Below are positions 1-64,000 of a stretch of 64,000 nt of DNA, in pieces (the stretch's first letter is position 1; each line of letters begins with the position of its first letter). Origin of the DNA: Olsenella sp. An270 (GTDB lineage: Bacteria; Actinomycetota; Coriobacteriia; Coriobacteriales; Atopobiaceae); assembly GCF_002159735.1 (NCBI RefSeq), contig NZ_NFJF01000004.1, positions 62,001 to 126,000 on the forward strand, given 5' to 3'. The notes below the pieces were generated by a model. That model did no database searches and was not told the origin of the DNA. It saw only the letters and a program-made list of their open reading frames with translations. A program made the translations under genes and the position numbers.

Positions 1-4
1 ACCG

Positions 5-1318
5 ATGCCAAAGAAGGCGACCTCTGACAGCAGGCCGGAGCTTCGGCTGACGGTCCGTTTTGAGGAGGGCGATGAGGGTGAGTTTTTGATTCCAGCTTGT
101 GGGGGCAGCTGTGGTGGCGTCCCTTTTCGATGGAATATCGACTGGGGCGATGGAGCCAGAGGATGTGCATCGGGAGTTTCGTCGGCCTGGGGAGGAGACG
201 TCTCCTCAGGTGACCTTGTTCATAGCTATGCTGTTCCAGGAACTTATGAAATTGCTCTTTCCCCTATCGAACAGGTCGGCGAGACTGCTGGAGATGCTCC
301 GGGCTGGCTGCAGGCGTTTGGGTATCCCGACGGAGGGTTGCTTCGGGTGGGGGAAATGGGGCTTCGTCCTCCGCAGGGAGTAGATAAGCTCATTGAGGTC
401 GACGGTATTCTGGATGATCGCGCGATTAATATTGAGCTTGAGGGTGCTTGCGCCAGCATGTTTACTAACTGCAAGAATATTACGATGGGGCCGAGCTTTA
501 CCATTTCAAGCCACAAAGAGCGGGCGGGAGACTTCTTCTGCTTCAAAATGTTCGCATGGGATAACGGTCCAACGTTCGCTATGGGAGAATCGTTTCAGCT
601 TCCTCGGAACCTTCGTACTGTCGGAAAAGCGTTTTGTTGCAAGATGTTTATGTGCTGCAACGCCCCTTCGTTTTCTATGAACGATGTGTTCACCATTCCT
701 CAAAACATTACTTCCGCAGGGAGCTCCTTTTGCCAGGAAATGTTTGAAGAGCATGGTCTAGGTTTAACCATGGGCAAAGCGTTCAACCTTCCACAAGGTT
801 TGGTAACAGTGGAGGACAACTTTTGCGCGGACATGTTTTTGACTTCCGGTGGAGATGGGTATCGCTTCGAAATGAACGAAATTTTTAATCTCCCACAACA
901 CATCTCCGGTTATGTCGGAAACGGCTTCTGTAGCGGAATGTTTTCGTGGAATCGAGGCCCAAATTTCTCAATGAATAATAAATTCAATATTCCGACTGGA
1001 ATTACAAGTGCAGGAGATGAGTTTTGTTGCAAGATGTTTGCGGGCTGCTCAGGTGCTCGCTTCTCTATGAACGATATCTTCAATTTGCCAGAGAACTTTA
1101 CGTGGGCAGGAGAAAGCTGCTGTGCCTGGATGTTTAAACAATGCAACGGGAAGAGGTTCAAGTTAAACGAGAAGTTTGATTATCCCGTCGGGCTCACCGG
1201 CTCTAGACTTCTTGCATACGAGATGTTCAGCGAGTGCCGTTGGGATGCCTTGAACTTGAACATACAGGATATCGTAAGCCGTAATCCTCACCTTCAAATA
1301 TGGCGACAGCCCATTTGA
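5..1318 (+). CDS. Repeat protein with PKD-like N-terminal region, function unknown
   Basis: 437 residues from an ATG at base 5; the window edge hides any upstream start or ribosome site. Residues about 40-90 look like a PKD/beta-sandwich module (FRWNIDWGDG followed by HSYAVPGTYEIAL). From about residue 150 there are eight to nine repeats of roughly 32-35 residues of the form C-x-x-MF-x(5-8)-F-x-MN-x-x-F-x-(L/I)P-x-x-(I/L)-T-x-x-G. The MF core recalls BspA/DUF285-type surface repeats, but the Cys and LP/IP positions differ. There is no signal peptide, membrane helix or sorting signal. GC content is clearly below that of the rest of the window, which suggests acquisition. The next gene follows 59 bases downstream. 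A binding or structural role is inference only. Confidence 0.75.
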   Translation: MPKKATSDSRPELRLTVRFEEGDEGEFLIPACGGSCGGVPFRWNIDWGDGARGCASGVSSAWGGDVSSGDLVHSYAVPGTYEIALSPIEQVGETAGDAPGWLQAFGYPDGGLLRVGEMGLRPPQGVDKLIEVDGILDDRAINIELEGACASMFTNCKNITMGPSFTISSHKERAGDFFCFKMFAWDNGPTFAMGESFQLPRNLRTVGKAFCCKMFMCCNAPSFSMNDVFTIPQNITSAGSSFCQEMFEEHGLGLTMGKAFNLPQGLVTVEDNFCADMFLTSGGDGYRFEMNEIFNLPQHISGYVGNGFCSGMFSWNRGPNFSMNNKFNIPTGITSAGDEFCCKMFAGCSGARFSMNDIFNLPENFTWAGESCCAWMFKQCNGKRFKLNEKFDYPVGLTGSRLLAYEMFSECRWDALNLNIQDIVSRNPHLQIWRQPI

Positions 1319-1377
1319 TTGATTCACTTGCTTGTAAGGATGCCCCTTCGGATTACGACAACAGGAAGGACGGCAAG

Positions 1378-2244
1378 ATGAATGAGCCATCTAAGGTTTT
1401 GTTGGGCAGCGCGTATAAGATGGAGCCGGGCTACGATGAGTGCGCGAGGTATCTCCTAAGGCCATTATGTGGGGGAATCGGCGTGTTGTCAGGAATGGCA
1501 GAGTTCTATGACTATCACGCAGGGGACTATCCATCGCCTCAGAACGCTTTCTGTGAGTCGCCTTCCAGCGCGGTGTATGGTCCGTTCCTGGGAGATTTCC
1601 TTGCCATGATGGACTACGTGGACGAGGACGTTCGCTTTTTCTGCATGACCGACCGATCCAGGATGCGGGAGTATGTCAACAGCTACCTTGAGGACCTTCT
1701 GCGGGGTGTCTACGTTGACGAGATCTGGCAGATGATAGGTGCCCACTTGGCGCGGCACACCTGCTCGGAGTCGGGATATAGGCAGAATATCGTGGTCGGA
1801 ACGCCGTACTTCAACGATTTGTTCTACTCGACAAGCTGGAAAGCGGCCCAGGCGCTGTTCTCTCCGGACGCTATTTCCAGCCTGCAATCATCGTTCAAGT
1901 TCATTCGTGGTTACAATCCAGTGGTCCCGGCTCACAAGGCCTTCGTGTTTTACTTCGACGGCGGTCAGAATCTACGGTTCTTCTTTGATGCCCGAGACGG
2001 GCAATGCCGCATGGACGATACCTTGTTCATGGTGTCAAAGGACTTTCACTGCTCTGAGAACGAATATAAACAGAGCTTCGAGAAGTACGTACTGTTCTTG
2101 TCGAACTGGTCGCTCATTCTTGCTTGCTGGATGAGCATGCACGAGTTTGGGCAGTGCGCCTTTGGCTTGTATTGGGAGACTGGAGTTATGGCGCTTTGTC
2201 AAAGGAAGCAGCGAGAGGAATGGTGGCGAACGCATCGTCGCTAA
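1378..2244 (+). CDS. Hypothetical protein, 288 aa
   Basis: I do not recognise this protein. I chose the ATG at 1378 because AGGAAGG lies about 8 bases upstream; an in-frame ATG at 1300 would overlap the preceding gene by 19 bases and has no ribosome site. The product is rich in aromatic residues and Cys, acidic in its first half, and has no signal peptide or clear motif. The last ~35 residues (Cys/Trp/Arg-rich, ending WWRTHRR) look unlike the rest. The +1 frame over the same bases reads more protein-like (ALSKEAARG...LKELRHF), so a frameshift near 2150-2200 is possible. It sits in the lower-GC patch and is probably co-transcribed with the upstream repeat protein. Confidence 0.6.
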   Translation: MNEPSKVLLGSAYKMEPGYDECARYLLRPLCGGIGVLSGMAEFYDYHAGDYPSPQNAFCESPSSAVYGPFLGDFLAMMDYVDEDVRFFCMTDRSRMREYVNSYLEDLLRGVYVDEIWQMIGAHLARHTCSESGYRQNIVVGTPYFNDLFYSTSWKAAQALFSPDAISSLQSSFKFIRGYNPVVPAHKAFVFYFDGGQNLRFFFDARDGQCRMDDTLFMVSKDFHCSENEYKQSFEKYVLFLSNWSLILACWMSMHEFGQCAFGLYWETGVMALCQRKQREEWWRTHRR

Positions 2245-2280
2245 AGGAGTTGAGGCACTTCTCAGGTGTAGCTCCACATT

Positions 2281-2342
2281 GTACGAGCAAAAGTACGAGC
2301 AAACTTTTGCTCGTACTTTTTTGCGTATACTATACGAGAAAG
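2281..2342 (+). repeat. Direct and inverted 12-bp repeats; hairpin with T-tract; candidate operator
   Basis: GTACGAGCAAAA at 2281-2292 is repeated head-to-tail at 2293-2304 and inverted at 2305-2316 (TTTTGCTCGTAC). A degenerate fourth copy, TATACGAGAAAG, lies at 2331-2342. The inner pair forms a near-perfect hairpin (2289-2320) followed by six Ts, so it can serve as an intrinsic terminator for the upstream genes. A possible promoter for the next gene (TTGCTC at 2309-2314 region, TATACT or TATACG near 2327-2336) overlaps the repeats, which is what an autoregulatory operator would look like. The repeats are seen directly; their role is inference. Confidence 0.7.
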
Positions 2343-2370
2343 TTAGCCAGGTCGAAAGAAGGGACGTAGC

Positions 2371-3627
2371 GTGCGCGAATCCAAGACAGTTGAGTTCAAA
2401 GCGTCTGTCAGCGGCCCGTTTCTCAAGACCGTCTCGGCTTTTGCCAACTATGAAGGCGGAACGATCTTCTTTGGCGTTGCCGACGATGGGGCAGCAGTGG
2501 GCCTGCAAGATCCCGTGCAGGCGTGTCTGGATATAGAGAATCGCATCAACGACTCGATTTCTCCTGTCCCGGAGTTCGCCCTTACGACGCACGAGGCAAC
2601 TTCGACAGTCGAACTCAAAGTCATGCCGGGGGCGGCGACGCCCTACCTCTATCGTGCGAAGGCTTACAAGCGCGCGGACAGCGCGACGGTCGAGGTGGAT
2701 CGCGTCGAGCTTACACGCCTCACGCTCGCCGGCAGCAACCTGCATTTCGAGCAGCTGCCGGCAGAGAATCAGGGCCTTACGTTCACGTGCCTTGAGGTGG
2801 CGTTGCAAGCTGAGCTGGGCCTTGAGGAGTTCAACACCGACACCCTTAAAACACTGGAGCTGCTCTCGCCGAAGAACGGCTACAACAACGCTGCAGCAAT
2901 CCTGGCCGATCAAAGTACGTTTCCCGGAATCGACGTCGCGCGCTTTGGCGAGAGCGTCAGCGTAATACTCAAGCGGGCTACCTATGAGGGCGCGTCGGCG
3001 CTTGCCGAGTTTGACGAGGTGGTCCGGCTCTTCAAGGATACGTACTGCTATGAGCTGGTGAAGGACGTCCATCGCATTGCGGTGGAGGCCATACCCGTCA
3101 GCGCCTTCCGTGAAACCCTCGCAAATGCTGTTGTTCATAGGACGTGGGACGTCGCGGCGCGAGTGCGCGTATCCATGCATCCAGACCGCGTAGAGGTCTC
3201 TTCCCCTGGGGGCCTTCCAACGGGCATATCCGAGGAGGAGTATCTCTCCGGCAGGGTTTCCGTTATGCGCAATCCCATCTTGGCCAACGTGTTCTATCGC
3301 CTAGGCATCATCGAGGCATTCGGCACGGGGGTAATCCGAATCAAGGAAGCATACGAGGGCAGCGCGGCAAAGCCCGAGTTCGTTATTACGGAGAACTCGA
3401 TAACGGTTATCCTTCCCCTCGTGAGAGAAGACACCAACTTGACTGAGGACCAGCGGCTCGTGTACGACTTGCTTAGCCCCGTGCGCCTCATGCCTGCCGG
3501 AGAGCTGGAACAGCACGTGAGCTTTAGCAGATCCAAGCTCACGAACATCCTCAAGCAGCTGATCTCTCTTGGCTTGGCAGAAACGCGCGGGGTCGGAAGA
3601 GGTCTGAAATATCGACGCGCCGGGTGA
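2371..3627 (+). CDS. AlbA_2 (Schlafen-type) ATP-binding transcriptional regulator-like protein
   Basis: 418 residues from a GTG start with GAAGGGA about 8 bases upstream. Residues 1-50 carry the AlbA_2/AAA_4 signature (ESKTVEFKAS, then FANYEGGTIFFGVADDG). Residues about 245-350 match the HATPase_c_4 region (FRETLANAVVHR, VSSPGGLP, RNPILANVFYRLGIIE..GTGI-like). The last ~65 residues look like a winged helix (LTEDQRLVYDLL...SRSKLTNILKQLISLGLAETRG). Proteins of this layout are annotated as putative transcriptional regulators or ATP-dependent helicase-like proteins; their biochemical role is mostly unproven. It stands alone behind a repeat-rich leader, and the downstream rlmB begins 64 bases later. 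GC is intermediate, consistent with the accessory patch ending here. Confidence 0.85.
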   Translation: MRESKTVEFKASVSGPFLKTVSAFANYEGGTIFFGVADDGAAVGLQDPVQACLDIENRINDSISPVPEFALTTHEATSTVELKVMPGAATPYLYRAKAYKRADSATVEVDRVELTRLTLAGSNLHFEQLPAENQGLTFTCLEVALQAELGLEEFNTDTLKTLELLSPKNGYNNAAAILADQSTFPGIDVARFGESVSVILKRATYEGASALAEFDEVVRLFKDTYCYELVKDVHRIAVEAIPVSAFRETLANAVVHRTWDVAARVRVSMHPDRVEVSSPGGLPTGISEEEYLSGRVSVMRNPILANVFYRLGIIEAFGTGVIRIKEAYEGSAAKPEFVITENSITVILPLVREDTNLTEDQRLVYDLLSPVRLMPAGELEQHVSFSRSKLTNILKQLISLGLAETRGVGRGLKYRRAG

Positions 3628-3691
3628 CGGATCCGGCCCAGGCTCAGGCTCACCAGTCGTTCCTGCGGGAGTCCAGAAGGAGTAGGCGACC

Positions 3692-4603
3692 ATGGCAAAG
3701 AACCAGTCTCGTACACCGGGGCGTGACGTCCGGGGCGGCAAGGGCAAGGGGGGCCGTCCCTTCCGCCCGGTCCAGGGCAAGGGTCCTCGCGGCGAGAAGA
3801 ACCGCCCGCCCGCCGGCCGTCCGGGCGCTACGCGCCGCGAGCAGCGCGACCGCACGGACCTCATCGAGGGGCGTCGTGCCGTGGAGGAGGCGCTGGCCTG
3901 TGGGATGCCGCTGCGCTCGGCGCTCGTGCAGGAGCGCTCCGGGGAGCGCGACCAGGCGCTCGAGAGAATAGCCGCCCGGCTCGACGAGGCCGGCGTGCCG
4001 GTGGAGCGCGTACCGCGCGCCCGCCTGGACGCGCTCTCCAGCCACGGCGCCCACCAGGGCGTCGTCGTGCGCACGCGACCCTTCGCCTACGCCGAGCTCG
4101 CGGACGTGATCGCGGCGGCAGGGGAGGGCCCGGCGCTCATCGTCGTGCTCGACCACGTGACTGACCAGGGCAACTTCGGTGCCATCGTGCGCACGGCCGA
4201 GGTCGTGGGCGCGGCCGGCGTGGTCGTGGCCAAGGCCCGGGCCGCCTCGGTGGGCGTGGGCGCGTACAAGACCTCCGCCGGCGCCGTCATGCACCTGCCC
4301 ATCGCGCAGGTCCCCAACCTCGCACGCGCCCTTGACGAGCTCAAGGCCGCCGGCTTCTGGGCCTGTGCGGCCACCGAGCATGCGGGCGAGGACGTCTGGC
4401 ACGCCCCCATGGGCGGGCGCCTGGCGCTCGTGATGGGCTCGGAGGGCGAGGGCATCTCGCGCCTGGTGGCCGAGAAGTGCGACTTCTCCTGTCGTCTGCC
4501 GCAGCGCGGGCGCGTGGAGTCGCTTAACGTGGCCCAGGCCACGACCGTGCTCTGCTACGAGTGGCTGCGGCGCGTCGAGTGTGGCGGCGAGGCCGATGCC
4601 TAG
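3692..4603 (+). CDS. rlmB: 23S rRNA 2'-O-methyltransferase of the SpoU/TrmH family, RlmB-like
   Basis: 303 residues. SPOUT-fold enzyme that would methylate a guanosine ribose in 23S rRNA (G2251 in E. coli) using S-adenosylmethionine. Start ATG has AGAAGGAGTAGG upstream. Residues 1-50 are a basic Gly/Lys/Arg-rich extension, followed by the substrate-binding domain (LIEGRRAVEEAL, about 52-63) and the SpoU catalytic domain with its three motifs: the NFGAIVRTAE segment (~165), GSEGEGI (~250) and the knot segment VESLNVAQATTVLCYE near the C-terminus. The next gene overlaps its stop codon, a pairing common in Gram-positive genomes (cysS-mrnC-rlmB-yacP order). Exact target nucleotide is inferred from family membership. 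Confidence 0.93.
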   Translation: MAKNQSRTPGRDVRGGKGKGGRPFRPVQGKGPRGEKNRPPAGRPGATRREQRDRTDLIEGRRAVEEALACGMPLRSALVQERSGERDQALERIAARLDEAGVPVERVPRARLDALSSHGAHQGVVVRTRPFAYAELADVIAAAGEGPALIVVLDHVTDQGNFGAIVRTAEVVGAAGVVVAKARAASVGVGAYKTSAGAVMHLPIAQVPNLARALDELKAAGFWACAATEHAGEDVWHAPMGGRLALVMGSEGEGISRLVAEKCDFSCRLPQRGRVESLNVAQATTVLCYEWLRRVECGGEADA

Positions 4604-5144
4604 GGCGGCCGCCCCGCGCGAGCTGCTCGTGGTGGACGGCTACAACGTCATCTACAAGTCCGCCCGCTACCTCGCCCGCATGGACGAGACCGCCGACGGC
4701 GACCCCTTCGAGCAGGCGCGCGACCTGCTCGTCGCCGACGTGGCCGCCTATGCGAAGGGCCGCTACGAGCCCGTGATCGTCTTCGACGCGGCGGGCAACG
4801 TCTCACCGGAGCGCCCCGACCTCTCCAAGGCCGGCGTGCGCCTGGTCTTCTCGCCCGCCGGTGAGTCTGCCGACACCGTGATCGAGCGCCTGGTCACCGA
4901 GGCGCGCCTCGCCCCGCAGGCCGTGACGGTGGTTACCTCGGACAACACCATCAGGGCTACGGTGGGCGGCATCCCCGTGACGCGCGTCTCGAGCGACGTG
5001 CTCGTGACCAACATGGACGCGCTGGACGTCGAGTACCGCCAGGCCAACGCCGAGCGCCAGACCCAGCACATGCGCCTGGAGGATCGCATCGACCCGGCGG
5101 CGCGCGAGAAGCTCTGGCGCCTCCTGCGCGGCCGAGATGCCTAA
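4596..5144 (+). CDS. yacP: YacP-like NYN-domain ribonuclease
   Basis: 182 residues from ATG 4596; an in-frame GTG at 4581 is an alternative start. It overlaps the end of rlmB by 8 bases, so the two are translationally coupled. The N-terminus ELLVVDGYNVIY is the first metal-binding motif of the NYN (PIN-like) fold; VIVFDAAGN (~65), SADTVIERL (~92) and VVTSDNTIRATVGG (~112) complete the acidic site. Family members are Rae1-type or related RNases involved in ribosome-linked mRNA decay. Length fits the family (about 170-180). The stop codon lies inside the left arm of a perfect hairpin. Confidence 0.9.
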   Translation: MPRAAAPRELLVVDGYNVIYKSARYLARMDETADGDPFEQARDLLVADVAAYAKGRYEPVIVFDAAGNVSPERPDLSKAGVRLVFSPAGESADTVIERLVTEARLAPQAVTVVTSDNTIRATVGGIPVTRVSSDVLVTNMDALDVEYRQANAERQTQHMRLEDRIDPAAREKLWRLLRGRDA

Positions 5145-5167
5145 AAGGGGTCAGACCCCTTTTAGGC
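5139..5167 (+). terminator. Perfect 13-bp hairpin over the yacP stop codon
   Basis: GCCTAAAAGGGGT (5139-5151) pairs perfectly with ACCCCTTTTAGGC (5155-5167) around a CAG loop. The yacP TAA is at 5142-5144, inside the stem. No T-tract follows, but the A4/T4 sides of the stem let it act in either direction. The core AAAAGGGGTC...GACCCCTTTT resembles short REP-type palindromes that I recall from other bacteria; only one copy is seen here. Confidence 0.6.
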
Positions 5168-5219
5168 AAGTTTGCGTAGCTGGCGGGGGCGCGGCCGACC
5201 CGCTATGATGGACGAACAC

Positions 5220-5294
5220 GCCGGCATGGCTCAATGGCAGAGCAACGGTTTTGTAAACCGTGGGTTGGGGGTTCGACTCCCTCTGCCGGCTCCA
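5220..5294 (+). tRNA. tRNA-Thr(TGT)
   Basis: Acceptor stem GCCGGCA (5220-5226) pairs with TGCCGGC (5284-5290); discriminator T at 5291 and encoded CCA at 5292-5294. The anticodon arm ACGGT/ACCGT encloses TTTGTAA, giving anticodon TGT. T-arm GGGGGTTCGACTCCC is canonical. A -10-like TATGAT lies at 5204-5209 with no convincing -35. Confidence 0.95.
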
Positions 5295-5352
5295 GGGGCT
5301 CAGGGGCCGCGACTTCACGGTCGCGGCCCATATCCTTAGAGGGAGGGACGGG

Positions 5353-5844
5353 ATGGCAGACGATTTCAGCGAGTGGGCTTCAGATGCCCCGCTGCGTACG
5401 CCGGACGGGTTCTCTGAAGTTGTCACGGCGGCTGGGGTGGCCGTCTCAGCCATAGAGCGCAACGAGATGCTTTCGTACGCGTCCAAGACGTTCGTCGGGG
5501 TGCACGAGCCGCTGCAGAGGCGCATCCTCGACGGCTACCAGAGCGCAAAGAGACTGCAGCTGCTCGGGATGGTGGGCTATGTGGTCGTTGCGTTGGTGGC
5601 GCTCGGCATCGTGCTGGCGCTGCCGCTTGAGATGGCGGCGGATCTTCGGGCGACCGTATGGGCCGCGATTGCCGCCCTTGCCTTCATCGTCTTCATCCCA
5701 GTGTGGGTCCTTCTCTGCAACCACGTTCTGGTGCCGGATTGGAACACCTACGCAACGTGGTATCGCCGCCGCGACCGCAAGGGGCTCGGCTTTGCCGACC
5801 TTTACGAGGCGCTTGGCATGACGTATCCGCTCGCACGTGGCTGA
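5353..5844 (+). CDS. Hypothetical membrane protein with two transmembrane helices
   Basis: 163 residues; ATG chosen because GGGAGGGACGGG lies just upstream, whereas the longer reading would start inside the tRNA. Residues about 75-95 (GMVGYVVVALVALGIVLAL) and about 105-130 (VWAAIAALAFIVFIPVWVLLC) are hydrophobic helices. The N-terminal ~70 residues are soluble and acidic, and the C-terminus is basic (YRRRDRK). I recognise no domain. It lies alone between two tRNA units. Confidence 0.7.
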   Translation: MADDFSEWASDAPLRTPDGFSEVVTAAGVAVSAIERNEMLSYASKTFVGVHEPLQRRILDGYQSAKRLQLLGMVGYVVVALVALGIVLALPLEMAADLRATVWAAIAALAFIVFIPVWVLLCNHVLVPDWNTYATWYRRRDRKGLGFADLYEALGMTYPLARG

Positions 5845-5893
5845 CGGGCAAGCAGCAACTACGCTGACCTGCGGATGTGTACGCCTCGTGACA

Positions 5894-5950
5894 ATGGATA
5901 CGCCCGGCTGCGGGGTATACGTTGACAAGTTTTTTCCCGCGTCGTAATCT
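5894..5950 (+). promoter_or_regulatory. Strong promoter of the tRNA-Tyr-Thr-Met-tuf unit, with ATGGATACG element
   Basis: TTGACA (5922-5927), a 17-base spacer, then TAATCT (5945-5950). This is the best sigma-70-type match nearby and is positioned to transcribe the tRNAs beginning at 6002. The 14-bp element ATGGATACGCCCGG lies at 5894-5907, about 14 bases upstream of the -35, with GCGGGG following it. The same element precedes the rpsL promoter, which has the identical -35 and -10 hexamers and spacer length. Confidence 0.85.
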
Positions 5951-6001
5951 ATCTTCCGCTTGCGGGGGAGAAAGCGCCTCGCGGGCGGCTGAAAACGGAA
6001 T

Positions 6002-6085
6002 GGGGATGTGGCACAGCGGCAACTGCGGCGGACTGTAAATCCGCTCCCTCTGGGTTCCTTGGTTCGAGTCCAAGCATCCCCACCA
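6002..6085 (+). tRNA. tRNA-Tyr(GTA)
   Basis: Acceptor GGGGATG (6002-6008) pairs with CATCCCC (6075-6081); discriminator A and encoded CCA follow. The anticodon loop CTGTAAA gives GTA. The long variable arm (CTCCCTCTGGGTTCCTT region) is typical of bacterial tRNA-Tyr. Confidence 0.95.
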
Positions 6086-6088
6086 TTC

Positions 6089-6164
6089 GCCCGTGTAGCT
6101 CAGTCGGTAGAGCACTTCGTTGGTAACGAAGAGGTCACCGGTTCAAATCCGGTCGCGGGCTCCA
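6089..6164 (+). tRNA. tRNA-Thr(GGT)
   Basis: Acceptor GCCCGTG pairs with CGCGGGC (one G-U pair); encoded CCA at 6162-6164. The anticodon stem CTTCG/CGAAG encloses TTGGTAA, anticodon GGT. Only three bases separate it from tRNA-Tyr, so it is part of the same transcript. Confidence 0.95.
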
Positions 6165-6189
6165 CTTCCGCCTTTCAGCGCACGCACCT

Positions 6190-6266
6190 GCCGGTGTAGC
6201 TCAGTTGGTTAGAGCACGCGGCTCATACCCGCGATGTCACTGGTTCGAGTCCAGTCACCGGTACCA
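6190..6266 (+). tRNA. tRNA-Met(CAT)
   Basis: Acceptor GCCGGTG pairs with CACCGGT; discriminator A and encoded CCA at 6264-6266. Anticodon loop CTCATAC gives CAT. Pairing at position 1-72 argues against initiator tRNA, so it is elongator Met, or possibly the lysidine-modified Ile2 tRNA, which sequence reading alone cannot exclude. Confidence 0.9.
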
Positions 6267-6356
6267 GAGTCCCATGGCGGCGCCTCGGCGCCGCTTGGCA
6301 TAAGTACGTAGTTTGTTTGGATTGGCCGTAAGGTCGGTTCCAGAAGGAGGATGGCA

Positions 6357-7562
6357 ATGGCCAAGGAGAAGTTCGATCGTTCCAAGCCCCACGTAAACAT
6401 CGGTACCATCGGTCACGTCGACCACGGCAAGACCACCCTGACCGCGGCCATCACCAAGGTCCTCTCCGAGACCGAGGGCTGCAAGGCTGACTTCACCGCC
6501 TTCGAGAACATCGACAAGGCCCCCGAGGAGCGCCAGCGCGGCATCACCATCAACGTTGCCCACATCGAGTACGAGACCTGGGAGCGCCACTACGCCCACG
6601 TCGACTGCCCGGGTCACGCTGACTACATCAAGAACATGATCTCCGGCGCGGCTCAGATGGACGGTGCCATCCTCGTCATCGCCGCCACCGACGGCCCCAT
6701 GGCCCAGACCCGCGAGCACATCCTGCTCGCCCGTCAGGTCGGCGTGCCCTACATCGTCGTGTTCCTGAACAAGTGCGACATGGTCGACGACGAGGAGCTC
6801 ATCGACCTCGTCGAGATGGAGACCCGTGACCTCCTGACCGAGTACGACTTCCCCGGTGACGACCTGCCGATCATCCGCGGCTCCGCCCTCGGCGCCCTCA
6901 ACGGCGAGGAGAAGTGGGTCGAGTCCGTGCGCGAGCTCATGCACACCGTCGACTCCTACATCCCCACCCCGCCGCGTGACAACGACAAGCCGTTCCTGAT
7001 GGCCATCGAGGACGTCATGACCATCTCCGGCCGCGGCACCGTCGCCACCGGCCGTGTCGAGCGCGGCGAGCTCAAGCTCAACGAGCCGGTCGAGATCATC
7101 GGCATCCGCGAGAAGCAGTCCTCCGTCGCCACCGGCATCGAGATGTTCCGCAAGACGATGGACTTCTGCGAGGCTGGCGACAACGTGGGCATCCTCCTGC
7201 GTGGCATCAAGCGCGAGGACATCGAGCGCGGCCAGGTCATCTGCAAGCCCGGCTCCGTCACCCCGCACTCTGAGTTCACCGGTGAGATCTACGTCCTCAC
7301 CAAGGAGGAGGGCGGCCGCCACACGCCGTTCTTCGCCGGCTACCGTCCGCAGTTCTACTTCCGCACCACGGACATCACCGGCGACATCTCCGAGCTCACC
7401 GACTCCAACGGCACCAAGGTCGAGATGGCCATGCCGGGCGACCACGTGACCGTGAAGTGCAAGCTCATCCACTCCATCGCCATGGAGCAGGGCGACAAGT
7501 TCGCCATCCGTGAGGGCGGCCACACCGTCGGCGACGGCCGTATCTCCACCATCATCGAGTAG
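6357..7562 (+). CDS. tuf: Elongation factor Tu
   Basis: 401 residues. GTPase that delivers aminoacyl-tRNA to the ribosomal A site. An ATG at 6351 touches the AGAAGGAGG ribosome site, so the ATG six bases later is the likely start ([14 protein letters not shown]). G1 GHVDHGKT (~19-26), G2 RGITI (~61), G3 DCPGHADY (~83), G4 NKCD (~138) and G5 GSAL (~177) are intact. Domains 2 and 3 are complete and length is normal. It is downstream of three tRNAs rather than fusA, so EF-Tu is made from its own tRNA-linked transcript; a strong terminator follows. Confidence 0.98.
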
Positions 7563-7583
7563 TCACCGCTCACTCGAAGCCTG

Positions 7584-7616
7584 GGGCCCGGCACCCTGCG
7601 TGCCGGGCCCTTTCTG
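7584..7616 (+). terminator. Intrinsic terminator after tuf
   Basis: Perfect 11-bp stem GGGCCCGGCAC (7584-7594) / GTGCCGGGCCC (7600-7610) with a 5-base loop, followed by TTTCTGCT. Confidence 0.9.
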
Positions 7617-7627
7617 CTCCGAGGCGT

Positions 7628-7676
7628 CGTTCTTCTCGGCTCTGTGCATTTTGTGATTGACGAGACGAGAAGAACG
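7628..7676. repeat. Inverted repeat of the CGAGAAGAACG motif
   Basis: CGTTCTTCTCG (7628-7638) and CGAGAAGAACG (7666-7676) are perfect 11-base inverted copies separated by 27 bases. They sit between the tuf terminator and the rpmG promoter. The motif recurs in many other spacers of the window. Confidence 0.7.
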
Positions 7677-7681
7677 CTGCC

Positions 7682-7711
7682 TTGACAAAACCGAGAGGTG
7701 GATGGTAGCGT
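7682..7711 (+). promoter_or_regulatory. Promoter of rpmG-tRNA-Trp-secE-nusG
   Basis: TTGACA (7682-7687), 18-base spacer, TAGCGT (7706-7711). It is about 65 bases upstream of the rpmG start. The -10 is a weak match, the -35 perfect. Confidence 0.65.
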
Positions 7712-7774
7712 ATACCACCGCACGTCACGTTCGAGGGAAACTCCCTCCAACGAGTAGTACTTTCAGGAGGATCA

Positions 7775-7924
7775 ATGCGTACTCTGGTTACCCTCGCGTG
7801 CACTGAGTGCAAGCGCCGCAACTACACCACGGACAAGAACAAGTCCAACAACCCCGATCGCATGGAGTTGAAGAAGTACTGCCCGTGGTGCCACAAGCAC
7901 ACGCTGCACAGGGAGACCCGCTAG
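7775..7924 (+). CDS. rpmG: 50S ribosomal protein L33
   Basis: 49 residues, ATG with TTTCAGGAGG upstream. Zinc-ribbon form: CTEC (9-12) and CPWC (36-39) keep all four cysteines, so this is the C+ paralogue made under zinc-replete conditions in species with two L33 genes. It is the first gene of the transcript that goes on to tRNA-Trp, secE and nusG, a conserved actinobacterial/Gram-positive order. Confidence 0.95.
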
Positions 7925-7942
7925 CAGGTGGGCTTTCCAAAC

Positions 7943-8018
7943 AGGCCAGTAGCTCCAATGGTAGAGCGGCGGTCTCCAAAACCGTTTGTTGAGGGTTCGA
8001 GTCCTTCCTGGCCTGCCA
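7943..8018 (+). tRNA. tRNA-Trp(CCA)
   Basis: Acceptor AGGCCAG pairs with CTGGCCT (8008-8014), discriminator G, encoded CCA. Anticodon loop CTCCAAA gives CCA. It lies 18 bases after rpmG and directly ahead of secE. Confidence 0.95.
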
Positions 8019-8088
8019 GATCTCACCACCGGCTTTCCCTTCGGGGTTAGCCGGTTTCCATGTAAGGCACGTTCTCTAGGGAGAGTCG

Positions 8089-8460
8089 ATGGCGAACAAG
8101 GACCGCAACAAGAGGAGCGCTCGCAAGGCGCGCGCCGAGGAGCGTGCCCGCGTCGAGGCGGCCCAGGCGGCCACGACCGGCTCCCAGCCCGCCAAGGCCG
8201 TCGCCAAGGCGGAGAAGAAGCCGGTGACCAAGCCCGAGAAGAAGAAGGCCGACAAGAAGCCCGGCATCTTCCGTCGGCTCCTCAACTATCTCGGTGACGT
8301 CCGCTCCGAGATGCGCCGCGTCGTGTGGCCGTCTCCCGAGGAGCTCAAGAGCTACTCGGTCGCCATCGTCGCCATGCTGATCGTCTTTGGCATCGTCATC
8401 TGGCTTGTCGACTCCGGCATCGTCGCCGCGCTCGTCGGCTACACCGGTCTGAGGGGATAG
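8089..8460 (+). CDS. secE: Preprotein translocase subunit SecE
   Basis: 123 residues. Small subunit that clamps SecY in the plasma-membrane export channel. The first ~65 residues are a Lys/Ala/Arg-rich hydrophilic extension; the conserved amphipathic SecE helix (YLGDVRSEMRRVVWPSPEELKSY, from about residue 69) leads into one transmembrane helix (VAIVAMLIVFGIVIWLVDSGI, ~93-113). GGGAGAG precedes the ATG. nusG starts two bases after its stop. Confidence 0.95.
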   Translation: MANKDRNKRSARKARAEERARVEAAQAATTGSQPAKAVAKAEKKPVTKPEKKKADKKPGIFRRLLNYLGDVRSEMRRVVWPSPEELKSYSVAIVAMLIVFGIVIWLVDSGIVAALVGYTGLRG

Positions 8461-8462
8461 AC

Positions 8463-9011
8463 ATGGCTAAGCGCTGGTACGTGATTCACACCTACTCGGG
8501 CTACGAGAACAAGGTCAAGGCCGACCTCGAGCACCGCATCGAGACCTATGGCCTCGGCGACCAGATCGTGGACATCCAGATCCCCACGGAGGAGGTCACC
8601 GAGATCAAGGAGGGCGGTAAGCGCGAGACCAAGGAGTCCAAGGTCCTGCCGAGCTACGTCCTCGTCCGCATGGAGGGCAACGACGACACCTGGTCGTTCG
8701 TCCGCAACACGCCGGGCGTGACGGGCTTCGTGGGCCCCGACGGCAAGCCGTCCCCGCTGCGTCGCAGCGAGTTCGACAAGATCATGCGCCGCACGGGCGC
8801 CCGCGGCACCACCCCGGTGGCCCCCAAGCGCACCTCCACCTCGATCGAGGTCGGCCAGTCCGTGCGCGTGGTCTCCGGCCCGCTCGCCGACTTCGACGGC
8901 CAGGTCTCCGAGGTCATGCCCGAGGCCGGCAAGGTCAAGGTCATGCTCATGATCTTTGGCCGCGAGACCCCGGTCGAGCTCACGCTCGAGCAGGTCGCCA
9001 CGATCGCGTAG
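8463..9011 (+). CDS. nusG: Transcription termination/antitermination factor NusG
   Basis: 182 residues starting at ATG 8463 (MAKRWYVIHTYSGYENKV). The NGN domain (~1-110) contacts the RNA polymerase clamp and couples it to ribosomes or Rho; the C-terminal KOW domain contains VGQSVRVVSGPLADFDGQV (~127-145). Upstream in-frame codons belong to secE sequence in another frame and are not used. It is translationally tied to secE. Confidence 0.97.
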   Translation: MAKRWYVIHTYSGYENKVKADLEHRIETYGLGDQIVDIQIPTEEVTEIKEGGKRETKESKVLPSYVLVRMEGNDDTWSFVRNTPGVTGFVGPDGKPSPLRRSEFDKIMRRTGARGTTPVAPKRTSTSIEVGQSVRVVSGPLADFDGQVSEVMPEAGKVKVMLMIFGRETPVELTLEQVATIA

Positions 9012-9110
9012 GCGCAAGGAAGGGAACCACCGCCCGCCCGTATCGGTGAGGATTGCTTCTCGGGCGCGGTGCAAACATAGCAAGCGAACAACCTCTCAAG
9101 GAGGAGAGCC

Positions 9111-9539
9111 ATGGCTCAGAAGAAGGTCGTCAACTTCATCAAGCTCCAGATTCCCGCCGGCGGCGCCAACCCCGCGCCTCCCGTCGGCCCCGCCCTCGGT
9201 GCCGCCCAGGTCAACATCATGCAGTTCTGCCAGGCGTTCAACGCCGCCACGCAGGACAAGGCCGGCGACATCATCCCCGTCGAGATCTCGGTCTACGAGG
9301 ATCGCTCCTTCGACTTCATCTGCAAGACCCCGCCCGCCGCTGAGCTCATCAAGAAGGAGCTCGGCCTCAAGGGTGGCTCCGGCGTCCCCCAGCGCGACAA
9401 GGTCGGCCAGCTCTCCCAGGAGCAGCTCACCAAGATCGCCGAGATCAAGATGCCCGACCTCAACGCCAACGACATCGAGGCCGCCAAGAAGATCGTCGCC
9501 GGCACCGCCCGCTCCATGGGCGTCACCATCGCCGAGTAA
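9111..9539 (+). CDS. rplK: 50S ribosomal protein L11
   Basis: 142 residues, usual length. N-terminal domain begins [27 protein letters not shown], including the conserved Pro-rich loop bound by thiopeptides; the C-terminal domain binds the GTPase-centre rRNA ([21 protein letters not shown]). Start preceded by AAGGAGGAGAG. It forms the stalk base with L10/L12 encoded downstream. Confidence 0.98.
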
Positions 9540-9624
9540 CATGCCGTAAGCGCCGAGGGGAACGGTCCTCTCGGCACGCGATGTGGGAGGGCGAGAAGCC
9601 CGCTGACCACAGGAGGTTCGCAAC

Positions 9625-10332
9625 ATGCCCAAGCACGGTAAGAACTACAAGGCCGCCGCGGCCAAGGTCGAGAGCACCAAGCTCTACACCCCCAAGGAGG
9701 CCATGGAGCTCGCCAAGGAGCTCGCCCCCGCCAAGTTTGACGAGACCGTCGAGGTCCACGTCCGCCTGGGCGTCGACACCCGCAAGGCCGACCAGAACGT
9801 CCGCGGCTCCATTGCCCTGCCCCACGGCACCGGCAAGTCCGTCCGCGTCGCCGTCTTCGCCGAGGGCGAGAAGGCCCGCGAGGCCGAGGCCGCCGGCGCC
9901 GACGTCGTGGGCTCCGACGACCTGGTCGCCCAGGTCCAGGCCGGCGAGCTGAACTTCGACGCCGCCATCGCCACGCCCAACATGATGGGCAAGGTCGGCC
10001 GCCTCGGTAAGATCCTCGGCCCCCGCGGCCTCATGCCCAACCCCAAGCTCGGCACCGTCACCATGGACGTCGCCAAGATGGTCGGCGAGCTCAAGGCCGG
10101 CCGCGTCGAGTACCGCGCCGACCGCTACGGCATCTGCCACGTCCCGATGGGCAAGGTGTCCTTCGACACCCAGAAGCTCGTCGAGAACTACGGCGCGCTC
10201 ATCAACGAGCTGCTCCGCGTGAAGCCGTCCTCCGCCAAGGGCAAGTATGTCAAGTCCGTCGTCGTCTCCACCACGATGGGCCCTGGCATCAAGGTCGACT
10301 CCACCAAGACGCGCAACCTGATGGACGAGTAG
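9625..10332 (+). CDS. rplA: 50S ribosomal protein L1
   Basis: 235 residues. Binds the L1 stalk of 23S rRNA near the E site and in many bacteria represses its own mRNA. Signature [20 protein letters not shown] lies near residues 122-141. Start ATG has CACAGGAGG upstream. It lies 85 bases after rplK; a promoter for the next unit overlaps its stop. Confidence 0.98.
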
Positions 10333-10351
10333 CGCGTTTTTCTCAGCCAGC

Positions 10352-10380
10352 TTGACGGGCTTCTCGCCACGTGACACAAT
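10352..10380 (+). promoter_or_regulatory. Promoter of rplJ-rplL
   Basis: TTGACG (10352-10357), 17-base spacer, CACAAT (10375-10380). It starts 20 bases after the rplA stop and would give a leader of about 215 bases. Confidence 0.65.
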
Positions 10381-10386
10381 GGCGCG

Positions 10387-10541
10387 TGCGAGACGCCCTG
10401 TCTCGCGAACGTTTCACTGCATGTCCGCTGCCAAAGACAGCCGGTGCCGCAAGGCTCAAAGGGGAAACCCGCCTGCCGAGGTGGTCTCAGAGATAAGCAT
10501 CCTCGAGGACCCCGCTTTGGCAACGCCAAACGGGGTCTTCT
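10387..10541 (+). ncRNA. Ribosomal protein L10 leader
   Basis: The spacer before rplJ carries the L10-leader hallmark CCTGCCGAGGT (near 10472) within folded flanks, then a terminator-like hairpin: GACCCCG..TTTGGC (10508-10521), loop AAC, GCCAAACGGGGTC (10525-10537), followed by TTCTC. In known cases L10(L12)4 binds this leader and lowers expression when in excess. Boundaries are estimated from the predicted start site. Confidence 0.75.
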
Positions 10542-10601
10542 CATGCGGAAGGCCCGCCCGTCGGCGGCATGCCCGACCGCAGCAAGAGGAGGTGTAACAA
10601 C

Positions 10602-11123
10602 ATGCCATCCAAGTCCAACGTCGAGATGCTCGAGAAGGTCTCCGGCTCCATCGAGAACGCCAGCGGCCTCTTCGTCGTCGACTACCGTGGCCTCTCCGTC
10701 AAGGAGACCCAGGACGTCCGCCGTGCCCTGCGCGCCGCCGGTGCCGAGATGAAGGTGTACAAGAACAACATCGTCAAGATCGCTCTTGAGAACGCCGGAC
10801 TCCCCAACATCGACGACATGCTCGCCGGCACCTGCGCCTACGTCTTCTATGGCGAGGATCCCGTGGAGCCCGCCAAGGTGATCAAGGAGCAGTCCGAGAA
10901 GCTCAAGAAGATGAACTTCATCGGCGCCATCGCCGACGGCAAGGCCCTCACGGCCGACGAGGCCAAGGCCTACGCCGACCTGCCCAACCGCGAGCAGCTC
11001 ATGGCTCAGATCGCTGGTCTCATCAGCGGCTTCGCGCGCGACATCGCCGTCTGCGTCAGCGAGGTCCCGGGCGGTCTTGCCCGCAGCATCAACGCCGTGG
11101 CCGAGCAGAAGCAGGCCGCCTAG
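10602..11123 (+). CDS. rplJ: 50S ribosomal protein L10
   Basis: 173 residues. Stalk protein whose C-terminal helix holds L7/L12 dimers. ATG 10602 follows AGAGGAGGTG; an in-frame ATG 33 bases earlier lacks spacing. Conserved features are EMLEKVSGSIENASGLFVVDYRGLS and EMKVYKNNIVKIAL. Expression is controlled by the leader upstream. Confidence 0.97.
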   Translation: MPSKSNVEMLEKVSGSIENASGLFVVDYRGLSVKETQDVRRALRAAGAEMKVYKNNIVKIALENAGLPNIDDMLAGTCAYVFYGEDPVEPAKVIKEQSEKLKKMNFIGAIADGKALTADEAKAYADLPNREQLMAQIAGLISGFARDIAVCVSEVPGGLARSINAVAEQKQAA

Positions 11124-11198
11124 CACCACCACCTGCGGCACCCGCCGCACCGTACACGCAAATCCGCGCAGAACGCGCGGGACCGAAAGGATTGAAAC

Positions 11199-11582
11199 AT
11201 GGCTAAGCTCACCACCGAGGAGATCGTTGACGCCCTCAAGGAGATGACCCTGCTCGAGGCCTCCGAGCTCGTCAAGGCCATCGAGGAGACCTTCGGCGTC
11301 TCCGCCGCCGCCCCCGTCGCCGTTGCCGCCGCCCCCGCCGCTGGCGCCGCTGCCGCCGAGGAGGAGGAGAAGACCAACTTCGACGTCGTGCTCGAGGGCT
11401 TCGGCGACAACAAGATCGCCGTCATCAAGGTCGTCCGCGCTCTGACCAACCTCGGCCTCAAGGAGGCCAAGGAGGTCGTCGAGGGTGCCCCCAAGGCCGT
11501 CCTCGAGGGCGCCAAGAAGGAGGACGCCGAGGCCGCCAAGAAGCAGCTCGAGGAGGCCGGCGCCACCGTCACCCTCAAGTAA
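11199..11582 (+). CDS. rplL: 50S ribosomal protein L7/L12
   Basis: 127 residues. N-terminal dimerisation domain (1-~35), Ala/Pro hinge ([19 protein letters not shown], ~41-60), and C-terminal factor-binding domain with [20 protein letters not shown] and the [15 protein letters not shown] helix. Recruits translation GTPases. Last gene of its transcript; terminator 35 bases downstream. Confidence 0.98.
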
Positions 11583-11616
11583 GTTCGCTTGCCTCAAGGG
11601 TTATAGGCACTGCCGA

Positions 11617-11648
11617 GGGGTCGGACCTGCGGGTCCGGCCCCTTTTTG
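11617..11648 (+). terminator. Intrinsic terminator after rplL
   Basis: GGGGTCGGACC (11617-11627), loop TGCG, GGTCCGGCCCC, then TTTTT. A classic GC-rich stem with a U-tract. Confidence 0.9.
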
Positions 11649-11682
11649 CGTGCTTTGCGCACGAGGTCCTTCTCGCCCAGCG

Positions 11683-11823
11683 CGTCCTGAAAATCGGGCC
11701 TGCGGCACGTCCTTCTCGCCCGGCATCCTGAAATTCAAGGCTGCGGCACGTCAGGCGCGCCGCAGGCCCGATTTTCAGGACGGAGGAGAGAGGGAGCATG
11801 CCGCAGGCCCGATTTTCAGGACG
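11683..11823. repeat. Mirrored repeat array, 41-bp period, 2+2 units
   Basis: Left units at 11683-11707 (CGTCCTGAAAATCGGGCC + TGCGGCA) and 11724-11748 (a diverged copy) face right units ending at 11782 and 11823 that read TGCCGCAGGCCC + GATTTTCAGGACG. Both pairs are centred on 11753 and units are 41 bases apart on each side. The rplL-rpoB spacer is 463 bases long and holds, in order: the rplL terminator, this array, two CGAGAAGAAC motifs (near 11885 and 11920), and the rpoB promoter. Confidence 0.85.
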
Positions 11824-11964
11824 GGGGCGGGACGTGGTTAGACGAGCGGTCGTCGACCGTCACCGAACCTCCACAACATGCGTGGCCGAGAAGAACGTTT
11901 GTGCAGGTAGATTGGGCGAGAAGAACGGGCTACTAAAAACCGTCGCGCAAGTCAAGCGTTTTCG

Positions 11965-11993
11965 TTGACCGGCCAGGGTCGTTTCGGTAGATT
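11965..11993 (+). promoter_or_regulatory. Promoter of rpoB-rpoC
   Basis: TTGACC (11965-11970), 17-base spacer, TAGATT (11988-11993), 52 bases before the rpoB start. The separate rplL terminator upstream makes an independent rpoBC transcript likely. Confidence 0.8.
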
Positions 11994-12045
11994 ATTACGT
12001 TGCGACAATTGCCGCCTTCCACCCTTTTGAAGGAGGAAAAGCCTG

Positions 12046-15558
<3,513 letters not shown>

Positions 15559-15563
15559 CGACA

Positions 15564-19985
<4,422 letters not shown>

Positions 19986-20007
19986 GCGCTTGTCTACGCA
20001 CATGTAA

Positions 20008-20083
20008 GGGGCGGCCTCGTCCTTCTCTCCGGCTCAGCTGAGCTTCGCTCAGAATTCGCCGGCGAGAAGGGCGGGGCCGCCCC
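20008..20083 (+). terminator. Long hairpin after rpoC
   Basis: A 26-base arm (20008-20033, GGGGCGGCCTCG + TCCTTCTCTCCGGC) pairs with 20058-20083 (GCCGGCGAGAAGGG + CGGGGCCGCCCC), 23 of 26 matched. The loop holds a second hairpin, CTGAGC-TTC-GCTCAG. No T-tract, so it may be a Rho-independent barrier or a processing site. Confidence 0.65.
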
Positions 20084-20100
20084 GTCTGCTTTGCCGAAGG

Positions 20101-20394
20101 TCGCGGTCGTCTAAGAAGTGCCGCCCTTGTCCGGGTCCGTTCCGATAATCGCCGCCCTTGTCCGCGGCCGCTCTAGAAAAACTCGCCCTTGTTCGGGCTC
20201 GATCTAGGAAATCGCGGGGTTGTACAGCTCCAGACCTATTCGGCAGTACAAGGGCGGGAATTCCTAGACGCGTCCACGACAAGGGCGGCGTTTCCTAGAA
20301 GGACTGCCGACAAGGGCGGGGATTCTTAGAAGGTCAGCCGACAAGGGCGGTGATTTCTAGAAGGTCAGCCGACAAGGGCGGCGATTCCGGGGCG
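20101..20394. repeat. Mirrored repeat array, 31-bp period, nine units (4+5)
   Basis: Five plus-oriented units start at 20247, 20278, 20309, 20340 and 20371, exactly 31 apart. Four inverted units end at 20131, 20162, 20193 and 20224, again 31 apart. Consensus is GACAAGGGCGG, any base, GATTTCTAGA, then about 9 variable bases. Everything is mirrored about 20235.5, where TTGTAC faces GTACAA. The array fills the 409-base spacer between rpoC and the convergent birA, whose stop codon abuts the last unit. No gene or T-tract is seen. Innermost inverted unit has CCCC in place of GGGC; others are well conserved. Confidence 0.9.
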
Positions 20395-21111
20395 TTAGTC
20401 GAGCGGGCGCAGGGAGGAGAGCTCGGCGGCGTACGCGACGCCTTCCACGACGGCGCGGCCCCAGGGGTCGACGGTCTCGAGCGTACCGTACGCGAGCAGG
20501 GTCTTGCCGTCGTTTGCGAGCACGCGGACCTCCTCGCCCAGCCAGGCGAGGCGGGCGAGGTAGTCGTCGCGGATCCCGTCGAGCGGCCAGTCGCCACGTG
20601 CGGTCGCCCATGCGCTGACGCGCTCGGAGATCCCGTCCCGCAGTGCCTCGGCGAGCTCGGGGAGGTCCGGAACCTCCCCCAGCTCTGCCAGCGAGATCGC
20701 CTCCAGGCCCCGCGGCGCCCGCCTCACGTTGACGCCCACGCCGCAGACGGCGAAGAGCCGGTCGTCACGGTCGCGTGCGGTCTCGACGAGGATCCCGGCC
20801 AGCTTGCGGCCATGGGCGAGAACGTCGTTGGGCCACTTGAGCGAGGCGCCGCGCAACACGTCGGTCACACCCAGGCCGCAGGCGGCGGCAAGCCCCATCA
20901 CCCGGGCGGGCGTGACCTCGGGCCTCAGCACCACGGACAGGTAGAGGTTGCCCTCGGGCGACTCCCAGACGTGCCCGCGTCGCCCGCGCCCCGCGCTCTG
21001 GCGTCGCGCGGCGACCGCGGTCCCGTGCGCCGCCCCGGCGCGGCCGAGTGAGAGCGCCTCGTCGTTGGTGGAGCCAACCTGGTCGAGCATGGTGAGCGGC
21101 CGTTGCGTCAT
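20395..21111 (-). CDS. birA: Biotin--[acetyl-CoA-carboxylase] ligase
   Basis: 238 residues from ATG 21111 (MTQRPLTMLDQVGSTNDEAL); an in-frame GTG at 21159 would add 16 residues. Activates biotin with ATP and transfers it to the lysine of AccB. Catalytic features: GSTNDEA, the biotin loop GRGRRGHVW (about 43-51), LKWPNDVL (~95-102), KLAGILVE, and GVGVNV (~125). It lacks an N-terminal winged helix, so it is a class I ligase with no repressor domain. It is divergent from the fatty-acid operon that encodes its substrate. Confidence 0.93.
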   Translation of the reverse strand: MTQRPLTMLDQVGSTNDEALSLGRAGAAHGTAVAARRQSAGRGRRGHVWESPEGNLYLSVVLRPEVTPARVMGLAAACGLGVTDVLRGASLKWPNDVLAHGRKLAGILVETARDRDDRLFAVCGVGVNVRRAPRGLEAISLAELGEVPDLPELAEALRDGISERVSAWATARGDWPLDGIRDDYLARLAWLGEEVRVLANDGKTLLAYGTLETVDPWGRAVVEGVAYAAELSSLRPLD

Positions 21112-21148
21112 GATCGGGCCCCGTTCGTCGTCGTTCCCCTGGGGAGAT

Positions 21149-21257
21149 GTTAACGTCACCCATGTGTAGACCTCGTGGCAAAATGCCCCGGTCGGACGAT
21201 AAGCGCCACGGGGGATTCATGTTTTGATAGTCTACACAGATGTTGACGCGTTAACAA
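21149..21257. promoter_or_regulatory. Palindromic birA/fabH intergenic control region
   Basis: GTTAACGTCAC..CATGTGTAGAC (21149-21171) faces GTCTACACAGATG..GACGCGTTAAC (21230-21255), an inverted repeat centred near 21202, with an inner pair CGTGGC/GCCACG. On the minus strand TTGTTA, 17 bases, TAGACT (21257 down to 21229) is a good promoter for birA. The plus copy places TAGACC at 21167-21172, but its -35 spacing is poor. Two inverted copies of one site between divergent lipid genes look like a shared operator; the regulator is unknown. Confidence 0.65.
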
Positions 21258-21289
21258 TTGTGCGTCGGCATCGACTGGATGGAGGCGAC

Positions 21290-22246
21290 ATGGGATTCCG
21301 CGTACTGGGCACGGGCTCCGCCCTGCCCGAGCGCTCGGTGACCAACGACGAGCTCTCCGAGTTCCTCGATACCTCTGACGAGTGGATCTCCCAGCGCACC
21401 GGCATCTCCGAGCGTCGTCTCTGCACCACCGAGACGCTGGACGACCTAGCGCTCGCGGCGAGCCGCGCCGCGCTCGACGCGGCGGGCGTGACCGCCGACC
21501 AGATCGATCTGATCGTCTGCTCCACCACGAGCGGCGACCACCTCATGCCGGCCGAGGCCTGCGCCATCGCGGAGCTTCTCGGCGCCTCCTGCCCCGCCTT
21601 CGACGTCTCCGCCGCCTGCGCGGGCTTCGTCTTCGCCCTGGACGTGGCGGACGGCTACCTCTCCCGCGGCCGCGCCGAGCGCGTGCTCGTGGTCGCGGCC
21701 GAGAAGGTCAGCCGCCTCGTTGACTGGACGGACCGCGCCACCTGCGTGCTCTTTGGCGACGGCGCCGCCGCCGCGGTGCTCGGCGCCGACGGCGACAACC
21801 CGCTCGCGGTGCGCCTCTCCACCGAGCCCGCGGTCGACGTCCTGCATGTCCCCGGCGTGCCCGGCACCTCCCCCTACGACAAGACCGAGCGCCCCGAACC
21901 CCACCTCGCGATGGAGGGCCGCCGCGTCTTCAAGTTTGGCGTGAACGCAATCGTGACCTCGGTCACCGAGCTCTGCGCCGAGGCCGGCGTCGCCGTCTCG
22001 GACGTCGACCACTTCGTCTTCCACCAGGCCAACGAGCGCATCCTCTCGTCGGCCGTGAGCCGTCTCGGGATCGACGACGCCCGCGTGGCACGCGCCCTCG
22101 CCGAGACCGGCAACATCTCGAGCGCCTGCATCCCGCTCGCGCTCGACCGCCTCGCCCGCTCGGGCTCCCTCGAGCGCGGCCAGCTCGTCGCCCTCGTCGG
22201 CTTTGGCGCGGGCCTCGACACGGGGGCGTGCCTACTGCGCTGGTAG
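21290..22246 (+). CDS. fabH: 3-oxoacyl-ACP synthase III
   Basis: 318 residues; ATG 21290 follows GGATGGAGG. Condenses an acyl-CoA primer with malonyl-ACP to start fatty-acid synthesis. Catalytic triad: Cys110 in SAACAGFVFAL, His in FVFHQANERIL, Asn in GNISSACIPLAL. Whether it prefers acetyl-CoA or branched primers cannot be read from sequence. First gene of the eleven-gene fab/acc operon. Confidence 0.96.
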   Translation: MGFRVLGTGSALPERSVTNDELSEFLDTSDEWISQRTGISERRLCTTETLDDLALAASRAALDAAGVTADQIDLIVCSTTSGDHLMPAEACAIAELLGASCPAFDVSAACAGFVFALDVADGYLSRGRAERVLVVAAEKVSRLVDWTDRATCVLFGDGAAAAVLGADGDNPLAVRLSTEPAVDVLHVPGVPGTSPYDKTERPEPHLAMEGRRVFKFGVNAIVTSVTELCAEAGVAVSDVDHFVFHQANERILSSAVSRLGIDDARVARALAETGNISSACIPLALDRLARSGSLERGQLVALVGFGAGLDTGACLLRW

Positions 22247-22318
22247 CGCGGCCGCGACCCCTCCCAACCGTCCATTGGAGCGCCCGCCGGGCGCATGGAG
22301 AAAGAAGGAGTACCAACA

Positions 22319-22555
22319 ATGGCAGACCAGACCACCTTCGACCGCGTGTGCGACATCGTCCGTGAGCAGGCCGGCGCCGACGACGCCGAGCTCACCGCCG
22401 AGACCAAGCTCTCCGAGATCGGCCTTGACAGCCTCGCCACCGTCGAGGCCGTCATGGCGTGCGAGGACGAGTTCGGCATCGAGATCGACGCCGAGTCCAA
22501 CCCCGAGACGATCGGCGAGTTCGTCTCCATGGTCGAGTCCCTTCTGGAGAACTAG
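22319..22555 (+). CDS. acpP: Acyl carrier protein
   Basis: 78 residues, ATG 22319 after AAAGAAGGAG. Acidic four-helix protein; Ser38 in GLDSLATVEAVM carries phosphopantetheine and is the tether for all intermediates. A C-terminal acidic stretch (EFGIEIDAESNPETIGEFV) is typical. fabK starts two bases after its stop. Confidence 0.97.
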   Translation: MADQTTFDRVCDIVREQAGADDAELTAETKLSEIGLDSLATVEAVMACEDEFGIEIDAESNPETIGEFVSMVESLLEN

Positions 22556-22557
22556 TC

Positions 22558-23502
22558 ATGCTGCGCACCCCCATCTGTGACCTTCTCGGCATCGAGAAGC
22601 CCGTGTTCCAGGGCGGCATGGCGTGGATCGCCGACGCCAGCCTCGCCGCCGCCGTCTCCGAGGCCGGCGGCCTGGGCATCATCGCCGCGATGAACGCCAA
22701 CGCCGACTGGCTGCGCGACCAGATCCACGAGCTCCGCGAGAGGACCGACAAGCCCTTCGGCGTGAACGTGATGCTCATGAGCCCGTTCGCCGACGAGGTG
22801 GCCCAGGTCGTCATCGACGAGCACGTGCCCGTGGTCGTGACCGGTGCGGGCAACCCCACCAAGTACATGAAGGCCTGGAACGCCGCGGGCATCAAGGTCA
22901 TCCCCGTCGTCGCCTCCGTCGCGCTCGCCAGGCTCGTGCAGCGCGCCGGCGCCGCCGCCGTGGTGGCCGAGGGCACGGAGTCCGGCGGCCACATCGGCGA
23001 GACCTCGACCATGGCCCTCGTGCCGCAGGTCGTGGACGCTGTGAAGATTCCCGTCATCGCAGCCGGCGGCATCGCCGACGGCCGCGGGGTCGCCGCCGCC
23101 TTCATGCTCGGTGCCGTGGGGGTCCAGGTGGGGACGCGCTTCCTCGTGGCGGACGAGTGCACCGTCTCCGAGAAGTACAAGGAGATGGTCCTCAAGGCCA
23201 ACGACATCGCCACGCGCGCCACGGGTCGCTCGACCGGCCACCCGGTCCGCGCCCTCAAGAACCCGTTCTCCAACAAGTTCGCCCAGATGGAGTCCTCGGG
23301 TGCGCCCGAGGAGGAGCTCAACGCCTTTGGCACCGGCGCCCTGCGCAAGGCTGCCAAGGAGGGCGACTACGAGAACGGCAGCTTCCTCTGCGGTCAGATC
23401 GCCGGCATGGTCCACGAGCGCCAGAGCGCGCTCGAGATCGTCGACGACCTCGTGAACGGGGCCGAGAAGGTCCTGGCAGGAGCCATGCAATGGGTAAAGT
23501 AG
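22558..23502 (+). CDS. fabK: FMN-dependent enoyl-ACP reductase II
   Basis: 314 residues. TIM-barrel flavoenzyme that reduces trans-2-enoyl-ACP with NAD(P)H. N-terminus CDLLGIEKPVFQGGMAWIADASLAAAVSEAGGLGII is diagnostic of the nitronate monooxygenase/FabK superfamily; GTESGGHIGE (~143), AAGGIADGRG (~163) and VGVQVGTRFL (~181) form the phosphate-binding FMN site. Placement between acpP and fabD supports FabK over a catabolic nitronate enzyme. No fabI is present in the operon, so triclosan tolerance would be expected for this step. Confidence 0.94.
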   Translation: MLRTPICDLLGIEKPVFQGGMAWIADASLAAAVSEAGGLGIIAAMNANADWLRDQIHELRERTDKPFGVNVMLMSPFADEVAQVVIDEHVPVVVTGAGNPTKYMKAWNAAGIKVIPVVASVALARLVQRAGAAAVVAEGTESGGHIGETSTMALVPQVVDAVKIPVIAAGGIADGRGVAAAFMLGAVGVQVGTRFLVADECTVSEKYKEMVLKANDIATRATGRSTGHPVRALKNPFSNKFAQMESSGAPEEELNAFGTGALRKAAKEGDYENGSFLCGQIAGMVHERQSALEIVDDLVNGAEKVLAGAMQWVK

Positions 23503-24425
23503 CCTTCCTCTTCGCCGGCCAGGGCGCCCAGCACCCCGGCATGTGCGCCGACCTCATCGAGGCGGAGCCCGCGGCCAAGGCCGTCTTCGACGCGGCCGAC
23601 GCGGTGCGCCCCGGTACCACCGAGCAGTGCCTCTCCGGCACCAAGGAGGAGCTGGCGCAGACCATCAACACCCAGCCCTGCGTCTTCGCCGCCGACCTCG
23701 CCTGCGCCCGCGCGCTCTCCGCTCGCGGCGTGATGCCCGACGTGGTCGCGGGCTTCTCGCTCGGCGAGGTCGCCGCGCTCACCTTCGCCGGCGCCTACAC
23801 CGACGAGCAGGGCTTTGAGCTCGTGTGCCACCGCGCCGAGCTCATGGCCGACGCCGCCGAGAAGAACCCCGGCGCCATGCGCGCCGTCGTGAAGCTCGAC
23901 GCCGCAACCGTGGAGCGCCTCGCCTCCGAGGCGGGCGACGCCTGGCCCGTGAACTACAACAGCCCGCTGCAGACCGTCGTCGCGGGCACCGAGGAGGCCT
24001 GCGAGAAGCTCGACCTTCTCGTCAAGGAGGCCAAGGGCCGCGCGATGAAGGTCGCCGTCTCGGGAGCCTTCCACAGCCCGTTCATGGCCGACGCCGAGCG
24101 CGGCCTCGCCGCCTACCTCGCCGACGGCCACGCCCCCGCGGAGCCGTCCGTGCCCGTGCTGGCCAACCGCACGGGTGAGGCCTACCCGGCAGACGAGGCC
24201 GGCCGTATCGAGCTGCTCTCCAGCCAGGTGGCCAACCCCGTCCAGTGGGTCCGCACCCTGCAGAACATGGCGGCCGACGGCGTGGACACCTTTATCGAGG
24301 TGGGCCCCGGCAAGACCCTCACGGGCCTCGTCTCCCGCACGCTCGAGGGCGTCACGGCGCTGCCGTGCGAGACCGCGGAGCAGCTCGAGGCGGTTCTCGC
24401 CACGCTTCCTAAGAGGGGGGAGTAG
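23490..24425 (+). CDS. fabD: Malonyl-CoA--ACP transacylase
   Basis: 311 residues. Moves malonyl from CoA to ACP. Begins MGKVAFLFAGQGAQHPGM; the nucleophile Ser90 lies in GFSLGEVAAL, with the catalytic His in SGAFHSPFM (~193). It overlaps the end of fabK by 13 bases, implying coupled translation. Confidence 0.96.
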   Translation: MGKVAFLFAGQGAQHPGMCADLIEAEPAAKAVFDAADAVRPGTTEQCLSGTKEELAQTINTQPCVFAADLACARALSARGVMPDVVAGFSLGEVAALTFAGAYTDEQGFELVCHRAELMADAAEKNPGAMRAVVKLDAATVERLASEAGDAWPVNYNSPLQTVVAGTEEACEKLDLLVKEAKGRAMKVAVSGAFHSPFMADAERGLAAYLADGHAPAEPSVPVLANRTGEAYPADEAGRIELLSSQVANPVQWVRTLQNMAADGVDTFIEVGPGKTLTGLVSRTLEGVTALPCETAEQLEAVLATLPKRGE

Positions 24426-24427
24426 CC

Positions 24428-25198
24428 ATGGCCGAGAAGAACGGTGCGCTCGAGCGCGACGCCTCCCGTCGCGTCGCCCTCGTGACCGGCGCCTCCCGCG
24501 GCATCGGTCGCGCCGTCGCCGAGGGGCTCGCCGCCGACGGCTTTGACGTGGCGCTCGTCTACGCCGGCAACGAGGCCGCGGCCGCCGAGGCCGTCGCCGC
24601 CTGCGAGGCCGCCGGCGCCACCGCCCGCGCCTACCGCTGCGACGTCTCCAACGCCGACGAGGTCAAGGCCGTCGTCGACGCGGTCCTCGCCGACTTCGGG
24701 AGCGTCTGGGCCCTCGTCAACAACGCGGGCGTCACCCGTGACGGCCTGCTCGTGCGCATGAGCGACGAGGACTTCTCCCGCGTGATCGACGTCAACCTCA
24801 AGGGCGCCTTCCACACCACGCGTGCCCTCGCGCGCGCCTTCATGCGCCAGCGCGGCGGCCGCATCGTGAACATGGCCTCCGTCGTGGGCCTCATGGGCAA
24901 CGCCGGCCAGGCCAACTACGCCGCGTCCAAGGCGGGCCTGATCGGCCTCACCAAGTCCGTGGCGCGCGAGCTCGCGCCGCGCGGCGTGACGGTGAACGCC
25001 ATCGCGCCCGGCTTCGTGGAGACGGACATGACGGCGGTCCTCGCCGAGGGCGTCGTCGAGAGCTACGTGGGACAGATTCCCCTCGGGCGTCTGGCCAGCG
25101 CGGACGAGATTGCCGCCGTCACCCGCTTCCTCGTGAGCGACGCCGCGTCCTACGTGACCGGCGAGGTCATTCGCGTCGACGGCGGCATGGCGATGTAG
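24428..25198 (+). CDS. fabG: 3-oxoacyl-ACP reductase
   Basis: 256 residues, short-chain dehydrogenase. NADPH motif TGASRGIG (20-27), NNAG (98-101), catalytic Ser151, Tyr164 and Lys168 (YAASK), and IAPGFVETDMT near 198. Begins two bases after fabD. Reduces beta-ketoacyl-ACP. A hairpin with six Ts separates it from fabF. Confidence 0.96.
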   Translation: MAEKNGALERDASRRVALVTGASRGIGRAVAEGLAADGFDVALVYAGNEAAAAEAVAACEAAGATARAYRCDVSNADEVKAVVDAVLADFGSVWALVNNAGVTRDGLLVRMSDEDFSRVIDVNLKGAFHTTRALARAFMRQRGGRIVNMASVVGLMGNAGQANYAASKAGLIGLTKSVARELAPRGVTVNAIAPGFVETDMTAVLAEGVVESYVGQIPLGRLASADEIAAVTRFLVSDAASYVTGEVIRVDGGMAM

Positions 25199-25204
25199 CG
25201 ATTC

Positions 25205-25226
25205 AAAAGGGGTACGGCCCTTTTTT
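25205..25226 (+). terminator. Small T-tailed hairpin between fabG and fabF
   Basis: AAAAGGG (25205-25211), loop, CCCTTTT, continuing to TTTTTT (25221-25226). It meets the form of an intrinsic terminator, yet lies within the fab operon 20 bases before fabF; partial attenuation is one reading. Confidence 0.5.
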
Positions 25227-25245
25227 GATCACGTTGGGAGTTGAG

Positions 25246-26493
25246 ATGGAACACAGGGTTGCAATCACCGGCATCGGCGCCGTGACGCCGCTCGGCAACA
25301 CGGCCAAGGAGACCTGGGAGGGCATGGTCGCCGGGCGCTGCGGCATCGGCCCCATCACCCACTTCGACACCGAGGCCTTCAAGGTCAAGGTGGCCGCCGA
25401 GGTCAAGGACTTCGACGGCGCGGCGCTGCTGGGCAAGCAGGAGGCCGCCCACCTGGACCTCTACTCGCAGTACGCGCTCGTCGCCTCCGACGAGGCCATG
25501 GCCGACTCCGGCCTCGGCGTCGACGGCGCGATCGACCACGAGCGCCTGGGCGTCTACGTGGGCTCCGGCACGGGCGGCATCAACGCCTTCGCCGACAACT
25601 GCCACACGATCGCCGAGCGCGGCCCGCGTCGCGCCTCCCCGTTCATGATCACGATGATGATCGCCAACATGGCCACGGGCAACATCGCCATCCGCCACAA
25701 GGCGCTCGGCCCCACGCTGCCCGTCGTGACCGCGTGCGCCACCTCCGCCCACGCGATCGGCGAGGCCTTCCGCGCGATCAAGCACGGCTACGCCGACGCC
25801 ATCCTCGCCGGCGGCGCGGAGGCGGCCATCATGCCCGAGTCCATCGCCGGCTTCACGAGCTGCCGCGCCCTCACCACCAACCCCGACCCCGCCACCGCGT
25901 GCCGCCCGTTCGACGCCGACCGCGACGGCTTCGTCATGGGCGAGGGTGCCTGCGTGCTCGTCCTCGAGGAGTGGGAGCACGCCGTCGCGCGCGGCGCTCA
26001 CATCTACGCCGAGGTCGTGGGCTACGGCAACACCGACGACGCCCACCACATCACCTCCCCCGACCCCGAGGCCGCCGGCATCACCCGTGCCATCCGCCTG
26101 GCCGTGGAGGAGGGCGGCGTGAAGCCCGAGGAGGGCCTCTACATCAACGCCCACGGCACCTCCACCAAGCTCAACGACGCGTCCGAGACGCGCGGCTTCA
26201 AGCAGGCGCTGGGCGAGGAGGCCGCGCGTGCGGCGCACGTCTCGTCCACCAAGTCCATGACCGGCCACATGATCGGCGCCACCGGTGCCGTTGAGGCCAT
26301 GGCCTGCGCGCTCGCGCTCGAGAGCGGCGTCGTGCCGCCCACGATCAACTACCGCACCCCCGACCCGGAGTGCGACCTCGACTACACGCCCAACGAGGCC
26401 AAGGAGTGCGAGCTCACCTGGGCCCTCTCCACCAACCTCGGCTTCGGCGGCCACAACGCGGCGCTGGCGCTGCGCGCCGCGGGAAGGAACTAG
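25246..26493 (+). CDS. fabF: 3-oxoacyl-ACP synthase II
   Basis: 415 residues; ATG 25246 chosen for GGGAG upstream. Elongating condensing enzyme. Catalytic Cys in VTACATSAHAIGEAF (~164), His in NAHGTSTKLND (~304) and His in SMTGHMIGATGAVEA (~342); C-terminal NLGFGGHNAAL is typical. It is the only elongation ketosynthase seen; fabB is absent. Confidence 0.97.
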   Translation: MEHRVAITGIGAVTPLGNTAKETWEGMVAGRCGIGPITHFDTEAFKVKVAAEVKDFDGAALLGKQEAAHLDLYSQYALVASDEAMADSGLGVDGAIDHERLGVYVGSGTGGINAFADNCHTIAERGPRRASPFMITMMIANMATGNIAIRHKALGPTLPVVTACATSAHAIGEAFRAIKHGYADAILAGGAEAAIMPESIAGFTSCRALTTNPDPATACRPFDADRDGFVMGEGACVLVLEEWEHAVARGAHIYAEVVGYGNTDDAHHITSPDPEAAGITRAIRLAVEEGGVKPEEGLYINAHGTSTKLNDASETRGFKQALGEEAARAAHVSSTKSMTGHMIGATGAVEAMACALALESGVVPPTINYRTPDPECDLDYTPNEAKECELTWALSTNLGFGGHNAALALRAAGRN

Positions 26494-26495
26494 CG

Positions 26496-26966
26496 ATGGA
26501 CGCAGAGAAGATCTCCCAGATCGCCGACGTCATGGCCTCGCGCGGCCTCACGCGCGTGCGCGTGGAGGAGAGCGACGGCTCGGCCGTCGAGCTCGAGCGC
26601 GGCGGGGTCGCCCCCGTCCCGGCGCCGGCCCCGGCTCCCGTGCCCGCCCCTGTGGCCGCGCCCGTCGCGGCTCCCGTGGCCCCCGTGGCCGAGGCTCCCG
26701 CACCCTCCGACGAGACGCTCGACATGGCCCACACCACCGCGGTGCGCGCCCCCATGGTCGGCGTGTTCTACGCCGCCCCCGCCCCCGGCGCCGAGCCCTT
26801 CGTGCACGTGGGCTCCAAGGTCAAGAAGGGCGAGACCCTCTGCGTGATCGAGGCCATGAAGGTAATGAACGAGGTCACCGCCGAGGCCGACGGTGAGGTC
26901 GTGGACATCTGCGTGAAGGACGGCGACCTCGTCGAGTACGGCTGCTGCCTCATGAAGATCTACTAG
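26496..26966 (+). CDS. accB: Biotin carboxyl carrier protein of acetyl-CoA carboxylase
   Basis: 156 residues, ATG two bases after fabF. N-terminal helical part (1-~35), a long Pro/Ala linker (about 44-80), and the biotinyl domain with EAMKVMN, whose Lys is the BirA target. VRAPMVGVFY opens the domain. Accepts carboxylate from AccC and passes it to the AccDA carboxyltransferase. Confidence 0.96.
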   Translation: MDAEKISQIADVMASRGLTRVRVEESDGSAVELERGGVAPVPAPAPAPVPAPVAAPVAAPVAPVAEAPAPSDETLDMAHTTAVRAPMVGVFYAAPAPGAEPFVHVGSKVKKGETLCVIEAMKVMNEVTAEADGEVVDICVKDGDLVEYGCCLMKIY

Positions 26967-26976
26967 GGAGGCGCGC

Positions 26977-27405
26977 ATGAACAAGGAAGAGCTCAAGGGC
27001 CTCCTGCCGCATCGCGAGCCCATGCTTCTGCTCGACGAGGCCGAGGTCGTGGACGGCGAGGCGCACGGGAGGATCACCATCACCGGGGACGAGTTCTTCG
27101 TCCAGGGCCACTTCCCGGGCAACCCCATCGTCCCGGGCGTGATCCAGTGCGAGATGCTCGCGCAGAACTGCTGCGTCCTGCTCGCCGACGACCTGTCCGC
27201 CAAGGGCTCCACGCCCATGTACACGAGCCTCGACAAGGTGCGCTTCAAGCACCCCGTGCGCCCCGGCGACACCGTCGAGCTCACCTGCCGCATCACCAAG
27301 AGCCGCGGCCCCTTCCGCTTTGCCACGGGCGAGGCGCGCGTGAACGGCGAGCTCTGCTGCCAGGCGGAGATGTCCTTCGCGCTCATGCCCGCCGACAGGG
27401 CCTAG
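26977..27405 (+). CDS. fabZ: 3-hydroxyacyl-ACP dehydratase
   Basis: 142 residues, hot-dog fold. LLPHREPMLLLDE opens the protein; catalytic His in GHFPGNPIVPGV (~47) and Glu in IQCEMLAQN (~61). Dehydrates hydroxyacyl-ACP to the enoyl form used by FabK. No FabA, FabM or FabN is present in the operon, so the source of any unsaturated acids is not visible here. Confidence 0.96.
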   Translation: MNKEELKGLLPHREPMLLLDEAEVVDGEAHGRITITGDEFFVQGHFPGNPIVPGVIQCEMLAQNCCVLLADDLSAKGSTPMYTSLDKVRFKHPVRPGDTVELTCRITKSRGPFRFATGEARVNGELCCQAEMSFALMPADRA

Positions 27406-27445
27406 GCCGCCGGCCGGGAAAACGTCAAGACGCCGGGAGGCGACG

Positions 27446-28775
<1,330 letters not shown>

Positions 28776-28783
<8 letters not shown>

Positions 28784-30497
28784 GCGCGAGAAGAGCGTCA
28801 ACGCTCTCGAGAGCCCGGTGACCGAGGTCGCCGCCGAGCTCCCCGAGCGCCACATCCTGGTCAAGTGCCCCGGGTGCCGCCGCGTGATCGACCAGTCCAA
28901 GTTCGCGGAGAACCTCGACGTGTGCCCGCGCTGCGGTCGCCACCTGCGCGTCTCCGGGCGCAAGCGCATGCGCATCACGGTCGACGCAGGGACCTTCGAG
29001 GAATGGGACCGCGAGCTCGCGGCCACCGACTTCCTGGACTTCCCTGGCTACGCCGAGAAGCTCGAGGCTGCCCGCGAGGCGAGCCACGAGAATGACGCCG
29101 TGATCTGCGGCCGGGGCAGGGTGGGCGGCCACGACTGCGCCCTGTTCTTCATGAACGCGGAGTTCATGATGGGCTCGATGGGCTCGGTCGTGGGCGAGAA
29201 GATCACGCGGACCTTCGAGCGCGCCACGGAGCTCGGCCTGCCGGTCGTGGGCTTCACCGTCTCCGGCGGCGCCCGCATGCAGGAGGGCACGACCTCGCTC
29301 ATGCAGATGGCCAAGGTCTCCGCGGCGGTGCGCCGCCACGGCGAGGCAGGGCTGCTCTACGTCACCGTGCTCACCGACCCCACCACCGGCGGCGTCACCG
29401 CGAGCTTTGCCATGGAGGGCGACGTCATCCTCGCCGAGCCGGGCGCGCTCGTGGCCTTCGCCGGCCCGCGCGTGATCGAGCAGACCACGCACAAGCGCCT
29501 GCCCGCCGGCTTCCAGCGCTCCGAGTTCCTGCTCGAGCACGGCTTCTGCGACCTCATCGTCGAGCGCCGCGACATGGTGGCGACCATCGCCGAGCTTCTC
29601 GCCCTGCACGAGGGCAAGGCGCCCGGCCCGGGCGCCCCGCACGCGCTCGCGCACGAGGAGCCCCGCCGCGGCCGCGGCACGCGCCCCAAGCGCGCGCCGG
29701 AGCCCGAGAGCGCCTACGACATCGTCAAGCTCACCCGCTCCACGGAGCGCGCCACCGCCCTCGAGCTGATCGAGCGCGGCTGGGACGGCTTCGTCGAGCT
29801 TCACGGCGACCGCCTCTACGCCGACGACGCCGCCATCGTGGCCGGCATCGCCTGGAGGGGCGAGCGCGTCATGACCGTGATCGCCATCGAGCGCGGCAGC
29901 TCCACCAAGGAGCGCGTGCGCCGCAACTTTGGCATGGCGCACCCCGAGGGCTACCGCAAGGCGCTGCGCCTCATGCGCCAGGCCGAGAAGTTCGGCCGTC
30001 CCGTGGTCTGCCTCGTCGACACCTCCGGCGCCTACTGCGGCATCGGGGCCGAGGAGCGCGGCCAGGGCGAGGCCATCGCCACCAACCTCGTGGCTATGAG
30101 CGGCCTGCGCACGCCGATCGTGAGCGTCGTGGTGGGCGAGGGCGGCTCGGGCGGCGCGCTGGCGCTCGCCGTGGCCGACCGCGTCTACATGCTCGGCAGC
30201 GCCGCGTACTCCGTGGTCAGCCCCGAGGGCTGCGCCTCGATCCTGTGGAAGGACACCAAGCGCGCCGGCGACGCCGCCGCGGCCCTGAACATCACCGCGG
30301 CCGACCTCTCGCGCCTGGGCCTCGTCGACGGCGTGGTGGCCGACCTCGGCCTCACGCACACCGAGCTCGCCCACGACCTCGTCCGCGAGGTCGAGCTCGC
30401 CCTCGACGAGCTGGAGCCGCTCTCCGCCGACGAGCTCGTGTCGCGCCGCTACGACAAGTTCCGCGCGATGGGAGGCGACCGCACATGCTCGCTCTAG
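28776..30497 (+). CDS. accDA: Acetyl-CoA carboxylase carboxyltransferase, fused beta-alpha subunit
   Basis: 573 residues: AccD (about 1-285) and AccA (about 310-573) in one chain, joined by a Pro/Arg-rich linker (GPGAPHALAHEEPRRGRG). The AccD zinc ribbon CPGC..CPRC lies at ~30-52 and the acyl-CoA site GGARMQEGTTSLMQMAK near 166. The AccA half has FGMAHPEGYRKALRLM and GEGGSGGALALAVADRVYML, which form the carboxybiotin oxyanion hole. Transfers carboxyl from biotin to acetyl-CoA, giving malonyl-CoA. In E. coli these are separate proteins. It overlaps both neighbours (8 and 13 bases). Confidence 0.95.
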
Positions 30498-31303
30498 TCA
30501 CCGACTCCACCTGCGGCCTCACCCGCAACGAGGCGGCCGAGCTCGGCGTCGACGTCCTGCCGATGGGCTACGCCGCCGCCGGGATCCGCCACGCCGAGGG
30601 CTTCGTCGGCGAGAACGGGGACTACGCCTCCGCGCTCTCCGCGGGCGGTCTCGTGACCACCGAGGCCGTGCGCCCGTCCGCCTTCGAGCGCGCGTTCCGC
30701 CGTCACCTCGACGCGGGCGACGAGGTGCTCTGCATCACGATCTCCTCGCGCCTCTCCGGCACGCACCGCAGCGCCGAGCAGGCGGCGGAGGCCGTGGCCG
30801 ACGCGCGCGTGACCGTGTTCGACTCCTGGGAGACCGCCGGCGCGCTCGAGTTCCTCGTCCGTCGCGCCCGTGCGCTCGCCAACGCGGGGAGCTCCGTCGC
30901 CCAGATCGTTGACGAGCTCACGGCGCTGCGCGCGTCCACGCGCATCGTCTTCTCCGTGCCCGACATGTCCGCGCTCTCCCGCAGCGGCCGTCTCGGCGCG
31001 ATCCGCCGGGCGGTGGCGACCAAGCTCAACCGCTACCCGGTGATGGCCCTCGGCGAGGGCGCCATCGTCAAGCTCGCCGACGGCCGAGGCGCCCGCGGCA
31101 TGGCCGCCGCGATGGCAGACCAGGTCCCGGCCGGGACGACCGAGCTTCTCGTCTCGCACTTCGGTCCGCGTGGGGTCGAGGCGCGCGAGGTCCTTCTCGC
31201 CGCCCGCGAGCGCTTCCCGGAGGCCCACCTGCGCGTCAAGGACGGCGGCCCCGTGCTCTCCAAGCACCTCGGCCTCGGCGCCGTCGGCCTCTCCTGGGCC
31301 TAG
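30485..31303 (+). CDS. DegV family fatty-acid-binding protein (FakB-like)
   Basis: 272 residues; ATG 30485 inside the end of accDA. LALVTDSTCGLT opens the fold; TISSRLSGTHRSAEQAAE (~81) holds the Ser that hydrogen-bonds the fatty-acid carboxylate; a conserved RSGRLG lies near 162. DegV/FakB proteins present exogenous fatty acids to the kinase FakA for phosphorylation. Being the last gene of the fab operon supports a lipid role, though FakA is not in this window. Confidence 0.88.
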   Translation: MLALVTDSTCGLTRNEAAELGVDVLPMGYAAAGIRHAEGFVGENGDYASALSAGGLVTTEAVRPSAFERAFRRHLDAGDEVLCITISSRLSGTHRSAEQAAEAVADARVTVFDSWETAGALEFLVRRARALANAGSSVAQIVDELTALRASTRIVFSVPDMSALSRSGRLGAIRRAVATKLNRYPVMALGEGAIVKLADGRGARGMAAAMADQVPAGTTELLVSHFGPRGVEAREVLLAARERFPEAHLRVKDGGPVLSKHLGLGAVGLSWA

Positions 31304-31328
31304 CGGCCCCGTCGACCGGCCCCCACGT

Positions 31329-31457
31329 CCTTCTCGCCCCGTCGCCCCGCTCTCAAATAACACGCAGAATTACCTTCAACAACATATATCCGCAGGAAAG
31401 TGTTTCGGAAAAGTCCAATTCTGCGTGTTATTTGAGTGGGGCGACGGGCTGAGAAGT
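31329..31457. repeat. AT-rich palindrome between degV and rpsL
   Basis: An exact 18-base inverted repeat, CAAATAACACGCAGAATT (31354-31371) against AATTCTGCGTGTTATTTG (31417-31434), is extended outward by GCCCCGTCGCCCC against GGGGCGACGGGC and CCTTCTC against GAGAAGT. The centre is near 31394 and the core is far more AT-rich than the surroundings. The 374-base spacer then holds two CGAGAAGAAC motifs (near 31475-31500), an ATGGATACG element and the rpsL promoter. Confidence 0.8.
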
Positions 31458-31531
31458 GCGTGCGGGCCGCAGTCGAGAAGAACGTGCGGCCGAGAAGAAC
31501 CCCACGCCGGGCCGTGAACTCCCTGTGGAGA

Positions 31532-31586
31532 ATGGATACGCCCGGCCCCGTGGCGTTTTGACAACTGCCGCGCATGCGCGTAATCT
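31532..31586 (+). promoter_or_regulatory. rpsL-operon promoter with ATGGATACG element
   Basis: TTGACA (31558-31563), 17-base spacer, TAATCT (31581-31586): the same hexamers and spacing as the tRNA-tuf promoter. ATGGATACGCCCGG lies at 31532-31545, about 12 bases upstream of the -35, followed by CCGTGG. The predicted start is about 85 bases ahead of rpsL. Confidence 0.85.
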
Positions 31587-31677
31587 TCACCGTTGCGTCA
31601 ATCCGGGGCAGAGGTGCTGCTCGGCCCTTGAATACGAGTAAATGAGCACGTCGTCGATAGTACAGAAGGAGAGAGCT

Positions 31678-32049
31678 TTGCCTACTATCAACCAGCTGGT
31701 CCGCAAGGGCCGCATGAGCGTCAAGGCCAAGTCCAAGAACGCCGCCCTGCAGCACAACCCCCAGAAGCGTGGCGTCTGCACCCGCGTCTTCACCACCACC
31801 CCCAAGAAGCCGAACTCCGCCCTTCGTAAGGTCGCCCGTGTGCGCCTCGTGAACGGCATCGAGGTCACTGCCTACATCCCCGGCGAGGGCCACAACCTCC
31901 AGGAGCACTCCATCGTCCTCATCCGCGGCGGCCGCGTGCGTGACCTCCCCGGTGTCCGCTACAAGATCATCCGTGGCGCCTACGACTGCGCCGCCGTCCA
32001 GAACCGCCAGAAGGCGCGTTCCCGCTACGGCACCAAGCGCCCCAAGTAG
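31678..32049 (+). CDS. rpsL: 30S ribosomal protein S12
   Basis: 123 residues from a TTG with AGAAGGAGAG upstream ([12 protein letters not shown]). Decoding-centre protein. Lys43 in [13 protein letters not shown] is the sensitive-type residue, but position 88, Lys in E. coli (RVKDLPG), is Arg here (RVRDLPG, codon 31939-31941). First gene of rpsL-rpsG-fusA-rpsJ. Confidence 0.97.
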
Positions 32050-32093
32050 TCAACGCCGCGTAACCGATCGCAATTCACCGAAGGAGATACACC

Positions 32094-32570
<477 letters not shown>

Positions 32571-32594
32571 TCCGCGAGACCGAGGAGAAGCCAC

Positions 32595-34691
32595 ATGGCA
32601 AAGGTTAAGTACAAGCTCGAGGACCTCCGCAACATCGGCATCATGGCCCACATCGATGCCGGTAAGACCACCACGACGGAGCGCATCCTCTACTACACGG
32701 GCAAGACCCACAAGATCGGCGAGGTCCACGACGGCGCCGCCACCATGGACTGGATGGTCCAGGAGCAGGAGCGCGGCGTGACCATCACCTCCGCGGCCAC
32801 CACGTGCTTCTGGAAGGACCACGTCATCCAGATCATCGACACCCCGGGCCACGTCGACTTCACGTCCGAGGTCGAGCGCTGCCTGCGCGTCCTCGACGGC
32901 GCGGTCGCGGTCTTCGATGCCGTCGCCGGCGTCCAGCCGCAGTCCGAGACCGTCTGGCGTCAGGCCACGACCTACGGCGTCCCCCGCATCGCCTTCATCA
33001 ACAAGTACGACCGCGTGGGCGCCGACTTCTTCCACGCCATCGAGACCATGAAGGACCGCCTGCACGCCAACGCCGTGGCGGCCCAGATCCCGATGGGCGC
33101 CGAGTCCAACTTCTGGGGTCTCGTCGACCTGGTCACCATGACCGCGTGGGACTTCAAGGAGGACGCCAAGGGCATGATCTACCCCGAGGCGATGGACGCC
33201 ATCCCCGACGAGTTCATGGACCTCGCCCAGGAGAAGCGCGAGGAGCTGCTCGATGCCGCCTCCAACTTCTCCGACGAGATCATGGAGGCCGTGCTCGAGG
33301 AGGCCGAGATCGACGTCGACACCCTCAAGGCCGCTCTGCGCAAGGGCGTCATCGACGGCGAGCTCAACCTCGTCTTCGTGGGCTCCGCCTACAAGAACAA
33401 GGGCATCCAGGAGCTCCTCGACGCCGTCGTGGACTACCTCCCGAGCCCGCTCGACGTCGCCGAGATCGACGGCACCAACCTCAAGGGTGAGCCCGAGGTC
33501 CGTCACGCCGACCCGAAGGAGCCCTTCGCGGCCCTCGCCTTCAAGATCATGACCGACCCCTACGTCGGCAAGCTCACCTACATCCGCGTGTACTCCGGTC
33601 AGGCGGAGGCGGGCTCCTACGTCTACAACTCGGTCAAGGACAACCGCGAGCGCCTCGGCCGCATCCTCGAGATGAACGCCAACGAGCGCGTCGACCGTGA
33701 CGCCTGCTCCGCCGGCGACATCGTCGCCTGCGTCGGCCTCAAGAACACCACCACCGGCGAGACCCTCTGCGACGAGAAGCACCCGGTCATCCTCGAGTCC
33801 ATCGAGTTCGCGACCCCGGTCATCTCCGTCGCCGTCGAGCCCAAGACCAAGGCCGAGCAGGACAAGATGTCCGTGGGCCTGGCCAAGCTCGCCGAGGAGG
33901 ACCCGACCTTCCAGGTCCACACCGACCACGAGACCGGCCAGACCATCATCTCCGGCATGGGCGAGCTGCACCTTGAGATCATCGTCGACCGTCTGCGTCG
34001 CGAGTTCAAGGTCGACTGCAACGTCGGCAAGCCGCAGGTCGCCTACCGCGAGACCGCCGGCAAGGCCGTCATGCACGCCGAGGGCAAGTTCGTCCGTCAG
34101 TCCGGCGGCCGCGGCCAGTACGGCCACGCGATCATCGACATGGAGCCCAACGAGGAGGGCAAGGGCTACGAGTTCGAGAACGCCATCGTCGGTGGCGTCA
34201 TCCCGAAGGAGTACATCCCCTCCATCGACAAGGGCATCCAGGAGGCGCTCGAGAGCGGCGTCATCGCCGGCTACCCGGTCGTCGACATCAAGGTCAAGCT
34301 CATCGACGGCTCCTACCACGAGGTCGACTCCTCCGAGGCCGCCTTCAAGATCGCCGGCTCCATGGCGATCAAGGACGCCCTGAAGAAGTCCGACCCGGTC
34401 CTGCTCGAGCCGATCGAGGAGGTCGAGGTCGAGACGCCCGAGCAGTACATGGGCGACGTCATGGGCAACCTCTCCTCTCGCCGCGGCAAGATCGAGGGCA
34501 TGGAGGACCGTCGCGACACCAAGGTGATCCGCGCCAAGGTGCCCCTGGGCGAGATGTTCGGCTACGCCACCGACCTCCGCTCCCAGACGCAGGGCCGTGC
34601 GAGCTACACCATGCAGTTCGACTCCTACGAGCCCGTCCCGAAGAACATTCGCGACGAGATCGTCGCCAAGAACGGCGGAAGCGCTTCTTAA
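32595..34691 (+). CDS. fusA: Elongation factor G
   Basis: 698 residues. Translocase GTPase. P-loop AHIDAGKTT (~17-25), [12 protein letters not shown] switch I, DTPGHVDF (~82), NKYD (~136), then domains II-V with GMGELHLEI (~454) and the domain IV loop segment ([14 protein letters not shown]). The G2-G3 insertion typical of EF-G1 is present. No tuf follows; rpsJ comes next. Confidence 0.98.
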
Positions 34692-34730
34692 GTCAACGAC
34701 CACGAGCCCTAGCTCATTTGGAGGTACAAA

Positions 34731-35039
34731 GTGTCAAGCCAGAAGATCAGGATTCGCCTCAAGGGCTACGACCACGAGGTCGTCGACCAGTCCGCGAAGC
34801 TCATCGTCGACACCGCCCAGAAGACGGGCGCCCGCGTGTCCGGTCCCATCCCCCTGCCCACCGAGCGCAACCTCTACACGGTCATCCGCTCGCCGCACAA
34901 GGACAAGGACTCCCGCGAGCAGTTTGAGATGCGCACCCACAAGCGTCTCATCGACATCCTCGACCCGGCTGCCGCCACGGTTGACTCGCTCATGCGTCTC
35001 GACCTCCCGGCTGGCGTGGACATCGAGATCAAGCTCTAA
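34731..35039 (+). CDS. rpsJ: 30S ribosomal protein S10
   Basis: 102 residues from a GTG with TTTGGAGGT upstream ([19 protein letters not shown]). Conserved loop [37 protein letters not shown]. Part of the 30S head and of NusB-S10 antitermination complexes. It stays attached to fusA, while rplC and the rest of the S10 operon lie 3.3 kb away behind another promoter. Confidence 0.97.
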
Positions 35040-35056
35040 GTCCTAACGCTCAAGGG

Positions 35057-35131
35057 GGAGCCCCCGTCGTTCCACGCAAGAGTGTTCGCGCCTCGCGCTC
35101 AGAACTCTTGCTTGGGAACGGCGGGGGCTCC
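35057..35131 (+). terminator. Long two-part hairpin after rpsJ
   Basis: GGAGCCCCCGTCGTTCC (35057-35073) pairs with GGAACGGCGGGGGCTCC (35115-35131), one mismatch in 17; inside, CAAGAGT (35077-35083) pairs with ACTCTTG (35104-35110). No T-tract. The outer stem begins like that of the hairpin after rplX. It stands between convergent rpsJ and the regulator gene, so may serve both. Confidence 0.75.
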
Positions 35132-35156
35132 ACGCGTATACAGCCTTGAACGTCCG

Positions 35157-36086
35157 TCAGCTGCGGCGCTCCTCCGAGCGGATGAGGGCCAGGAGGAACG
35201 CGAGGGTGAGGGCGAGGGGAGCGTCGTGGCCGCGAGGGATGCGGAGCATGGCGTCCTGGCCGGAGAGCTCGACGTTCCCGACGGCGCGGCCGTCCTCCAG
35301 CAGCTCGACCTGGTCGCCAAGCCAGTCACCCCGAATGCCGATGTCGCAGCCCTCGAGCTCCCAGACCTCGGCGAGGCCGGCGCGGGGTCGAAGGTTCTTG
35401 CGCACGTGCACGGTGCCGACGCCCTCGATCCTGGCCTCAACCGAGGGGAGCGGCGCTCCCGTCAGAATGATGCGGTACGCCACTCGCGCGACCCTCCTGC
35501 CGGATGCGTCCGCGATCTCCCAGCGCTCCCCACGCGGCACACTCGCAGTATGGCGGATGAGGTAGGGCTGCCCGTCCCTCTCGTCGAGAACCGTGGCCGT
35601 CAGGTCGCGCGGGCCACCTTGCGAGCAAAGTCGCAGGCACAGATTGCCCTCCAGCGCCTCACGAAGCACGCTCAGCGAGGCGTCGGCGTGCGAGCGCGCC
35701 CGCGAAACACGAGCCACGGCGAGCGCGGTCGCAAGCGGCGCAAGCGACAGCGCGGCGCCGATCATTCCCAGCTCCGGCACGAGCGCTGGCGCCACGACCG
35801 CGGCGCCAGCGAGCCCGATCCCCGCGGCCGTCACATAGCTTACCCGCGTCACCCTCCGCTCCTGAGCCTCAACGGCAACCATGGCGTCCACGCCTCCTTT
35901 GACCAGGGCATCGACGCTCACGCCAAAGAGCGCGCTCAGCATGACGAGCGACTGCGCGTCCGGCGTCGTCCTGCCCGACTCCCAGTGCGAGATGGTCTGC
36001 CTGCTCACGTAGAGCGTGGCGGCAAGCTCCTCCTGCGTGAGGCCGCGGGCCAGCCGGAGCTCCTTGATGCTCGAGCCTACGTCCAT
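35157..36086 (-). CDS. Membrane-associated XRE-family regulator with LURP-one-like C-terminal domain
   Basis: 309 residues; ATG preceded by GAGAGGAGG on the minus strand. Residues 5-60 are a Cro/C1-type helix-turn-helix (IKELRLARGLTQEELAATLYVSRQTISHWESGRTTPD). Two hydrophobic helices follow (about 83-105 and 110-130). From about residue 190 the sequence resembles the LURP-one/YxjI (tubby C-terminal-like) fold: WEIADASGRRVARVAY, VHVRKNLRPRAGLAEVWELEG, DIGIRGDWLGDQVELLEDGRAVGNVE. This part is a family-level impression. A DNA-binding domain tethered to the membrane suggests a sensor; target genes are unknown. Confidence 0.75.
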   Translation of the reverse strand: MDVGSSIKELRLARGLTQEELAATLYVSRQTISHWESGRTTPDAQSLVMLSALFGVSVDALVKGGVDAMVAVEAQERRVTRVSYVTAAGIGLAGAAVVAPALVPELGMIGAALSLAPLATALAVARVSRARSHADASLSVLREALEGNLCLRLCSQGGPRDLTATVLDERDGQPYLIRHTASVPRGERWEIADASGRRVARVAYRIILTGAPLPSVEARIEGVGTVHVRKNLRPRAGLAEVWELEGCDIGIRGDWLGDQVELLEDGRAVGNVELSGQDAMLRIPRGHDAPLALTLAFLLALIRSEERRS

Positions 36087-36167
36087 GGCGCCTCCTCTCG
36101 TTGGCAGGACCGTATCAGGGGCGCCTCCGGGTGTCTGTCAAATGTGGTGTACAGACGCGCTGAGCTG

Positions 36168-36410
36168 CTAGTCTTCGAACGCCTCGGAGAGATGGGTGAT
36201 GATGTCGTCCGACTCGTACAGCGGGGCGCCGTCGATGAACAGACAGGGGACCTGCGGCTTGCCGCCCACGCGAACGAGCTCCTCGCGGGCGCCGGGGTCG
36301 GAGGTGATGTCGCGCAGGGGCATCTCGATGCCGCGACGCTCCATGAAGCGCAGGACCTTCTGGCAGTAGGGGCAGGCGGGCATGATGAAGAGCTCGTAGC
36401 GAGGGGTCAT
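36168..36410 (-). CDS. Glutaredoxin-like thioredoxin-fold protein
   Basis: 80 residues, ATG after AAAGGA on the minus strand. Active site CPYC (13-16) in LFIMPACPYCQKVLRF, cis-Pro segment KPQVPCLFIDG (~51-61), and YESDDIITHLSEAF, which resembles the end of a GST-N/glutaredoxin domain. Thiol-disulfide exchange is the expected activity; the reducing partner in a Gram-positive anaerobe is unclear. It is transcribed in the same direction as the regulator gene downstream. Confidence 0.88.
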   Translation of the reverse strand: MTPRYELFIMPACPYCQKVLRFMERRGIEMPLRDITSDPGAREELVRVGGKPQVPCLFIDGAPLYESDDIITHLSEAFED

Positions 36411-36497
36411 GGGTGTCCTTTCGGTCGGCGGGTCGGCGTTCTTCAGGGGCTTGTACCCCGCGGCGGGTCTTCCGCACCTCCGAATGCATAAAACTGT

Positions 36498-36704
36498 CCT
36501 TCGTGCTACAAAACTCTGGATTCAAAATCAAAATGTCGATTCGTGTAGCGTGATTTTGGCCCAAAACAGCAAAACGATTCAATTGTGTATATTCTCAACT
36601 GGGCAAACTCGAAAAGTCTAAGTCTTGGGAGACGAAATTCGGGAAAACTACGCTACACGAACGAACGTTTTGATTCTCAAACAGGGCCCAATGCAGCACG
36701 AGCG
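36498..36704. repeat. AT-rich mirrored repeat array, about 40-bp period, 2+2 units
   Basis: TTCGTGCTAC (36500-36509) and TTCGTGTAGC (36540-36549) head two tandem units, each continuing with A-rich CAAAA stretches. They face GCTACACGAA (36652-36661) and GCAGCACGAG (36693-36702). Both pairs centre on 36600.5-36601. TTCGTGTAGCGT against ACGCTACACGAA is perfect over 12 bases. The 394-base spacer between the divergent glutaredoxin and phosphatase genes is otherwise empty apart from a GGCGAGAAGAAG motif near 36769; it is much richer in A+T than its neighbours. Confidence 0.75.
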
Positions 36705-36804
36705 AGCGTTTTGAACAATCCGACGGCGTCCGCCATGCGTTTCGAAGCCGAAACCATTGCCGTGTATGATGGCGAGAAGAAGACGGCCCGACGAAGGAGC
36801 ATCC

Positions 36805-37404
36805 ATGAACATCGTCTGCCTCGACCTCGAGGGCGTGCTCGTGCCCGAGATCTGGATCGCGTTCTCGGAGGAGTCCGGCATCCCGGAGCTCTCCCGCACC
36901 ACGCGTGACGAGCCCGACTACGACAAGCTCATGGCCTTCCGCATCGCCACGCTGCGCGAGCACGGGCTGGGCCTGCATGAGATCCAGGACGTCATCGCGC
37001 GCATCGACCCGCTCCCCGGCGCGCGCGAGTTCCTCGACGCGCTCCGCGAGCGCACTCAGGCCGTGATCCTCTCCGACACGTTCGAGGAGTTCGCGCGTCC
37101 CCTCATGGCCAAGCTCGGGTGGCCCACGCTGCTGTGCAACTCGCTCGAGGTCGCGCCGTCCGGCGAGATACTCCGGCATCGCATGCGCTGCGAGAACTCC
37201 AAGCTCACTACCGTCCGCGCGCTCCAGAGCTGCGGCTTCGAGACCATCGCCACCGGCGACTCCTTCAACGACCTCGCGATGATCCGCGCGAGCAAGGCGG
37301 GCTTCCTCTTCCGCAGCACGCCGCAGATCCAGGCCGACAACCCGGACCTCCCGGCGTTCGTCGACTACGCCGACCTCCTCGCGGCCATCACGGAGGCGCT
37401 CTAG
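36805..37404 (+). CDS. thrH: HAD phosphatase, ThrH-type phosphoserine phosphatase/homoserine phosphotransferase
   Basis: 199 residues; ATG 36805 after CGAAGGAGC. MNIVCLDLEGVLVPEIWIAF is nearly the same as the start of Pseudomonas ThrH, with Asp7 as nucleophile (DLEG instead of DxDG is a ThrH trait). SDTFEEFARPLMAKLGWPTLLC (~90) and GDSFNDLAMI (~151) give HAD motifs II-IV. ThrH dephosphorylates phosphoserine and can move phosphate to homoserine. It is followed one base later by a histidine phosphatase gene. Confidence 0.88.
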   Translation: MNIVCLDLEGVLVPEIWIAFSEESGIPELSRTTRDEPDYDKLMAFRIATLREHGLGLHEIQDVIARIDPLPGAREFLDALRERTQAVILSDTFEEFARPLMAKLGWPTLLCNSLEVAPSGEILRHRMRCENSKLTTVRALQSCGFETIATGDSFNDLAMIRASKAGFLFRSTPQIQADNPDLPAFVDYADLLAAITEAL

Positions 37405-37405
37405 C

Positions 37406-38014
37406 ATGCCTAAGCTCTACGTGCTGCGCCACGGCCAGACCGTGTACAACCTGCAGAAGCGCGTCCAGGGTCACTGCGACTCGCCGCTCACGGAGCTTGG
37501 CGTCGAGCAGGCGCGCGCCGCGGGCCGCTGGATCGCGTCGGAGAGAATCCGCTTTGACCGTATGTGCTCCTCTCCGCTCGGGCGCACGCTCGCCACGCTC
37601 GACGTGGTGCGCGAGGAGCTGACCGCCGCGGGCATGACCGACCTCCCGCCCGTCGAGCCCGTGGACGGTCTCATCGAGCGCTGCTACGGCGAGTTCGAGG
37701 GCGGTCTCCAATCCGACGTGCCGGCCGACCTGTGGGACCCCGGCGAGGCGCTCGTCCCGTACGGCGGGGAGGGGAGCGTCGCGCTTCGTGAGCGCATCGT
37801 CGCCACGATGACCGACATCATGGGCGCCCCGGACGCCGAGACGGTGCTCGCGGTCTGCCACGGCTCGGCGACGCTGCAGTTCAAGCTCGCGTGGGAGCCG
37901 CTTGCGCGCTGCCCGCAGGACGTGCACCTTGGCAACTGCTGCGTGCTCGTCTACGACTACGACCCCGAGGCGCACACCTTTGCCTGCGAGAGGATCGTGA
38001 ACCAATCGGTCTGA
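37406..38014 (+). CDS. Histidine phosphatase family protein
   Basis: 202 residues. LYVLRHGQTVYNLQKRVQG holds the catalytic RHG (His9) of the phosphoglycerate-mutase/phosphatase branch; CSSPLGRTLAT (~53), ERCYGEFEG (~92) and CHGSATLQF (~152) complete the phosphate pocket. Cofactor-dependent mutase, cobalamin-phosphate phosphatase or broad phosphatase are all possible; length (~200) favours a phosphatase over PGM (~230-250). Probably co-transcribed with the ThrH-like gene. Confidence 0.85.
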   Translation: MPKLYVLRHGQTVYNLQKRVQGHCDSPLTELGVEQARAAGRWIASERIRFDRMCSSPLGRTLATLDVVREELTAAGMTDLPPVEPVDGLIERCYGEFEGGLQSDVPADLWDPGEALVPYGGEGSVALRERIVATMTDIMGAPDAETVLAVCHGSATLQFKLAWEPLARCPQDVHLGNCCVLVYDYDPEAHTFACERIVNQSV

Positions 38015-38054
38015 CCCTCCAGCTGCTCGGACGGCTCGCTGACCGAAATCGCCT

Positions 38055-38096
38055 CCGGGCGAGAGGGACCCCAGCGGTTCCTCTCGCCCGGTTTGT
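38055..38096 (+). terminator. Terminator after the histidine phosphatase gene
   Basis: CCGGGCGAGAGG (38055-38066) pairs perfectly with CCTCTCGCCCGG (38080-38091) and is followed by TTTGTG. The 314-base spacer to rplC goes on to hold an ATGGATACG element, a promoter and a leader of about 125 bases. Confidence 0.8.
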
Positions 38097-38103
38097 GCGG
38101 TCT

Positions 38104-38199
38104 ATGGATACGCCCGGGGGCGCGGAAAGCGCCGCCGCAGCTCAGCGACCCTAAAAAATGTGTGGAGACATTGTGTTGTCCCAGATGCGCGTGTAGACT
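38104..38199 (+). promoter_or_regulatory. S10-operon (rplC) promoter region with ATGGATACG element
   Basis: ATGGATACGCCCGG at 38104-38117, then GCGCGG. A candidate promoter, TTGTGT (38171-38176), 17-base spacer, TAGACT (38194-38199), lies 67 bases downstream of the element, much farther than in the tuf and rpsL promoters. The transcript would carry a leader of about 120 bases before rplC; no known leader motif is recognised there. Confidence 0.6.
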
Positions 38200-38328
38200 A
38201 GACAGGCTGCTCAAAAGGGGAGAGCTGTGTCTCGACCCCAAGAGCCGCAGATACAGGACGTGGTCCGCTGGGGACGGGCGCAAGGGGCGCCCGGAATAGC
38301 CCATGACCACCGAGGGTTAGGAAAGAGC

Positions 38329-38949
38329 ATGGTCAGCACGATCCTTGGCCGCAAGCTTGGGATGACGCAGATCTGGGACGAGGACGACAACGTCGTGCCC
38401 GTCACCGTCATCCAGGCTGGCCCCTGCACTGTCTCGCAGGTCAAGACGAAGGCGACCGACGGCTACGACGCCGTCCAGATCGGCTTCGGAGACATCTCCG
38501 CCAAGCACGTCAACAAGCCCATGGCCGGCCACTTCGCCAAGCAGGGCGTCGAGCCGATGCGCTACCTGCGCGAGGTTCGCGTTGAGAACGGCGAGGAGCA
38601 CCACACCGGTGACGTCGTCACCGTGGCCGACTTCGCCGACGTCAAGTCCGTCGACGTCATCGGCACCTCCAAGGGCAAGGGCTTCCAGGGCACCATCAAG
38701 CGCTGGAACTTCTCCCGCGGCCCCATGACCCACGGCTCCCGCAACCAGCGCCGCCCGGGCTCCATCGGCCAGTGCGCCTACCCCGCGCGCGTCCGCAAGG
38801 GCCTGCACATGTACGGCCACATGGGCGACGAGCGCGTGACGGTCAAGAACCTCAAGCTCGTCCGCATCGACGCCGAGCAGAACCTCATGCTCGTCAAGGG
38901 CGCTGTCCCCGGCGGCAAGAACGCTCTCGTCCAGGTCCGCATGGCCTAA
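38329..38949 (+). CDS. rplC: 50S ribosomal protein L3
   Basis: 206 residues; ATG 38329 (MVSTILGRKLGMTQIWDED) after TTAGGAAAG. The long internal loop with GKGFQGTIKRWNFSRGPMTHGSRNQRRPGSIGQ reaches the peptidyl-transferase region. First gene of rplC-rplD-rplW-..., since rpsJ is elsewhere. Confidence 0.97.
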   Translation: MVSTILGRKLGMTQIWDEDDNVVPVTVIQAGPCTVSQVKTKATDGYDAVQIGFGDISAKHVNKPMAGHFAKQGVEPMRYLREVRVENGEEHHTGDVVTVADFADVKSVDVIGTSKGKGFQGTIKRWNFSRGPMTHGSRNQRRPGSIGQCAYPARVRKGLHMYGHMGDERVTVKNLKLVRIDAEQNLMLVKGAVPGGKNALVQVRMA

Positions 38950-38986
38950 GTGCCAGGAAAACTCTTAGGCTAACAAGGAGGACAGA

Positions 38987-39613
38987 ATGTCCAAGTACGC
39001 AATCAAGAACGCTGAGGGGGCTCAGGTCGCCGAGGCCGAGCTCGCCGACGGCGTCTTCGGCATCGAGCCGAACATCCCCGTCATCCACCAGGTCGTGGTG
39101 TGCCAGGACAGCTGCGCCCGTCAGGGTACCCACTCCGTGAAGAACCGTCACGAGGTCTCCGGCGGCGGCGCCAAGCCCTACCGCCAGAAGGGCACCGGCC
39201 GCGCCCGTCAGGGCTCCACGCGCGCCGCGCAGTGGACCGGCGGCGGCGTCGTCTTTGGCCCCACCCCGCGCACCCACGACAAGCGCATCAACAACAAGAT
39301 GGTCAAGCTCGCCCTGCGCTCCGTGCTGTCCGGCAAGGTCGCCGACCAGGAGCTCGTGCTCGTCGACAGCCTCTCCTTCGAGAAGCCGTCCACCAAGCAG
39401 GCCAAGGCCCTTCTCGGCGCCCTCGGCATCGGCGACAAGCGCGTGACGATCGTCGTCCCCGACGATGACGTGAACACCTACCTCTCGTTCCGCAACCTCG
39501 CCGGCGTCAACGTCATCGGCGTCTCCGAGGCCACCACGCGCACCCTCATCGACAACGGCGCGCTCGTCATGACCGCCGACATCGCGAAGCAGTTCGAGGA
39601 GGTGCTCGCATAA
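38987..39613 (+). CDS. rplD: 50S ribosomal protein L4
   Basis: 208 residues, ATG after AACAAGGAGGAC. The extended loop RQGTHSVKNRHEVSGGGAKP then YRQKGTGRARQGS lines the exit tunnel. In enterobacteria L4 also represses the S10 operon; no matching leader is recognised here. TAATG overlap with rplW. Confidence 0.97.
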   Translation: MSKYAIKNAEGAQVAEAELADGVFGIEPNIPVIHQVVVCQDSCARQGTHSVKNRHEVSGGGAKPYRQKGTGRARQGSTRAAQWTGGGVVFGPTPRTHDKRINNKMVKLALRSVLSGKVADQELVLVDSLSFEKPSTKQAKALLGALGIGDKRVTIVVPDDDVNTYLSFRNLAGVNVIGVSEATTRTLIDNGALVMTADIAKQFEEVLA

Positions 39614-39915
39614 TGAACTCCGCCTACGACGTCATCATTCGCCCGATCGTCTCCGAGCGTTCCTTCGATCTCATCGAGCAGGGCAAGTACACCTTCGAGG
39701 TGGCCAAGTCCGCCCCCAAGGAGGAGATCGCCAGCGCCGTCGAGAAGCTCTTCGGCGTCCACGTGGTCAAGGTCAACACGCTCAACGTCTCCGGCAAGAA
39801 GAAGCGCGTTCGCTACCAGACCCCTGGCACCACGCGCTCCTGGAAGAAGGCCGTCGTGACCCTCGCCCCCGGCGAGACGATCGAGATCTTCGGCAGCCAG
39901 CAGGCCGCTGAGTAG
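39613..39915 (+). CDS. rplW: 50S ribosomal protein L23
   Basis: 100 residues, start overlaps the rplD stop by one base. Tunnel-exit protein that docks trigger factor and SRP. Conserved RPIVSERSFDLIEQGKYTFEVA and VKVNTLNVSGKKKRV. A terminator-like hairpin and an ATGGATACG element separate it from rplB. Confidence 0.97.
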   Translation: MNSAYDVIIRPIVSERSFDLIEQGKYTFEVAKSAPKEEIASAVEKLFGVHVVKVNTLNVSGKKKRVRYQTPGTTRSWKKAVVTLAPGETIEIFGSQQAAE

Positions 39916-39922
39916 CTCGCAG

Positions 39923-39951
39923 CGCCCGGGTCTTTCCGGAGACCCGGGCTT
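39923..39951 (+). terminator. Hairpin between rplW and rplB
   Basis: Perfect 10-bp stem GCCCGGGTCT (39923-39932) / AGACCCGGGC (39939-39948), then TTGC. It lies inside the S10 operon, so it may trim or attenuate the transcript. Confidence 0.65.
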
Positions 39952-39965
39952 GCATGCCGCGCATG

Positions 39966-39987
39966 ATGGATACGCGCGGTACCGTGG
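39966..39987 (+). promoter_or_regulatory. Fourth ATGGATACG element, upstream of rplB
   Basis: ATGGATACGCGCGG (39966-39979) followed two bases later by CCGTGG. It differs from the other copies by one base (C to G). No convincing -35/-10 follows before rplB at 40052, so this copy may be relic or act otherwise than at a promoter. Confidence 0.6.
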
Positions 39988-40051
39988 TAATCCGGTGTCG
40001 TCCGCCACTCCCTGAGCGGAACGGCCAACGGAAAAGAAGGGAAAGGTTTCA

Positions 40052-40888
<837 letters not shown>

Positions 40889-40918
40889 TCGGAACACGAG
40901 TAGTAGGAGATAGAAAGC

Positions 40919-41179
40919 ATGAGCAGAAGTCTCAAGAAGGGCCCGTTCGTGGAGACTCGCCTCCTCGCGCGTGTCGCCGCTCAGAACGAGGCCGGCACCA
41001 AGGAGGTCATCAAGACCTGGTCGCGCTCCTCGACCATCTTCCCCGAGATGGTCGGTCACACGATCGCCGTCCACGACGGCCGCAAGCACGTGCCCGTGTA
41101 CGTCACCGAGTCCATGGTCGGGCACAAGCTGGGCGAGTTCGCCCCCACCCGCACGTTCCGTGGCCACAAGGCCAACTAG
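40919..41179 (+). CDS. rpsS: 30S ribosomal protein S19
   Basis: 86 residues ([19 protein letters not shown]). 30S head protein contacting S13 and the A-site finger. Conserved [30 protein letters not shown]. Slightly short of the 92-residue E. coli protein, usual for Actinobacteria-like forms. Confidence 0.97.
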
Positions 41180-41194
41180 GGAGGTAGGAGCTAG

Positions 41195-41554
41195 ATGCCT
41201 CAGAACAACACCAACGAGGTCCGTGCCACGGCCAAGTACGTGCGCGTCGCGCCGCGCAAGGCCCGTGCCGTCGTCTCGCTGATCCGCAACCTCCCCGTCG
41301 AGAAGGCCCTCGAGGTCCTGCAGTTCTCCAAGCGCGCCGCCGCCGTCGACGTCGCCAAGGTCCTGCGCTCCGCGATCGCCAACGCCGAGAACAACAACGG
41401 CATGCGTGGCGACAGCCTCTACGTCAAGCTCGCCTACGTTGACGAGGGCCCCACCCTCAAGCGCATCCGTCCGCGCGCCAAGGGCTCTGCCTCTCGCATC
41501 AACAAGCGCATGAGCCACATCACCGTCGTCGTCGCTCCGCGAAAGGAGGCGTAA
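41195..41554 (+). CDS. rplV: 50S ribosomal protein L22
   Basis: 119 residues. Its beta-hairpin lines the exit tunnel at the macrolide constriction: KRIRPRAKGSASRINKRMSH. Start after GGGAGGTAGGAG. Ends six bases before rpsC. Confidence 0.97.
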   Translation: MPQNNTNEVRATAKYVRVAPRKARAVVSLIRNLPVEKALEVLQFSKRAAAVDVAKVLRSAIANAENNNGMRGDSLYVKLAYVDEGPTLKRIRPRAKGSASRINKRMSHITVVVAPRKEA

Positions 41555-41560
41555 GCGAGC

Positions 41561-42696
<1,136 letters not shown>

Positions 42697-42699
42697 TCA

Positions 42700-42915
42700 A
42701 TGAAGTACAAGGACATCCAGGCCATGAGCGACGATGAGCTCGCCAAGAAGCTGGAGGAGGGCCGCGCGGAGCTCTTCAACCTCCGCTTCCAGATGGCCAC
42801 GAGCCAGCTCGACAACACGGCTCGCGTCAAGACCGTGAAGAAGGACATCGCGCGCGTCCAGACCGAGCAGCGCGCCCGTCAGATCGCCGCGGAGAAGTCC
42901 GCTGCCCAGAACTAG
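42700..42915 (+). CDS. rpmC: 50S ribosomal protein L29
   Basis: 71 residues, two-helix protein near the tunnel exit. [40 protein letters not shown] and [15 protein letters not shown] match the family. GGGGAGGAA precedes the ATG. Confidence 0.96.
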
Positions 42916-42929
42916 CAGGAGATATGACT

Positions 42930-43196
42930 ATGGCTGAGACCGAGAAGAGGAACGCGCGCAAGGTCGTCACCGGGACGGTCGTCTCCATCTCTGGCGACAA
43001 GTCCATCACGGTGAAGATCGACTACCGCAAGCGTCACCCCAAGTACGGCAAGATGATGACCATCTCGAAGAAGCTCCACGCGCACGACGAGAAGAACGAG
43101 TGCGGCGTCGGCGACCTCGTGACCGTCATGGAGACGCGTCCGCTCTCCAAGACCAAGCGTTGGCGTCTCGTGGAGATCGTCGAGCGCGCCAAGTAA
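42930..43196 (+). CDS. rpsQ: 30S ribosomal protein S17
   Basis: 88 residues. AGCAGGAG is 8 bases from ATG 42930 but only 2 from ATG 42924, so the later start is preferred ([19 protein letters not shown]). OB-fold protein that stabilises the 5' domain of 16S r[19 protein letters not shown] at the C-terminus is diagnostic. A 45-base hairpin follows. Confidence 0.96.
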
Positions 43197-43209
43197 GTAT
43201 CAGTGACGA

Positions 43210-43254
43210 ATCCCCGGACGTGCGCCGCGCGTGTGGGCGCACCTCTCGGGGGAT
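43210..43254 (+). other. Hairpin between rpsQ and rplN
   Basis: ATCCCC (43210-43215) with GTGCGCC inside pairs to GGGCGCAC and GGGGAT (to 43254). It lies within the spc operon 18 bases before rplN. Purpose unknown; regulation or RNA processing are options. Confidence 0.5.
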
Positions 43255-43271
43255 AGTTCGGAGGAACACCA

Positions 43272-43640
43272 ATGATTCAGATGGAGACCATGCTCAACGT
43301 CGCTGACAACAGCGGCGCCAGGCGCGTGAAGTGCGTCAAGGTCCTCGGTGGCTCCAAGCGTCGCTACGCGGGACTTGCCGACGTCATCATCGGCGCCGTG
43401 CAGGAGGCCACCCCGGGCGGCTCCGTGAAGAAGGGCGACATCGTCCGCTGCGTCATCGTGCGCACCACCAAGGAGACCCGCCGCAAGGACGGCAGCTACA
43501 TCAAGTTCGACCAGAACGCCTGCGTGCTGGTCGACAAGGAGGGCGAGCCCAAGGGCACCCGTATCTTCGGGCCCGTCGCTCGTGAGCTCCGCGACCACAA
43601 GTACATGAAGATCGTCTCGCTCGCGCCTGAGACGCTCTAG
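43272..43640 (+). CDS. rplN: 50S ribosomal protein L14
   Basis: 122 residues, standard length ([21 protein letters not shown]). Intersubunit bridge B8. ATG after TCGGAGGAAC. Conserved [26 protein letters not shown] and ENAxV-like QNACVLVD. Confidence 0.98.
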
Positions 43641-43653
43641 GGAGTGAGTGAAT

Positions 43654-43971
43654 ATGGCGAAGATGAACGTGAAGACGGGCGACAAGGTCGTCGTCCTCTC
43701 CGGCAAGGACAAGGGCAAGGAGGGCCTGGTCATCCGCGCCCTCCCCGCTGAGGGCAAGGTCATCGTCGAGGGCGTCGCCGTCGTCAAGAAGGCCGTCCGC
43801 CCGAGCGCCCAGAACCAGCAGGGTGGCTTCGTCGAGAAGGAGGCCGCCATCGACGTGTCCAACGTCATGCTGGTGTGCCCCAAGTGCGGCAAGCCCACCC
43901 GCGTCGGCCACGACGTGAACGACAAGGGCGACAAGGTTCGCGTCTGCAAGAAGTGCGGCGCCCAGTTCTAA
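43654..43971 (+). CDS. rplX: 50S ribosomal protein L24
   Basis: 105 residues; ATG 43654 chosen, with GGAGTGAG 7 bases upstream, over GTG 43648. KOW motif [19 protein letters not shown] (~6-24). C-terminal half has a CPKC..CKKC zinc-ribbon-like pair ([14 protein letters not shown]). A strong hairpin follows, so the spc operon is cut here. Confidence 0.97.
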
Positions 43972-43994
43972 GAGCCTGAGCCCACGCATCTGAC

Positions 43995-44062
43995 GGGAGC
44001 CCCCGGATTTCCTTCGAGAAGTGCGCTTCGCGGAACTTCTCTCCGGAAATCCGGGGGCTCCC
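43995..44062 (+). terminator. Long two-part hairpin after rplX
   Basis: A perfect 18-bp stem, GGGAGCCCCCGGATTTCC (43995-44012) with GGAAATCCGGGGGCTCCC (44045-44062), encloses GAGAAGT (44016-44022) paired with ACTTCTC (44035-44041). Outer bases match the hairpin after rpsJ (GGAGCCCCCG). Confidence 0.8.
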
Positions 44063-44316
44063 TGCGTTGACTAGCGCGCTCAGGCTCGTTCTTGTCGCCG
44101 CACCTCTGTGCTCGTGAGGGGCGGCGGTTTGTGCATAAACGGTGCCGAGGAGTTCGTCGTTCCCTTTTGTGGAGAAAGGGCGTAATATGTTTCCTTGCGT
44201 CCGTAGGCAGGGAGGATTCTGCCTCGGGTGCATGACAAGGCTCCCGGCCCCGCCAAGGCAGGGAGGTACGAGGTTGGAAACCCCGTGCTGAGAACCCCAG
44301 GATCTAAGGAGTGAAC
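44063..44316 (+). other. Spacer between rplX hairpin and rplE
   Basis: With the hairpin, 345 bases separate rplX from rplE, unusual for this operon. TAATAT at 44183-44188 could be a -10, with a weak TTCCCT 17 bases upstream. GGCAGGGAGG occurs at 44206-44215 and again at 44257-44266. A new promoter for rplE onward is likely somewhere here. No gene is seen. Confidence 0.5.
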
Positions 44317-44874
44317 ATGGCAGACAAGTACGTCCCGCGTCTCAAGGAGCAGTATTTCGCCACCGTGCGTGACGAGCTCCAGAAGCAGTTTGGCTACAAG
44401 AACGTCAACCAGATCCCCAAGATCGAGAAGATCGTGGTGAACATGGGCGTCGGCGAGGCCGCCACGGACGCCAAGGCCATCGACGGCGCCGTCGCCGACC
44501 TGCGCGCCATCACCGGCCAGCAGCCGCTGATCACCCACGCCCGCAAGTCCATCGCCACCTTCAAGCTCCGTGCCGGCATGCCGATCGGCGCCAAGGTGAC
44601 CCTGCGCGGCGACCGCATGTGGGAGTTCTTCGATCGTCTCATCTCCATCGCCATCCCGCGCATCCGCGACTTCCGCGGCATCTCCCCGAAGAGCTTCGAC
44701 GGTCGTGGCAACTTCTCCATGGGCGTCACCGAGCAGCTCATCTTCCCGGAGATCGACTTCGACAAGATCGACCACACCCGCGGCATGGACATCACCATCG
44801 TGACCACCGCTCAGACCGACGAGGAGGGCAAGGCGCTTCTGTCCGCCTTCCACTTCCCGTTCAAGGCTGAGTAG
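44317..44874 (+). CDS. rplE: 50S ribosomal protein L5
   Basis: 185 residues; ATG 44317 ([14 protein letters not shown]), AAGGAG 5 bases upstream. Binds 5S rRNA and P-site tRNA. Conserved [43 protein letters not shown] and [20 protein letters not shown]. Confidence 0.97.
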
Positions 44875-44936
44875 GTCGTATATCAACAAGACGCCCCGTG
44901 CGAGCGGGGCGCCGAGATTGCACTGAAGGAGGATTT

Positions 44937-45122
44937 GTGGCTAAGACATCGATGATCGTCAAGGCTCAGCGCGAGCCGAAGTTCTCTACGCGTACGCAGA
45001 ACCGCTGCCAGCGTTGTGGGCGCCCCCACTCCGTCTATCGCAAGTTCGGCCTCTGCCGCGTGTGCTTCCGCGAGCTTGCGAGCAAGGGCGAGCTTCCTGG
45101 CGTCCGCAAGGCGAGCTGGTAG
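44937..45122 (+). CDS. rpsN: 30S ribosomal protein S14, zinc-binding (type Z)
   Basis: 61 residues from a GTG after TGAAGGAGG. CQRC (24-27) and CRVC (40-43) bind zinc; [18 protein letters not shown] opening is the short S14 of Gram-positives. The longer in-frame ATG reading lacks a ribosome site. A small hairpin, CGCCCC/GGGGCG, precedes it at 44892-44911. Confidence 0.97.
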
Positions 45123-45210
45123 GACGCAGGGCTCTGGCGCCCAGGCGCACGCGCCACGGGTGCGGGCGAACCGGGCACTCAGGTTCATCATTACCGAAGG
45201 AGAATGATCC

Positions 45211-45609
45211 ATGAAGATCACTGATCCCATTTCCGACATGCTGACGCGCATCCGCAACGCGAACGCAGCCAACAAGGCCGAGGTCTCCATGCCCTCGACC
45301 AAGGTGCTCGTCGAGGTTGCCCGCGTCATCTGCGAGGAGGGCTACATCGCGGGTTACGAGGTCGAGGACACGACCCCGCAGAAGACCCTCCACATCACCC
45401 TCAAGTACGGCGCCCGCCACGCCAAGGTGATTCGCGGCATCCGTCGCATCTCCAAGCCTGGCCTGCGCATCTACTCCACCGCGGACAAGCTCCCGCGCGT
45501 GCTCGGCGGCCTCGGCACCGCCGTCATCTCCACCTCCAAGGGCATGATGTGCGACCGCGACGCCCGCAAGCAGGGCATCGGCGGCGAGGTCATCGCCTAC
45601 GTCTGGTAA
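45211..45609 (+). CDS. rpsH: 30S ribosomal protein S8
   Basis: 132 residues, ATG after CGAAGGAGAA. Binds the 16S central domain and in E. coli represses spc. [18 protein letters not shown] and C-terminal [27 protein letters not shown] are diagnostic. Confidence 0.98.
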
Positions 45610-45637
45610 CTCTCGGCAGGAATGAAAGGAGACAGCC

Positions 45638-46174
45638 GTGTCTCGTATTGGTAAGCAGCCTGTCCAGGTTCCGGCCGGAGTCACTGTGACAGTCAACGGC
45701 ACCACCGTCACCGTCAAGGGCGGCAAGGGTGAGCTCACCCGCACCTTCTCCGACCTCGTTGAGATCAAGGAGGAGGGCGAGGAGCTTCACGTCGTCCGCG
45801 TGGACGAGTCCACCGCCTCCAACGCCCAGCAGGGTCTCACCCGCACCCTCCTCCACAACATGGTCGTGGGCGTCTCCGAGGGCTTCGAGAAGAAGCTCGA
45901 GCTCACCGGCGTCGGCTACCGCGCCACGCTGAAGGGCAAGGACCTCGACCTCTCCCTCGGCTACTCCCACCCGGTGCTCTACCCGGCCCCCGACAACATC
46001 ACCTTCGAGGTGCCCGACAACACCCACATCACCGTCAAGGGCATCTCCAAGGAGCAGGTCGGCCAGGTCGCGGCCGAGATCCGCATGAAGCGCCCGCCCG
46101 AGCCGTACAAGGGCAAGGGCATTCACTACGAGGGCGAGCACATCCGCAGGAAGCTCGGCAAGGCCGCCAAGTAG
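45638..46174 (+). CDS. rplF: 50S ribosomal protein L6
   Basis: 178 residues from GTG 45638 after AAAGGAGAC (MSRIGKQPVQVPAGVTV). Two repeated alpha/beta domains; the C-terminal RPPEPYKGKGIHYEGEHIRRKLGK is invariant in the family. Sits near the sarcin-ricin loop. Confidence 0.98.
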   Translation: MSRIGKQPVQVPAGVTVTVNGTTVTVKGGKGELTRTFSDLVEIKEEGEELHVVRVDESTASNAQQGLTRTLLHNMVVGVSEGFEKKLELTGVGYRATLKGKDLDLSLGYSHPVLYPAPDNITFEVPDNTHITVKGISKEQVGQVAAEIRMKRPPEPYKGKGIHYEGEHIRRKLGKAAK

Positions 46175-46193
46175 CCTCGAGGCTTATAAAAGA

Positions 46194-46215
46194 CCATCAC
46201 CCCGTCAGGTGATGG
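46194..46215 (+). other. Hairpin upstream of rplR
   Basis: CCATCACC (46194-46201) pairs perfectly with GGTGATGG (46208-46215) around a 6-base loop in the 59-base rplF-rplR gap. A possible translational control or RNA stability element. Confidence 0.5.
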
Positions 46216-46233
46216 CACGTCTAAGGAGAAGGA

Positions 46234-46602
46234 ATGAACAAGCAGCAGGCGAAGAAGGCCGGTCTCAAGCGCCGCGAGCGCCGCGTCCGCGCCAAGATCT
46301 TCGGCACCGCTGAGCGTCCGCGCCTCAGCGTGCACCGCACCAACGCAAACATCTACGCTCAGGTCATCGATGACGCCGACGGCAAGACCATCTGCTCTGC
46401 CTCGACCCTCGACCCCGAGTTCCGCGCCACGGGCAAGATCGGCTCCAACAAGGAGGCCGCTGAGTTCGTGGGCGAGCTCGTGGGCAAGCGCGCCGTCGAG
46501 AAGGGCGTCACCGAGGTCACGTTCGACCGCGGTGGTCGCATCTATCACGGCCGTGTCAAGGCTCTGGCAGACGGTGCCCGCAATGCGGGCCTGAAGTTCT
46601 AG
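46234..46602 (+). CDS. rplR: 50S ribosomal protein L18
   Basis: 122 residues. 5S rRNA-binding. [33 protein letters not shown] and C-terminal [25 protein letters not shown]. Start after TAAGGAGAAGG. rpsE starts 9 bases later. Confidence 0.98.
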
Positions 46603-46611
46603 GAGGATTCA

Positions 46612-47133
46612 ATGGCACGAGATCGCAAGCGCCAGCAGGACACGGATCTTCAGGAGCGCGTCGTCTTCATCCACCGTGTCTCCAAGACCGTCAAGGGCGG
46701 CCGTCGCATGTCCCTCGTCGCCCTCGTCGCCGTCGGTGACGGCAAGGGCAACGTCGGCCTCGGCATGGGCAAGTCCGCCGAGGTGCCCCTGGCCATTTCC
46801 AAGGGCGTCGAGGACGCCAAGAAGAACATGTTCCACGTTCCCGTCACCGAGGCGGGCACCATCCCGCACGCCGTCGAGGGCCACTACGGCGCCGGCCACG
46901 TGCTGATCAAGCCGGCCATCGAGGGTACCGGCGTCATCGCCGGCGGCCCCGTCCGCCCGCTCTTCGAGCTCGCTGGCATCACCAACGTGCTCTCCAAGTC
47001 CCTCGGCACCAACAACGCCATGAACATCATCAAGGCCGCCGCCGAGGGCCTGAAGGAGCTCTCCAGCCCCGCTCAGACCGCCGAGCGCCGCGGCATCACG
47101 GTCAGCGAGATGTTCGCCGGGAAGGAGAACTAA
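46612..47133 (+). CDS. rpsE: 30S ribosomal protein S5
   Basis: 173 residues. Accuracy protein at the mRNA entry. [31 protein letters not shown] carries the spectinomycin loop (VSKTVKGGR), which looks like the sensitive type. [22 protein letters not shown] follows. AGGAGG precedes the ATG. Confidence 0.98.
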
Positions 47134-47135
47134 CG

Positions 47136-47321
47136 ATGGCTCAGTCCCTCAAGATCAAGCTCGTCCGCAGCGCCGTCGCCTCCGTCAAGAAGGACCAGAC
47201 GGCCACCTGCCGCGCCCTCGGCCTCCGCAAGATCGGTGACGTCGTGGAGCAGCCGGACAACCCGAGCATCCGTGGAATGATCTTCAAGGTCAAGCACCTT
47301 GTCGTCGTGGAAGAGAACTAG
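47136..47321 (+). CDS. rpmD: 50S ribosomal protein L30
   Basis: 61 residues, two bases after rps[46 protein letters not shown] is typical L30 architecture. Internal start signal GGGAAGGAG lies in the rpsE end. Confidence 0.96.
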
Positions 47322-47330
47322 GAGTCACTC

Positions 47331-47780
47331 ATGCAGCTCAACGATCTGCGTCCCGCGGAGGGCTCGCGCAAGAACCGCAAGCGCATCGGCCGCGGTAACT
47401 CGTCCGGTCACGGCACCACCGCCGGTCGCGGCACCAAGGGCCAGCTCTCCCGCTCCGGTGGCGGCAAGGGCAAGGGCTTCGAGGGTGGCCAGCAGCCGCT
47501 CGCCATGCGCCTGCCCAAGCTCCCCGGCTTCAAGAACCACAACCGCGTCGAGTACGCCCCGGTGAACGTCGCCCGTCTCGACGCGCTGTTCGCCGACGGT
47601 GAGACCGTCGACGCCGATGCCCTGGTTGCCAAGGGCGTCATCAAGTACAACTATGTTCCCGTGAAGGTCCTCGGTGACGGCGAGCTCACCAAGAAGCTCA
47701 CCGTCAAGGTGGACAAGGTCTCCGCCTCTGCCAAGGCCAAGATCGAGGCGGCCGGAGGAAAGGTCGAGCAGGCGTGCTAA
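47331..47780 (+). CDS. rplO: 50S ribosomal protein L15
   Basis: 149 residues. Late assembly protein. [38 protein letters not shown] is the conserved Gly-rich rRNA-binding tail. Its end overlaps the secY start by 7 bases. Confidence 0.97.
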
Positions 47781-49051
47781 AGGGAATCGCCAACGCGTTC
47801 CGCGTTCCGGAGCTCAGGCAGAAGCTGCTCCTTACGGCGGCGATTCTGCTGCTGTATCGCTTCGGCGCCTATCTGCCCGTTCCGGGCGCGCCGTTCCAGG
47901 ACCTGCTCGGTGCCTACCAGAGCGGGCTCTCCGAGAGCGGCGCCATGGCGGTGCTCAACCTGTTCTCGGGCGGAGCACTCTCCCGCATGTCGGTGTTCAG
48001 CCTCGGAATCATGCCCTACATCACGGCGCAGATCATTCTGCAGCTGCTGCAGGCCGTGATTCCGTCCCTCGGCGAGCTTGCCCGCGAGGGCGAGGCCGGT
48101 CAGCGCAGGATCACGCAGTACACGCGTTACCTCACGATCGGTCTCGCCCTGCTCAACGCCATCGGCTACCTGTTCATGTTCCGTAGCTACGGCGTGAGCC
48201 TGGCGAGCGCCGGCGTCCCCGAGCTTCTGCTCGACGTCATGATCGTCTTCACGATGGTCGTCGGCGCGATGCTCATCATGTGGCTCGGCGAGATCATCAC
48301 CCAGCGCGGCGTCGGCAACGGCATGTCGCTCATCATCTTCGCGAACATCATGTCGGGCCTGCCCACCTCGCTGATCTCCTCGGTCACGGGCACGGGCAAC
48401 ATCGTGCTCACCGTGGTGACGATGCTGGTCATCGTGGCCATCATCCCGTTGATCGTCTTCGTGGAGCGCGGCCAGCGCCGCATCCCCATCCAGTACGCCA
48501 AGCGCGTCGTGGGCCGTCGCATGATGGGTGGTCAGTCCACCTACCTGCCGATCAAGGTCAACACGGCGGGCGTCGTGCCGATCATCTTCGCGTCCGCGAT
48601 CCTGTACCTGCCGGCTCAGCTGGCGGTCTTCTTCCCGTCGGTCGAGTGGGTCCAGGGCTTTGCCAACGCCCTCTCCACCGGCTGGATCAACTGGGTGCTC
48701 TCGGTCGTGCTGATCGTCGCCTTCGCGTACTTCTACTCCTCGATGGTGTTCAACCCCACCGAGACGGCCGACCAGCTGCGCAAGCAGGGTGGCTTCATCC
48801 CCGGCGTCCGCCCGGGTGCCGCCACCGCGGCCTACATCAAGAGCGCCATTGACCACGTGACGCTCCCGGGCGCGCTGTTCATGGCCGTTCTCGCCGTGGT
48901 GCCCACGATCATCTTCTGGTTCACGGGCAACTCGCTCATCCAGGCGTTCGGCGGCACCTCCGTCCTGATCATGGTCGGCGTCGCCATGGACACGCTCTCC
49001 TCCATCGAGAGCCAGCTCAAGATGCACAACTACGACGGCTTCTTCAAGTAG
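47774..49051 (+). CDS. secY: Protein translocase subunit SecY
   Basis: 425 residues from GTG 47774 within the rplO end ([18 protein letters not shown]). Ten transmembrane helices form the plasma-membrane export channel; the plug segment and [16 protein letters not shown] (~78) and the C4-C5 loop ([18 protein letters not shown], ~236-253) that receives SecA/ribosomes are clear. Its partner SecE is encoded at 8089. Confidence 0.98.
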
Positions 49052-49099
49052 CCCGAGTGGTTTAGGTAAGGTAAGCAGCTAGGAAAGGCGGTCCGCATC

Positions 49100-49726
49100 A
49101 TGAACATCGTTCTTCTCGGCGCCCCCGGCGCAGGTAAGGGCACCCAGGCCCAGAAGCTCGTCGCAGAGTACGGCCTGGCCCACATCTCCACCGGCGACCT
49201 GCTGCGCGCCGCCATCAAGGAGGGCTCCAAGCTCGGCAAGAAGGCCAAGGGCTACATGGACGAGGGCAAGCTCGTCCCCGATGACCTGGTCATCGACCTG
49301 GTCAAGGAGCGCCTCGAGGCCGACGACGCCCAGAAGGGCTTCATCCTCGACGGCTTCCCGCGCAACACCGCCCAGGCGGTCACGCTCGACTCCGAGCTCG
49401 GCGCCATGGGCCGCACGCTCGACGCCGCGCTTCTCGTCTCCGTGGAGCCCGCGGTCATCGTCGAGCGCCTGAGCTCCCGTCGTACCTGCCGCTCCTGCGG
49501 CTACACCGCCCCTGCCGGCGTGGACACCTGCCCGCGCTGCGGTGGCGAGATGTACCAGCGTGACGACGACAAGCCCGAGACGATTCAGCACCGCCTCGAC
49601 GTCTACGAGTCCCAGACCGCGCCGCTGGTGGAGTACTACCGCGGCCACTCTATCCTCAAGGAGGTTGACGGGGACCGTCCGGTCGACGAGGTCTATGCCG
49701 ACGTCAAGGTCCTTCTCGGTCTATGA
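49100..49726 (+). CDS. adk: Adenylate kinase
   Basis: 208 residues. Interconverts AMP, ADP and ATP. P-loop GAPGAGKGTQ (7-16), AMP-site DGFPRNTAQA (~84), and a long LID with a four-Cys zinc site (CRSCGYTAPAGVDTCPRCG, ~129-147), usual in Gram-positive Adk. Its last bases overlap map (ATGA). Confidence 0.98.
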   Translation: MNIVLLGAPGAGKGTQAQKLVAEYGLAHISTGDLLRAAIKEGSKLGKKAKGYMDEGKLVPDDLVIDLVKERLEADDAQKGFILDGFPRNTAQAVTLDSELGAMGRTLDAALLVSVEPAVIVERLSSRRTCRSCGYTAPAGVDTCPRCGGEMYQRDDDKPETIQHRLDVYESQTAPLVEYYRGHSILKEVDGDRPVDEVYADVKVLLGL

Positions 49727-50514
49727 TCAAGATCAAGACTCCCGAACAGATCGAGCAGATGAAGGCCGCCGGGGCTCTGTCCAAGGCGGCCCTTCGTCGT
49801 GCTGGCAGCCTGGTGAGGCCCGGCGCCACGACCCTGGAGATCGACCAGGTCGTGGAGGGCTTCATCAGGCTGCACGGCGCCGTCCCCACCTTCAAGGGGT
49901 ACGGCGGCTTCCCGGGGAGCATCTGCTCCTCGGTCAACGAGCAGATCGTCCACGGCATCCCCTCCCAGGGCGTGGTCCTGCAGGAGGGCGACATCGTCTC
50001 CATCGACACCGGCGCCACCTACCGGGGCTGGGTCGGCGACAACGCCTGGACGTTCTATGTCGGCACGCCCCCCGAGGAGTGGCAGGCGCTCTGCGAGTGC
50101 ACGCGTGACTGCCTCAAGGCTGCCATCGAGCAGGCCGTTCCCGGCAACCACCTCGGTGACATCGGCGCGGCTGTCCAGGAGCTGGCCGAGGGCAACGGCT
50201 ACGGCGTGGTCCGCGACTACGTGGGTCACGGCGTCGGCAGCGTCATGCACGAGGAGCCCGAGGTCCGCAACTACGGCAGGCGCGGGCGCGGCGTCAAGCT
50301 CCAGGCGGGCATGGTCATCGCCATCGAGCCCATGATCTGCCTCGGTACCTATCGCTGCCACACGCTCGGCAACGGCTGGACGGTCGTCACCGACGACGGC
50401 CTGCCCGCCGCGCACTACGAGAACACCGTTGCCGTCACCGAGGACGGTCCGGTCATTCTCACGCAGGACGAGAAGGGCCCCTGGTGCCCGATGCAGGGCG
50501 GCGTCGACGAGTAG
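49723..50514 (+). CDS. map: Methionine aminopeptidase, type I
   Basis: 263 residues. Removes N-terminal Met from nascent proteins. Metal ligands: Asp in VSIDTGATYRGWVGD (two Asp, ~90-101), His in YVGHGVGSVMHEEP (~164), Glu in AIEPMI (~204) and Glu in VAVTEDG (~236). Coupled to adk by an ATGA overlap. Confidence 0.97.
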   Translation: MIKIKTPEQIEQMKAAGALSKAALRRAGSLVRPGATTLEIDQVVEGFIRLHGAVPTFKGYGGFPGSICSSVNEQIVHGIPSQGVVLQEGDIVSIDTGATYRGWVGDNAWTFYVGTPPEEWQALCECTRDCLKAAIEQAVPGNHLGDIGAAVQELAEGNGYGVVRDYVGHGVGSVMHEEPEVRNYGRRGRGVKLQAGMVIAIEPMICLGTYRCHTLGNGWTVVTDDGLPAAHYENTVAVTEDGPVILTQDEKGPWCPMQGGVDE

Positions 50515-50578
50515 ACGTCGCTTGTGTGCGTCTCATGCAGCGCGAGAAGTGCCGTGTGGAACGTACGTGAATTTTAGG

Positions 50579-50584
50579 TATGAT
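50579..50584 (+). promoter_or_regulatory. Possible -10 of an infA-alpha operon promoter
   Basis: TATGAT 40 bases ahead of infA, in the 104-base map-infA gap; the matching -35 (GTGTGG or GTGGAA region near 50554) is poor. A CGAGAAGTGC motif lies at 50542. Confidence 0.45.
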
Positions 50585-50618
50585 ATTTGGTCGCTGTCGG
50601 AGTGGAGAGGGTGTCAAT

Positions 50619-50837
50619 TTGAGCAAGCAGGACGCAATCGAGCTTGAGGGCAAGGTCGTCGAGCCCCTGCCCAACGCGATGTTCAACGTTGAGCTTGAGA
50701 ACGGCAAGACCATTCTCTGCACCATCTCGGGCAAGATCCGGATGAACTACATCCGCATCCTCCCGGGCGACAAGGTCGTCGTGGAGATCTCCCCGTACGA
50801 CCTCACGAGGGGACGCATCACCTACCGCTACAAGTAG
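50619..50837 (+). CDS. infA: Translation initiation factor IF-1
   Basis: 72 residues from a TTG after GGAGAGGG ([20 protein letters not shown]). OB-fold A-site protein; [43 protein letters not shown] is near invariant. The in-frame ATG at 50580 would add residues unlike any IF-1. Confidence 0.97.
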
Positions 50838-50925
50838 GGGAGGCGCCCGCTCTTCAGCTGTGGATATTCACGCCAGCGGCTGGGCGAGTAGATAGTTCGT
50901 ATCAGCACTACCGGAAGGAAGACGC

Positions 50926-51039
50926 ATGAAGGTACGTCCTTCGGTCAAGAAGATGTGCGACAAGTGCAAGATCATCCGTCGCCATGGCAAGGTTTACGTC
51001 ATCTGCGAGAACCCGCGCCACAAGCAGCGTCAGGGCTAA
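50926..51039 (+). CDS. rpmJ: 50S ribosomal protein L36
   Basis: 37 residues. [37 protein letters not shown]: the C-C-C-H zinc ribbon (CDKC, C, H) is intact, the zinc-dependent form. ATG after GGAAGGAAG. Confidence 0.97.
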
Positions 51040-51054
51040 GGAAGGAGCTCCAAG

Positions 51055-51426
51055 TTGGCCCGTATCAACGGCGTCGACCTGCCGCGCGACAAGCGCGTTG
51101 AGGTCGGACTCACCTACATCTTCGGCATCGGCCAGACCCGCGCCACCAAGATCTGCGCGGAGACCGGTGTCAACCCCGATACCCGCGTCAAGGACCTCAC
51201 CGAGGACGAGGTCACCAAGATTCGTGACTTCATCGACGCGAACTACACCACCGAGGGCGACCTTCGCCGCGAGGTGCGTCAGAACACCGCCCGCCTGATG
51301 GAGATCGGCTGCTACCGCGGCCTCCGTCACCGCAAGGGCCTTCCTGTCCACGGTCAGCGCACCCACACCAACGCTCGCACCCGCAAGGGCAAGAAGCGTC
51401 AGATCGGTGCCAAGAAGAGGGGCTAG
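51055..51426 (+). CDS. rpsM: 30S ribosomal protein S13
   Basis: 123 residues from TTG 51055 after GGAAGGAG ([21 protein letters not shown]). Helix-two-turn-helix with [17 protein letters not shown]; the basic tail [15 protein letters not shown] reaches P-site tRNA. Confidence 0.97.
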
Positions 51427-51436
51427 GGAGTAGACA

Positions 51437-51838
51437 ATGCCGCAGAAGAAGAACCAGCGCACCACCCGCGTGCGCCGCTCCGAGCGCAAGAACATCGCCG
51501 TGGGCCAGGCCCACATCAAGAGCACGTTCAACAACACGATCGTCTCCATCACCGACCCCCAGGGCAACGTGATCTCCTGGCAGTCCGGTGGCACCGTCGG
51601 CTTCAAGGGCTCCCGCAAGTCCACGCCGTTCGCCGCCCAGCTCGCCGCCGAGGCCGCTGCCAAGGCGGCCATGGAGCACGGCCTGCACAAGGTCGCCGTG
51701 TTCGTCAAGGGTCCCGGCTCCGGCCGCGAGACCGCCATCCGCTCCCTGCAGGCCGCCGGCCTCGAGGTGTCGGGTATCCAGGACAAGACCCCCATCGCGC
51801 ACAACGGTTGCCGTCTGAGCAAGCGTCGCCGCGTGTAG
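51437..51838 (+). CDS. rpsK: 30S ribosomal protein S11
   Basis: 133 residues. Platform protein. [24 protein letters not shown] and C-terminal [18 protein letters not shown], where the Asn-Gly pair (HNGCR) that is isomerised in E. coli S11 is present. Confidence 0.98.
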
Positions 51839-51853
51839 CTAGGAGGAATATCA

Positions 51854-52447
51854 ATGGCTATCGATAGGACTCCCGTCCTCAAGAGGTGCCGTCAGCTCGG
51901 CATCGACCCCGTTGTGATGGGCATCAACAAGACCTCCAACCGCGAGCCCCGTCGCCGTCGTCGCCAGGAGAGCGAGTACGGCATGCAGCTCCGCGAGAAG
52001 CAGAAGGCCAAGTTCATCTACGGCGTTCTCGAGAAGCAGTTCCGTCACTACTACGTCCTCGCCATGAAGCGCGAGGGCATCACCGGTGACAACCTGATGA
52101 GCCTGCTCGAGTGCCGCCTGGACAACGTGGTCTTCCGTCTCGGCTTTGCCCGCACGCGCAAGGAGGCCCGTCAGACCGTCCGTCACGGCCACATCACCGT
52201 GAACGGCCGCCGCGTGGACATCCCCTCCTACCAGGTCAAGGCCGGCGACGTCGTCGCCGTTGCCGAGAAGGCCCGCGACCTGCTCCCCATCAAGGAGGCC
52301 CTCATCTCCTCCGAGCACATGGCGGTTCCCGCCTGGCTCGAGGTTGACATCGAGAAGCTCAAGGGCACCGTCCTCCAGCTCCCCACGCGCGATCAGATCG
52401 ACCTCGACATCGACGCGCAGCTGATCGTCGAGCTCTACTCCAAGTAG
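51854..52447 (+). CDS. rpsD: 30S ribosomal protein S4
   Basis: 197 residues, assembly initiator. The N-terminus (MAIDRTPVLKRCRQLGIDPVVMG) lacks the zinc Cys set. S4 domain: LECRLDNVVFRLGFARTRKEARQTVRHGHITVNGRRVDIPSY. AGGAGG precedes the ATG. Confidence 0.97.
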   Translation: MAIDRTPVLKRCRQLGIDPVVMGINKTSNREPRRRRRQESEYGMQLREKQKAKFIYGVLEKQFRHYYVLAMKREGITGDNLMSLLECRLDNVVFRLGFARTRKEARQTVRHGHITVNGRRVDIPSYQVKAGDVVAVAEKARDLLPIKEALISSEHMAVPAWLEVDIEKLKGTVLQLPTRDQIDLDIDAQLIVELYSK

Positions 52448-52471
52448 GCCCGACCAGATTTGGAGGTAGCA

Positions 52472-53413
52472 ATGTCCGAATTCATCCGACCCCAGGTGTC
52501 GGTCGAGGAGATCAACGACAACCTCGCCCGCGTGAGCGCAGAGCCGCTCGAGCGCGGCTATGGTGACACGCTCGGCAACTCCCTGCGCCGCGTGCTCCTG
52601 TCGTCGCTCTCCGGCGCTGCCGTCGAGGCCATCCAGATCGATGGCATCCAGCACGAGTTCACCACCGTCGAGGGCGTCTACGAGGACGTCACCGACATCG
52701 TGCTCAACGTCAAGAAGCTCGTCTTCCGCTCCATGGGCACCGGCGACGAGGCGGAGGCCTCCATCTCCATCGACGGCCCCGCCACGGTGACCGGCGGCGA
52801 CTTCGACGTTCCCGCCGAGTTCGAGCTGGTCAACCCCGAGCAGACCATCTGCACGCTGGGTGCCGGCGCCCACCTCACCATGCGCATGCGCATCGGCGTG
52901 GGTCGCGGCTACGTCTCCGGCGAGGACAACGAGCGCGAGAACGACCCGATCGGGATCATCCACGTGGACTCGCTCTACTCGCCCGTCCGCCGCTGCGCCA
53001 AGGCCGTCGAGGCCTGCCGCGTCGGCCGCCACACCGACTACGACCGTCTCGTCCTCGAGGTCGAGACCAACGGGGCCATCTCCCCGCGTGACGCCGTCGT
53101 CGAGGCTGCCAACATCATCAACCAGCACATGACCGCGTTCATGGGCCTGGCTGAGGAGGACGAGCCCGTCGAGGATGCCTCCATCTTCGCCACGGGCACC
53201 GTCGAGGACAACGTCGAGCTCGACAAGCAGATCGAGGACCTGGACCTCTCGGTCCGCTCCTACAACTGCCTCAAGCGCGCCGGCATCCACTCGGTGCGCC
53301 AGCTCGTGGAGTTCTCCGAGAACGACCTTCTGAACATCAGGAACTTTGGCGTCAAGTCCATCGAGGAAGTCAAGGACAAGCTCGAGACCATGGGTCTGTC
53401 CCTCAAGGCCTAG
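52472..53413 (+). CDS. rpoA: DNA-directed RNA polymerase subunit alpha
   Basis: 313 residues; ATG 52472 (MSEFIRPQVSVEEIND) after TTTGGAGG. N-terminal dimerisation domain with EPLERGYGDTLGNSLRRVLLSSL, acidic linker (~225-245), and C-terminal domain LSVRSYNCLKRAGIHSVRQLVEFSENDLLNIRNFGVKS, which binds UP elements and activators. Confidence 0.98.
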   Translation: MSEFIRPQVSVEEINDNLARVSAEPLERGYGDTLGNSLRRVLLSSLSGAAVEAIQIDGIQHEFTTVEGVYEDVTDIVLNVKKLVFRSMGTGDEAEASISIDGPATVTGGDFDVPAEFELVNPEQTICTLGAGAHLTMRMRIGVGRGYVSGEDNERENDPIGIIHVDSLYSPVRRCAKAVEACRVGRHTDYDRLVLEVETNGAISPRDAVVEAANIINQHMTAFMGLAEEDEPVEDASIFATGTVEDNVELDKQIEDLDLSVRSYNCLKRAGIHSVRQLVEFSENDLLNIRNFGVKSIEEVKDKLETMGLSLKA

Positions 53414-53440
53414 GCGCGCCGGATTTAGGAGAAGCGAGAA

Positions 53441-53971
53441 ATGCGACACAACAAGAAGAAGGGCATGAAGCTCGGCACCGACGCCAGCCACACCAAGGCC
53501 ATGAAGCGCAGCCTGGTTCGCGCCCTGTTCGAGAACGACCGTATCAAGACGATCGACGTTCGTGCCAAGGCCATCCGCGCCGACGTCGACCACGTCATCA
53601 CCTGGGCCAAGAAGGGCGATGTCGCGAGCCGTCGTCTCGCCATCGCGACCGTGGGCGACAAGGACATCGTCCGCGAGGTCTTCGAGAAGGCCCAGCAGGG
53701 CATGTGGGCCGACCGCAACGGCGGCTACACCCGCATCATGAAGCTCGGCCCCCGCAAGGGTGACGGCGCCGAGATCGTCATCATGGAGCTCGTGACCGAG
53801 CCCGTGAAGGCCAAGGCCAAGAAGGCCGCCCCCGTCGCCAAGGTGACCAAGGTCGAGGAGGCCCCCGTCGAGGAGCCCAAGGCCGAGGAGACCGAGGTCG
53901 TCGAGGAGGCCGCCGAGGCCGAGGAGACCGCCGTCGAGGAGGCTCCCGCCGAGGTGGAGAAGGCCGAGTAA
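53441..53971 (+). CDS. rplQ: 50S ribosomal protein L17 with acidic C-terminal tail
   Basis: 176 residues. The first ~118 residues are standard L17 (MRHNKKKGMKLGTDASHTKAM, RSLVRALFENDRIKTIDVRAKAIR). From about 120 on there is a Lys/Ala then Glu/Val/Ala-rich tail (VEEAPVEEPKAEETEVVEEA) of about 55 residues that most L17 proteins lack. Terminator 25 bases downstream. Confidence 0.96.
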   Translation: MRHNKKKGMKLGTDASHTKAMKRSLVRALFENDRIKTIDVRAKAIRADVDHVITWAKKGDVASRRLAIATVGDKDIVREVFEKAQQGMWADRNGGYTRIMKLGPRKGDGAEIVIMELVTEPVKAKAKKAAPVAKVTKVEEAPVEEPKAEETEVVEEAAEAEETAVEEAPAEVEKAE

Positions 53972-53996
53972 CCTCGCGCCGCTCATCGTACGTTCG

Positions 53997-54024
53997 GGCC
54001 CCGGCCACGTGCCGGGGCCTTTTT
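53997..54024 (+). terminator. Terminator of the S10-spc-alpha superoperon
   Basis: Perfect 9-bp stem GGCCCCGGC (53997-54005) / GCCGGGGCC (54011-54019), loop CACGT, then TTTTT. Confidence 0.92.
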
Positions 54025-54040
54025 CATGAGGAGGTGGGAC

Positions 54041-55351
54041 ATGATCGAGCTGAGGGACGTCTGCTTCTCGTTTGACGGGGAGAGCAGCGTGCTGGACCAT
54101 GTCTCGCTCACCGTGGGCGCCGGCGAGCGCGTGCTGCTGCTCGGCTCCAACGGTTCCGGCAAGTCCACGCTCGCACGTCTGCTCAACGGCTCGCTCCCTC
54201 CCTCCTCCGGCACCGTGAGCGTCGACGGGGCGGTCGACGGCCTGGCTCGCCTGGTGGGCTACGTCCGCCAGGACCCGCGCAACCAGCTGGTGAGCGCCGT
54301 CGTGTCCGACGAGGTCGCCTTTGGCCCGCGCAACCTCGGCCTCCCGCGCGAGGAGGTCGTCGCGCGCGCGGACGAGGCGCTCGACGCCTGTGGCATCTCG
54401 CGGCTGCGCGACCGCATGACCTCCGAGCTCTCCGGCGGTCAGCAGCAGCTCGTCGCGCTCGCCGGCGTCCTGGCGATGCGCCCGCGCTACCTCGTGCTCG
54501 ACGAGGCAACCTCCATGCTCGACAAAGCGACGCGCGCACACGTGGCCCGTGTCGTGGACGAGGTCGCCGCGAGGGGCGTGGGCGTGATCGAGATCTCGCA
54601 CAAGCCGGTTCTCAGGCCCGACAGGGTTCTGGCCATGAGGGGCGGGCGTCTCACCGAGGGGGAGCTGCCCCGCGAGGCGCCCGCCTACTCGAGGCAACCA
54701 TGCACACCTAGGTCAAATCACACCCTCAGGGGGTCAAAACTGACAGCTGTGTATGGTTCGCGCCCGGCGCTGAGCGACGTGTCCCTGGAGTTGAGGGGCC
54801 TCACCCTCGTCACCGGGCCCTCCGGCGCGGGCAAGAGCACGCTGGCCCGCGTGCTGGCCGGCGTGCTCGCGCAGGATAGCGGGGAGGTGACGCTCGACGG
54901 GCGTGCGGTGCGCCCCGGCGACGTCGGGCTCGCGTTCCAGCGGCCCGAGGACCAGCTGTTCTGCGACACGGTCCTCGAGGACATCGCCTACGGCCCGCGC
55001 ATGCGGGGAGTCCCCGACGCGCTCGGGGCGGCCCGCGACGCCGCGGGGGCGATCGGCGTGGGCGAGGACCTGCTCGACCGCTCGCCCTTCGAGCTCTCGG
55101 GCGGGCAGATGCGCCGCGTCGCGCTCGCGGGCGTTGTCGCCGGGCGACCGGGCGCCTACGTGCTCGACGAGCCCACGGCGGGCCTGGACGCCGACGGCGT
55201 CCGCGAGCTCCAAGCGCTTCTCTGCCGCCTGGCGGACGAGGGGGCTGCCGTCGTCGTCATCACGCACGACCCGGAGGAGTGGGCGTCGTGCGCGGACTCG
55301 CTCGTCCGGCTCCGGGACGGACGGGTCGAGGGGGTGGGGGAGCATGCGTAG
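54041..55351 (+). CDS. ECF transporter ATPase, fused EcfA1-EcfA2
   Basis: 436 residues; ATG 54041 after GAGGAGG. Two full ABC ATPase halves: first Walker A GSNGSGKST (35-43), signature LSGGQQQLV, Walker B YLVLDEA and switch His; second Walker A GPSGAGKST (~258), signature LSGGQMRRVAL, Walker B YVLDEPTAGLD. A short linker (~215-235) joins them. Provides ATP hydrolysis for the shared energising module of energy-coupling-factor vitamin/metal importers. In Firmicutes ecfA1 and ecfA2 are separate genes in the same place (rplQ-ecfA1-ecfA2-ecfT-truA). Confidence 0.92.
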   Translation: MIELRDVCFSFDGESSVLDHVSLTVGAGERVLLLGSNGSGKSTLARLLNGSLPPSSGTVSVDGAVDGLARLVGYVRQDPRNQLVSAVVSDEVAFGPRNLGLPREEVVARADEALDACGISRLRDRMTSELSGGQQQLVALAGVLAMRPRYLVLDEATSMLDKATRAHVARVVDEVAARGVGVIEISHKPVLRPDRVLAMRGGRLTEGELPREAPAYSRQPCTPRSNHTLRGSKLTAVYGSRPALSDVSLELRGLTLVTGPSGAGKSTLARVLAGVLAQDSGEVTLDGRAVRPGDVGLAFQRPEDQLFCDTVLEDIAYGPRMRGVPDALGAARDAAGAIGVGEDLLDRSPFELSGGQMRRVALAGVVAGRPGAYVLDEPTAGLDADGVRELQALLCRLADEGAAVVVITHDPEEWASCADSLVRLRDGRVEGVGEHA

Positions 55352-56105
55352 CGTGCGCGTCCCGGGCGCCTACGCCCCGGGGGAGACGCCCCTGCACCGG
55401 ATGGACCCGCGCGCCAAGCTCGTGCTGCTGCTCGCGGCGACGGTCGCCTCGTTCGCGTCCGGGGCGCCCTGGGGGCTCGCCGTCGCCGCGCTCGGGCTCG
55501 TCGCCGCGCTCGCGGCGAGCAGGACGTCGCCGGCGACGGTCCTCATGGGCCTTCGCCCCGCGGCGATCGTCCTCGCGCTCTCCGTCGTCTCCAACGCCGT
55601 CGTGCTCGTGGGTCAGCCGGGAGTCTCGCTCGACGGCCTGGCGAGGAGCGTCACGGTGGTGTGCCGGATCGCCCTCGTGGTGGGGTTTGCCCTGTCCTTC
55701 TCGTCGACGACGCCCCCTCCCGCGATCGCCGACGCCCTCGCTGCCCTCCTGGCGCCGCTGCGGCGCGTGGGCGTGCCGGTGGGGGCGATCGCGACGTCCT
55801 CCTCCATCGCGCTCAGGTTCATCCCGCTCACGGTCGAGGAGGTGGACCGCATCAGGTGCGCGCAGCGGGCCCGCGGCGCCCGCCTGGACGAGGGCGGCCC
55901 CCTCGAGCGCCTGCGGGGCTGGGGCCAGGTCCTGGTTCCGCTCGTGGTGGGGCTCTTCCGTCGCGCGGACGAGCTCGCGAGCGCCATGTGCGACCGCTGC
56001 TACACCGGCGAGCAGACGGTCCTTCTCGGCCCGCTCCCGGGGCGCGACGTGGTGGCGCTGGCGGTGGGCGTCGCCTGGGCCGCGCTGGCCGTCGCGCTGG
56101 CGTGA
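55344..56105 (+). CDS. ecfT: ECF transporter transmembrane subunit EcfT
   Basis: 253 residues, start overlaps the ATPase gene by 8 bases. About five to six hydrophobic helices. Begins GAYAPGETPLHRMDPRAKLVLLLA, a CbiQ/EcfT signature; the Ala-Arg-Gly coupling motif is RCAQRARGARL (~172), a second, less typical one is AMCDRCYTGE (~213). Couples S-components to the ATPases. No S-component lies nearby, as expected for a shared (group II) module. Confidence 0.93.
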   Translation: MRSVRVPGAYAPGETPLHRMDPRAKLVLLLAATVASFASGAPWGLAVAALGLVAALAASRTSPATVLMGLRPAAIVLALSVVSNAVVLVGQPGVSLDGLARSVTVVCRIALVVGFALSFSSTTPPPAIADALAALLAPLRRVGVPVGAIATSSSIALRFIPLTVEEVDRIRCAQRARGARLDEGGPLERLRGWGQVLVPLVVGLFRRADELASAMCDRCYTGEQTVLLGPLPGRDVVALAVGVAWAALAVALA

Positions 56106-56143
56106 CGCCGTGTGCTACCCTAGGCATCGTCGAAGGGAGAGTC

Positions 56144-56938
56144 ATGTCCGAGGACGGGACGCTGGTCATACGGCTGGGCTATCGCGGCGCCGACTTTGCC
56201 GGCTTCGCGGAGCAGCCGAGCGTGCGAACCGTGGCCGGCGAGCTGCGACGCGCGCTCGAGACCACGCTGCGCCGACCCTGCGAGCTCACCTGCGCCGGGC
56301 GCACCGACGCCGGGGTCCACGCGATCGCGCAGTACGTGAGCCTGCCCGTGAGCGAGGCCGAGCTCGCCCTCCCCGGCAGCCGCCTCATGCGCAGCCTCTG
56401 CGCCCTCACGCCGGACGACCTCTCCGTGCAGGCGCTCTACCGCGCGCCCGCGGGCTTCTCGGCACGCTTTGACGCGCTCAGCCGCAGCTACCGCTATCGC
56501 ATCGCGGCATCGCAGGCGCGTCCCGTGCTCGCGTGGGACCACAGCTGGTGGTACCGCGGGGAGCTCGATGCCAGCGCCATGGCCCGCGCCGCCCGCCCGC
56601 TCCTGGGCGAGCACGACTTCAAGAGCTTCTGCAAGGCGACCTCCGCCGAGGGCAAGCCCACCTGCCGCTACGTGGGCGCGCTCGACGTGACGCGCATCGC
56701 GGAGGCGGGGGAGGAGCTCGTGGTCATAGACATCACGGGCAATGCGTTTCTGCACAACATGGTTCGCACGATCGCCGGCTCGCTCGTGGAGGTGGGCCGC
56801 GGGCACCGTCCGGAGGGCTGGCTCGCGGACGTCCTCGAGGCGCGCGACCGCGCCGCCGCCGGGCCCTGCGCCCCCGCCAAGGGTCTGACCTTCGTGGGGG
56901 TTGAGTACCCCGACGGCGCGCTCGAGCCCTGGGCATGA
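56144..56938 (+). CDS. truA: tRNA pseudouridine(38-40) synthase
   Basis: 264 residues; ATG 56144 after GAAGGGAGAG. Catalytic Asp lies in CAGRTDAGVHA (~51); LSRSYRYRI (~111) and NAFLHNMVRTIAGSLVEVG (~200) are conserved. Modifies the anticodon stem-loop. It follows ecfT by 38 bases, as in Firmicutes. Confidence 0.96.
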   Translation: MSEDGTLVIRLGYRGADFAGFAEQPSVRTVAGELRRALETTLRRPCELTCAGRTDAGVHAIAQYVSLPVSEAELALPGSRLMRSLCALTPDDLSVQALYRAPAGFSARFDALSRSYRYRIAASQARPVLAWDHSWWYRGELDASAMARAARPLLGEHDFKSFCKATSAEGKPTCRYVGALDVTRIAEAGEELVVIDITGNAFLHNMVRTIAGSLVEVGRGHRPEGWLADVLEARDRAAAGPCAPAKGLTFVGVEYPDGALEPWA

Positions 56939-56973
56939 CGGCCGGCCCCACGCCGACCGACCCATCCGCCCGT

Positions 56974-57119
56974 GAGGTTATGCAACACGTCTGAGGTTAT
57001 GCGACATGCGCTGAGGTGAGGTTATTCTCGCCAAGCGCTTTACCTGCCGCTTCGTCGACGAGAGCGATGTCGCATAACCTCCAGGATGCCGCATAACCTC
57101 GGAGGGGCCGCATAACCTT
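56974..57119. repeat. Mirrored repeat array, 19-bp period, 3+3 units
   Basis: GAGGTTATGC at 56974 and 56993, plus an altered copy at 57013-57026 (TGAGGTGAGGTTATT), face GCATAACCTC ending at 57081 and 57100 and GCATAACCTT ending at 57119. The right-hand units are 19 apart, as is the first left pair. Outer and middle pairs both centre on 57046.5. Two direct copies of GGCGAGAAAGACCCGCGC (57138-57155, 57157-57174) follow. The array lies in the 286-base truA-permease spacer. Confidence 0.85.
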
Positions 57120-57183
57120 CTCGGAACGGCCGGCGCAGGCGAGAAAGACCCGCGCGGGCGAGAAAGACCCGCGCACCGTCGGG

Positions 57184-57203
57184 GTAGAATAGCCTGAGCT
57201 AAC
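57184..57203 (+). promoter_or_regulatory. Possible -10 and palindrome upstream of the metal permease
   Basis: TAGAAT at 57185-57190 could be a -10 element. It abuts the palindrome TAGC-CTGA-GCTA (57190-57201), where a metal-responsive repressor could sit. No -35 is clear. Purely suggestive. Confidence 0.4.
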
Positions 57204-57224
57204 TTTCGTTTGGAAGGCATCGTC

Positions 57225-58133
57225 TTGGATTTTGTCCTGCACGTCCTCGAGCACAGCGTACTCGACACCCTTGAGCTCGTTCCGCTGCTCTTTGCGACCT
57301 ATCTCGCCATGGAGGCGATCGAGCACTCCGCGAGCGCCCACGTGCGCACCGCCGTGGAGCGCTCGGGCAAGGCGGGCCCGGTCGTGGGCGCCCTCCTGGG
57401 GGCGCTGCCCCAGTGCGGTTTCTCCGCCATGGCGGCGACGCTCTACGCGGGCCGCGTGGTCACGGTCGGCACGCTCGTCGCGGTTGTGCTCTCCACATCC
57501 GACGAGATGGTGCCCGTCTTCCTGGCCCACCAGGAGCCGCTCGGCCGGCTTGCGGCGATCATGGGCGTCAAGGTGGCGATCGGCCTCGTGGTGGGCCTCG
57601 TCGTCGACGCGCTCCTGCGCGCCTGGCACCGCGCCGGCGACGGCCACGTCCACATTCGCGAGCTCTGCGAGCGCGAGCACTGCCACTGCGACGACGACCA
57701 CGATCACGATCACGACCACGGCCATAGTCACGGACGCTGGGCGATCGTCCGGTCGGCGCTCGTGCACACGGTGCAGGTCACCCTGTTCATCCTGGCGGTG
57801 ACGTTCGTGTTTGGCCTGGTCATCGAATACGTGGGACAGGACGCCCTGGGCGCGCTCCTCGCCAACCACCCCGTGCGCGCCACCTTCGTCGCGGCCCTCG
57901 TGGGCCTCATCCCCAACTGCGGGGCCAGCGTGGCCATCACGGAGCTCTACCTCGACGGCGTGCTCGCCACCGGCCCCATGCTCGCGGGGCTTCTCGCCTC
58001 CGGGGGCGTGGGCCTGCTCGTGCTGTGGCGCACCAACGCCGACGCGCGCCAGAACGCCCTCGTCACGGTCTTCGTCTACCTCGTCGCCGTGGCGGCGGGA
58101 CTTCTCGCCTCCGCGTCGGGTATCCTGTTGTAA
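57225..58133 (+). CDS. Putative heavy-metal/manganese exporter (ArsP_2-like, 10-TM) with His-rich loop
   Basis: 302 residues; TTG 57225 chosen because GGAAGG is 7 bases upstream (TTG 57210 is an alternative). Two similar halves each carry a P-x-C-G-x-S motif: LPQCGFS (61-67) and IPNCGAS (229-235), the hallmark of the family named putative manganese transporter/10-TM heavy-metal exporter. Between the halves a loop (141-169) is packed with His, Asp and Cys (HVHIRELCEREHCHC, then DHDHDHDHGHSHG), a probable cytosolic metal-binding segment. Eight or more hydrophobic helices are visible. Substrate metal is inference. Confidence 0.85.
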   Translation: MDFVLHVLEHSVLDTLELVPLLFATYLAMEAIEHSASAHVRTAVERSGKAGPVVGALLGALPQCGFSAMAATLYAGRVVTVGTLVAVVLSTSDEMVPVFLAHQEPLGRLAAIMGVKVAIGLVVGLVVDALLRAWHRAGDGHVHIRELCEREHCHCDDDHDHDHDHGHSHGRWAIVRSALVHTVQVTLFILAVTFVFGLVIEYVGQDALGALLANHPVRATFVAALVGLIPNCGASVAITELYLDGVLATGPMLAGLLASGGVGLLVLWRTNADARQNALVTVFVYLVAVAAGLLASASGILL

Positions 58134-58163
58134 GTGATTATCCAGCGAGAAGGACGGTGTGAC

Positions 58164-58943
58164 ATGCCCAGAAAGCGCGAGAGGTTCGAGCGGACCGACG
58201 TGCCCGAGCCGAGCCCCCGACGCAACGTCATCGGCGCCGTCGTGGCCGTGGTCGCCATCGCGGCGACCGTGGCCGTGGTCATGTTCGCCTGGAACCGGGC
58301 GAACCTCGAGAGCCGCATGGGCGACAACGCGCTCGGGGACGCGCTCCTCTCCCAGGCGGGCTCCGCGGGCCCGTCCGAGGGCTACGTTGACACGGGCAAC
58401 GAGGTCCACAGCACGCTGCTGCTGACCTCCGACAGCCTCGAGGACGGAGGCTCGCTCACGAGCGCGCGGATCCTCTCCGTCAATGCCACCGCCGGAACCG
58501 CCGCGCTCGTCAACGTGCCGACGGACCTCGCCCTCACGGTCGACGACCAGCCGACCACCCTGGGGGAGCTCTTCTCGTCCCAGGGCTACGCCGCCTGCGT
58601 GGCCCCGCTCGGGAGCGCCGCGGGCATCGGCTTTGACAACGCCATCCTCGCGACCGGGGACGTCCTGGAGGAGGCGGCCCAGCTCGCCGGGTCGGGGACG
58701 GAGAACCTCGTGCGTTCGGCCTCGGGCTTCCTCTCCAAGATCAGGACGAACATGGATGCGACCGGGCTCCTCTCCTTCGCCGAGACGCTCTCGTCGATCG
58801 GCGTCGCCAACCTCGCGGTCTCCGACGCCCCGCTCGTGGCGGAGACGACGACCGACGAGGCGGGCAACGTCTCCGAGACGGGACGTCAGGTCATCGACCG
58901 CACGCAGCTCGGCGTCGCCATCGGGCGCTTCGCCGCCGCGTAG
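58164..58943 (+). CDS. Membrane-anchored LytR-CpsA-Psr-like protein, divergent
   Basis: 259 residues; ATG 58164 after GAGAAGGACGG. Basic cytoplasmic N-terminus, one transmembrane helix (~20-41, VIGAVVAVVAIAATVAVVMFAW), then an extracytoplasmic domain. STLLLTSDSLEDGG..LTSARILSVNATAGTAALVNVPTDLALTV resembles the opening of LCP domains, but the Arg/Asp residues that bind polyprenyl pyrophosphate in true LCP ligases are not evident. It lies just before three glycosyltransferase genes, which fits an envelope role. Function is uncertain. Confidence 0.6.
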   Translation: MPRKRERFERTDVPEPSPRRNVIGAVVAVVAIAATVAVVMFAWNRANLESRMGDNALGDALLSQAGSAGPSEGYVDTGNEVHSTLLLTSDSLEDGGSLTSARILSVNATAGTAALVNVPTDLALTVDDQPTTLGELFSSQGYAACVAPLGSAAGIGFDNAILATGDVLEEAAQLAGSGTENLVRSASGFLSKIRTNMDATGLLSFAETLSSIGVANLAVSDAPLVAETTTDEAGNVSETGRQVIDRTQLGVAIGRFAAA

Positions 58944-59071
58944 GCTGCCGAGAAGGACCGCGTCTGCCGCAACTCTGTCGTTTTTCTGCGCCGACGGCGC
59001 CGTCGTGCCGCGCTGATACCCTAGGGAGTGTCCCCGGCCGCGAACCCACGCCGGGGCGGGAGGATGCGGAG

Positions 59072-60139
59072 ATGGCGCACGGCACAACCAGAGGGCCAGT
59101 CGTCTCGGTGCTCATGGTGGCCCATGACGCCGAGGGGTCCGTCCGCCGCGCCGTCGAGAGCGTCCAGAACCAGTCCCTGCGCGACCTCGAGCTGATTGTC
59201 GTCGACGCCGGATCGACCGACGCGACCGCCCGGATCGTCGAAGCCGTGGCAGAGCGCGACCTGCGCGTTGAGCTCGTCCGTGCCGACGCCTGCACCCGCC
59301 AGGAGGCCCTCGACGTCGCCCTGGAGCGTGCGGGAGGCCGCTACGTGGTGGTCGCGGACGCGGACGGCTACGCACGCGCGGACATGCTCTCCGACCTCGT
59401 CTCGCTCGCCGAGGAGCGCTCGCTCGAGCTCGTCGTGGGCGGCATGGACCTTGGCCTCGTGGGGGCCGGCGGTCGGACCACCGAGGTCGAGCTCTCCTCC
59501 GATGCCGCGGTCTTTCCCACGCAGCACGACTTCAGGACCTCCGCCTGGCAGCTCTTCTCGTCCGGCCAGCTGATGCCCGTCGGCGGCAAGCTCCTCCTGC
59601 TCGACCGCCTGCGCGAGCTCGGCCTGTCCTTCTCCTCCGGCGACCCGCTCGGACACCTTCTCGTGCTCGACTACCTCGCGGACGTCGAGCGCGTGGGCGT
59701 GGCGGGGGGCGCCTGCTGCCGCGTCGACCGCCGCACGGCGCCCGTCGACCGCGGCCTGGGTCGCGCCGAGGGCTACCGGCTCCTCGAGCGCGAGCACGCG
59801 GCGCTCCTGGGCCTGTACCGCCACTGGGGGCTGGAGGGCGACGCCGCGAGCATGGGGATGCTGCAGGGTCGCTACGTCGAGCGGCTCGTGGCCTGCATCG
59901 AGAGCATGTGCGGGAGCGAACTGCCGCCCGCGGAGCAGCGCAGGGCCGTGGAGGCGATGATCGGGACGGACCAGGCCCGCCTCGCGGCCTCGGTGGCGCG
60001 TCCGGCGAGCAATGCCGCCCGCTCGATGCTCGCGCCCATACGCGGCCGCAGCGTGCGTCTCGTCTGCGCGCAGGCCCGGCTCCTCTCGCTGCTCGGCAGC
60101 GGCCATGCCGTCTGGGCCATGCCCGACGCCTACGTCTAG
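59072..60139 (+). CDS. Family 2 glycosyltransferase
   Basis: 355 residues; ATG 59072 with GGGAGG 8 bases upstream. GT-A fold start VVSVLMVAHDAEGSVRRAVESVQNQSLRDLELIVVDAGSTDAT and metal-site-like VVADADGYARADM (~91). The C-terminal ~120 residues are unassigned and carry no membrane helix. It likely adds a sugar to an envelope polysaccharide; donor and acceptor unknown. Converges with the next gene, one base apart. Confidence 0.85.
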   Translation: MAHGTTRGPVVSVLMVAHDAEGSVRRAVESVQNQSLRDLELIVVDAGSTDATARIVEAVAERDLRVELVRADACTRQEALDVALERAGGRYVVVADADGYARADMLSDLVSLAEERSLELVVGGMDLGLVGAGGRTTEVELSSDAAVFPTQHDFRTSAWQLFSSGQLMPVGGKLLLLDRLRELGLSFSSGDPLGHLLVLDYLADVERVGVAGGACCRVDRRTAPVDRGLGRAEGYRLLEREHAALLGLYRHWGLEGDAASMGMLQGRYVERLVACIESMCGSELPPAEQRRAVEAMIGTDQARLAASVARPASNAARSMLAPIRGRSVRLVCAQARLLSLLGSGHAVWAMPDAYV

Positions 60140-60140
60140 C

Positions 60141-61256
60141 TCAGACGAGCCTGCCCCCGCGACGGCTCAGCGCCGTCCTGACCGAGAATCCCAGACCGTT
60201 GGTCCGCACGCGATACAGCCCCTCGCGCACGAGGTAGGCGAGATGGGCGAGGCCGCCGCCGCGCGGCTCGTCGACGCCGCGTACGCGTGCGTAGAGGGCG
60301 CGGCCCGCCGACGAGATCCCCGGCTCCGAGAAGACCAACTCGGGCTCGAGCCTCCCCATCGAGCGCTCCAGGAGCTCCCGCACGCCGGGGGCGTCCTCGC
60401 CGGCCCCCTCGAGGGTGATGAGGGCGTAGTTCACGCCGCGCAGCGCGAGTGCCGAGAGGACGCGGCGGTCGGTGACCCCGGCGAACTCCACGACGTCCAT
60501 CATGTCGTTCCAGCGCTCGAGCGGCGTCGTGGGCGCGCGGCCCGCGAGCGACTCCGCCTCGCGGAGGTCCCGCTCCCGGTAGACGTAGACGCAGTCGTCG
60601 GTGTAGGCGATCCGGTGGGTGCGGCAGAGCGTCTCCACGAGGAAGGGGTTGTCCGCCCATCCGGCACCCGGCACCTCCGGGAAGCGTATGCCCTGCTCGA
60701 CGAGGTACGAGCGGCGGTAGCAGCCCGCCCAGATCGCAGGGTGATGGCGCAGGAGCTCGACGCCGTCGCCGACCGCGAAGGGCTGGCGCCGCGGCCTCAC
60801 GCGCCCTCGGTAGGGACAGCTCACGCGGACCTCGTTGCCCCGCTCGTCGGGGAAGGTCCGCCAGTAGGCGCCGCGCACCACGTCCACGGCGGCGCTGCCG
60901 CCCGCGGCGTCGGCGCAGGCGAGCAGGTCCTCGTAGGCGGTCTCGGGGAGCACGTCGTCCGGCTCCACGATCGCGACCCACGTGCCCCGCGCGGTGGCGA
61001 CGCCCCGGTTGCATGACGCCCCGTAGCCCTCGTTGGGCTTGTCCACGACGACGATGCGGCCGTCGCGCGCCGCGTGCTCGCGCGCGATCCGCGCGGACGC
61101 GTCGGTCGAGCCGTCGTTCACGCAGACCACCTCGAGCTCGCGGTGCGTCTGCGCCTCGATGCTGGCCAGGCACTCGTCGAGCGTGCCCTCCGCGTTGTAG
61201 ATCGGGATGACCACGGACACCAGCTCGTGGTTACCGGATGGGTTTATGGCGCTCAT
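60141..61256 (-). CDS. Family 2 glycosyltransferase
   Basis: 371 residues on the minus strand. LVSVVIPIYNAEGTLDECLASIEAQTHRELEVVCVNDGSTDAS is the classic GT2 N-terminus; VEPDDVLPETAYE (~97) gives the DD metal motif. The C-terminal half resembles that of capsular/teichoic GT2 enzymes with a helical tail. No terminator separates it from the convergent upstream gene. Confidence 0.88.
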   Translation of the reverse strand: MSAINPSGNHELVSVVIPIYNAEGTLDECLASIEAQTHRELEVVCVNDGSTDASARIAREHAARDGRIVVVDKPNEGYGASCNRGVATARGTWVAIVEPDDVLPETAYEDLLACADAAGGSAAVDVVRGAYWRTFPDERGNEVRVSCPYRGRVRPRRQPFAVGDGVELLRHHPAIWAGCYRRSYLVEQGIRFPEVPGAGWADNPFLVETLCRTHRIAYTDDCVYVYRERDLREAESLAGRAPTTPLERWNDMMDVVEFAGVTDRRVLSALALRGVNYALITLEGAGEDAPGVRELLERSMGRLEPELVFSEPGISSAGRALYARVRGVDEPRGGGLAHLAYLVREGLYRVRTNGLGFSVRTALSRRGGRLV

Positions 61257-61287
61257 GACCCTCCCTGGGTCGGGGGCTCCCTGCGGC

Positions 61288-61303
61288 GTACCCTATAATA
61301 CTA
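61288..61303. promoter_or_regulatory. Divergent promoter region between glycosyltransferase genes
   Basis: TATAAT (61292-61297), a perfect -10, lies inside the short palindrome CCCTATAATACTAGGG. On the minus strand TAGTAT could serve the divergent gene. -35 elements are weak. Similar CCCTAGG(G) sites occur ahead of truA (56119) and the 59072 gene (59020). Confidence 0.5.
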
Positions 61304-61344
61304 GGGCAGCATCGGGTCCGGACCGCGACGGGGGAGGGGAAAGC

Positions 61345-62337
61345 ATGAGGCGAGCCGCGATCGTCATCGTGACCTACCGGCGACAGGGCCTTCTCGCCGA
61401 GCTTCTCGACTCCGTGCTCGGGCTCACCGTGGCGCCCTGGCGCGTGGTGGTCGTGGACAACGAGAACTCCGCGGAGACCGCCCGCATCGTGGCCGACTTC
61501 GCGGCGCGCTCGGACGCCCTCTGGGGCGTCTGCGAGGACGACCCCGACGCAGCGGGCGGCACCTCGCGTGCCGTCTACGTGGGCATGGAGACCAACACCG
61601 GCGGGTCGGGCGGCTTCTCCGAGGGCGTCCGCCGCGCCTTTGACCTGGGTGCCGAGTGGTTCTGGGTCATGGACGACGACGTCGCCGTGGAGCCGGACGG
61701 CCTGGAGACGCTCGCGCGCTGGAGCGAGGAGGCCGAGGCCGTCATGGGCCAGCGCCGCGACTTCGACGGCGGCCACTTCTTCTGGCAGCACCGCTTCTGG
61801 CCGCGCCTCGCGATCTACAACCCGCTCTCGCGCGACGCATGGCGCCCGGGGGAGCGCTACAAGCTCGCAAACGCGCTCTGCTTTGAGGGCGGGTTCTTCT
61901 CGCGCGGGGTGGTCGAGAAGATCGGCCTCCCCGACGCCCGCTTCTTCATCTACCTCGACGACGCGATCTACGGGTACCTGGCGAGCAAGGTGACGCCCGT
62001 CTACTACGTCCCCGACTACGTCCTGTCGCGCCGGCGCGAGGTCGCCAACCAGTCGGTCGGGTCGGTCCGCCAGCTCAACTCGACGTCCGACATGACCCGC
62101 TACTACATCACGCGCAACCGTGGCCACCTGGCCCGCTACTTCATGCTCCACGGCGAGTACAGCCCGCTCGGCTTTGCGCTGGGCACGGCGCTCACCTTTG
62201 CCAAGGAGCTGATAAGGATCGCCGTCGTGGACCGCGAGCACCTGGTCTCGGGCATGCGCCGGCTCGTCGCCGGGCACCGCGACGCGCGCAAGATCCTGCA
62301 CGACCCCAGCTGGGAGCCGATGCCGCCGCTCGCGTAG
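61345..62337 (+). CDS. GlfT2-like family 2 glycosyltransferase
   Basis: 330 residues; ATG 61345 after GGGGAGGGGAAAG. RRAAIVIVTYRRQGLLAELLDSVLGLT opens a GT-A fold; the galactofuranosyltransferase-like NTGGSGGFSEGVRRAF (~90) and WFWVMDDDVAVEPDG (~108, DDD metal site), then RFFIYLDDAIYGY (~203) with the catalytic-type Asp pair, match GlfT-type enzymes. A rhamnosyl/galactofuranosyl transfer to a lipid-linked glycan is likely but not provable here. Confidence 0.87.
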   Translation: MRRAAIVIVTYRRQGLLAELLDSVLGLTVAPWRVVVVDNENSAETARIVADFAARSDALWGVCEDDPDAAGGTSRAVYVGMETNTGGSGGFSEGVRRAFDLGAEWFWVMDDDVAVEPDGLETLARWSEEAEAVMGQRRDFDGGHFFWQHRFWPRLAIYNPLSRDAWRPGERYKLANALCFEGGFFSRGVVEKIGLPDARFFIYLDDAIYGYLASKVTPVYYVPDYVLSRRREVANQSVGSVRQLNSTSDMTRYYITRNRGHLARYFMLHGEYSPLGFALGTALTFAKELIRIAVVDREHLVSGMRRLVAGHRDARKILHDPSWEPMPPLA

Positions 62338-62385
62338 CGCGGGCGTACAATGGAAGACCGTGACGCGAGGAGAGGAACGACGCAC

Positions 62386-63675
62386 GTGGCCGAGAAGAGA
62401 GACTTTCTCGATGAGCTCATAGACCTGCAGAGCGACTGGCGCTCCCTCAAGGAGATGCCCAACCAGATGGTGGGCTCCCTCATGGACGACGGGGAGCAGA
62501 AGGTCTTCAACCCCGCCGACTACAAGGAGAAGCCCTTCGCCAACTCGGGGCGCTGCCTGCGCGTGGCCAGCCAGCGCACCGACGTCTGCTCGCGCTGCCT
62601 GGACGTGTGCCCCACGCACTCGATCACCATCCACAACAAGTCGGTCTCGGTGGCCGACGACTGCCGGAAGTGCGGCCTGTGCGGCGCGGTCTGCCCGACC
62701 GAGGCCTTTGCCAACCGCCGCCACATGCCGCGCCAGCTCTACGACCAGATCGCCCGCGTGGCGTCCTCCTACGAGCAGTGCTACGTGACGTGCACCCGCG
62801 CGCTGAAGCGCCTGCCGCACGGCAACGAGGTCGTGCTCGCCTGCGTGGGCTCGATCTCGCGCGACCTGTGGTTCTCGCTGCTCGCCGACTACGACAACAT
62901 CAACGTCTACCTGCCCGTGGGCATCTGCGACCGCTGTCGCACCACCACCGGCGAGGAGACCTACGCCGACGCCATCGCGACCGCCGAGGAGTGGGCCGAC
63001 GCCGCCGTCGGCCTGGAGGTCGAGGAGTCGGCGATGACCCACGAGCTCACGCGGGCCTACAAGCGAAGCCAGTTTGTGAGCGGGGCGGTGACGTCCGTGG
63101 AGCGTCTGGTCACGCGCACCAACCCGGCGCTCGCCGGCGCCAAGGCGGTGGCCAAGAAGATCTCCGACCACTCCTCCCGCCTGAACCGCCTGCAGAAGGA
63201 GCTCGAGAACGCGGTGGGCTCCAAGACGACCAACAACCACGTGCGCCTGCTCACCCAGGGGCGCAAGCTCATGATGGGCGCCCTGCAGCACGACGAGTCT
63301 CTTGCCGACCTCGTGAGGCTCGAGGTCCCCGTGTGCGACCACGCGCTGTGCACCATGTGCGGCGACTGCGCCCAGGTCTGCACCACGCACGCGCTCGACC
63401 TCGACCGCAGCGGCCAGGTGACGGTGCAGAGCGCCTACTGCGTGAGCTGCGGCGCCTGCGTCAGGGTGTGCGAGGAGGGGGCGCTCGCCATGGAGCGCAT
63501 GGACGTGCGCGAGCTCGTGATCCCCGACAAGGTCGCCGAGGAGGTCGCCCGCAAGAAGGAGCAGGCCAAGGCCAAGGCGTCCGAGTACGTGGCGCAGGGC
63601 AAGAAGCAGCTGAACCGCGTCGCCGACGCGCTGGAGAGGCTCGACGACGACCCGGCGGACGCCGGGAGGCACTAG
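62386..63675 (+). CDS. Multi-[4Fe-4S] ferredoxin-domain protein
   Basis: 429 residues; GTG 62386 follows AGGAGAGG, while the in-frame ATG at 62350 has no ribosome site. Two ferredoxin-type pairs: CSRCLDVCP and [12 protein letters not shown] (~66-105), then [11 protein letters not shown] and [11 protein letters not shown] (~325-375). Between them is an unassigned segment with [14 protein letters not shown], and GICDRC, which may bind another cofactor. The C-terminus is a Lys/Ala-rich helix. Soluble, cytoplasmic. Likely an electron carrier; partners are unknown, and neighbours are glycosyltransferases and ychF. Confidence 0.8.
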
Positions 63676-63677
63676 GG

Positions 63678-63700
63678 CGACAAGAACCCCGTTCTTGTCG
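63678..63700 (+). terminator. Perfect 10-bp hairpin before ychF
   Basis: CGACAAGAAC (63678-63687), loop CCC, GTTCTTGTCG (63691-63700). It starts three bases after the ferredoxin-protein stop. No T-tract; stem is a variant of the CGAGAAGAAC motif. Confidence 0.6.
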
Positions 63701-63722
63701 GCGTCATAGTAAGGAGAAGGAC

Positions 63723-64000
63723 GTGTCGCTTTCCATTGGCATCGTGGGCCTGCCCAACGTGGGCAAGTCGACGCTTTTCACCGCGCTCACCAAGAAGGGC
63801 GGCCTCGCGGCCAACTACCCCTTCGCGACGATCGACCCCAACGTGGGCATCGTCGACGTGCCCGACGAGCGCCTCGGCAAGCTGGCCGAGATCGTCCACC
63901 CCGGGCGCATCGTGCCCGCGACGGTGGAGTTCGTCGACATCGCCGGCCTGGTGAAGGGCGCCAACGAGGGCGAGGGCCTGGGCAACCAGTTCCTGGCAAA
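63723..64000 (+). CDS. ychF: Ribosome-associated GTPase/ATPase YchF (N-terminal part)
   Basis: 92 residues seen; the gene runs off the window. GTG 63723 after AAGGAGAAGG. G1 GLPNVGKST (9-17), G2-region [13 protein letters not shown]3 [19 protein letters not shown]. YchF/Ola1 uses ATP rather than GTP because its G4 is altered, beyond the visible part. Linked to translation and oxidative stress responses. Confidence 0.96.

Follow-up and report, generated by a model that had tools for sequence, protein, structure and literature searches.

What is the mirrored repeat array that fills the gap between rpoC and birA in Olsenella sp. An270: a phased site for a protein, or a template for a folded RNA? 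The window analyzed here is the whole 64,000-nucleotide stretch (contig NZ_NFJF01000004.1, positions 62,001 to 126,000), in which rpoC and birA form a convergent pair around the array. The two gene names come from the preliminary description of this DNA and are consistent with the translations. The features of the locus, in window coordinates, are as follows.

15564-19985, plus strand: rpoC, the upstream neighbor, an open reading frame whose C-terminal part was aligned with relatives.
20008-20083, plus strand: terminator-like hairpin behind rpoC, distinct from the array, with 26-nt arms that are 88% complementary (inverted-repeat search).
20110-20224, minus strand: left arm, four inverted 22-bp units (20110-20131, 20141-20162, 20172-20193 and 20203-20224) in 31-bp steps (sequence reading, matrix score, inverted-repeat search).
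20225-20246, no strand: central gap between the arms, 22 bp, or 44 bp start to start (matrix score).
20247-20392, plus strand: right arm, five direct 22-bp units starting at 20247, 20278, 20309, 20340 and 20371, in 31-bp steps (sequence reading, matrix score, Tandem Repeats Finder).
20395-21159, minus strand: birA, an open reading frame whose stop codon lies 2 bp from the array.

The preliminary description claimed nine mirrored units with an exact 31-bp period in the rpoC-birA gap, and both sequence reading and matrix scoring bear this out. The nine 22-bp units of the array at 20110-20392 follow a lattice of exactly 31 bp; four of them are inverted and the other five direct, and the mirror axis lies at 20235.5, the midpoint of 20224 and 20247. 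The repeat finders suggested as a check agree: Tandem Repeats Finder reports period 31 in both arms, at 20153-20211 and 20248-20388 (score 182), and the inverted pairing was recovered independently by the inverted-repeat search. An Rfam scan of the window returned five tRNAs only, so the array matches no known RNA family. Hairpins similar to the one behind rpoC can be read by eye in relatives.

The window array belongs to a set of about forty 31-bp arrays in its genome (2.01 Mb, referred to as G000). The consensus of the 22-bp unit, GACAAGGGCGGCGATTCCTAGA, has two conserved blocks, at about positions 1-9 and 14-22, and the 9-bp spacers between units have almost no information content. With up to three mismatches allowed, this consensus has 202 matches in G000, compared with 0 for the reversed control pattern, which excludes a chance occurrence of the unit. 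Counting arrays of no fewer than three units, we found at least 38, all of them intergenic, and this number is a lower bound because only about half of the match places in G000 were listed. An array lies no more than a few hundred bases from some of the ends of contigs C7, C9 and C10; the repeats therefore probably interrupt the assembly and cause some arrays to be missed.

Across 140 genomes of the family, the unit is matched 157 times in G107, 99 in G113, 90 in G086 and 10 in G091, and at most twice in all others. Thus, among 30 other Thermophilibacter genomes, three carry 31-bp arrays genome-wide and a fourth carries two arrays. An exact scan of one genome per species (84,980 species) returned 12 stretches in four assemblies: Atopobium sp. 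UBA1382, an uncultured Olsenella bin, 'Olsenella uli' An820 and Thermophilibacter provencensis. The viral contigs, phages and plasmids searched contained no match to the array; a phage, plasmid or viral origin was rejected on this ground and because two proteins of the family described below have no relatives in viral contigs. The two arrays of T. provencensis (G091; L066 10390-17493) lie about 7 kb apart around what appears from the translations to be a sugar-uptake (PTS) gene cluster. Their neighbors match those of two G000 arrays at three of the four sides tested, so a transferred segment carrying arrays is possible in this genome. Among the open-licence papers listed by searches on Coriobacteriia repeats and on helically phased intergenic repeats, none describes such arrays. 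The abundant intergenic TAACTGA direct repeats of Beggiatoaceae, as given in the accessible passages of PMC4679880, are a different case.

The geometry of the array was examined in 94 arrays from five species, picked from the listed matches as a non-exhaustive sample. Adjacent units on the same strand are exactly 31 bp apart in 569 of 600 steps. At the minus-to-plus junctions (n = 97), the 44-bp center recurs in 71 cases, and 13 more measure 75 bp, which corresponds to one missing unit. Deviations from the lattice of 3 bp or more number 12, and 11 of these measure 9-12 bp, approximately one helical turn; some of the 12 depend on weak units, and merging orthologs leaves about eight independent loci, seven of them at a turn. 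The units of the 31-bp array all face one side of the helix.

With respect to genes, the arrays lie close to 3' ends. In G000, the distance from array to gene 3' end has a median of 24 bp (45 cases), with the outer unit overlapping the stop codon in 6 of the 45, whereas gene 5' ends are at least 59 bp away in all 28 cases. According to the genes from our own gene caller, the neighbors of 39 clusters in G000 are oriented ++ in 13, +- in 11, -- in 8 and -+ in 3, and one neighbor is missing in 4. Where an array lies no more than 45 bp from a gene end (n = 29), a recognized terminator precedes the array in no case and follows it in three, and a terminator-like match occurs inside the array in 12. 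When the gene end is farther than 45 bp away (n = 14), a terminator lies between in nine, and 13 of 57 gene ends without an array have one. The genes beside the arrays do not form one functional class: 24 of 30 scanned belong to varied families, and six have no family at E 1e-8.

This location, together with the mirrored layout, raises the alternative of an RNA or cruciform hairpin, in which the arms would pair once transcribed and either terminate transcription in both directions or serve RNase III as a substrate, with the 31-nt step merely keeping the internal loops symmetric. The RNA of the window array folds far better than its shuffles (z -7.4), and both the short distance behind gene ends and the terminator pattern around them would suit such a role. 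However, the array RNA still folds because its arms are inverted copies of one unit, and the compensatory pairing between arms that serves as the criterion of a structured RNA is absent in the spacer and register tests. In 34 G000 arrays, the spacers match in register at 0.324, no more than the 0.326 obtained with arms swapped between arrays (sd 0.015); the cores reach 0.720 in their own array versus 0.697 with swapped arms (sd 0.010), and other registers of the same array give 0.695-0.715. Over 82 arrays, the spacers match at 0.343 in register versus 0.363 out of register, the cores are not clearly register-coupled (0.678 versus 0.669, P 0.11), and the lengths of the two arms show no correlation (Spearman -0.05, P 0.63). 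The slight self-complementarity of the 22-bp center (0.410 versus 0.369 in the control, sd 0.016) points the other way. The arrays of a second family, X1 (described below), are even asymmetric, 10 of 23 clusters having the five-unit layout 41-62-34-41 or its reverse, which also speaks against a hairpin. Because the spacers do not pair between arms, the arm lengths are independent and 11 of the 12 larger deviations equal one helical turn, the constraint appears to lie on double-stranded DNA rather than on an RNA hairpin. On the spacer and register tests we reject the hairpin as the selected feature, and we regard the terminator or RNase III account as improbable. Of the two possibilities raised in the preliminary description, the phased protein-binding array is favored by the 31-bp steps, by the helical deviations and by the 10.4-bp period found in 24 related protein groups (see below), and the hairpin, as the object of selection, is not upheld.

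The arrays also persist at corresponding sites in different species. For 30 of 38 G000 arrays, an array in a relative adjoins at least one homologous neighbor (at least 45% identity, paralogs included). In 45 array pairs with both neighbors matched, using those with a standard center, core identity is 0.700 and spacer identity 0.387, compared with 0.335 for the spacers of random pairs. Thus, the unit and the spacing have been kept and the spacers almost randomized, which we count in favor of selection acting on unit and length in the 31-bp arrays.

The rpoC-birA junction itself is more variable. The preliminary description had made the absence of the array from close relatives a sign of neutral decay. 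By that measure the outcome is mixed. At the corresponding loci of 29 relatives, some of them incomplete, the array is kept in three (G107, G086 and G113, all of which have the partner gene described below), and none was seen in the other 26, which carry mirrored elements of other types, a terminator alone, or other genes. In six relatives (L121, L125, L128, L129, L134 and L135), the gene adjoining birA is a distant member of the nuclease-like family discussed below, and an inverted element of the CTTCTGTAC type with a GCAGGT center, read by eye, lies between the two. At the G113 junction (L117), three 31-bp arrays follow one another, and the second and third recur at a distance of 287 bp, a tandem duplication of the whole element. 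The birA tree places G097 beside G000 and the rpoC tree does not; because of this disagreement birA may have moved, and it was not used as a species tree.

Which protein could recognize the unit is suggested by a gene outside the window.

G000:C1:127515-128600: partner gene, 362 aa from its likely start (P0002 denotes its 288-residue part as first called), with 31-bp arrays on both sides.

In each of the four array-rich species (G000, G107, G086 and G113), 31-bp arrays enclose this gene on both sides. Its orthologs are 85% identical in G107, 85% in G086 and 82% in G113, and the best homologs in other genomes reach at most 72%. It is not the only gene in such a position: L102:3215-4498 (G000:C10), coding for 427 aa with the Pfam domain S1CSD-TOTE-2, also lies between two 31-bp arrays, and the matching site in G113 has a single array between the corresponding outer neighbors.

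The partner protein belongs to a large group of relatives. All 31 genomes of the genus have 5-13 matches each to P0002, and the family is present in 107 of 197 genomes sampled evenly from the class, scoring being capped at 10 candidates in many of them. An alignment of 34 members conserves SPE, SP.E, GG, PD, Y.G..H and D..R, with a C-terminal pattern of E, PD, (E/D)Y.G, H and D..R; E181, D225 and H249 are among the conserved residues. The restriction endonuclease (REase) model MTES_1575 matches 10 of the 34 below threshold (best E 0.011). Among 10 distant members, one lies just above the DUF559 cutoff (20.7 versus 20.6 bits) and a second has an MTES_1575 match that stays below the cutoff (E 3.8e-5). 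The family thus resembles DUF559 and MTES_1575 in its C-terminal pattern and sub-threshold matches; it differs in that only one scanned member reaches a Pfam cutoff, in its N-terminal half, which has no Pfam match among the members scanned, and in that its genes are flanked by their own repeats. PHROGs and PADLOC contain no family for the protein, NCBIfam none of use, and a search of solved structures returned one insignificant row (E 0.33). Judged by its sequence, this is an undescribed and unnamed Coriobacteriia family with weak PD-(D/E)XK similarity, and a PD-(D/E)XK nuclease origin is likely.

We propose that the 31-bp array is the cognate, dispersed target site of the 362-aa protein, a reading to which we assign a probability of roughly 70% and which is based on position, species distribution and co-divergence. 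Each protein of the family would bind its own unit of 20-26 bp, bound copies would line up next to each other along a single face of the DNA, and at the center of the array a pair of these protein rows would meet head to head. A protein-coated array at a gene end might then act as a two-way transcription block or a domain boundary, a role that location makes conceivable and that we consider rather doubtful.

The proposed pairing of protein and unit can be followed in other arrays of these genomes. At the rpoC-birA junction of G097 lies an array of the second family, X1 (GTTGCGNNNNNGGGGGTYRTGGCA), with steps of mostly 41 and 62 bp and a 34-bp center, again near whole turns. The X1 unit has 115 matches in G097, 73 in G112, 59 in G091, 9 in G084, 5 in G111, 3 in G095, 2 in G096 and 1 each in G094 and G108, and 0 in the four species rich in the 31-bp array. 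A P0002 homolog stands between two X1 arrays in all three species tested (G097, G091 and G112). Within G000, some paralogs are flanked by repeats of their own, two of which recur in the window.

11683-11823, no strand: mirrored array of another family, unit CGTCCTGAAAATCGGNCCTGCGGCAC, in 41-bp steps; the same repeat flanks the paralog at G000:C9:17569.
31359-31429, no strand: inverted pair of AACACGCAGAATC, 58 bp apart; the same word and spacing occur on both sides of the paralog at G000:C1:467493.

The paralog at C7:369505 is flanked by GCGAACCCAAACCG, and two others tested in G000 (C14 and C3) have no such flanking repeat.

When the proteins are sorted into ortholog groups, unit and protein appear to change together, G087 and G091 being counterexamples. 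Members of the 31-bp group are 78-82% identical in the alignment and have a common unit, as do the X1 proteins of G097 and G112 (81%). In the CGTCCTGAAAATC group, the proteins of G000, G110 and G111 are 72-75% identical and the unit has 10, 7 and 8 matches, respectively; 1-3 matches also occur in G092, G093, G104, G108 and G113, outside the genomes in which an orthologous gene was established, which counts against the pairing. The CGACTTGGCAGA group has proteins 77% identical between G107 and G113 and unit matches of 23 in G113, 21 in G086 and 16 in G107; a further 12 in G000, likewise outside the genomes in which an orthologous gene was established, are to be read against a higher background. 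The ortholog in G098 has diverged further (66% identity in the alignment, 72% in the search) and is accompanied by a related unit, GGAAGGNCNCCGATTCCGGGA, in 40-41-bp steps. This unit has 45 matches in G098, 46 in G087, 8 in G111 and at most 2 elsewhere. The best partner homolog in G087 is only 52% identical, so these are arrays without an ortholog, and an array family can therefore exist without its gene. Similarly, G091 has its two 31-bp arrays with a best partner homolog of 53%; in G111, a 71% homolog is accompanied by few arrays. A GGTTATGC element considered as a genome-wide replacement of the 31-bp array in G110 was rejected as low in copy number (33 matches in G110 and 19 in G000, chance matches included).

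To quantify how general this arrangement is, we counted 10-mers found in both 600-bp flanks of a gene with at least three copies and scored a gene as positive at three or more such words. By this measure, 33 of 57 family genes are positive, compared with 9 of 235 like-sized other genes of the genus (P 3.5e-20), and mismatched flanks give 4.5%. In an enlarged locus set, the positives number 41 of 57 among members from the genus and 9 of 35 among members from elsewhere, the latter also exceeding the controls (9/235, P 8e-5); 16 of 57 and 26 of 35, respectively, do not pass. An earlier, cruder flank statistic placed 16 of 40 family genes above the 95th percentile, compared with 5% of 93 other genes.

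The spacing of these repeats also mostly follows the helix. Clustering at 65% identity gave 68 protein groups, of which 34 have a positive member and 24 have measurable same-strand copy distances. Taking one value per group for these 24, the strongest period between 6 and 20 bp is 10.4 bp, the helical repeat of DNA (mean cosine 0.68 versus -0.04 for random offsets, sd 0.12). The fit exceeds a cosine of 0.5 in 19 of the 24 groups and is poor in the other five. Common steps are 21, 31, 41-42, 52-53, 62, 73 and 84 bp; misfit steps of 29, 36, 38, 60 and 75 bp are also present.

The known system that comes closest is that of RAYT genes and REP sequences. The accessible passages of PMC2817692 describe RAYT genes as always flanked by two REPs with which they co-evolve, REP abundance following the gene, and there and in those of PMC3116915, RAYTs belong to the IS200/IS605-related tyrosine transposases, and the REPs are palindromic. 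The arrays studied here are alike in that a dispersed intergenic repeat stands on either side of a gene (four of four species for the 31-bp family and three of three for X1) and in that repeat and protein appear to change together. Abundance follows the gene in the 31-bp and X1 families, except for the two G091 arrays, and does not do so in G087. In contrast, the members scanned have no Pfam match to an IS200/IS605-related tyrosine (HUH) transposase at the thresholds used and show weak PD-(D/E)XK (REase) similarity instead. The 31-bp and X1 units are asymmetric, whereas REPs are palindromic, although the repeats of some other paralogs are palindromic too. Furthermore, the repeat here usually consists of several units set on a helical lattice, and its spacers are noncomplementary. 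Our reading, by analogy, is that the system may work like RAYT/REP with unrelated parts rather than belong to the same family. That the nuclease-like protein once spread its arrays, or still keeps them, as is thought for RAYT with REP, is a tentative suggestion to which we give slightly less than even odds.

For the possible mode of action alone, the stoperators of mycobacteriophages offer a comparison. In the accessible part of PMC9283540, these are asymmetric sites, many per genome, at which the bound protein stops transcription elongation. The 31-bp units are likewise asymmetric and numerous, but the stoperators considered there lie in a phage genome, whereas the units here form phased arrays on the host chromosome and are accompanied by a nuclease-like protein. 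The evidence that bears on a roadblock of this kind is the location of the 31-bp arrays.

On balance we favor, with less assurance than the pairing of the 31-bp array with its protein, a system extending through the class Coriobacteriia. In it, a large nuclease-like family would have members that each read their own long, asymmetric word in one-faced, helically quantized, mirrored arrays at gene ends, an analogue of RAYT/REP built from unrelated parts and comprising dozens of protein-site pairs. If true, this would be a second, independent form of partnership between a gene and a dispersed repeat. It would provide a readable code, many paralogs in the same genomes each being paired with a separate site. 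The arrays would further offer a natural test of how phasing along the helix builds up a protein row on one side, and the family would be a source of proteins that are specific for 20-26 bp. Many of the odd intergenic repeats in these gut bacteria may be accounted for in this way as well.

Other explanations were weighed against the proposed target site. MITEs are short, dispersed, mirrored elements between genes, and the 31-bp arrays resemble them in these respects; they could be old non-autonomous transposons, in which the ends of a vanished element have been joined and which no longer play a role. The recurrent five-unit layout of X1, which looks like two joined ends, and the whole-element tandem copies at the G113 junction would fit this origin. 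However, no conserved motif is found beyond the outer unit in 185 flanks and no target-site duplication in 91 arrays, and transposon ends were rejected for this reason. The 25 longest array-to-array matches are only 70-80% identical, and the arrays occupy the same gene junctions across species with nearly randomized spacers and conserved cores, so we consider a MITE-like origin unlikely. It is also improbable, in our view, that the arrays bind another conserved protein, such as a nucleoid or supercoiling factor in the manner of BIMEs, with the family genes merely lying in array-rich spots. The location at gene ends does resemble that of BIMEs, and G087 has arrays without the gene. Against this, many paralogs have their own repeat in both flanks, far above other genes, and within G000 the unit differs between paralogs. 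An addiction pair would have the arrays titrate a putatively toxic nuclease, or mark self-DNA for it, so that gene and arrays are kept together. The conserved nuclease-like residues and the state of G110, which lacks 31-bp arrays and has a best homolog of 53%, agree with this idea; the arrays without a gene in G091 and G087 weigh against it, and it is only the reverse case that titration allows less easily. We therefore give the addiction pair a low probability as well.

In addition to the arrays, three further repeats were noted. In G097 (L171, L175-L178), many near-perfect intergenic palindromes have AAAGGGGACAGGC-like arms and represent a different repeat class. At window 56975-57118, mirrored tandem GAGGTTATGC units lie about 19-20 bp apart around a center with TTTACCTGC, an element of low copy number in the genus. 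The word GGCGAGAAGRAC plus a final G, with one mismatch allowed, has 24 matches in the window, compared with 0.8 expected, at sites including 20018-20073, 11665-11927 and 31189-31338. Its exact copies in the G000 loci examined number 35 in 45 kb of intergenic DNA versus 21 in 221 kb of coding DNA. Across the genus this word is found again both in terminators and in arrays, and it is perhaps an uptake-signal-like or terminator word.
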